From Bdellovibrio sp. (lineage in GTDB: Bacteria; Bdellovibrionota; UBA1018), in contig JACPOE010000044.1 in assembly GCA_016185105.1 (NCBI GenBank), positions 19,731 to 53,053 of the forward strand: a stretch of 33,323 nt of DNA, written 5' to 3'. This document shows positions 1 to 33,323 of this stretch, one piece after another. Numbering within the stretch: the stretch's first letter is position 1; every line of letters starts with the position of its first letter. Below the pieces are notes generated by a model. That model searched no databases. It saw only the letters and a program-made list of their open reading frames with translations, and had not been told where the DNA came from. The position numbers were made by a program, and so were the translations under genes.

Positions 1-1967
1 TCAGTATAGGCTAGCCCGTTAGTCAAACCTACTTCGTTGACTTCTTCGGCCTTGCTCACAATATATTTCGGAGGACCAAGCAGCTCTTCGAGGTCTTTTT
101 CGCCAATTTTGATTTTCTCAGTTACAGGAGCAGGGGCCGCTCCTTTGGCCGAAGAATTCGATTTTCCAGCCGACCCCTTGGCTTTGGCTTTTCCAGTCGA
201 AATCAGCACTTCCCCCTCTACAGGAGGATGCGCATCCAAAGCGGTTCTTTTTTCGACGATCCTTTTGGCAACTTTTCGGCAAACTGTTGCAACATAACGT
301 TCCAGACTTCGAACCCCAGCTTCGCGAGTGTAATTACGAATAATGCCGTTCACAGCATCGTCTAGAATTTCGAGGTCGCCTTCCAACAATCCATGCGCTT
401 CGGTCTGTTTCGAAATCAAATATTTCTTAACGATATTGAACTTTTCAACTTCGGTGTAACCCGAAATGGAAATCACTTCCATACGATCCAAAAGAGGTTT
501 TGGAATCGTATACAAGGAGTTAGCAGTCAGAACGAACATCACCTTGGAAAGATCATAGTCGACTTCCAAATAATGATCACCAAAAGCGACGTTTTGCTCA
601 GGATCCAAAACTTCAAGCAAGGCAGAGGATGGATCGCCTCTGAAGTCCATACTCATCTTATCGACTTCATCTAAGAGAAAAACCGGATTGGATGATCCTG
701 CTTTTTTCAGAGACTGAATAATTTTGCCAGGCATGGCCCCCACATAGGTCCGACGGTGGCCTCTGATTTCAGCTTCGTCACGAACTCCGCCAAGCGAGCA
801 CCGAACGAATTTTTTGTTCAGAGTTTTAGCAATGGACTTAGCAAGAGAAGTCTTACCGACACCAGGAGGTCCTACGAGACAAAGGATTTGCCCCTTGGAG
901 TTATTCGTCAGTACGCGGACGGCGAGATATTCTAAAATTCTTTCCTTAACTTCTTCGAGACCATAGTGGTCTTCGTCCAAGACCTGCTCGGCAGCTCTGA
1001 TATCATTGCGATCCTGGGTGTATTCCGCCCAGGGCAAAGTAATCAGACTATCAATATAGTTACGAACAACCGTTGCCTCAGCTGACATCGGAGACATCAT
1101 CTTGAGTTTCTTCAACTCTCGGACGGCTTTTTCTTTGGCTTCCTTGCTCATTGGCTTCGACCGAATTTGCTTTTCGATAGCCATGAGTTCGGCCTTGAAC
1201 TCATCCTTCTCGCCAAGTTCCTTTTGAATGGCCTGCATCTGCTCATTCAAATAGTACTCTTTCTGAGACCTCTCCATCTGCTTCTTAACCCGAGAATTAA
1301 TTCTTCTCTGCATTTGGAGAATTTCAATCTCGCCTTGCATGAGTTGCAGAAGCTTTTCGAGACGCTTTGCTGGATCTTGAATTTCAAGAATTTCCTGCTT
1401 GTCTTCAAGCTTTAAATTCAAATGGGCGACGATCAGGTCCGCTAACCGTGAGGGGTCCTCAATCGTACTCACACTCATCAACATTTCTGCTGGAATGCGC
1501 TTATTTAATTTCACATAATTTTCAAAGGTCGCCTTGAGTGAGCGAACCATGGCCTCGAGCTCTACAGAAACCTCGGTAAAGTCGACGAGTTCTTCAACCT
1601 CGGCTTCAATCAAACGATCCGTCTCGTGGTAGCCTAAAATCCGAGCTCTCTTTTTACCCTCGATTAGGACCTTAACGGTATTATCTGGGAGCTTAAGAAT
1701 CTGTAAAATCGTCCCAAGCGTTCCTACCGATAAAATGTCCTTCTCGCCCGGACTGACAGTTGTGGCTTGGCGCTGGGCAACCAAAAAAAGATCGAGCTTC
1801 TTGTTTGCGCAATCCTCAAGGGCATTGATCGATTTTTCGCGACCCACAAAAAGAGGGACGACCATATGAGGAAAAATGATCACATCTCGGAGTGGCAATA
1901 ACGGAACTCTCATTTTTTGAGACTTCTTTTCACGATCGGATTTAGACTCGCCTTTAGAATTGCTCAT
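1..1967 (-). CDS. lon: Lon protease, 3' end cut by window edge
   Basis: ATP-dependent serine protease of the cytoplasm that degrades misfolded and regulatory proteins. About 655 residues are visible from an ATG at 1967. In order they are the N-terminal substrate-binding domain (starting around [12 protein letters not shown]), a coiled-coil helical region, and the AAA+ module with Walker A GPPGVGKT, the [16 protein letters not shown] segment and Walker [10 protein letters not shown]. The start of the protease domain ([12 protein letters not shown]) follows. The catalytic Ser-Lys pair would lie beyond base 1, so it cannot be checked. Between the AAA+ lid and the protease domain is an Ala/Gly/Ser/Lys-rich stretch of about 20 residues (around [16 protein letters not shown]) that E. 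coli Lon lacks as I recall it; it is probably a flexible linker. The gene lies downstream of clpP-clpX on the same strand but 139 bp away, so it probably has its own promoter. Confidence 0.97.
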
Positions 1968-1991
1968 ATTTGGAGATTTCCCCCTCTTATA

Positions 1992-2025
1992 ACTACAACA
2001 TACCCCTACCCAGGTTGCAAACCTG
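1992..2025 (-). promoter_or_regulatory. Possible lon promoter with palindromic operator-like site
   Basis: On the minus strand a TTGCAA (2015-2020) is followed after 17 bases by TGTAGT (1992-1997), a weak sigma-70 type pair about 25 bases ahead of the lon start. The -35 hexamer sits inside a perfect inverted repeat, CAGGTT-GCA-AACCTG (2011-2025), which could be a repressor site. The promoter match is modest; the palindrome is directly visible. Confidence 0.35.
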
Positions 2026-2106
2026 TAAGGCGATTTTCTCACTTATTTTCAAATGATTTCGCCAAGTTAAGTAGGTACATTTGGATTCCTTAGCTTTTGA
2101 CCGAAT

Positions 2107-3237
2107 TCAGGCACTCTCGGCCTTGGATGGAGAGACTCCGGCACTTTCAGGAGCTACCTTTTCAGGAGTCCCGTCTGCCAACATCATGACTGGTCTCTCA
2201 CCTTTTAGAACGACGTTCTTTGTGACAACGCACTTTTTCACGTGGCTCTTCGCAGGGAGATCATACATCACCTCTAGCATTGCCTGCTCAAGAATGGCTC
2301 TCAAACCTCTAGCCCCTGTATTCCTTTTAATCGCTTCCTTAGCCACTGCTTGCAGGGCTTCCTCTTCGAACTCGAGTTGAACATCGTCGTATTCAAAAAG
2401 TTTTTGGTACTGCTTGGTTAAGGCATTCTTGGGCTTCGTCAAGATCTCTACTAGAGCCTTTTCATCGAGCTCCTCCAGTGTCGCAATCACTGGAAGGCGT
2501 CCAATAAATTCTGGAATTAGACCAAATTTGATCAAATCTTCTGGCTCGACCTGGGCAAGAAGTTTGGAGGTATTTTCTTCTTTTTTTGAAGTGATATTGG
2601 CGTGTAATCCAAGACTTCTCTTGCCTTTTCTCATCGCCACTAATTTATCAATACCTACAAACGCCCCCCCAACAATGAACAGAATATTGGACGTATCGAC
2701 TTGCACAAATTCCTGTTGGGGATGCTTCCTACCGCCTTTGGGAGGTACGTTTGCTATCGTCCCCTCAATGATCTTCAACAGAGCCTGTTGAACACCTTCC
2801 CCGCTCACATCGCGAGTAATCGAGGGATTCTCGCTTTTTCGCGAGATCTTGTCCACTTCGTCAATATAGACAATGCCCTTCTGATTTTGAAGATCAATGC
2901 CGTCTTTGCTTTCACGACCTTTTTTCTCGCCCTGGTGTTGAATCCGTTTGTAGTGATTATAGACAGCTACAGAGAGGACCCGTTTTGCGCGCTCCTGCCC
3001 GATGACATATTGGTCGAGAATGGTCTTGATCTCAGCAGGTTTCGGGATCGCCTGCGAAGAACGTGCTGGGGAGTCTTTTTGCCCTTCTTCCGCAATGATA
3101 TCGTTGCAAAGCTCGATACATTCGTCACAAATATAAACCGTCGGGCCAGCAATTAGCTTTTTGACTTCCCTTTGATTTTTGCCACAGAAAGAACAACAAA
3201 CATTCCCAAATCCATCACCATACTTTTTTCCGTCCAT
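2107..3237 (-). CDS. clpX: ClpX unfoldase lacking Walker A and pore loop 1
   Basis: ClpX is the AAA+ unfoldase that feeds substrates to ClpP. This copy has 376 residues against about 424 in E. coli. Present are the zinc-binding domain (Cys15, Cys18, Cys37, Cys40), the [13 protein letters not shown] linker, Walker B YIDEVDK (near 124-130), the GRKHPQQEF segment, the EFIGRLP arginine-finger region and the sensor-2 GARGLR. Absent is everything normally found between the GVEL-type strand and the residues just before GIVYIDE. Here Gln117 (codon at 2887-2889) runs straight into Asn118-Gln-Lys-Gly. The missing block would be about 64 codons and contains GPTGSGKT and the GYVGED pore loop. The ClpP-docking loop, usually IGF, reads LGL, as in ClpA-like loops. 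The gene starts 17 bp after clpP. As written the protein could not bind ATP normally. Either the gene is truly altered or the sequence has an in-frame deletion error. Confidence 0.93.
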
Positions 3238-3254
3238 AGTGCATCCTTTACAGG

Positions 3255-3935
3255 TTAGGCGTTGCCCTTTTTCTCGACCACTTTGTCAATGAGGCCGTAG
3301 TCCACAGCCTCCTTGGCGGAAAGGTAATTATCTCGATCTGTGTCCTTTCTAATTTGCTCTACACTGCGTCCTGAATGTTGAGACAGAATGGCATTTAAAC
3401 GATCTTTCAAATAAAGAATTTCTTTCGCTTGAATCTCGATATCAGAAGCCTGACCTCTGGCTCCGCCGAGGGGTTGGTGGATCATAATTCTGCTGTGGGG
3501 CAAACTAAATCGTTTGCCTGGTGCGCCCGCAGCAAGAAGCAAAGCCCCAAAGCTTGCTGCCATTCCTAAACAGTAGGTTGACACATCTGACTTAATGAAC
3601 TGCATGACGTCATAAATGGCCAACCCCGAATAAACGCTTCCACCCGGAGAATTGATATAAAGGTGAATGTCCTTATCTGGGTCTGAAGACTCCAAAAAGA
3701 ACATTTGAGCCACCATCAGATTAGCCACCGTATCGTTGACTTCAGTGCCGAGGAAAATAATTCGATCCAAGAGCAGCCTGGAATAAATATCATATTGACG
3801 CTCCCCGCGAGGCGTCTGTTCAATCACGATAGGATTGGGGATGTAGGTCGCCTGAGGTCCTTCCACAGAGAAACCCACTAAGTCTGGCCGAACTAAATCT
3901 TCTGGTACTTTTCTGTAGTTTGATCTGATGAGCAT
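3255..3935 (-). CDS. clpP: ClpP protease proteolytic subunit
   Basis: Cytoplasmic serine peptidase that forms a two-ring tetradecamer and works with ClpX. The catalytic triad is intact: Ser in GMAASFGA, His in IMIHQP, and Asp in the [10 protein letters not shown] segment. The 226-residue product carries roughly 30 extra N-terminal residues ahead of the usual [20 protein letters not shown] opening. The ATG at 3935 is well supported because GGAGG lies eight bases upstream, so the extension may be a propeptide or mis-targeting-proof leader trimmed on assembly. It is transcribed just ahead of clpX. A TATACT (3969-3974) upstream could be a -10 element, but no clear -35 accompanies it. The usual upstream partner tig is not here; a small unknown ORF takes that place. 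Confidence 0.97.
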
Positions 3936-4085
3936 TTTTACTACCTCCGATTCGTCTCAAGCTTTTTCAGTATACATACATGGTACAAATGTTGCTCCTG
4001 GCCAATGAAAAAATATCCTATTTGAAAAAATAAGAACGATGGGGCACAGGCTGACTCTATTTCGACCTGACTGACTCGAAAATTC

Positions 4086-4313
4086 CTACTCGACCGGTTC
4101 TAATTGTCCCATTTCTAGATAGACCGAATTCAGATGCACCATCAGCGCTTCACGTAAATGGTCTAAAGTCATTTCCTGGGGCGTCTTACCCGTTTTGGCC
4201 AAAATTTGCTCAATTTCCCGGATAATCCACTCTTGGGGCAGCCCAGTAAGGGAGACCAAGACTTCCAATAACTCGTTTCCGTCGGGTTCCATTGCGGCGT
4301 TGGAGACGTCCAT
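4086..4313 (-). CDS. Small acidic protein of unknown function upstream of clpP
   Basis: I do not recognise this 75-residue protein. It is acidic and looks mostly helical, with a central GLPQEWIIREIEQIL segment and a second helix around DHLREALMVHLNSVYLEM; no signal peptide or membrane segment is visible. An ATG at 4313 is preferred over a TTG at 4334 because GAGGAGG lies six bases before it, and a good sigma-70 promoter ends about 20 bases upstream. It lies about 150 bp upstream of clpP on the same strand, in the position where trigger factor is found in many bacteria, so it could be a proteolysis-related helper. That role is only inferred from position. The strong ribosome site and promoter argue that the gene is real. 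Confidence 0.7.
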   Translation of the reverse strand: MDVSNAAMEPDGNELLEVLVSLTGLPQEWIIREIEQILAKTGKTPQEMTLDHLREALMVHLNSVYLEMGQLEPVE

Positions 4314-4333
4314 TTCCCCCTCCTCAGAAGTCA

Positions 4334-4363
4334 AGTATAGAAAGCGAAACTCCGGAACGGCAA
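4334..4363 (-). promoter_or_regulatory. Sigma-70 type promoter for the 4313 ORF (and perhaps clpP)
   Basis: On the minus strand, TTGCCG (4358-4363) and TATACT (4334-4339) are separated by 18 bases. The predicted start of transcription would be near 4327, giving a short leader with a strong Shine-Dalgarno before the ATG at 4313. Confidence 0.55.
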
Positions 4364-4425
4364 GCCAAAAGTCAGAAAGATCCTAGTTTTTTGATGCAGA
4401 TAGAAAAATCACCAAAAGAATTTAA

Positions 4426-4941
4426 TCAACTACTCTTTGGGCCATGCCCATTCTTCTTTAATTCATTAGCCAAGAGAATTCTGGATTCTCTTCGCTTTTG
4501 GGCTTCTCGAAATCGTCTTTTCTCTTCTGAAGTTTGCGGAACAATTTCTGGAATGGGTGTGGGCTTCATTTTTTCATCTAAAGCTACGAAGGTTGTGTAG
4601 GCTGTGGCCGTGTGTGTCCATTCTCCGGTAAGTGGATTTTCCGAATCTACCCGGACTCCCACCTCCATTGAAGTACGGGAGGCAAAGTTGACTTGAGCTC
4701 TAAGATGAACAACGTGCCCGACGCGAACCGGTGCCAAAAAATGAAGCGCATCAATCGAAGCGGTCACAACAACCCTCCTCGCATGGCGACTTGCCGCAAT
4801 TGCAGCCCCGATATCAATCCAACTGACAATTTTTCCCCCAAAAATACTTCCTAAGGCATTGGTGTCGGACGGCAAGACAATTTCTGTCATCTCGACTGCA
4901 GATTCTTTCGGACTCTTTCCTGGACGCGCTTCGGATTTCAT
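4426..4941 (-). CDS. Hotdog-fold acyl-CoA thioesterase
   Basis: Predicted YciA/BFIT-type thioesterase that hydrolyses acyl-CoA to fatty acid and CoA in the cytoplasm. The 171-residue protein has the family's DTNALGSIFGGKIVSWID segment (the helix carrying the catalytic Asp) near residues 26-43, followed by the strands around ASIDALHFLAPVRVG and VNFASRTSMEVGV. The C-terminal 40 residues are charged and lysine/arginine-rich, which is common in this family. It overlaps the stop of the tryptophan dioxygenase gene by four bases (ATGA), which implies translational coupling. The exact acyl substrate cannot be told from sequence. Confidence 0.9.
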   Translation of the reverse strand: MKSEARPGKSPKESAVEMTEIVLPSDTNALGSIFGGKIVSWIDIGAAIAASRHARRVVVTASIDALHFLAPVRVGHVVHLRAQVNFASRTSMEVGVRVDSENPLTGEWTHTATAYTTFVALDEKMKPTPIPEIVPQTSEEKRRFREAQKRRESRILLANELKKNGHGPKSS

Positions 4942-5813
4942 ACCTGTTTAGTTTCCCCCAAATGGGATCGTACCTGCCAAAGTAGAGGAAAACACTTTTT
5001 AACTGTAGTGGATCTGAGATAGGCAACGCCCTCTGACCCGCCCGTACCCGGCTTCGACCCGATAACACGCTCGACCACTCTGAGATGATGCTCACGCCAC
5101 AAAGCAAGATATTGGTCAAAATCCACCAGAGACTCACTGAGAAGGTAAACAGGCAACTGATCGGAAGGCCTTTGGTAAATAGGTAGAAGTCCCTCAACAA
5201 TAGCTAGCTTTGCATCCGCCGAATTCTGATCTTCGAGCAGATCTGCCTGATCCGGAATTCCATATCCTAAGCGCTTGAGAAGACCGTAATAGCTGCTTCG
5301 AATATCGGGACCAGCCAGACGCGCCTTCAAGCGGTCAACCATATCGGGTCGGTTTTTGAAATATTCGAGGTACTTCTCGTCTTTTGCTCCTGCTAAAAAT
5401 TCGACTTCACGAAACTGAGCTGATTGAAACCCACTAGCTGGACGCAGGTGATCTCGAAAAACTAAAAAGTCTGCCGGTGTCATCGTTTCCAGAATATGAA
5501 TCTGCTGCACCAGCAACTTCATAATGGCCCCAATACGACTCATGAGGTGATGAGCTCGAAGGACTGCACCCTTCTGCATGAACTCGACCGCGCTCTCCAT
5601 CTCGTGCAAAATAAGCTTGAACCAAAGCTCATAAGCCTGGTGGATGATAATAAATAGCATCTCGTCGTGATGATTTGGCTCGGACAGGGGGTGTTGCAAA
5701 TTTAAAAGCGCTGGCACTTGCAAATAGTCGTTGTAAGTGAGGTCGTTGGGTTTGAGTGATGTCGGTTCACCGACATAGGGGCACCCTGAGGCTGACTTAG
5801 ATGTATTATTCAT
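4938..5813 (-). CDS. kynA: Tryptophan 2,3-dioxygenase
   Basis: Heme enzyme that opens the indole ring of L-tryptophan to N-formylkynurenine, the first step of the kynurenine route. Visible signatures are YNDYLQVPALLNLQ, HHDEMLFIIIHQAYELWFKL (distal histidine region), the C-terminal REHHLRVVERVIG with the likely proximal heme histidine, and GTGGSEGVAYLR. At 291 residues it matches bacterial members. I chose the ATG at 5813, which overlaps the murI stop by eight bases and has GTGGA upstream; an upstream in-frame start at 5873 would add 20 unconserved residues inside murI. No other kynurenine gene is visible in the window. Confidence 0.96.
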   Translation of the reverse strand: MNNTSKSASGCPYVGEPTSLKPNDLTYNDYLQVPALLNLQHPLSEPNHHDEMLFIIIHQAYELWFKLILHEMESAVEFMQKGAVLRAHHLMSRIGAIMKLLVQQIHILETMTPADFLVFRDHLRPASGFQSAQFREVEFLAGAKDEKYLEYFKNRPDMVDRLKARLAGPDIRSSYYGLLKRLGYGIPDQADLLEDQNSADAKLAIVEGLLPIYQRPSDQLPVYLLSESLVDFDQYLALWREHHLRVVERVIGSKPGTGGSEGVAYLRSTTVKKCFPLLWQVRSHLGETKQV

Positions 5814-6588
5814 TTTGAATCCACTTTCTTGCAAACTCTGGAACTGCATCCGGATCAGTAAAAATCCATTCAATATGGGGCGACTTTTGAGAACGCTTCG
5901 ATTGGCTCACTTTTGCTTGAAACCAACCACTCTGCTCTAAAAAATGAGCAACAGCCCATGCCGAATTGACTACTCTCCAACCAGGCAATGCTTTCTCAAA
6001 GGCTTGGTGAATCCACGGATAATGGGTACATCCCAAAAGGGCCACACCGGGTTTTAAAGTAAGGTAGGGACTGACATACTCTCTAATGGTCTGGTGCAGT
6101 ACGGCGTGATCAATCCAGCCTTCTTCAATAATGGGCACAAGCAGGGGGCACGCCTGCTCGTAAATTGGGCCCCCCGCATCTCGGCTCTCCAAGGCTAACG
6201 AATAGGCACGACTTCTCACTGTTGCTTTGGTCGCGAAAACCACGACGGGACTCTTCTTAGGAAGATCACGCAGAGCATCTAATGCGGCCACCACACCCGG
6301 TTCGACAACACCAAAAACAGGTATCGGATTCATTCGGGCTTCAATTTGAGACATCGCGTGACTTGCTGCTGTATTACAAGCAACGACTAAGGCATCCACT
6401 TTTTTTGCCTTCAAAATTTCGACCGCATCCAAAGAAAGCTTTTGAATCTGAGCCGAACTTTTCGGACCATAGGGCACGTGGGCTGTGTCCCCCAAATAGA
6501 CATAGCTTAGGTGCAGAGGCAAACGCTTCTTCAATTCTGCGAGAACTGTGAGGCCACCGACTCCTGAGTCAAACACGCCTATTTTCAT
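5806..6588 (-). CDS. murI: Glutamate racemase
   Basis: Converts L-glutamate to D-glutamate for peptidoglycan synthesis in the cytoplasm. It has the GVFDSGVGGLTVL start, the acid/base cysteine in VACNTAAS and the second cysteine in LLGCTHYP, so both catalytic residues are present. The 260-residue length is normal. The ATG at 6588 has GAGG just ahead. It is the first gene of a three-gene overlapping run (murI, tryptophan dioxygenase, thioesterase) and diverges from the 6650 gene with about 60 bp between them. Confidence 0.96.
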   Translation of the reverse strand: MKIGVFDSGVGGLTVLAELKKRLPLHLSYVYLGDTAHVPYGPKSSAQIQKLSLDAVEILKAKKVDALVVACNTAASHAMSQIEARMNPIPVFGVVEPGVVAALDALRDLPKKSPVVVFATKATVRSRAYSLALESRDAGGPIYEQACPLLVPIIEEGWIDHAVLHQTIREYVSPYLTLKPGVALLGCTHYPWIHQAFEKALPGWRVVNSAWAVAHFLEQSGWFQAKVSQSKRSQKSPHIEWIFTDPDAVPEFARKWIQNE

Positions 6589-6649
6589 GCGGCCTCACTT
6601 TAGCTCGCATTGCTTGACGGAAGCAAGTCCTGCCAGTTATTTCTTCGAT

Positions 6650-6931
6650 ATGAACCAGAGTATGTACAGATCAGATTTTGATACGCGACTGAATGACCTC
6701 TTTGAGGAACTTCTTGTCCACCAAAACAAGAAAGTCTTAAATACGGCAAGAGACATCCTTCCCCACTTGACGGCAGAGGACATTTTGAATCCTCACGATT
6801 TTCCAGAACTGCTGCAGAACCCGATTTTTAATTATGAAGAAGGGATTGCCGCGGGGCTTTTAGCCGCACAGATTGCAGTCCGTGCAAGAATTTTGAAACC
6901 AGAAACGGATAGAGGAAGCCCTAGTGTCTGA
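6650..6931 (+). CDS. Small hypothetical protein preceding a DUF1285 gene
   Basis: I do not recognise this protein of about 93 residues. It is predicted to be helical, with a segment FDTRLNDLFEELLVHQNKK and a C-terminal helix around GIAAGLLAAQIAVRARIL. The start is uncertain: ATG at 6650 or 6662, neither with a strong ribosome site. A TTGACG at 6614-6619 could be a -35 element, but no good -10 follows. The open frame extends to 6548, but that part lies antisense to the start of murI and is probably not translated. The stop overlaps the next gene's GTG by eight bases, suggesting the two are translated together. Confidence 0.65.
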   Translation: MNQSMYRSDFDTRLNDLFEELLVHQNKKVLNTARDILPHLTAEDILNPHDFPELLQNPIFNYEEGIAAGLLAAQIAVRARILKPETDRGSPSV

Positions 6932-7394
6932 AGAAAAAAATGCACCGTTTTTTGTCGACCGTGAAGTGATCATTCTCACCCGAAACGGAATTTGGCTGGC
7001 GGACGGTACAGAAATTACCCACGAACCGACGCGCCGTCTCTTTGCTAGGAGCCTCAAGAAAAATGAGGACGGGTATTACCTCCACGTCGGACGAGAAACA
7101 AAGAAAATTCAAGTTGAAGACACAGCCTATTTTGTCACAAGGATTGACGGAAGCCTAAGGGATGGGTTCACCTTGTCCATTAATGATGGAAGCTCTGAGG
7201 CACTTCTTGCCGAAACTCTCACCTACCGCCCAGGGCGCCTCGTTTGTAAAATTAAACAGAAAACGGAAGAGGCCAAATTTCTCCACGCTCCCTATTTTGA
7301 CCTGCTCAGGAATCTCCAAGAAGATCAAACTAGCTACTATTTGGAATTTCAAAAGAAGGGCGCGCGAGAACGAATTACCCTTTCAAAAAAATAG
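6924..7394 (+). CDS. DUF1285 family protein
   Basis: A 156-residue protein that I recognise as DUF1285, a family of unknown function found in many proteobacteria. Characteristic stretches are the early VDREVIILTRNGIWLADGTE, the TRRLFARSLKK helix, GYYLHVGRETKKIQVED and the C-terminal YYLEFQKKGARERITL. It has no signal peptide and is probably cytoplasmic. The start is a GTG at 6924 with AGAGGA seven bases before it, overlapping the end of the small upstream gene. It converges on dusB with two bases between the stop codons, so no terminator fits between them. Confidence 0.85.
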   Translation: MSEEKNAPFFVDREVIILTRNGIWLADGTEITHEPTRRLFARSLKKNEDGYYLHVGRETKKIQVEDTAYFVTRIDGSLRDGFTLSINDGSSEALLAETLTYRPGRLVCKIKQKTEEAKFLHAPYFDLLRNLQEDQTSYYLEFQKKGARERITLSKK

Positions 7395-7396
7395 AC

Positions 7397-8440
7397 CTAC
7401 CCATGTCCACCCATAAGGAAGGGTTGATTCATGAATTTGAAGTCACGGTTCTGAGTGCTCTTTAAGAAGAATTCCCGTGCTTCATCCCAAAGAATGCCGG
7501 GATCGGGGATTGAAAAAACCTTACTGCGAAATTCGTGGCACCCAGGAAATCCAGCCGAATACCAAGCTAGGAACTTTCGTGCATGAATCATTGCCATCCT
7601 AGGATTAAAGACTTCCTGAAGCATGGCACGTTGTTCGTCCATGAGCTGAAGATAACTCTCTGAAGTGGGCATCTGAGGCTCGGCTCCGAGCAGGAGAGCC
7701 CTAGATTGATCAAAAATAAAGGGATTCCTGAGAGCTCCGCGACCAATCATGACAGCATCAACACCGTAGTTCTTAAAACGATCCACAGCGATTTGGGGAG
7801 TTCCGACATCTCCGTTTCCTATGATCGGCAGCGGGCTTTTTGCCTTCACATCTCCAATGAAGTCCCAGTCCGCTAGGCCGCTATAGCCCTGCGCCCGTGT
7901 CCTTCCATGAATAGCGACCCAGGATATACCGGCTTCTGCCGCTACCCTCACAACTTCAACCGCATTTTTTGTCTGTGAATCCCAACCTGTTCGAATCTTG
8001 ATCGTCACCGGAATCTTAACGGATTTCACCATTGCTTCCAAAGTGCGTCCCAAAGATGCCGTGTCACGACACATGGCAGAGCCAGCGCCCTTTTTAACCA
8101 CTTTGGGAACCGGACATCCCAAATTCAAATCGACAAAATCAGCACCCATCCGTTCCACGACCTGAGCGGCCTTTACAAGAAGTTCGGTATCTTCTCCAAA
8201 AATCTGGAGACCTACCAAGCGCTCTTCTTCGTGGAATCGCAGCAAGTCCAGAGTCTTACCCCCGGAATGCTCGATACCATTAGCTGAAACAAGCTCTGAA
8301 ATAACCAAGGCGCTTTTTCGCCGCCTCATCAGCCTCCGAAAAGGGGAATTCGTAATACCCGCCATTGGGGCTAGGATAAAGGGATGCTCCAGCTCAAAGG
8401 GGCCTAATCGATAAGTTTGAAAATTCGCCTCGGACTTCAT
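7397..8440 (-). CDS. dusB: tRNA-dihydrouridine synthase (DusB type)
   Basis: FMN enzyme that reduces uridine to dihydrouridine in the D-loop of tRNA. The TIM-barrel motifs are clear: LAPMAGITNSPFRRL, the catalytic cysteine in NLGCPVPKVVKKGAG, IKIRTGWD, HGRTRAQGYSG, and the phosphate-binding IIGNGDV and AVMIGRGAL. The 347-residue length fits DusB/NifR3. It lies 26 bp after the aminopeptidase P gene and is probably part of the run that begins at speA. Subfamily assignment to DusB rather than DusA or DusC is by overall pattern and is less certain than the enzyme class. Confidence 0.92.
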   Translation of the reverse strand: MKSEANFQTYRLGPFELEHPFILAPMAGITNSPFRRLMRRRKSALVISELVSANGIEHSGGKTLDLLRFHEEERLVGLQIFGEDTELLVKAAQVVERMGADFVDLNLGCPVPKVVKKGAGSAMCRDTASLGRTLEAMVKSVKIPVTIKIRTGWDSQTKNAVEVVRVAAEAGISWVAIHGRTRAQGYSGLADWDFIGDVKAKSPLPIIGNGDVGTPQIAVDRFKNYGVDAVMIGRGALRNPFIFDQSRALLLGAEPQMPTSESYLQLMDEQRAMLQEVFNPRMAMIHARKFLAWYSAGFPGCHEFRSKVFSIPDPGILWDEAREFFLKSTQNRDFKFMNQPFLMGGHG

Positions 8441-8466
8441 TGAACGCTGTAAATACTAATAGAATA

Positions 8467-9789
8467 CTAAAACCGCAAGGCCTCGATTTCCGAAATTTCT
8501 TTAGGCGCATCCTTAGTCAGAACCTCATTACCTCCAGCCGTCACTAACACATCGTCTTCAATACGAATTCCGATGTTTCGGTATTCAGCTGGCGCTTGAG
8601 AATCGCTAGGCTGAACATAAAATCCGGGTTCAATGGTAAGCACCATTCCGGCTTCCAATACCCTCGGTTCTCCATTTTTTATGTATAAACCAGCATCGTG
8701 GACATCCATCCCCAGCCAGTGGGAGGTGTTGTGGGGGTAAAAGCGCCGGTATTCTCTCGACTTCAAAATATCCCTTACACTACCTTTTAAAAGACCTAAG
8801 GATAGCATTCCTTCGACAAGTCCCTCACAAACACGTGCGTGAATTTCCGTAAGAGTAGTGCCAGGACAGACATTTTCAATAGCGTCTTTTTGTACCTTCA
8901 AGACTAGAGAATAAATCCGTGCCTGAGCGGGAGAAAAACTCTTACTCACTGGAAAAGTCCGAGTGATATCGGCCGTATAGTAAGAAAACTCGCCACCCGC
9001 ATCAATCAGAAGCAGGTCTCCCTCTTTCAGAGTTTCATTATTCGATCGATAGTGGAGACAAGTTGAGTTCTTTCCCCCGGCGACAATACTAGGATAACCT
9101 ACCCGCTCGCACCCTTTTCGACGGAATCCAAAATCGATAAGGGCCTCGATTTCGCTCTCGTTCATCCCGGGACGCGTCTCCCGCATTGCGTTCTTGTGGG
9201 CTTCCGCTGAAATATCGCAGGCTTTTTTCAGCAGGTCGATCTCCTCACTACCCTTGAAAAGCCGAAGCTCACCGACGGCTTCCGTTGAATCTACAACGGC
9301 AAGTAAACCACGGCCACTGCGACCCTGAGTATAACGGTGAGTTTCTAAAGCCGCTAGAATTCGCTTATCCATACCCGGCTGAAGACCCATCTTGTAATAG
9401 AGTCTTTCACACCCATCGAGAAATTCTGGAAGTTTTTTATCTAATTCTTGAATAGGATAAGTCTCATCTACGCCAAAGGTCTTCAACGCGCCATCGAGGC
9501 CGTACCTTTCTCCTTCCCACATTTCTTTTTCAGGATCCCTAGGCTGCACAAAGAGAATGGTCTTAAACCGACGTGCGGCCGAAAAGTCCGGAGTCAGCAC
9601 TAAAAAAGATTCCGGCTCGTCAAAGCCACTCAGATAATACAAACTGCTATCTTGTCTATGTGGAAAATGAACATCCGAGTTTCGAATCAAGTACGGATGA
9701 GATGGAAAGAAAAATACAGCTCCAGGATGAGCATCCATCAATTTCTGTCGTCTTGTTTTGAAATAATCCGGAATTTTGGTGCGCAACAT
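8467..9789 (-). CDS. pepP: Xaa-Pro aminopeptidase (aminopeptidase P, M24B)
   Basis: Removes an N-terminal residue that precedes proline. The N-terminal creatinase-like domain (residues about 1-170) includes FFFPSHPYLIRNSDVHFPHRQ. The C-terminal pita-bread domain holds the di-manganese ligands: Asp in LLIDAGGE, Asp in TADITRTFP, His in NTSHWLGMDVHD, Glu in LTIEPGFY and Glu in GIRIEDDV. At 440 residues it is the same size as E. coli PepP. GAGG lies seven bases before the ATG at 9789. It is followed by dusB and preceded by the hydroxyphenylpyruvate dioxygenase gene, all on the minus strand. Confidence 0.95.
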   Translation of the reverse strand: MLRTKIPDYFKTRRQKLMDAHPGAVFFFPSHPYLIRNSDVHFPHRQDSSLYYLSGFDEPESFLVLTPDFSAARRFKTILFVQPRDPEKEMWEGERYGLDGALKTFGVDETYPIQELDKKLPEFLDGCERLYYKMGLQPGMDKRILAALETHRYTQGRSGRGLLAVVDSTEAVGELRLFKGSEEIDLLKKACDISAEAHKNAMRETRPGMNESEIEALIDFGFRRKGCERVGYPSIVAGGKNSTCLHYRSNNETLKEGDLLLIDAGGEFSYYTADITRTFPVSKSFSPAQARIYSLVLKVQKDAIENVCPGTTLTEIHARVCEGLVEGMLSLGLLKGSVRDILKSREYRRFYPHNTSHWLGMDVHDAGLYIKNGEPRVLEAGMVLTIEPGFYVQPSDSQAPAEYRNIGIRIEDDVLVTAGGNEVLTKDAPKEISEIEALRF

Positions 9790-9839
9790 AACTCTGCCTC
9801 TTCTCTTAATTCCTTCTATTGGAGTTTCTTAATTGAGTG

Positions 9840-10928
9840 CTACCCTTTCAAGACTCCTCTACGAATTTGGTCTCTTTCGATGGCTTCAAAAAGCGCCCTA
9901 AAATTCCCCTCACCAAAACCGTTATTGCCACGCCTCTGAATAAACTCGAAAAAGAAAGGCCCGAGAACTTCCTCCGAAAATACTTGAAGGAGGTAACCTC
10001 CGCCCTCTCCATCTAACAGAATGCCAAGCTTTTCTAGCTCGCCGAGATCCTCTATCACACCAGGAACACGAGTGGGCACTACTTCGTAGTAAGTGTGAGG
10101 AACAGTCAGAAATTTAAAATCGCTCTTTCTCAGAGCGTTGAGAGTCAACTGGATATCACTACTGAGAAAGGCAAGGTGTTGGACGCCGGGCCCCTTCATT
10201 CGATCCACGAACTCCTGGACCTGACTCTCCTTTTCCGTCGCCTCATTGATAGGAACTGTTATTTTTCGATCTTTGGACTGGACTACGTCAGAAATCAAAC
10301 CTGTGCGGCCGGTACGAATATCAAAGTGTCGAGTAACCTCAAAATCAAAGACCTCTTTGTAATATTCGACCCAGTCCTTCATTTTTCCCATTCCGACATT
10401 GTTTGTTAGATGGTCGATCTTGTGAATCTGAAAGGGTGTAGGACTATCGAGCCTAGAAAAAGTCAGGTCTTCATCGAACAGACAGCTCTCGGTGCTTTTC
10501 TTCTCTTGATGCCTTTCCATAAAGGCATACCGAACCTGACCAGGGGTCCAAATTTCGGATCGTACTACAACACCGTCGCTACTCTTAGACACGGTAGGCT
10601 CTAGGGCAGGTTTAGCTCCCCGCTTAACCGCATCCTGGAAGGCGCGAGTTGCATCCCTCACTTCTACCCCAAGAACACAAATGCCTTCATCCTGCTTTCT
10701 ATGAAAATCCACGGTAGGAGATTTTCCGACAGGAACTTGGCTTGAGGCCGGCTGGGTGATTAAAATTCTGACCCTGCCCTGCGCATAGGCAACAGTCTGG
10801 GTTCCATGGGCTTGCGAATTTCGGCTCCCAACTTTTTCAAACCCCATCCGTTTAAAAATCGGCTCAACAGTCGAGATCTGTTTGACGGAATACTCGACGT
10901 GATCAAACCCTTGATTCAGAAATTCCAT
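9840..10928 (-). CDS. hppD: 4-hydroxyphenylpyruvate dioxygenase
   Basis: Non-heme iron enzyme that turns 4-hydroxyphenylpyruvate into homogentisate in tyrosine catabolism. It shows the two-domain vicinal-oxygen-chelate fold: an N-terminal GFDHVEYSV domain and a C-terminal catalytic domain. The iron ligands are His in KIDHLTNNV, His in GVQHLAFLS and Glu in PFFFEFIQRRG. The 362 residues are typical. A GGGGG lies just ahead of the ATG at 10928, 23 bp after the speA stop, so the two are probably co-transcribed. No homogentisate dioxygenase is in the window. Confidence 0.96.
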   Translation of the reverse strand: MEFLNQGFDHVEYSVKQISTVEPIFKRMGFEKVGSRNSQAHGTQTVAYAQGRVRILITQPASSQVPVGKSPTVDFHRKQDEGICVLGVEVRDATRAFQDAVKRGAKPALEPTVSKSSDGVVVRSEIWTPGQVRYAFMERHQEKKSTESCLFDEDLTFSRLDSPTPFQIHKIDHLTNNVGMGKMKDWVEYYKEVFDFEVTRHFDIRTGRTGLISDVVQSKDRKITVPINEATEKESQVQEFVDRMKGPGVQHLAFLSSDIQLTLNALRKSDFKFLTVPHTYYEVVPTRVPGVIEDLGELEKLGILLDGEGGGYLLQVFSEEVLGPFFFEFIQRRGNNGFGEGNFRALFEAIERDQIRRGVLKG

Positions 10929-10951
10929 ATAAGCCCCCTTTTATAAAGAAT

Positions 10952-12955
10952 CTATGAGCCGAAACCGAGACCAACTCCCCCCACGGTGTCTGGGTTTTCA
11001 GACGACCGCGTCAGCGGCTCGGACACAGCAGCAGACACTCTGGCCTGCTTATCACAGTCTACATAAGTGTATCCATGCAGAACTTCTTCATAAAACTTTT
11101 GGAGATCAACACCTTCTCTGGGCTTGATTTGTCCTTCTCTCACCCGAGCGTCAATTTGTTCTTTGACCTTTTTTTCTAGATCAGTTGCACTGTACTGAAT
11201 CCAAGACAAGATCCCAGCAATGGTATGGCCTTTGATCGTCTCTTCGATATAGTATCCGCCAGGTTCGGTCTCATCCAAAAAGACATGAACCTCGTTTACT
11301 CGTCCGAAAAGATTATGGAGGTCGCCCATAATATCCTGATAGGCACCCATGAGAAAGAAACCCAGATAGTAGGGTTCCCCGCCTTTAAATCCGTGCAGAG
11401 GAAGCGTGTCCTTAATGTCCCTCAAATCAATAAACTTACAAATCTTGCCGTCCGAGTCACAGGTAATATCTACGAGTGTTGCTTGCCGAGTCGGCTCTTC
11501 ATCTAAGCGATGTACCGGAGCAATTGGAAATAGGTGTTGGATCGCCCAGTGGTCTGGCATCGATTGAAAAAGAGAGAAATTACACAAATACTGGTCGGCC
11601 AATTGTTTACTCAGAGCCTCTACTTCATCGGGCACATATTTCAAACCAGCAGCGTTCTTATGAATGACCTTGCAGATCTGCCAAAAAAGGTACTCTACCT
11701 TGGCTTTGTCTTCTAACGACAAGAATCCAAGTTTAAACATGCTCAAGGCTTCTTCTTTCCGTTGAACCGCATCATGAAAATGTTCGAGCAAGTTTTTAGA
11801 AGAAAGATGATGAGAGAGATATCGCATTTCTTTTACTACATCTGCTTCATCCGGAGTCTCGGCCATTTCCATCGGAGTGGCGCCGACCTCGATATTACCG
11901 AAAACATTCACGATCAAAACAGAATGATGAGCCACGAGCGCGCGACCCGTCTCCGTCACAATGTTGGGCTCTGGCACTTCTTCTGTCTGACAAACTTCTT
12001 GGATCGAATACACAACATCACTTACATATTCCGCCAAAGAGTAATTAATAGAGCTTTCAAAGCTTGTGCGCGAACCATCGTAATCCACCCCTAGTCCGCC
12101 ACCGACATCCAGAAATTCGAGATTCAGGCCCATCTTTCTGAGCTTGGCATAGATTCGAGTTCCTTCTTTTACCGCATCTTTAATAGCCTTGATGTTGGTA
12201 ATCTGAGAGCCAATGTGAAAATGGACCAGTTTGAAACAATCCTGCAACCCTTCCTGCCGTAGAACATTCACTGCGTGGAGAAGTTCGGGGGTCGTTAAAC
12301 CAAACTTTGCAAATTCTCCGCCGCTAGACTCCCATTTGCCACTGCCTTTAGAGTACAGTTTTGAGCGAATTCCAATCATAGGTGTAACGCCAAGTTCTTT
12401 GGCTACGCTGATGATTTGGTAAAGCTCAGTAAGCTTCTCAACAATAATGATGACTTTTTTCCCTAACTTAATGCCCATCAACGCTGTTTTGATAAAGGCA
12501 TAGTCTTTATAGCCGTTGCAGATAATCAAAGAGTTCGGCGTGGTGCTCATCGCAATCACAGCAGAGAGCTCGGCTTTCGACCCTGCTTCCAACCCAAAAT
12601 CGTAGGGTCGCCCAGCGTCGACGATCTCTTCTACAACTTCTCGCATTTGATTTGCTTTAATTGGGTAAACGCCCTGATAGATGCCCTTGTAGCCAAACTC
12701 GGAGATCGACTTTCTAAAAGCCTCATTCAAGGCAACTACACGGTGTCGAATAATGTCTTGAAAACGAATTAGAACTGGAAGGCCCATTCCTTCAGAACGA
12801 ATCTCATCAATGACGTTCTTAAGATCAATTCCAGCGCCTTCCCCTCTTCTGGGATGTACTGTCAAATTTCCAGAAGGGTTAATACTGAAATATTGATCCC
12901 CCCAATTTTCGATATTGTAGGCTTTCAACGAATCCGAAACACTCCAAGTTTTCAT
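10952..12955 (-). CDS. speA: Biosynthetic arginine decarboxylase
   Basis: PLP enzyme of fold type III that makes agmatine from arginine for polyamine synthesis. The PLP lysine is in GVYPIKANQ, with substrate and cofactor contacts in FGLEAGSKAEL, VHFHIGSQI, LDVGGGLGVDYDG and IVTETGRALVAHH. The C-terminal barrel contains the second active-site region VDITCDSDGKI. With 667 residues it matches SpeA (658 in E. coli) rather than the smaller ornithine decarboxylases. The last 25 residues are a non-conserved Ser/Gly tail. It begins the minus-strand run leading to hppD, pepP and dusB and lies just downstream of the RNase P RNA terminator. Confidence 0.96.
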   Translation of the reverse strand: MKTWSVSDSLKAYNIENWGDQYFSINPSGNLTVHPRRGEGAGIDLKNVIDEIRSEGMGLPVLIRFQDIIRHRVVALNEAFRKSISEFGYKGIYQGVYPIKANQMREVVEEIVDAGRPYDFGLEAGSKAELSAVIAMSTTPNSLIICNGYKDYAFIKTALMGIKLGKKVIIIVEKLTELYQIISVAKELGVTPMIGIRSKLYSKGSGKWESSGGEFAKFGLTTPELLHAVNVLRQEGLQDCFKLVHFHIGSQITNIKAIKDAVKEGTRIYAKLRKMGLNLEFLDVGGGLGVDYDGSRTSFESSINYSLAEYVSDVVYSIQEVCQTEEVPEPNIVTETGRALVAHHSVLIVNVFGNIEVGATPMEMAETPDEADVVKEMRYLSHHLSSKNLLEHFHDAVQRKEEALSMFKLGFLSLEDKAKVEYLFWQICKVIHKNAAGLKYVPDEVEALSKQLADQYLCNFSLFQSMPDHWAIQHLFPIAPVHRLDEEPTRQATLVDITCDSDGKICKFIDLRDIKDTLPLHGFKGGEPYYLGFFLMGAYQDIMGDLHNLFGRVNEVHVFLDETEPGGYYIEETIKGHTIAGILSWIQYSATDLEKKVKEQIDARVREGQIKPREGVDLQKFYEEVLHGYTYVDCDKQARVSAAVSEPLTRSSENPDTVGGVGLGFGS

Positions 12956-12994
12956 GATTCATTTAGTATCATCTTGATCGGGGACCCGCGATTG

Positions 12995-13024
12995 AAAAAA
13001 ACGGCACAGGACTGTAAGCCGGGT
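12995..13024 (-). terminator. Intrinsic terminator at the 3' end of RNase P RNA
   Basis: On the minus strand the 3' end of the RNA reads CGGC, two unpaired bases, ACA, a short loop, TGT and GCCG, followed by seven Ts (12995-13001). The right arm is also the 3' strand of RNase P helix P1, so termination and the mature fold share the same bases. Confidence 0.65.
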
Positions 13025-13427
13025 TCTGTCTTCGATTTTTCCCTCTAAGTCGTTTTCATCCGAATCTCGATCCGAATGAACCATTTTAGAAAGAAAAACC
13101 GGAGATGATCATTCCTCTAGGACTTCTGTTACCAGAAGCCTCAAGCGGCCTTACCCGGAGGTATGAGTCGAGCAGACTATAAACCTCCCTATTTGGCCTT
13201 GCTCCAGGTAGGGTTTGCCTTGCCATCTTTGTCACCAAAAATGCGGTGGGCTCTTACCCCACCGTTTCGCCCTTACCGCCTATTCAAGAATAGACGGCGG
13301 TTTGTTTTCTGTTGCACTTTCCGTCACTTTTTTAAGAGTGCCTGGTCGTTAACCAGTACCTTGCTTTATGGAGCCCGGACTTTCCTCCCGTAGGGTAACC
13401 CCTACCAGCGATCATCCGTCCTGCGCC
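13003..13427 (-). ncRNA. rnpB: RNase P RNA, bacterial class A
   Basis: Catalytic RNA that trims tRNA 5' leaders. On the minus strand the conserved 5' core GAGGAAAGTCCGGGCTCC is near 13385-13368. GGGTGAAACGG-like GGGCGAAACGGTGGGGTAAGAG follows, then AGAGGAATGATCATC and, near the 3' end, ACAGAACCCGGCTTA. Helix P1 is formed by GGCGCAGGAC (13418-13427) and GTCCTGTGCC (13003-13012), with one G-U pair, which fixes both ends to within a few bases. The length of about 425 nt is normal for class A. It lies directly downstream of a zinc-ribbon gene, a linkage seen in other bacteria, and may be transcribed with it. Confidence 0.96.
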
Positions 13428-13454
13428 GTGCACAGGCTTTACCATAGAAGTACT

Positions 13455-14216
13455 CTATTTTGCTACTGAAGCTTGTTCGGCACTGCTACCAGCAGCATTT
13501 GGAACAAAGAGAATTCTATGGCACGAGGGGCATGAATGAAGCTGAGTGCCTCTTTGAACTTCGTTAAAAAGCTGAGGAGGCAACATCATATTGCAGCCTT
13601 TGCAGCGCCCACCGACCGCCGGAACGATCCCTAACCCATTTCGGGCCCCGCGAACCCGGTCATACTGGGCCAAGATCCTGGCCTCTACATTTACAGAAAA
13701 CTGGGTTCTTTGAGCTGTCAGGGCCCCGATATCACTATTAAATTGTTGATCCTGGCCACTCAAAATCTGAGTCTGGCTATCTAGATCTGTTTGAGCCACA
13801 GCGACTTTCTCGGTAAGTACTTCTACTTCTTTTTGGCAAGCTTCCCGATCGGTGGCCGATTTCTTGCCCTGCTCGTCCAAGGTCCCATTGAGTTTTTTCA
13901 GCTGTTCAATTTCTTTACTTGCGGCCTGAAACTCCTGGGAGTTGTGAACGCTTTCTAGCTTTTGGTTAGAACGGGTCATTCGATCCCGGTTCAATTCCAA
14001 GGCGGCCTGGGTCTGCCTATGAGTCTTATCAATCTCAGCGAGAGCGGCATTCTTAGTATCCAGCTGTGTCTTCAATTTTTTTACGGAATCTGAGAGCTGC
14101 TTGAGGGTCCCAGGCAAGGAGCTTTGGTTCTTTTTTAAACTATCAATCTTAAGATCGATCTCTTGCAATTGTTCCAAGTTCTTAAGTTGTTCTACCAACG
14201 GAAGCGGCTGACTCAC
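13455..14216 (-). CDS. C4 zinc-ribbon coiled-coil protein (COG1579 type)
   Basis: A 253-residue cytoplasmic protein. Residues from about 10 to 185 are a long coiled coil (LKNLEQLQEIDLKIDSLKK onward). The C-terminus is a zinc ribbon with cysteines in GRCKGCNMMLPP and SCPSCHRILF. COG1579 proteins are proposed to bind nucleic acid, but their role is not settled. The start is the GTG at 14216, because AGGAGG lies six bases before it; the in-frame start at 14255 lacks this. It is directly upstream of rnpB, which suggests a link to RNA metabolism. The tail after the ribbon is short and Ala/Ser-rich. Confidence 0.88.
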   Translation of the reverse strand: MSQPLPLVEQLKNLEQLQEIDLKIDSLKKNQSSLPGTLKQLSDSVKKLKTQLDTKNAALAEIDKTHRQTQAALELNRDRMTRSNQKLESVHNSQEFQAASKEIEQLKKLNGTLDEQGKKSATDREACQKEVEVLTEKVAVAQTDLDSQTQILSGQDQQFNSDIGALTAQRTQFSVNVEARILAQYDRVRGARNGLGIVPAVGGRCKGCNMMLPPQLFNEVQRGTQLHSCPSCHRILFVPNAAGSSAEQASVAK

Positions 14217-14368
14217 TACGAACCTCCTCATGCCTAATTGAGAACGTCTTATCACCTTTAACTCGTTCAGAAAAGAGGGCAGACGTCACATCACTCGTGG
14301 TTATTGATCGAAGGGAGTTTAGTCAAGATATTTCTGACTGAATTTATTCATTTTTCAATTTTGCCACT

Positions 14369-14397
14369 ATTATAAGGGGAATTTTAATCTAGAAAAA
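14369..14397 (-). promoter_or_regulatory. Possible promoter for the zinc-ribbon gene and rnpB
   Basis: On the minus strand there is a consensus TATAAT (14369-14374). Seventeen bases upstream is TTTTTC (14392-14397), a poor -35. The site lies between the tRNA and the zinc-ribbon gene in AT-rich sequence, about 150 bases ahead of the GTG. The call is based on the -10 box and location. Confidence 0.4.
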
Positions 14398-14417
14398 TTC
14401 AAGTGCGGTGTAGAGAC

Positions 14418-14494
14418 TGGTAGGCCCAGAGGGACTTGAACCCCCGACCAATCCGTTATGAGCGGACTGCTCTAACCAGCTGAGCTATGGGCCT
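14418..14494 (-). tRNA. tRNA-Ile2 (CAU anticodon, lysidine type) with encoded CCA
   Basis: The minus strand folds into a full cloverleaf. AGGCCCA pairs with TGGGCCT as acceptor stem, followed by discriminator A and an encoded CCA (14418-14420). The D-arm is AGCTCAGCTGGTTAGAGC. The anticodon stem GTCCG/CGGAT holds the loop CTCATAA, and the T-arm is GGGGGTTCAAGTCCCTC. The CAT anticodon could be Met or Ile. The acceptor and the TTGGTCG variable region resemble E. coli ileX, so I favour the isoleucine tRNA whose C34 is changed to lysidine by TilS to read AUA. Elongator tRNA-Met is the alternative. Confidence 0.93.
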
Positions 14495-14552
14495 ACACTC
14501 CAAAAGAGCTAACTTTTAAGACAAGAAAAAGCAAGTTAGACCTAGGCCCATA
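14486..14552 (-). repeat. Nested inverted repeat joining the tRNA 5' acceptor strand to its leader
   Basis: The ten bases TATGGGCCTA at 14486-14495 (tRNA 5' acceptor end) have a perfect reverse complement, TAGGCCCATA, at 14543-14552 in the leader. Nested inside is a second perfect pair, CTAACTT (14509-14515) with AAGTTAG (14533-14539). The leader arm equals the tRNA's own 3' acceptor sequence. The leader could therefore compete with acceptor-stem folding, or be the tail of a lost second tRNA copy. Confidence 0.6.
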
Positions 14553-14578
14553 CGCAAATACTTCAGACTCTTGAATTC

Positions 14579-15130
14579 TTAGTTCTTCCCACCCATTCCG
14601 AAGCTTAACCCAACAAAACCGATGATTTCGGATGGAGTGTAAGTTCCAGTAGAGTAGGTCATTGTGGTCAAGGAATAGTGATATCTAGGATTGATCAAAA
14701 TCCCCGCCGTAGATCCGATCGGAATGATAATCCCCAAACCTGCGTCAAGGCCGTAGTCACTTCCGGTTGAAGCTAATGGATCATTGAGCATGTAATTGTA
14801 ATAACCGCCAAAATTAAGAAAAAGAGAGCGAGAAAACTTCAGACGAAAACCGCCCAATCCCATGATCATGGTCTGTGTATTGGTAGTGTCGACAGCCAAA
14901 AATCGAGTCGAATAAGCACCTCCCAATTCAAAATCAACCTTGCTGCCCAATCGGAAATTAAAAATCAACCCGCCCCCCGGATAGCCAAAGGTTGCAGTGG
15001 GTGTTGGCGTGCCTGTGGCCATTGAATATACGCCTTCTCCGACCAAGCTAACCCCTACCGCGTACGCCGGCGCAGCCGCTAAAACGGCCCCGAACACTAC
15101 TAGTACTAAACTAGTCTTTTTTATCTTCAT
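14579..15130 (-). CDS. Small outer-membrane beta-barrel protein
   Basis: A 183-residue exported protein. It has a clear signal peptide from the ATG at 15130: KIKK, then a hydrophobic run SLVLVVFGAVLAAAP ending AYA. The mature part is a series of short amphipathic strands rich in Gly, Tyr, Phe and Thr (for example FGYPGGGLIFNFRLG, FLNFGGYYNYML and INPRYHYSL), as in OmpW/OmpX-size barrels. It does not end in the usual aromatic residue (…GMGGKN), although LSFGM is close to the end. The in-frame start at 15199 would spoil the signal peptide. A good promoter lies about 80 bases upstream. The specific function is unknown. Confidence 0.8.
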   Translation of the reverse strand: MKIKKTSLVLVVFGAVLAAAPAYAVGVSLVGEGVYSMATGTPTPTATFGYPGGGLIFNFRLGSKVDFELGGAYSTRFLAVDTTNTQTMIMGLGGFRLKFSRSLFLNFGGYYNYMLNDPLASTGSDYGLDAGLGIIIPIGSTAGILINPRYHYSLTTMTYSTGTYTPSEIIGFVGLSFGMGGKN

Positions 15131-15211
15131 TTTTGAAAGAACCCCTTTTTGTTTTAATGAAAAAACGATTTCCCCAAGTCGATAGACACAAAAAACCACG
15201 AGTAGAATATT

Positions 15212-15240
15212 ATTATGTTATCAATATTGAATAATCTCAA
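15212..15240 (-). promoter_or_regulatory. Sigma-70 type promoter for the barrel gene
   Basis: On the minus strand TTGAGA (15235-15240) and CATAAT (15212-15217) are spaced by 17 bases in AT-rich DNA, upstream of the ATG at 15130. It lies between the rpoD stop and the barrel gene, so that gene need not depend on the rpoD operon. Confidence 0.6.
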
Positions 15241-15323
15241 GCCCCTTTGAAAGACGCACGTACGCAGAGGCCACAAGCGACAATTGCTTGACGATTGACG
15301 GAGTTCTTTTTTCGGAATGAGAG

Positions 15324-17210
15324 CTAATAGTCGGTAAAAGGCTTTAACAGCTTAGCGCGAGAAGGGTGACGCAACTTTCTCAGTGCTTTTGCTTCGATCT
15401 GACGAATTCGCTCACGGGTGACGTAGAAATCCTGTCCAACTTCTTCGAGAGTATGGTCAGACTTCTCGCCAATCCCAAAACGCATTCTCAGCACTTTTTC
15501 TTCTCGGGGCGTGAGCGTAGCCAAAACCTTACGGGTCTGCTCAGAAAGATTGATATTCATCACGGCATCAGCAGGATTGATAATCTTTTTGTCCTCGATG
15601 AAGTCGCCCAAATAAGAATCTTCTTCTTCACCGATTGGCGTTTCCAAAGAAATGGGTTCCTTAGCAATTTTCAGAACTTTGCGAACTTTGTCTACTGGAA
15701 GCTCCATCTTCACAGCGATCTCTTCAGGTGTAGGTTCGCGCCCGAGTTGCTGTACCAAAAGCCTCGATGTCCGGATCAGCTTATTGATCGTCTCGATCAT
15801 ATGCACCGGAATTCGAATGGTCCTGGCTTGATCTGCGATGGCTCGAGTAATCGCCTGACGAATCCACCAAGTCGCGTAGGTTGAAAACTTATAACCCCGC
15901 CGATACTCAAACTTGTCGACAGCCTTCATTAAGCCGATATTGCCTTCCTGGATCAGGTCCAAGAACTGCAAACCGCGATTAGTATACTTTTTAGCGATCG
16001 AAACCACCAAACGAAGGTTGGCCTCGACTAGCTCGCTCTTTGCTTGGTCCGCTTTGCGCTCACCAATAGTCAAAGTGTCGTGAATTCTACGCAATTCTAG
16101 AATAGGAATCCCTGCTTCTTCTTCTAGTTTAAAAATTCTCTTAAAAATTTCGTCTTCATTTTGAAGAAGCTGCGCAAGTTTTTGGTCTGTAACATCGTAC
16201 TCTCTGCAGAGTTTAGGGTGGTGTTCGGAACCCTTGCGGTATTCTTTTACAATCTCCCGCATCTGCTTTTCGTCTTTAATTCCTAGGAAATCAAAAACTT
16301 TCTTACGATCGTCGAGGTATTCCCTTCCACGTCCCCAATATCCTTTGATCTTGGCCGAAAGCTGATTGATTGTTTTGCGGTTGAAAGCAATATCCTGGAA
16401 AGCAGACTCAACATGCCGTTCGCGCTTTTTGATTTCTTGGTGAATCTGATCTTTTGACTTTTCCGACCCTTTGTCTGCCTTCTTTGAACCAGGCTTAACA
16501 GAGGATTTTGCGGCGACATCCTTCAGCTCAATTTGTACTGGAGGCTTGTCCTGCATTTTTTCCTGATAGCTGACCAATGCCTTTACTTTAGAAATGGCAG
16601 CAAGGACTTTTTCCAAATACCTTTTTTCATCATCAAGGGAGACTTCTTCATCAACCCCTCGGATGACATCCTTGACCTTGGTACGACCCGTTTCTAGGCG
16701 TTCCCCCAAATCAACAATCGCGAGGGTTCCAAGCTTGGAAGCTAGCAAAGCTCTGAGAATCTCGACTTCGCCTTCCTCAATGCGCTTGGCAATTTCCACT
16801 TCCCCTTCTCGGGTTAAAAGGGAAACGCTTCCCATCTTTTTCAAATAAAGTTTTACTGGGTCTGCTCCGCGCGCGATGTCTGCCGCGGGTGGTGCTTCTT
16901 CCCCATCTTCAGCAACAACCGGTGAGGGAGCTAGCGTAGCCTCTTCAGACTCCTCATCATCTTCGGAATCTTTGGGCCGCTTTGTGGAGTCAATGACTTC
17001 AATCTCATTTTCCCCCAAAAGGTGCATCACCTCGTCAATCGCCTCAGGAGAAATGATCTCCGGGGGCATCAGTTCATTCACTTCTTCGTAAGTGAGGTAT
17101 CCGCGTTGGACCCCCATATCCAGAAGCTTTCTGATTTCTTTGTTCTTATTTAAAGAATTCCCACCCTCTGGCTTTGGGGAGGACAAAGGTGCGTCCTTAT
17201 GCTTCGTCAT
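15324..17210 (-). CDS. rpoD: Primary sigma factor sigma-70 (RpoD)
   Basis: Housekeeping sigma subunit of RNA polymerase. In order it has region 1.1 (about residues 20-75, [28 protein letters not shown]), an acidic linker, region 1.2 ([12 protein letters not shown]), a long non-conserved region (about 160-385), and region 2 ([42 protein letters not shown]). Region 3 follows, then region 4.2 with [20 protein letters not shown]. The 628 residues are intact. Region 4.2 has FYVTRE where FGVTRE or FDVTRE is more usual. The start overlaps the dnaG stop by 14 bases, so the two are coupled, as in the macromolecular-synthesis operon. Confidence 0.98.
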
Positions 17211-19089
17211 AGAAGTTGCTAAATTCCTTCATTTTGCGCTGAACGTCAAGGTATTCTTTCAGCAGATCGTCCTGCAATTCCCGATTCCCCTCTCCCTCTG
17301 CTTGTCGGATGGCTCCTTTGATTCGACGCGAAAAAGCAAGCCACCTTTTCCCCACTCGTCCCATCAGTAATCTTTGAAAATCGGTCAGTGAAATACCTTG
17401 CTCAGCCACTAGGCATTCACTCAAGGCCATTCGGAGTGCAGGATCGAGCTCTTCTGGTCTAAGAAGGTCGGACGGATTCGCTTTGAGTTGCTCCAGCTTT
17501 TCCGAGTCCGTTAGAACTTCCTTAATCCAATTCTGCATAGTTTCGGCATCCGCTAGAAGTTCTAGTCCCGCTGTTGAGCTGGTGTCACGGGGCAAGCACT
17601 CACCTAACCCTATGAAATAGCTAATAAAATCGCCTCCAGACACTAGCCCTGATAATAGAGCAAGATCTCCTCCACCGAGTGGCTTGCCCACTTGAGCGGT
17701 CTTTTTAGATCTAGGAACAGGAATGGGGCCGCCTTTTGGCAGCGGGACCTTTGGTCCACCCCCAAATAACACGCGTGAGACTCCGGTACCCTTTTCGAGG
17801 GCCTGAATTCGGATCTCCCTACCGACTGGGTCAGAAAACTTTGCCAACCAGCCCATCACCTTTTTTACGGCTTGGGTTCTTGCCTCGGCGCTTCCTTTTG
17901 AACCTTCGATTTCTTCCTGGATTCTTTCGTCCAAGATGGGCCGTGCGGCGGCGAGAATCGCCTTCATTTGCTCAACACCGTCTTGGGAGAGTTCCCCACT
18001 CTCGGCCTTTAGCAGAATTTCATCAGGATCCAGACCTGCAGGAATTTTGGCTCCAAATAAAACATGCCCAGATTCCAACGCAGTTTCCATGACTCTCTCA
18101 GTAGCGGCCACCCCTGCGCTATCCCCATCAAACAGAACCACAATCTGACTGGCGAAACGGCTCAGAATCTTAAGATGATCAGGAGTGAGCGCCGTACCGC
18201 AAGTAGAGACCACATTTTGAAACCCAGCGCAGTGCATGGCCAATACGTCAAAATACCCTTCAACCAGGATGACCTGGTCCAACTCCCGAACGAATTTCTG
18301 GGCCTGATAAAGACCAAAAATCAAGCGACTCTTATGGAAGACAATAGACTCCGGCGAATTCAGATATTTGGGCGTTTCATCTCCTAAGGCCCTTCCGCCA
18401 AAACCTGCAACCTTTCCCCTCAAGTTAAGAATTGGAAAAATGGCGCGATTCCGAAAGAGATCAAAATAGCCAGGAGCGCCAGGCAAGTCCTTCAGGTCGT
18501 TTCGTTTGGAGGGGCGAATCAGCCCCAACTCGACACCGATGGGAAGGGGCGCTTTGGCCAAAACAAGATGTTTTGCAAGAGCATCCCAGGAGTCTAAAGC
18601 CACACCCACATAAAATCGTTCAGCCCAGTTTTGATGAATTCCCCGGCCTCTCAGATAACGCTTGGCTTGTGCGTTGGTTTCAAGATTTCTGTGAAAGTAT
18701 GTGGCAGCAAATCGATTCAGCTTAAATGCAAGATTCTGCTTTTTGCGAGCTTCTGACTCTTTCTCCCCGTCTTGCACCCCTCGGTGCCCGAGCCGTTCAC
18801 TCGCGGGAATTTTGGCTCGGTCCGCTAACTCTTCAAGAGCTTCAGCAAAGGAAACCCCCATGATTTCCATAACGAAACTCACCAGGTCTCCGCCTTTTTT
18901 GCAGCCATAACAGTGATAGAGTTGTTTAGATTCGCTCACACTGAAGGACGGACTGCGCTCTGAATGAAACGGGCACAACCCTACTGCATTCGCGCCTGAT
19001 TTTCTTAAGACGACGTGTTCACCAACTACGTCAAGAATATTTACCGCTGATTTAATTTTTTGGATCAGTTCGGCAGATTTCCGATACAT
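17197..19089 (-). CDS. dnaG: DNA primase
   Basis: Makes the RNA primers for DNA replication. The N-terminal CHC2 zinc finger is seen as [13 protein letters not shown] and [15 protein letters not shown]. The core includes [23 protein letters not shown] and PKYLNSPES. The TOPRIM domain has the metal-binding Glu in [12 protein letters not shown] and Asp residues in [10 protein letters not shown]. The C-terminal 200 residues are the less conserved helicase-binding region. At 630 residues it is slightly longer than E. coli DnaG (581). The ATG at 19089 follows yqeY by 13 bases, and the 3' end overlaps rpoD. Confidence 0.97.
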
Positions 19090-19102
19090 TGAAGAATCAG
19101 TT

Positions 19103-19564
19103 CTACCCTAATTTTTCGCGCACCAGCTGATTGACCAGCTTCGCGTCTGCGCGGCCCTGAATCTTGGGCATCAAAAGTTTCATCACTTGTCCCATGTCTT
19201 TGGCGCTGGCCGCCTTCGACTCGGTAACCGCCCAATCCACCAAGCTTCGCACTTCTGCTTCGGAAAGACCTGCTGGTAAGAACCCTTGAAGGAAGGTCAG
19301 CTCTGCAGTTTCTTTCTTCACCAGATCTTCTCGTCCGCCTTTGGCGAATTGATCAATAGAGTCTTTACGTTGCTTGACTAGCTTGGTGATGATGGCAATC
19401 ACTCCTGCATCATCTAGCTCCCCACCTTTTCCATCAGTACGTCCATCAATCTCTTCTTTTCGAACAGCAGCGTGAAGATTGCGCGCAAAACCTAGGGTGT
19501 CTTTATCCCCTGATTTCATCGAATTTTTAATGATTTCTGAAAGACGTTCTTTGATGGTGGGCAT
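19103..19564 (-). CDS. yqeY: GatB/YqeY domain protein
   Basis: A 153-residue protein of the YqeY family, related to the tail domain of the GatB amidotransferase subunit. It is thought to act in tRNA-dependent amidation or related tRNA recognition. Typical stretches are KERLSEIIKNSMKSGDK, FARNLHAAVRKEEID, FLQGFLPAGLSEAEV and DMGQVMKLLMPKIQGRADAKLVNQLV. The ATG at 19564 has GAGGA just ahead. The longer in-frame start at 19624 would translate through the hairpin at 19586-19613 and is unlikely. It sits between rpsU and dnaG, a common insertion in the macromolecular-synthesis operon outside the gammaproteobacteria. Confidence 0.94.
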   Translation of the reverse strand: MPTIKERLSEIIKNSMKSGDKDTLGFARNLHAAVRKEEIDGRTDGKGGELDDAGVIAIITKLVKQRKDSIDQFAKGGREDLVKKETAELTFLQGFLPAGLSEAEVRSLVDWAVTESKAASAKDMGQVMKLLMPKIQGRADAKLVNQLVREKLG

Positions 19565-19585
19565 AGAGTCCTCGTTTGAACAGAA

Positions 19586-19613
19586 GTCCCCGGCTCTATC
19601 CGAGACCGGGGAC
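19586..19613 (-). promoter_or_regulatory. Stem-loop in the rpsU-yqeY spacer (attenuator or processing site)
   Basis: GTCCCCGG (19586-19593) and CCGGGGAC (19606-19613) form a perfect 8-bp GC-rich stem, and an inner CTC/GAG pair extends it. No T-run follows on the minus strand, so it is not a standard terminator. Its place matches that of the terminator and processing sites between rpsU and dnaG in E. coli, where it would lower expression of dnaG and rpoD relative to S21. Confidence 0.6.
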
Positions 19614-19620
19614 ATCAAAA

Positions 19621-19818
19621 TCAACCCTTCATTGGGCGACCTTTTTTAACAAGACGTTTTCTTGCTGCGGCCGCTTTCTTTTTCCGCTTCACTGAAGGTT
19701 TTTCATAAGCTTCACGTTTGCGAACTTCCGAAAGGATCCCAGCTTTTTCACACTGCTTTTTGAATTTCTTCAAAGCAGCTTCAAAAGAATCTCCATCACG
19801 AATAATAATTCCTGCCAT
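19621..19818 (-). CDS. rpsU: 30S ribosomal protein bS21
   Basis: Small basic ribosomal protein of the 30S subunit, needed for base-pairing of 16S rRNA with messages. The 65-residue product shows the S21 pattern [20 protein letters not shown], then [18 protein letters not shown] and a basic tail. The ATG at 19818 has a near-perfect AGGAGGTGA upstream. It heads the rpsU-yqeY-dnaG-rpoD operon with its own promoter, downstream of the mevalonate genes. Confidence 0.97.
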
Positions 19819-19853
19819 ATGTCACCTCCTCTCGGCCAAAAAATGAGTCCCTA

Positions 19854-19882
19854 TATATACGTAACCCTGGGGATAGGCGCAA
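19854..19882 (-). promoter_or_regulatory. Sigma-70 type promoter for rpsU operon
   Basis: On the minus strand TTGCGC (19877-19882) and TATATA (19854-19859) are separated by exactly 17 bases. The predicted start is about 30 bases before the rpsU ATG. It lies between the end of the mevalonate kinase gene and rpsU. Confidence 0.65.
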
Positions 19883-19908
19883 GGAGTTTAGAGCAGGTCG
19901 AAATACAC

Positions 19909-20772
19909 TCAGGAGTCCGGCCAGAGGGCAACGATCATGCCGCCCCCACCCGCACCGGTTAATTTTACGGCGAGAGCTCCTTTTTTGAGCAAATCCTCTT
20001 CAATTCTGCGAGCTTCGCCAGGAACGAGCTGCCAAGCATAGAAGCACTCCCTAGCTTCCCTCATCCCTTCCTGAACTAGGAGAAGCCCTTTTTGTGTACT
20101 GCCAGCATCGTATAAAACAAGTCCCTCCATCGCCTTGCGGGACGCTCGCGCCATGGCATCATCCACTTTCACAGCGATTTCAGGAGATTCTTCCCTAAAC
20201 TTTTCGACCCGTACGACCGCCTCGCTCGTTCGACTCCTTAGGCCGGTATCGTGAAATGTAAACTTGGGGGTTTTCTGAATCCCCATGAGTTTGCTTCCCT
20301 GCCCCATGACAAAAGAAATGGGCTCGCCATTAGCGATGACCGCTACGTCCATGCCACTGCTGCGACCGTGAAACCGATGTTCTAGATGTGTCGCAAAATC
20401 AATCTGCTCCGGCTCAGAAATTCTAAGGGGACCGGCCATCCACCGAGTCAACGCTACACATAGGGCAGCTGATGAGCCTAATCCCGCACCAATCGGGATC
20501 GTACTTTCAATGGTCAACGTTCCCACAGGTTTCTGAAAGGTTTTGCCCGAGTTTTCCCAGGCTTCGGCCACCGACCCAACCAACTCTCCAATAAACTCCT
20601 GAGCATCCTTGGGTTCAACACCTAAGCCAGAACCGTCACTCGGAGTAAAACTAAGTCTTAGCACCGCCTCTTTATGCGGAAGCGCGACGGCAGTGGCTCC
20701 TCGTAGAACCGAGTGCTCGCCTGCCAGTACCCACTTTCCGGTCACTTCAGTTTTGAAGATCACCCAATCCAT
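19909..20772 (-). CDS. mvk: Mevalonate kinase
   Basis: GHMP-family kinase that phosphorylates mevalonate to 5-phosphomevalonate. The three family motifs are present: GKWVLAGEHSVLRG near the start, PIGAGLGSSAALCVAL as the ATP loop, and KLTGAGGGGMIVAL near the end. FHGRSSGMDVAV supplies the catalytic Asp region, and the AGEHSVL wording fits mevalonate kinase rather than the other GHMP members. An ATG at 20772 with GGAG six bases upstream is preferred to the GTG at 20784. It gives 287 residues, slightly short for the family. It is the last gene of the five-gene isoprenoid run. Confidence 0.9.
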   Translation of the reverse strand: MDWVIFKTEVTGKWVLAGEHSVLRGATAVALPHKEAVLRLSFTPSDGSGLGVEPKDAQEFIGELVGSVAEAWENSGKTFQKPVGTLTIESTIPIGAGLGSSAALCVALTRWMAGPLRISEPEQIDFATHLEHRFHGRSSGMDVAVIANGEPISFVMGQGSKLMGIQKTPKFTFHDTGLRSRTSEAVVRVEKFREESPEIAVKVDDAMARASRKAMEGLVLYDAGSTQKGLLLVQEGMREARECFYAWQLVPGEARRIEEDLLKKGALAVKLTGAGGGGMIVALWPDS

Positions 20773-20803
20773 TTGCTTCTCCACCAGACGATCCAGGTTT
20801 AAC

Positions 20804-21883
20804 CTAACTTAAAAAAACTGCTCCCCTGCCATGAGAATCCTCGAGAACTTCCATTTCTGAAAAACTCTCCTGAAGCCGCCGTTTCCACAAGTCCCGGTGC
20901 TCCATTGGAACAATCAGATGAGGATTCGGACCAGCATCCAAGGTCACGATAGGAGGAAACTCACCGTCCAAGAATTTTGAAAAAAACTCCAGCGCTTTGA
21001 GTGTACCCCCTTGCCAATAGGTAAAGGGTAGATCGCTGGTATGGAATAGGCTGTGCATCTCCCAAGCCTCTTTCCACACCTCGTGGGCTAGAATTTTCAG
21101 ATCCCCCTGCTGAATCGCATTTCGCACTCTGTCCACTCTAGTATTCGCCCTTTCGGCTCGCCCAACCCAAAGAGGCGAAGAAAGGACGCGTTTATGCGCC
21201 TCTGAAGAACCCACCGTTTTTGGTTGTGTCCGCACTAAAAGAACAAAATGGGCCATCTCGGGAAGTCTCGAGGACTTCCAGGATTGAACTCCACTTTCAC
21301 TCCATTCCACCCAAGGACCTTGCAGGGATCGACAAGCGCTTCCAGAGCCTGACCGAGCCAGTGCCGCCACCTGTTGATTCAATGGGTGGTCGGTTAGTGA
21401 ATACTCATTATATAAATCGATAAACTTCTGAGTATCCTTGGCCAAGCAGGCTAGAAACGCAAGTGTCAATGCTGCGAAGCTCGATGCGCTAGAAGCAATT
21501 CCAGAGGAAGCTGGAAAGCAGTTAGCAGTCCGAAGGACTAGGCCCGTCGGCACCTGCATGGGTAGATGAAGCAAATCTAAAATAGGCGGCGCAGACTCGA
21601 CCACACGTTTGAAATGATTCTCAATTCGGAGAAAGTTTTTCGAGTCGAGCTTCGGAACTTCCCAACGCGACTGTGAAGGGGGAAGGCCCTCAGGCAATTG
21701 AGCGTCGAGAAAAATTTGATCACCCTTGCCTACACCCGACCTTAACTCGACTAAAGTTGAAAGATTGGAGAGGGTCATCGACAAAGATGAATTCGCCGGC
21801 AGATTTTTTGAGAAATCTTTCTTCCCCATGTATTTAACTAAGGCAATATTTGAGGGAGCTTTTACCCGAATTATTTTTGACAT
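20804..21883 (-). CDS. mvaD: Diphosphomevalonate decarboxylase
   Basis: Converts 5-diphosphomevalonate to isopentenyl diphosphate with ATP and loss of CO2. Signatures are APSNIALVKYMGKKD (family usually KYWGKRD), LPANSSLSMTLSNLST, the ATP loop NCFPASSGIASSASSFAAL, RSGSGSACRSLQGPWVEW with the catalytic arginine, and VTLDAGPNPHLIV with the catalytic aspartate. At 359 residues it is longer than Gram-positive MvaD (about 330). Its ATG overlaps the stop of the upstream GHMP kinase gene by 13 bases, and 31 bases separate it from mvk. Confidence 0.95.
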   Translation of the reverse strand: MSKIIRVKAPSNIALVKYMGKKDFSKNLPANSSLSMTLSNLSTLVELRSGVGKGDQIFLDAQLPEGLPPSQSRWEVPKLDSKNFLRIENHFKRVVESAPPILDLLHLPMQVPTGLVLRTANCFPASSGIASSASSFAALTLAFLACLAKDTQKFIDLYNEYSLTDHPLNQQVAALARSGSGSACRSLQGPWVEWSESGVQSWKSSRLPEMAHFVLLVRTQPKTVGSSEAHKRVLSSPLWVGRAERANTRVDRVRNAIQQGDLKILAHEVWKEAWEMHSLFHTSDLPFTYWQGGTLKALEFFSKFLDGEFPPIVTLDAGPNPHLIVPMEHRDLWKRRLQESFSEMEVLEDSHGRGAVFLS

Positions 21884-22800
21884 GTAATTCCCATCTCACA
21901 GCCTAGTCCGTCCGCAATCAGCCTTAAGCCGCGTGAACGCGCAAGCTCGATCACCCTTTCACGGTTTTCAGGGTTCGGTCCAACAACAACAACGACAGCG
22001 TCTGTAAGCATAGCGCCGCAGCCTTTGACTCCCAAAACTCCGGGTTGCTTCAACAATTCTTTGCGGTCCGCATTTGCCTGTTCTGATTCAAATCCCAGTT
22101 CAGACAAAACATCTGCGTACGCTACCATCGCCTTGCCAAGACGTTCTGGGGAGCCTTCGCGAATTGCGGCTACACCAGCAGCTAACGCCGGCTCAACAGC
22201 GCTCTCAATATCCTTCAGCGAAATATTTTTTAAGTGAAGGTGTGTAGCAAGTTTCCGACCTGGAATGCCAGTTGCTGAAAAAATTAAAACACCAGACCAG
22301 TCCATGAGAGGCCAAAGATCCATACAATGGGGCCCCTGAGGATCAAAAAACACAATCCCCCCCTGCCATTGAGCTACAAGATCCGCTCCACTCGGAGGTG
22401 TTTGATTCTCAGACAAATCTTTTGACATGAGCTCACGATAAAGCATCCAAAGGTTCTTCCACCCCGGATCTTTCTGCTGGTAAGCTTGGTACGCCAGCGC
22501 AAACTCGGCGGTAGAAGCCCCAAAGCCCCCCGCCCCATCATGAGGATCAAAAAAACGCAGTGGAATCGCCTTCTTTTTCTGAGCCCCTGTCTCCCATTGA
22601 AAAAGACGATCTAAAGGAGAGCCCTTCGGAGCCAGCGGCGAAAGCGAAGAACCCAGTTCCAAAGAAACTTGAAACCTCGGACCAACTGCCGCCACCACAG
22701 CGGGTAGGCCAGCTAACACCGCATACTCTCCTAAAAGAAAAACCTTCCCCGCTATGCTGTAGGAAGAATTTTCACACGGCGTTGCTTTGAGTTCGGACAC
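21871..22800 (-). CDS. Divergent GHMP kinase, probable phosphomevalonate kinase
   Basis: By position this should phosphorylate 5-phosphomevalonate. It has the N-terminal GKVFLLGEYAVLAGLPAVVAAV, typical of phosphomevalonate kinases. The ATP loop reads GGFGASTAEFALAY rather than a GSSAA form, PPSGADLVAQWQGGI matches the family's SGAD segment, and motif 3 is degenerate (VKGCGAMLTDAVVVV). I prefer the GTG at 22800 because GAGG lies six bases upstream; a TTG at 22851 would add 17 residues lying wholly within hmgR. Either way it overlaps hmgR. The family is clear; the exact substrate rests on motifs plus the otherwise complete pathway. Confidence 0.82.
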   Translation of the reverse strand: MSELKATPCENSSYSIAGKVFLLGEYAVLAGLPAVVAAVGPRFQVSLELGSSLSPLAPKGSPLDRLFQWETGAQKKKAIPLRFFDPHDGAGGFGASTAEFALAYQAYQQKDPGWKNLWMLYRELMSKDLSENQTPPSGADLVAQWQGGIVFFDPQGPHCMDLWPLMDWSGVLIFSATGIPGRKLATHLHLKNISLKDIESAVEPALAAGVAAIREGSPERLGKAMVAYADVLSELGFESEQANADRKELLKQPGVLGVKGCGAMLTDAVVVVVGPNPENRERVIELARSRGLRLIADGLGCEMGITCQK

Positions 22801-24067
22801 GGATTGCCTCGAGAATTTCTTTAGCTCGGCTGAGATTGATGGTTTTTTCAACTTCCAGTATTTGTGCCAAACGATCCCTCACCTGCGCGATTTCGTGAAT
22901 ATCGGCGCCCGCAGCAATTGCAAGATTTGCCGCGTGGAGCTGCATATGCCCCCTGACAATTCCTACTGTCGCCAACGCTTTCAGAGCTCCCAAGTTTTGA
23001 ACCAGTCCTACGGCTGCGCAAATCCGAGCTAGGTCTTCCGCTCGACCTACCCGAAGCATTTTCAGAGAAACCTGTGCTGTAGGGTGAATCCGAGTGACTC
23101 CACCGCAAGTACCAACAGCAAGAGGAACTTCGATCCTTCCCACCAGATCAGTTCCGTCTAATCTCCAGTCTGTCACTGGCTGATACTTTCCACTTCGAGC
23201 CGCATAGGCATGAATCCCAGACTCCACAGCACGCCAGTCGTTTCCTGTAGCAATCAAGATCGGATCGATCCCGTTCAACACCCCTTTGTTATGAGTTGTT
23301 GCACGGTAAGGATCTGCTTTTGCAAAAAGGGCCGCCTCTTCGATTCCTTTTCCAATAACCGGATCAACATTTCGAATCACGACCTCAGCGGCCACCAGCT
23401 TAGTGTCAACGAGGTTTGACAAAATACACAAACCGACTCGCTCGCCAGTCAACTCTTCCACTCTAGGCTTCAGAGCTTCGCACACCTGATTAATGAGATT
23501 TGCCCCCATCGCATCACAGGGATCACACAAAATATGAATCACCAACATGGAGCCGTCGCCTGTCGGTCGAGCCACCTCGCGAAAAGCGATGTCTCTCACG
23601 CCTCCACCTCGGTTCACTAGACCGGGAATGCAAGCGTTCGCTAACCCCATGAGCAAATCCCGTTTTTCATGCAAATGACGCCGGGCAGCTGCAATGTTTT
23701 TTAAGTGGGGAATTTGGACCTGTCCGATGATCAGACTGCCCTTAGCGTAGGTATGAATACTGCCTTCTTTACGAATCCATTTTGCAGTCGCACTGGCAGC
23801 CGCAATGATCGAAGTCTCCTCCACGGCCATCGGAATCAAAAGGTCTTTTCCATCAATATTAAAGTTAGTTGCAACCCCCAAAGGCAGCGGAAAATATCCG
23901 ACCACATTTTCGATCAAATGTTCCGAAACTTCCGGAGAAAGTGGGATCTTTCCAGACAGAATATCCGCATCCTTTTGATCCAGACCGCAAATGGACTTCA
24001 CTCGTTCAAGGCGCTCAGCCTGAGACAACCGATGAAATCCCTCCATTAACTTTCGGTGCGTTTCCAT
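22772..24067 (-). CDS. hmgR: Hydroxymethylglutaryl-CoA reductase, class II
   Basis: Reduces HMG-CoA to mevalonate, the committed step of the pathway. Class II signatures are AVEETSIIAAASATAKW with the catalytic Glu, DAMGANLINQVCEAL, THNKGVLNGIDPI with the catalytic Lys, ATGNDWRAVES with the catalytic Asp, PLAVGTCGGVTRIHP, and the C-terminal histidine in HMQLHAANLA. The 431 residues match the Pseudomonas mevalonii enzyme (428). The ATG at 24067 has AAGGA six bases upstream and overlaps fni by 22 bases; the in-frame start at 24118 lies deeper inside fni. The direction (biosynthetic) is inferred from the neighbouring kinases. HMG-CoA synthase is not in the window. Confidence 0.96.
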   Translation of the reverse strand: METHRKLMEGFHRLSQAERLERVKSICGLDQKDADILSGKIPLSPEVSEHLIENVVGYFPLPLGVATNFNIDGKDLLIPMAVEETSIIAAASATAKWIRKEGSIHTYAKGSLIIGQVQIPHLKNIAAARRHLHEKRDLLMGLANACIPGLVNRGGGVRDIAFREVARPTGDGSMLVIHILCDPCDAMGANLINQVCEALKPRVEELTGERVGLCILSNLVDTKLVAAEVVIRNVDPVIGKGIEEAALFAKADPYRATTHNKGVLNGIDPILIATGNDWRAVESGIHAYAARSGKYQPVTDWRLDGTDLVGRIEVPLAVGTCGGVTRIHPTAQVSLKMLRVGRAEDLARICAAVGLVQNLGALKALATVGIVRGHMQLHAANLAIAAGADIHEIAQVRDRLAQILEVEKTINLSRAKEILEAIRVRTQSNAV

Positions 24068-25092
24068 TTGTATTCCTTTTTTGTGCGCAACTGGTCGCAC
24101 CCAACACTTCCGGTGCAAAAAAGTGCGGTCTTGAGTTCAAATTCCTGCGTACTCATCCAAAAATCTAATGCTTGTTCCCCCTGAAGAGCGGCCTCAAGAG
24201 CTGGTTTAGCGTAACCAATTCTTTGAGCGCCGAGAGCAATCAGCTTTGCAGCGTCCAGTCCCGTACGAACTCCTCCGGATGCCCAGACTTCCATTTTTTC
24301 AGATAGGGTTTTCGAAGCAGCTAAAACACTCTCGACCGTCGGCTCGCCCCAGTTTGCAAAAGTCTGAGATGCTCTTCGGTGAACCGACCGTTCTTCGGCT
24401 CGAGCCCCTTCGATTCTTCCCCAATGCGTTCCGCCCAGACCGCTGACGTCAATTGCCGCCAACCCCAAGTCCACCAACTTGACGCAGGTCGATGTTGAAA
24501 ACCCACACCCAGTCTCCTTTAAAACGATGGGAAAAGGGGCTTGCCCGCAAAGACTTTGTAAGGCCTTCAATCCTCCCCGAAAGCGGGGCGTTCCTTCTGG
24601 CTGCAAGGTTTCCTGAAGTGCATTTACATGAACTACTAACGCTTGGGCCCCTATCCCCTCGATCAACTTAGCTACACGATCAGCGCTAGTTTCAATCAAC
24701 TGAGAAAGTCCGACATTGGCAAAAAGAACCAGCTTAGGATGAGAGGCTCGAAGCTCCTTCCACGGATCCAAAATCTGGCCAGTCTCTAACTCCCTTCGCT
24801 GCGAGCCGACTCCCATTGCCCAGCCCCGTTTCTCACAAAGTTTGGCCAACCGAGAGTTAATTTCAAAAGCGTCAGGATGCCCTGCTGTCATGCCCGCTAC
24901 AAAAAAGGGCGTTTCCAAATTCCATTTCAAGCACGGCGTTTTTAAGGTGATTTCCGAAAAATCGAGTTCGGGCAAAGCATCATGAATAAGCCGAATCTGA
25001 TCCAGCCCTGACCCTCCCGACGCCTGATGTGCTGAGTCGAGAGCGTATTGAATATGATCGCGCTTACGAGCCTCAAACTGTTTAACATCCAT
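24046..25092 (-). CDS. fni: Isopentenyl-diphosphate delta-isomerase, type 2
   Basis: FMN- and NADPH-dependent enzyme that interconverts IPP and DMAPP. The TIM-barrel signatures are RKRDHIQYALD at the N-terminus, FVAGMTAGH, GVGSQRRELE, HVNALQETLQPEGTPRF (metal-binding Glu and substrate contacts), VLKETGCGFS, DVSGLGGTHWGRIE and VWASGGVRTGLDAAKLIALGA. The 348 residues are typical. It is the first gene of the isoprenoid operon and diverges from lptC/A across a 113-bp spacer, in which I could not identify a convincing promoter on either strand. Confidence 0.96.
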   Translation of the reverse strand: MDVKQFEARKRDHIQYALDSAHQASGGSGLDQIRLIHDALPELDFSEITLKTPCLKWNLETPFFVAGMTAGHPDAFEINSRLAKLCEKRGWAMGVGSQRRELETGQILDPWKELRASHPKLVLFANVGLSQLIETSADRVAKLIEGIGAQALVVHVNALQETLQPEGTPRFRGGLKALQSLCGQAPFPIVLKETGCGFSTSTCVKLVDLGLAAIDVSGLGGTHWGRIEGARAEERSVHRRASQTFANWGEPTVESVLAASKTLSEKMEVWASGGVRTGLDAAKLIALGAQRIGYAKPALEAALQGEQALDFWMSTQEFELKTALFCTGSVGCDQLRTKKEYKWKRTES

Positions 25093-25205
25093 AAGTGCAC
25101 CAACTTAACCCAAAACTGATTTATTAGCGAGACCTCTACCCACAAGACCCGCACTGATGGGCCAAACGGGACTTCTTCGCCATTTTCTGATAGCTTTAAA
25201 AAATC

Positions 25206-26504
25206 ATGTCTCTGCTTAAGGCGAAGAAAACTCGGCCATTCCTCCTCCTGGTAATCGGCCTGTTTGTAATTACGGAGATTATCTTGCTCTCTCCTTCTCC
25301 CTTGGAGGAGGTTCGTGTATCGTTAGCTCCGGCCAACCCGGATGTGTTTGTGCGTCCCACGGAGGCCTCCTTAGCACCCGGTATTCCGGCAAATAGGATA
25401 GCCGAATACGCCGTCGACAAATTCAACTATGTGTCGGTTCAAAGTGGTGAAAAACAATGGAAAATTGTCGCCGATAAGGCCTACATGTATAACCCTGAAA
25501 AGCTGGTTCACGCTCTTGAGGTGACCGCTCACCTTTATGATCCGGACGATTCCGCAACGATCGTCACTGGCAAAGAGGCGAAATACATTTTAAATCAAAA
25601 AGATTTAGAAATATTTGGAAATGTTCACACAGTTTTTCCGGATGGATTCGAACTCAGAAGCGAGTACCTAAGGTATTTGCCCAATGAAAAACGAATTATT
25701 ATCCCAAAGGAATACATTGTTAAAGGAGAGGGGAAACAAAGCAACGACCAAAGAATGCGATTCGTTAGTTTGGGGATGGACTATAAAATGGCTCAAGCTG
25801 AAATTATTCTCCCTGAAGCCGTCCATATGACAATGACACGAGACAACCCTCAACCGACTCCATCAGCGTCCCCGATTGCCCTTTCAAAAGAAAGTCCACA
25901 GAAGAATACTTCTCAGAAAACCGGTAAGGATGAGTGGACGTTGATCGAATCGGACCACTGCCTCATTTATAGGGACAGAAATCTGGCCCATTTCTCAATG
26001 TATCCAAATCGTCCTGATGCCCAAAGATACGTTCATATTACTCAGCCAGACCTATTCTCACGCTCACGGAGGGCAGACCTCAGATACGGTGCAGATTCCG
26101 AGGCTTTAGATTATATGACCGCTTTTGAGGATGTCCTGATTAAAGAAACAGGAAACGACGATGAACTTAGGTATGGAACGGGTGGCCGTGCAGACTTTGA
26201 TAACATCAAGAACCTAGTTACTTTAACGGTCTTCCCTCAGGTCTACCAAGATCAAGACACTGTAACTGGCGAGGTTATCGTTTTACATCGAGAAACCGAC
26301 GTTATTGAGGTCAAACACAGCAATGCTTTTAGTCAAGGAAGTAGCGACGACACTGATTCCGGAGCATCCCCTGACGGAAAGAAAAAGAAAAAAGGGGTTG
26401 TGAAAAACCAGCCTAAAAATACTGAAAATTTTGCAGAAAACGAAACAGAAACAAAAAAAATAACTGAACCCCCAGAAAATCATGACAAACCAAACTCACC
26501 CTGA
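25206..26504 (+). CDS. lptC: LptC-LptA fusion, periplasmic LPS-transport bridge
   Basis: A 432-residue protein joining two parts of the lipopolysaccharide bridge. Residues about 11-30 form one membrane anchor ([19 protein letters not shown]). Residues about 60-200 are LptC-like ([59 protein letters not shown]). A Pro/Ser/Lys linker follows, then a second OstA/LptA-like beta-jellyroll segment at about 245-380 ([54 protein letters not shown]). The tail is highly charged with runs of lysine. In most bacteria lptC and lptA are separate genes just ahead of lptB; here one frame covers both, and lptB follows with a 23-base overlap. The fusion call is by pattern and gene order. Confidence 0.85.
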
Positions 26505-27270
26505 ATCCGAGTCTTCAAATTCTACGCCCGCTTCTCAAAACAAAGAAGGGCATATCCTGAGAGCCGAAAACCTTGTTAAAAGCTATAAGGGTCGATCGGT
26601 TGTTAAGGAAGTTTCATTCGAGGTCAAGGGAGGCCAAATCGTCGGCCTGTTAGGCCCGAATGGAGCCGGAAAAACAACCTCCTTCTACATGGTGGTCGGA
26701 CTGATCGCTCCCGACAAAGGCCATGTATTCCTAGACGGACAAAACATCACCCACTGGCCAATGCACAAACGAGCTCGAACTGGAATCGCCTACCTTCCCC
26801 AAGAGGCCTCCGTTTTCCGGAGAATGACGGCTGAAGAAAATATTTTAAGTGTCCTTGAAACGCTTCCTCTCACTCAAAGTGAAAGACAAGACCGATTGCA
26901 CCGCCTTTTAGATGAATTTAGCATCAACCCTATTGCCCGACAAAAAGCCTACACCCTTTCAGGTGGAGAGCGCCGCCGGGTAGAGGTCGCTCGTGCTTTG
27001 GCGCTCAACCCCGTATTCCTTTTGCTAGATGAACCATTTGCAGGTATTGATCCCATCGCGGTAGGGGATATTCAGCGAATGATCCAACTGCTAAAGAAAA
27101 GGGGAATTGGAATCTTGATTACAGATCATAACGTGCGGGAAACATTGGAGATTTGTGATTTGGGTTATTTATTGAGTGATGGTAAAATTCTAGAGAAGGG
27201 GACTCCGGCCCAAATCGCAGCTAGCCGTACGGCGCGCGAAACCTATTTAGGAGAAAATTTTCAGTTCTGA
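26482..27270 (+). CDS. lptB: LPS export ABC transporter ATP-binding protein LptB
   Basis: Cytoplasmic ATPase that powers LptFG-LptC extraction of LPS from the inner membrane. All nucleotide-binding elements are present: Walker [10 protein letters not shown]-loop [18 protein letters not shown] (an LptB hallmark), signature [15 protein letters not shown], Walker [14 protein letters not shown] and the H-loop [10 protein letters not shown]. The 262 residues include about 25 extra polar N-terminal residues. It overlaps the end of lptC/A and is followed by rpoN, the conserved lptA-lptB-rpoN-hpf order. Confidence 0.96.
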
Positions 27271-27311
27271 TCGTCTCGGCGGAAGGTTAGACCTAGAAGG
27301 TAAAAAATTCC

Positions 27312-28211
27312 ATGGCATTAGAGATTAAACAGAGTCTGAGATTAAGCCAGCAGCTAGTCATGACACCTCAGCTGCAGCAAGCGATTAAGCTCCTGCAGCT
27401 CAATAGAATGGAGCTCCAGGAAGTCGTCACTCAGGAGATGATGGAAAATCCAATCCTGGAGGAGGTCTCGGAGTCATCAGAAGCGGAAACTGAAACAGCC
27501 TCTTCTGAAATCAGCACCGAAAATAATCCTGAGGCCGAACAACAGCGAGATGAAGAATCCTTTATCAAACCAACCTCGCAGGAAGAGCAATTGGCTGCTC
27601 CTAAGGACGACTTCAACTGGGAGTCCTACGTTGAAGAATTCAATTCGACGTCCAGCTCAGCACCTTCGATGCGGGAAATTAATGAAGAACTTCCTGGATT
27701 CGAAAATGTTCTAACAAAGACAACCAGCTTAGAAGAACACCTGATGTGGCAACTTTCGATGGTCGCACTCGAACCTAATGAGCGAAAGCTCGGCGAGCTG
27801 ATCATTGGCAACCTTTCAGACGATGGCTATTTAAATGCTACGCTAGAGGACCTCGCCAGAGAAACCGGCCTTGAGATTGAGGACGCCGAAGAGGTCCTTA
27901 AGATTATTCAAAATTTCGACCCCATTGGAGTCGGCTCTCGGAACCTTCAAGAGTGCCTTTCGGTTCAATCGAAGTTCATGGAGCCCCGGCACCCTTTGGT
28001 CGAACAGATCATCGACTCCCACCTCGGGGACCTTGAAAAGAAAAATTATAACGCAATCGCAAAGACATTGGACACGCCTCTAGAAAAGGTGATTGAAGCG
28101 ACTCGCTTAATTATGGACTTGGAGCCGAAACCGGGTCGCTCTTTTGTCTCCGCCGACACCCAATATATTCCCCCGATATATACGTCTACAAGGTCGCCGA
28201 CGAATTCATGA
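27312..28211 (+). CDS. rpoN: Sigma-54 (RpoN), N-terminal part before a frameshift
   Basis: Alternative sigma factor that works with AAA+ enhancer-binding proteins. Region I is clear (LRLSQQLVMTPQLQQAIKLL, ELQEVVTQEMMENPILEE). An acidic region II of about 70 residues follows, then the core-binding domain (SLEEHLMWQLSMV, IGNLSDDGYL, FDPIGVGSRNLQECL, ATRLIMDLEPKPGRSF). At the C5 run 28170-28174 the frame breaks. After IPP the reading becomes unrelated residues and stops at 28211, whereas the family continues with the other frame. One added base restores a 495-residue RpoN. It follows lptB by 41 bp. This may be a sequencing error, a contingency tract or a true mutation. Confidence 0.9.
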   Translation: MALEIKQSLRLSQQLVMTPQLQQAIKLLQLNRMELQEVVTQEMMENPILEEVSESSEAETETASSEISTENNPEAEQQRDEESFIKPTSQEEQLAAPKDDFNWESYVEEFNSTSSSAPSMREINEELPGFENVLTKTTSLEEHLMWQLSMVALEPNERKLGELIIGNLSDDGYLNATLEDLARETGLEIEDAEEVLKIIQNFDPIGVGSRNLQECLSVQSKFMEPRHPLVEQIIDSHLGDLEKKNYNAIAKTLDTPLEKVIEATRLIMDLEPKPGRSFVSADTQYIPPIYTSTRSPTNS

Positions 28212-28798
28212 TTGTCTTGAATGAAGACGGCATGCCGAAGCTCAGAATTTCTCCTTACTACAGGAATATTTTAGCCTCAGCACAGAAAGAGCAAAACAAA
28301 GTCACTAAAGAATACGTACAGGACAAGCTACGATCGGCGATATGGCTCATCCGATCTATTCATAACCGCCAAAAAACAATTTACAAAGTGACTGAAGCCA
28401 TTGTTCGTCGGCAACGTGACTTTTTTGAAAAAGGAATTCAGCATCTTAAGCCGCTCATTCTAAAGGATGTTGCCAATGATATCGGAATGCATGAGTCGAC
28501 CATTTCACGGGTAACCACGAACAAATTTGTCCATACGCCAGTCGGAATTTTCGAATTGAAATACTTCTTTAACTCGAGCATTAATGCTGCTGACGGAAGC
28601 GATTCCCTTGCTAGTGAGGCTGTGAAGGAAAAAATCCGGCAAATGATTCAAAAGGAAGATCAAAAAGCGCCATTGTCGGACCAGAGAATTGTCGAACTCC
28701 TTAGGAACGACAATATTGAAATTGCCCGACGCACAGTAGCGAAGTATCGAGATATGCTAGGAATCCTTTCATCCGGAAAACGGAAAAAAATCATCTAA
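28208..28798 (+). CDS. rpoN: Sigma-54 (RpoN), C-terminal part after the frameshift
   Basis: Carries the rest of sigma-54: MIVLNEDGMPKLRISPYYRN, the long helix around RSAIWLIRSIHNRQKTIYKV, the helix-turn-helix MHESTISRVTTNKFVHTP that reads the -12 element, and the RpoN box IARRTVAKYRDMLG for the -24 element. Its ATG at 28208 overlaps the stop of the first part as ATGA, so re-initiation is conceivable. However, the true coding sequence runs back at least 11 codons further, to the C-run at 28174. The missing bridging residues make an intact gene with a one-base deletion the simplest reading. Confidence 0.9.
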   Translation: MIVLNEDGMPKLRISPYYRNILASAQKEQNKVTKEYVQDKLRSAIWLIRSIHNRQKTIYKVTEAIVRRQRDFFEKGIQHLKPLILKDVANDIGMHESTISRVTTNKFVHTPVGIFELKYFFNSSINAADGSDSLASEAVKEKIRQMIQKEDQKAPLSDQRIVELLRNDNIEIARRTVAKYRDMLGILSSGKRKKII

Positions 28799-28848
28799 CA
28801 ATCGCCTCTGAAAACAGTCATGAGGCGAAGTAAATAAGGGAGACATTT

Positions 28849-29142
28849 ATGAACTTGAACATCAGCTTTAAAAACATGAATTCTAGCGACGCCATGAAAG
28901 AATTTATCCGCGAAAAATCCGAGAGTCTGAAGAAATATTTTCAAGGCAAGGTATCTGTGACCTGGACCCTGTCGATGGAAAATCAATCCCGTGTTGCACA
29001 CTGCCACGCTGTTGGAAATTCAATGGACTATTTCGGCGATGGAGACACGGAAGACTTCAAAGCTTCGGTCGATTTAGCTCTAGATAAGATTGAAAAACAG
29101 ATTCGCAAACACAAAGAAATTGTAAAAAATCACAAAGCCTAA
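28849..29142 (+). CDS. hpf: Ribosome hibernation promoting factor, short form
   Basis: Binds the 30S decoding region and promotes ribosome dimers or silencing in slow growth. The 97-residue product has the S30AE fold pattern NLNISFKNMNSSDAMKEFIREK, then SVTWTLSMENQSRVAHCHA and the last helix ASVDLALDKIEKQIRKHK. It lacks the C-terminal dimerisation domain of long HPF. GGAG lies seven bases before the ATG. It follows rpoN, as in many proteobacteria. Its stop TAA overlaps the stop of the opposite-strand barrel gene. Confidence 0.94.
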   Translation: MNLNISFKNMNSSDAMKEFIREKSESLKKYFQGKVSVTWTLSMENQSRVAHCHAVGNSMDYFGDGDTEDFKASVDLALDKIEKQIRKHKEIVKNHKA

Positions 29143-30791
29143 AAAGAAAAAGATACCCCCGCTGAAGCGACGTAGCGATTGTATTGGTAAGTACTGACGA
29201 CTTGAGAATCCCCGCACGCTACGTTATCCAGGGTGTATTGAAATTCCCCATAGATACTTAGCGGACCTGTACCTAATTTATAGGTTGGGTAAAATCCAAA
29301 ACTGAAGAGAGTATCGAACCGCTGAGGATTTGGGCGGCGATCGTAACGAGCGTAGCCGACCGAGGCAGTAAAATAGCCTCGGAATTTTTCGCTAAAATAA
29401 AGGCTATTATTTGCTTCCAGAGCTAGCGTCATCGAGTTGAATTCGGTCCCAGTGGTATTATTGTAGTCGAAAAGCAGAGATATGCCTGGATTCCAGAATC
29501 TTCGGCCTTCATCGTTGCGTAGGGAAATTTTCGTGTTGTAGTCCACCCCAGAACGTTGATTTGTTGAGGATGGATCTAAAAGCAGGTCAGTGAAAAACCG
29601 TTCAGGAACAAAGTTGGCTTCCACATTAAGCACTAGTTTTGGACGCATTTCATACTTAATATAAGGACCAATCGTCAGCAGAGCGCTGTAAGTTGTAAAG
29701 ATTCGATTATTGCTGCTATCTGGCTGATCCTGCAGAGTATAACTTAACCCGCCTTTTATGCCGTAACCCGTGCGAGCCAAAGCCCCTTTAGTCACATATA
29801 GGGTGAGATCATGTGTGAAATACTCGCCGTTTAGAGTCGCTGAATTGAAATTGATATTTAAAGACGTTCGGTAGATCGGCAAAAACTGAACCTCCTTAAG
29901 GGGAGAAGAGAAATATCCGATGCTCCCAGCAAAATTCTCCTTCAACGTCGCCGCTCCGGTAGGGGTGGAAGAACTGGTAACACCAGAAACTCCCGAGCCT
30001 AAAGCAAGCACGTTACTATCGTAAGCGGTTGATAATCCCGCCGAGCCAAAGTACCCACTCTTATGAAAAGGCCTCAGCGCGGCTTCCGCACTCCGATAGA
30101 CTTCGGCGGTCACTTTTCTTCGCTGCGGAGAGCTGTCCTGTGCGTACCTAGGTTTTCGACTCTCGTCTAAAGCATCCCGAAAGCTTTGGATCGCAGCGGA
30201 AGTAGCCCCTTGTCGAAGGTAAATCTGACCTAAGTAAAGCTGAGAGGCTCCGCGTAAGTCTTCGAATCCCGACTCTAGAACAAAATTAAAATGCTTTTCA
30301 GCTTCTCTAAGCTGGTTATCTTTCAAAGCGAGCTGGCCTAGAAAATACTTACAGGGTGCCAGATTCACGCCCGCCTGAAAGGTTTTCTCCAAAAGCCCCT
30401 TAGCTTCCTCGTCATTCCCCTCATGGAGACGAATCAACGCCAACTCGAAATAATAGGGAGCCACATCTTTCGGAGTCTTTCCTTCGCTTTCCCTGAGACG
30501 AATCAATTTCTGATAGAGATCTGCTGATCCGCCCTCATCCTGGTTATTCTTCAGAACCAAAGCGGTCAACTCCATGAACTCTGGAGTGTCTGGATTTTGT
30601 TTCATTAGATCATTTAAAATCTGTAACGCTCGATTATAGTCTCGGCCATTGTAGGCCAAAACAGCATCTGCATACACCGGCTCGAGGGCTGAGGAAATTT
30701 CTGCTCGAGCAGCGCCTGATATTCCAAAAATACCTAACAACAAAAAATAAATAATTTTATTCTTGCCCACTTGTCCAGAGATCTTAACCAA
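29139..30791 (-). CDS. TPR plus outer-membrane beta-barrel protein (Slam-like architecture)
   Basis: A 550-residue exported protein. The signal peptide ends AARA after the hydrophobic run IIYFLLLGIFGISG. Residues about 30-215 are tetratricopeptide-type helices (for example AYNGRDYNRALQILNDLMKQN and AEKHFNFVLESG). The rest is a barrel starting GYFGSAGLSTAYDSNVLAL and ending in alternating strands with a terminal Phe (GVSFSF), the usual BAM signal. TPR followed by a barrel with a YDSNV entry strand resembles the DUF560/Slam surface-lipoprotein exporters, but other TPR-barrel families exist. The start is unsure: TTG at 30791 or GTG at 30770, both with weak ribosome sites. It diverges from the FecR gene with almost no spacer. 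Confidence 0.75.
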   Translation of the reverse strand: MVKISGQVGKNKIIYFLLLGIFGISGAARAEISSALEPVYADAVLAYNGRDYNRALQILNDLMKQNPDTPEFMELTALVLKNNQDEGGSADLYQKLIRLRESEGKTPKDVAPYYFELALIRLHEGNDEEAKGLLEKTFQAGVNLAPCKYFLGQLALKDNQLREAEKHFNFVLESGFEDLRGASQLYLGQIYLRQGATSAAIQSFRDALDESRKPRYAQDSSPQRRKVTAEVYRSAEAALRPFHKSGYFGSAGLSTAYDSNVLALGSGVSGVTSSSTPTGAATLKENFAGSIGYFSSPLKEVQFLPIYRTSLNINFNSATLNGEYFTHDLTLYVTKGALARTGYGIKGGLSYTLQDQPDSSNNRIFTTYSALLTIGPYIKYEMRPKLVLNVEANFVPERFFTDLLLDPSSTNQRSGVDYNTKISLRNDEGRRFWNPGISLLFDYNNTTGTEFNSMTLALEANNSLYFSEKFRGYFTASVGYARYDRRPNPQRFDTLFSFGFYPTYKLGTGPLSIYGEFQYTLDNVACGDSQVVSTYQYNRYVASAGVSFSF

Positions 30792-30811
30792 GCTAGATTT
30801 TGAATCAATGA

Positions 30812-31696
30812 TTCTTTTTTCAATATTCTTTATGCACAGTAATCAGTCTCAATGGCGAAGTAAAAGTTCAGATTCCGGCAAACGCGGCACTTCCGGCTAG
30901 CACCCAAGACCTTCATCCCGGTGACAAACTTCATGCTGGTGAGCAGATTAAAACTGGAGCTGACGGTTCTATTAAAATCATGCTTACGGATCGGAGTATT
31001 ATCGATTTGGGAGCAGGATCTACCTTCAAGCTCGACGAGTACAATCTAAAAAATGGAGAAGACCGCACTGTTACGATGACCCTGAGTCAGGGCAAACTTC
31101 GAAACTCGATTACAAAACCTGTAAAGACCCCTGGCCGGTTTATCATTCGGACTGGCGCGGCCATTATGGGCGTCAGAGGAACTGAGTTTATTGTGAGTGC
31201 CATGCCCAATGCCGGTCAGCTGACCACCCAAGTTACGGTCATCCACGGAACGGTCGACTATGCGCCTCGTGTTGGCCCACCCGGCCCCCCTATTCAACTA
31301 GGAGAGGGGCGTCAACTGACCGTTTCAAATCACCTTGGCACCGATGGCCGCGTCCTAGCAAGTGCCCAGCCCGCAGCGCCACAGGTCACCCGTTTGCAAG
31401 CCGCGGAAGTTCAAGCTGTTGCACATGAAGCGCACGTGGCCGATACCACCTTTCAAAAAGCTGTTGTTGTGGAAAAAAACAACCAAGGTCCCACTGTCGC
31501 AGGAGCACCCCCAGGCAGCACCTTGGTTGCCATGGCCCGGTCTTTTGCCCCACCCCCGCCTCCGCCGCCTCCTGCTTTTGGAAACATGGGTGCTCCGGGA
31601 ACTGGAATTGGGTTTCTGCCTCCCACCACTAATCCGACCGCTGCGCGACCTCCTCTGGGAATACCCGTCAACGTGAAGGTAAATTTTAAACCATGA
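30812..31696 (+). CDS. FecR-domain protein with missing start and signal peptide
   Basis: The FecR domain runs from TVISLNGEVKVQ (about 30836) through HPGDKLHAGEQIKTGADGSI, MLTDRSIIDLGAGSTFKL and the GRFIIRTGAAIMGVRGTEFIV strand pair. It is followed by a Gln/Ala-rich segment and a proline-rich tail (eight prolines in a row near 31548-31571). In this frame no ATG, GTG or TTG lies between the stop at 30809 and the ATG at 30980, which is inside the domain. A frame-1 ATG at 30808 could supply only about ten residues after a one-base correction. Such proteins are normally exported, so the 5' end appears deleted or frameshifted. It couples to the lipoprotein gene by ATGA. No sigma factor or TonB receptor is adjacent, so it is probably not a FecIR regulator. 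Confidence 0.75.
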   Translation, partial: FFFQYSLCTVISLNGEVKVQIPANAALPASTQDLHPGDKLHAGEQIKTGADGSIKIMLTDRSIIDLGAGSTFKLDEYNLKNGEDRTVTMTLSQGKLRNSITKPVKTPGRFIIRTGAAIMGVRGTEFIVSAMPNAGQLTTQVTVIHGTVDYAPRVGPPGPPIQLGEGRQLTVSNHLGTDGRVLASAQPAAPQVTRLQAAEVQAVAHEAHVADTTFQKAVVVEKNNQGPTVAGAPPGSTLVAMARSFAPPPPPPPPAFGNMGAPGTGIGFLPPTTNPTAARPPLGIPVNVKVNFKP

Positions 31697-32892
31697 GAAC
31701 ACTTTCTCTTCTGTCTGCATTTGCTCTGGTACTTTCGGGCTGTAGCTTGGTCCCAAATACCTCTCGTCCGGTAGGACTAACCCTTCACATGCCGTTTGCC
31801 CCTCAGGAAGAATCTCTTCGACTGGGGACACTAGCTGACCTGCCCGGGTTTCCAACGGGGCCTGTTTCCCCCCCGACTAGTCTGACAGGGTTTGACTGCT
31901 ATGCTTTCAATATCTTTGGACCAGGAATTAACGGTGACCTTCTAGGTGCCGGGTCAAACAATATTCCCCCTGCGGGGTGTTCTTATCTTGGGATTAGCTC
32001 AGTTCTTCTTCCCCCTTCGCAGACCACAGCTACCCTTGTTATTCCGAGCGGCCCAACCCGCACTGTTCAAGCGATTGGCATTGCTACAGGAAATGGTTGT
32101 CCTGCCACAGGTAGCCTTAGGGATTACCTCGGCGCGTTGAAATCTACTTACGGCACAGGCCCCCTGCCCGTAATTCTGACGGAATTAGGAAAAACTACCG
32201 CTGATATTTTTCAAGATTCTATTGTTAATGTTCAAAATACTTTCGCTTCCGGGACTACGTCTACTAATGGCTTCCCTTTTCACTGTCCAGCCGTCACAAC
32301 TCCTGGGACTATTCTGCCGTTGGTTGCCGGATTCAGGGGTGAGGTCATTAATGGGACTTTTTCTGAGACTTTTTCTAACAATTTACCCCCTTCTGGATTG
32401 GTTGCCATTTCCAATGCAGAGGTCACCACTCTTTCCAATCCGTTTAATACAACACCCGTTTTCGTGACCACTCCAGCGTCGAGCTATTTTGAAAGGCTAG
32501 ATCTTGTTTTCAACACAGCCTCGGTGAACCTGTCGGCATTTTCAACGGTGCTCGTAGAGGCGATGATTGTTGGAGGATTGAGCCCTCAACTGGCAACAGT
32601 GTGTACCGCTCCAGCCTCGTTAACCACTCCCGGTGCTGAAATTCGAATTTACGATCCAGTCGCGGCGGCTTGGACCCCGACAAACTCAATAAACACAACG
32701 ACAACCTTTCAGGGAGTGTCTTTTGTCGCATCAAAAGTTCCTCTACAGATGGCGGTGACTGAAACCGGAACACCAGCTGGGACCTATCTGCATGTTTCAA
32801 TTCGGTCTCAACAGGCAACTTCGGGATCAATTACCTGCTCGACAGTAGGCGTAAAGTTTATTCGAGTATCGTTAATCCCGTCCAGTAACTGA
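31693..32892 (+). CDS. Secreted lipoprotein of unknown function
   Basis: A 399-residue lipoprotein: the signal RTLSLLSAFALVLSGC places the lipidated cysteine at residue 17, followed by Ser, which favours transport to the outer membrane. The mature part is rich in Ser, Thr, Pro, Gly and beta-prone residues, with several cysteines (for example in GFDCYAFNIFGPG, AGCSYLG and GNGCPAT) that could form disulfides. I do not recognise a family. It overlaps the FecR-domain gene by four bases and is likely translated with it. The nearby TPR-barrel protein could be its surface exporter, which is a guess from architecture. Confidence 0.8.
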   Translation: MRTLSLLSAFALVLSGCSLVPNTSRPVGLTLHMPFAPQEESLRLGTLADLPGFPTGPVSPPTSLTGFDCYAFNIFGPGINGDLLGAGSNNIPPAGCSYLGISSVLLPPSQTTATLVIPSGPTRTVQAIGIATGNGCPATGSLRDYLGALKSTYGTGPLPVILTELGKTTADIFQDSIVNVQNTFASGTTSTNGFPFHCPAVTTPGTILPLVAGFRGEVINGTFSETFSNNLPPSGLVAISNAEVTTLSNPFNTTPVFVTTPASSYFERLDLVFNTASVNLSAFSTVLVEAMIVGGLSPQLATVCTAPASLTTPGAEIRIYDPVAAAWTPTNSINTTTTFQGVSFVASKVPLQMAVTETGTPAGTYLHVSIRSQQATSGSITCSTVGVKFIRVSLIPSSN

Positions 32893-32897
32893 TAACA

Positions 32898-33323
32898 CTA
32901 GTCTGCCAGCTCAACGACTCGTCCATCATCAATTGCCACGATGACTCTGAGCTTTGTCCCTTCCAAAACACGATGGGCGTAGAAATAGGCTTCCTCATCA
33001 GAGGGCAAATCAATGGTGTCCAAAGACTTTCCATCGAACCCCATCCGCAGGAGCTGATTCTTACGAACTTTGGGATTGCCCGTCGTTTTTTCAGTCCGCG
33101 ACTGGGAACCTTCGACTCCAAAAAATACCGAATTTCTTCCAGTAACAAACGGATGGTAGTAAACAGCCCTATGAGGCTCATTTCTAGCCCATTCTGCTAT
33201 TTTTTCCTGCTGCCGAAAACCCAATCCTCCTAGGACCTGACTCTCAGAGGCACTGGCATAAAAAATACGATCCCCATCGGGACTCATTTCTACCTGTGTG
33301 GCCTGAACGGACAAAGATCGTTT
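32898..33323 (-). CDS. Beta-propeller (TolB/WD40-like) protein, 5' end beyond window
   Basis: The last 141 or so residues of a gene that enters from the right edge. The frame is open to base 33323, and the TTG at 33314 is probably internal. One propeller-repeat motif is visible (EMSPDGDRIFYAS), and the later FGVEGSQSRTE, LLRMGFDGKSLDTIDLP and LRVIVAIDDGRVVELAD also look like blades with sequence about displayed values. The N-terminus cannot be judged. It converges on the lipoprotein gene with five bases between stops. Confidence 0.65.
   Translation of the reverse strand, partial: KRSLSVQATQVEMSPDGDRIFYASASESQVLGGLGFRQQEKIAEWARNEPHRAVYYHPFVTGRNSVFFGVEGSQSRTEKTTGNPKVRKNQLLRMGFDGKSLDTIDLPSDEEAYFYAHRVLEGTKLRVIVAIDDGRVVELAD

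Follow-up and report, generated by a model that had tools for sequence, protein, structure and literature searches.

Apart from Slam- and Bacteroidetes-type systems, the ways in which lipoproteins reach the cell surface are, to our knowledge, largely open, and we know of no role assigned to FecR-domain proteins that lack sigma or TonB partners. Both questions are raised by a locus of Bdellovibrio sp. (Bdellovibrionota; contig JACPOE010000044.1, positions 19,731 to 53,053), analysed here as one stretch of 33,323 nucleotides that we call the window. A first reading of the letters by themselves (the sequence-only reading) had proposed that a TPR-barrel protein, a FecR-domain protein and a lipoprotein form an export locus resembling those of Slam exporters, whose substrates are often neighbouring lipoproteins. 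Do the three genes belong together, is the barrel protein a Slam exporter, and what might the set do?

Gene layout and conservation

Open reading frames and Pfam matches place all three genes where that reading had put them; the barrel gene is divergent from the FecR-domain gene, whose stop is overlapped by the lipoprotein gene. The features are as follows.

29139-30791, minus strand: gene for a TPR and predicted 14-strand outer-membrane barrel protein, 550 aa, TTG start (Pfam, family alignment, model)
30066-30683, minus strand: TPR domain, residues 37-242 (Pfam TPR_16, model helices, MamA Z 19.1)
29142-30056, minus strand: predicted 14-strand barrel, residues 246-550 (model; CymA Z 22.4, OmpG Z 21.5)
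30009-30023, minus strand: YDSNV motif, residues 257-261 (family alignment, model)
30792-30829, no strand: shortened divergent stretch between barrel and FecR genes (in 22 relatives the coding cores are at least 58 nt further apart)
30830-31696, plus strand: frame of the FecR-domain protein, 288 aa; as assembled, it has neither signal peptide nor start codon, its first ATG being at 30980 (Pfam, homologous frame, model)
30830-31123, plus strand: retention-module-like N-terminal part, residues 1-98 (5ix9, NF033682, family profile)
30932-31441, plus strand: FecR/PupR-like domain, residues 35-204 (PF04773, 6ovk)
31451-31654, plus strand: low-confidence Pro/Ala-rich leash of the FecR protein (pLDDT <50 over residues 208-288)
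31658-31693, plus strand: strand-like hydrophobic C-terminal tail of the FecR protein, GIPVNVKVNFKP (residue pattern; model without strand)
31693-31696, plus strand: start/stop overlap ATGA of lipoprotein and FecR genes
31693-32892, plus strand: lipoprotein, 399 aa, Cys17/Ser18 (ORF, lipobox alignment)
31693-32286, plus strand: conserved lipidated N-terminal domain common to the lipoproteins of relatives (family alignment, family model)
32287-32889, plus strand: C-terminal passenger without Pfam match

Translational coupling of the lipoprotein to the FecR protein is plausible, because the lipoprotein ATG at 31693 overlaps the FecR stop. As refuting it, the sequence-only reading had named the absence both of a DUF560 match and of co-occurrence of the three genes in related genomes; the co-occurrence is strong. 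Among 45 barrel loci, window included, four end at a contig edge; in 38 of the 41 assessable ones the barrel gene has FecR as its divergent neighbour, and these counts rule out chance adjacency of the two. The remaining three hold a co-directional FecR gene (L103, where the barrel is truncated at its 5' end), a FecR gene one gene away (L102) or no FecR gene (L063). The lipoprotein gene lies directly behind FecR in 18 of the 34 loci with readable sequence behind an adjoining FecR gene and is not next door in the other 16, all of whose genomes (16/16) hold the lipoprotein domain; the counts over 41 and 34 leave out L096's second barrel and L100, a locus with FecR and lipoprotein genes only. The lipoprotein domain occurs in 38/41 genomes in which the barrel is matched strongly (E<1e-20) versus 8/17 without such a match (Fisher p 3e-4), and by genus in 21/22 versus 7/15 (p 1e-3), p values that overstate independence since the genomes are kin. 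Apart from the cassette, no neighbour family occurs in more than four genera (32 of the 45 loci, 20 genera). A further set of 18 barrel loci (L162-L179) includes 13 with an adjoining FecR gene; in the other five no FecR gene was found, and two of these stop at a contig edge. Barrel, FecR and lipoprotein genes are a real conserved cassette in related genomes.

Searched against named genomes, the barrel alignment (A2) matched 10 MAGs (Oligoflexia, Bdellovibrionales, Bacteriovoracaceae, Bdellovibrionota and one 'Proteobacteria'), while the window barrel protein alone as query gave no match; among the loci of these MAGs the lipoprotein was seen only at L120. A literature search, with poor coverage of subscription papers and bioRxiv, found no report of the cassette. 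Rfam gave no match over 28700-33323, and a promoter scan of 30700-31000 returned chance level only. The rpoN near the window locus is a sigma-54 gene, frameshifted in this assembly.

The barrel protein and the Slam family

The proposed TPR plus barrel layout is borne out by the Pfam match (TPR_16, 8.5e-13) and by an AlphaFold2 model (pLDDT 85.9), which predicts 14 strands over residues 246-549. The YDSNV motif does lie at the entry strand, closing the first strand of the barrel; in an alignment of 36 family members N260 never varies and D258 hardly ever. CymA and OmpG are the closest solved barrels among the structure matches listed; the top Foldseek match is BcsC (E 2.2e-10, TM 0.29), and the family profile matches PDB entries in the TPR part alone among the best 60 of 152.

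The DUF560 match expected of a Slam exporter was not found: PF04575 is absent from the window barrel protein at E<=1, is not among the best 25 of 61 families listed for the 36 family members, and is not listed for eight wider relatives, the G144 protein among them. A search of 191 phylum genomes gave one sub-threshold PF04575 match (G144, 5e-4), which was gone when the G144 protein itself was scanned; the controls of these genome searches gave no match anywhere. TPR_Slam matches 27/36 members weakly (E<=1), the best match lying below its cut-off and scoring worse than generic TPR models, and was set aside as Slam evidence. No Slam entry stood among the best 50 matches of Foldseek or of VIA, which excludes nothing. 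Membership of the Slam family is thus rejected by sequence, since PF04575 has no match in the window protein and is not among the families listed for its family members or the eight wider relatives.

A functional analogy with a Slam-like export locus and its neighbouring lipoprotein stands, even as the family membership falls. The barrel of DUF560 proteins has 14 strands according to the accessible part of PMC8406197, as predicted here, and the cassette shares with Slam/type XI systems the TPR domain, the adjoining lipoprotein genes and a cargo of which one part is shared and another varies. It differs in its FecR-domain partner and in the orientation of the cargo: known Slam cargo carries a C-terminal eight-strand barrel (PMC12282271, accessible part), whereas here the shared part is N-terminal and lipidated and the variable part C-terminal. 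No family of that Slam-type barrel is among the best 25 of 52 Pfam families listed for 58 lipoproteins.

The FecR-domain protein

The FecR domain (PF04773, 2.2e-15) contains the listed ATG, and the homologous frame extends back to about 30830. From the conserved Glu37 of the barrel to the FecR motif VxSxxG the distance is 155 nt in the window versus 213-390 nt in 22 relatives, where the extra nucleotides include the FecR start and a signal-peptide-like stretch; of 36 rows, 23 matched the motif (the window and these 22) and the other 13 did not. L095 has another match, at 212 nt, which was set aside, as the stretch there does not read like FecR. Complete relatives have about 270-530 aa.

By sequence and model, the protein resembles both the FecR/PupR signalling domain (6ovk, Z 16.4; 4m0n, Z 15.9) and the LapA/MpIBP retention module. 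For the latter, residues 1-98 match 5ix9 (Z 9.6, 26% identity over 72 aligned residues; family profile 1.3e-5), and NF033682, the LapA retention family, is matched by the window protein (1.7e-6) and by 34/39 FecR proteins (E<=0.01), a resemblance that stays below the curated cut-off of 50 bits wherever scores were seen. In LapA and MpIBP, however, the module forms the N-terminal end of a giant adhesin secreted by a type I system, whereas here it belongs to a separate small protein with a TPR barrel as partner. Unlike FecR/PupR signalling proteins, the FecR proteins scanned (the window frame with its N-terminus missing, L067 and L203) carry no anti-sigma Pfam domain, and no FecI-type sigma factor or TonB receptor was seen by eye among neighbour families shared by at least three genera (32 loci). 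The best NCBIfam relatives are Lsa33 and LipL45 (39/39 and 37/39), FecR-domain surface proteins of Leptospira, another phylum, although the scores lie far below the curated cut-offs where seen.

The strand-like tail pattern, written after the tails had been inspected, is found in 34/35 FecR relatives of the divergent type (L101 and the window's own protein not counted) versus 125/803 other ORFs, controls that are six-frame ORFs of >250 aa and surely not all genes. It occurs in 3/19 FecR proteins of the co-directional type in the wider phylum and in 43/66 of all those counted. The model of the window protein has no strand in this region (pLDDT <50).

The lipoproteins

The reported Cys17 with Ser at +2 was recovered; the lipobox Cys is aligned in 58/58 lipoproteins and Ser follows it in 44/58. 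The 58 come from 64 matches of the family model (56 + 8). A duplicate of the window was dropped, as were five others, most of which had uncertain 5' ends (L070, a short piece; L184 and L189, one apiece; L185, two); 19 of the 58 also built the family model. Behind the shared domain lie RCC1, NHL and Kelch propellers, LamG, Ig and fn3 domains (RCC1-like 8, NHL 5, LamG 5, Kelch 4, SBBP 3 of 58; the sets may overlap). Several lipoproteins end in propellers or LamG, and lengths reach 1,717 residues in relatives. Among 10 lipoproteins of one genus, 26/45 pairs match over the N-terminal 210 residues and 11/45 from residue 261 on. A single barrel match in 35 of 41 barrel-bearing genomes, together with two or more lipoproteins in 19 of 46 lipoprotein-bearing genomes, fits one machine serving several substrates.

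Possible functions

We tentatively favour a surface-lipoprotein display complex, Slam-like but separate, with FecR as plug or gate. Barrel, FecR protein and lipoprotein would form one outer-membrane complex that moves the lipoprotein family outwards onto the cell surface, the TPR-barrel protein serving as pore or scaffold. The FecR protein would be periplasmic and act as a plug, gate or retention piece that docks at the mouth of the barrel or at the TPR domain, perhaps by means of its putatively strand-forming tail. The complex would recognise the shared lipidated N-terminal domain, leaving the part that varies between relatives, the C-terminal propeller, lectin or Ig domains, exposed to bind ligands. 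A part for FecR in lipoprotein presentation, suggested by the sequence-only reading, gains support because the protein resembles a retention module. Several findings speak against display: Ser at +2 would suit a lipoprotein on either side of the outer membrane, the window FecR has no export signal, 16/34 loci have no adjoining lipoprotein gene, 8/17 genomes without a strong barrel match hold the lipoprotein domain, and three barrel genomes, all of a single genus (G018, G029, G033), do not. The strandless tail of the model and the rarity of the tail in the co-directional type likewise count against this reading.

The main rival is a trans-envelope sensor, because CHASE2 cyclases adjoin the barrel/FecR pair in other lineages: the outer part of the lipoprotein would bind a ligand or another cell, barrel and FecR would relay this across the periplasm, and an inner-membrane CHASE2 protein would make a nucleotide or kinase signal, so that surface display would be the means and signalling the purpose. 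We consider this unlikely. Of the 20 phylum loci L201-L220, 10 have a CHASE2-cyclase-like gene on their stretch, as have L175 and L176 (for a single gene the domains were read), and the rarity of the tail in co-directional FecR proteins, where a CHASE2 cyclase often adjoins, points to sensing, as does the FecR/PupR fold. Those 20 loci were chosen from barrel and lipoprotein matches, some for closeness of both and two for the lipoprotein alone, a choice that biases the lipoprotein frequency among them (8/20). FecR is also reported to be linked to a CHASE2 kinase sensor in a Burkholderia biofilm operon (PMC5192318), where FecR carries LysM and the accessible part of the source names no TPR barrel; in our family the link was seen in wider relatives only. 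The window locus, by contrast, has no CHASE2 gene alongside, the two CHASE2 matches of its genome sit on other contigs, and no CHASE2-cyclase-like gene is found in the divergent-type loci L061-L113 (phmmer E<=1e-20). The lack of an anti-sigma domain in the FecR proteins scanned likewise argues against a sensor.

Alternatively, the lipoprotein may stay at the periplasmic face of the outer membrane, where it and FecR would do no more than stabilise or plug a barrel that moves a small substrate, like CymA and OmpG, its closest solved barrels among the matches listed; lipoprotein partners of barrels are known, e.g., LptE. We judge this quite improbable: such long lipoproteins, built with propellers, LamG and Ig-like domains, have the look of exposed proteins and not of structural parts, and their outer regions have diverged far more quickly than the domain at the N-terminus. 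Polysaccharide export as in BcsC, PgaA or PelB, which share the TPR plus outer-membrane barrel architecture, would fit the top Foldseek match and a GT22-like gene convergent with the barrel in L062 (look-alike genes were seen by eye in L061 and L064). BcsC and PelB have 16-strand barrels, and the BcsC, PgaA and PelB systems have linked synthases. The PgaA barrel also has 16 strands (PMC8406197, accessible part), whereas 14 are predicted here, no synthase or glycosyltransferase was seen by eye among neighbour families in at least three genera (32 loci), and the partners are FecR and a lipoprotein instead; we regard this export role as the least probable of all. A true Slam/type XI (DUF560) exporter with Slam cargo is hardly more credible: the TPR and 14-strand layout, the weak TPR_Slam match and the sub-threshold G144 match favour it, but the PF04575 searches, the better-scoring generic TPR models and the N-terminal position of the shared cargo part tell against it.

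Implications

The display complex can be framed more specifically, in a form that we hold to be somewhat unlikely in all its particulars: a non-Slam display system of Bdellovibrionota, in which a barrel gated by a separate FecR/retention-module protein would recognise an N-terminal lipidated sorting domain, a beta-strand tail of FecR may stay behind in the complex, and propeller, lectin and Ig domains would be swapped behind the sorting domain, perhaps to bind other cells. Bdellovibrionota are known for predators, which must recognise other cells. The barrel/FecR pair, with lipoproteins that join one N-terminal domain to changing outer parts of ligand-binding type, offers a concrete, testable locus for the questions of surface lipoproteins and of the role of FecR. 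As a candidate function drawn from gene linkage and domains, the conserved three-gene set may display lipoproteins on the cell surface.

Results

A TPR-barrel gene, a FecR-domain gene and an overlapping lipoprotein gene, the layout proposed by the sequence-only reading, are all present in the window:

29139-30791, minus strand, TPR and beta-barrel gene
30830-31696, plus strand, FecR-domain gene (first ATG at 30980)
31693-32892, plus strand, lipoprotein gene (ATG overlapping the FecR stop)

The genes are linked in other genomes, which are relatives and not independent samples. A strong barrel-family match (E<1e-20) was found in 41 of 58 genomes, including that of the window, and 45 barrel loci were taken for neighbourhood reading, 41 of them assessable and four ending at a contig edge. 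The immediate divergent neighbour of the barrel is a FecR gene in 38 of the 41; in L103 the adjoining FecR gene is co-directional with a barrel gene that is cut, in L102 a lipoprotein gene lies between the two, and L063 has no FecR gene. A FecR gene adjoins in 39 loci, five of which run off the contig, and a lipoprotein follows it directly in 18 of the remaining 34, in some with a 4-base overlap; the genomes of all 16 loci without it carry the lipoprotein domain. The co-occurrence in related genomes whose absence would have counted against the sequence-only reading is borne out. When the neighbours at 32 of the loci, drawn from 20 genera, were clustered, the barrel appeared in all 20, FecR in 19 and two lipoprotein clusters in five and four; no further cluster reached more than four.

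L096 carries beside its divergent trio a second, co-directional one (L096:631-3651), i.e., a 450-aa TPR-barrel relative, FecR and a 289-aa lipobox protein without a match to the lipoprotein model. In genome G036, with a barrel lacking a FecR neighbour, a family FecR gene followed by a 440-aa protein lies on another contig (L107:6805-9272). In L069, and in five of the 16 loci where the cassette lipoprotein is lacking, the barrel's strand encodes a different lipobox protein; the three tested show sub-threshold likeness to M36/M4 metallopeptidases.

Different lipobox proteins on the barrel's strand
L066:4057-5916, just behind the barrel
L069:750-2600, just behind the barrel
L076:4063-5910, just behind the barrel
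L077:12690-14504, just behind the barrel
L061:14609-16525, one gene further from the barrel
L062:9906-11840, one gene further from the barrel

The rpoN gene (sigma-54; 27312-28798) lies some 340 bases away from the barrel gene and forms two overlapping ORFs. Upstream of its ATG the second frame stays open and looks homologous, which indicates a frameshift, either genuine or introduced by assembly; sequence errors are therefore likely in the 82% complete assembly that contains the window. In this assembly the FecR gene is without start and signal peptide, and all 22 relatives that were measured have a longer stretch between barrel and FecR genes. A single ORF at 25206-26504 with LptC-like and LptA/OstA-like domains is an apparent LptC-LptA fusion.

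In the AlphaFold2 model of the barrel protein, an N-terminal helix and a TPR domain precede a barrel of 14 strands. Among the matches listed in structure comparison, CymA and OmpG are the nearest solved barrels and the TPR part resembles MamA; the best Foldseek match, BcsC, has a low TM-score (0.29).

The FecR model is usable up to about residue 205 (pLDDT <50 beyond). Structural matches include PupR and a putative anti-sigma factor from Parabacteroides for residues 35-204 (Z about 16) and, for residues 1-98, the entry 5ix9, which bears the title 'Cell surface anchoring domain' (26% identity over 72 residues, Z 9.6). Sequence records name 5ix9 'Antifreeze protein'; it is the retention domain of an ice adhesin from Marinomonas. 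It is also the best PDB match of the FecR family profile (1.3e-5), and the LapA retention family is matched at E<=0.01 by 34 of 39 family members. According to PMC12077191, retention domains of this kind fold inside the cell and are too large for the export channel. A strand-like alternation of the last residues, defined after inspection of the FecR tails, occurs in 34 of 35 complete divergent-type FecR proteins versus 125 of 803 other ORFs; the model has no strand at the C-terminal tail.

Pfam gave no match for the N-terminal domain of ~190 residues that the lipoproteins share. It was recovered from 46 of the 58 relatives and, across the phylum, from 111 of 290 genomes. C17, G120, R123 and C198 are invariant in 19 sequences, and the lipobox Cys is aligned in 58 of 58; the residue at +2 is Ser in 44 of these and Asp in five. 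The part behind this domain ranges in length from about 50 to about 1,500 residues. The 25 of 52 Pfam families listed include propellers of the RCC1-like, NHL, Kelch and SBBP types as well as LamG, fn3 and Ig-like domains; the window passenger has no Pfam match. FG-GAP repeats were found in the third-gene lipoprotein of L174, outside the shared-domain set. L106 and L184-L187 hold at least two lipoproteins with the shared domain in close succession. Within one genus, matching pairs numbered 26 of 45 in the N-terminal part versus 11 of 45 in the remainder, and a better-kept part before a varying remainder is the pattern of a common region for anchoring or sorting that bears an exposed outer portion free to change.

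Discussion

The data show linkage and domain content; from these we infer a complex, its topology and transport, and tentatively propose, at somewhat below even chances, that the three genes encode a display complex. The barrel would be its pore or scaffold, FecR a periplasmic plug or gate, and the lipoprotein the cargo, recognised through its N-terminal domain. If so, the complex would work like Slam, and to this extent the resemblance suggested by the sequence-only reading stands, but the defining DUF560 match was tested for the window barrel and not found, and Slam cargo has its common part at the opposite end. For these two reasons we do not class the cassette as Slam.

The main rival, a sensor role, is in our judgement unlikely and draws its weight from wider relatives. 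The 20 phylum loci L201-L220 were picked from barrel or lipoprotein matches. In 18 of them a TPR-barrel relative of about 530-770 residues has an adjoining, co-directional FecR gene (FecR lies one gene away in L208, and L215 is not judgeable), the lipoprotein is nearby in eight, and a CHASE2-cyclase-like gene is close to the FecR/TPR-barrel pair in 10. A further 18 barrel loci, L162-L179, comprise 13 with an adjoining FecR gene and five where none was found (L167, L169, L170, L171 and L178); of these five, L167 and L170 end at a contig edge and L171 has a weak FecR match in the gene next to the barrel. The strand-like tail is mostly absent from co-directional FecR proteins (3 of 19), and FecR with CHASE2 is described for Burkholderia in PMC5192318; because of the CHASE2 neighbours, the missing tail and this precedent, sensing deserves consideration beside the display complex. 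Display and sensing may both be true of the cassette at once.
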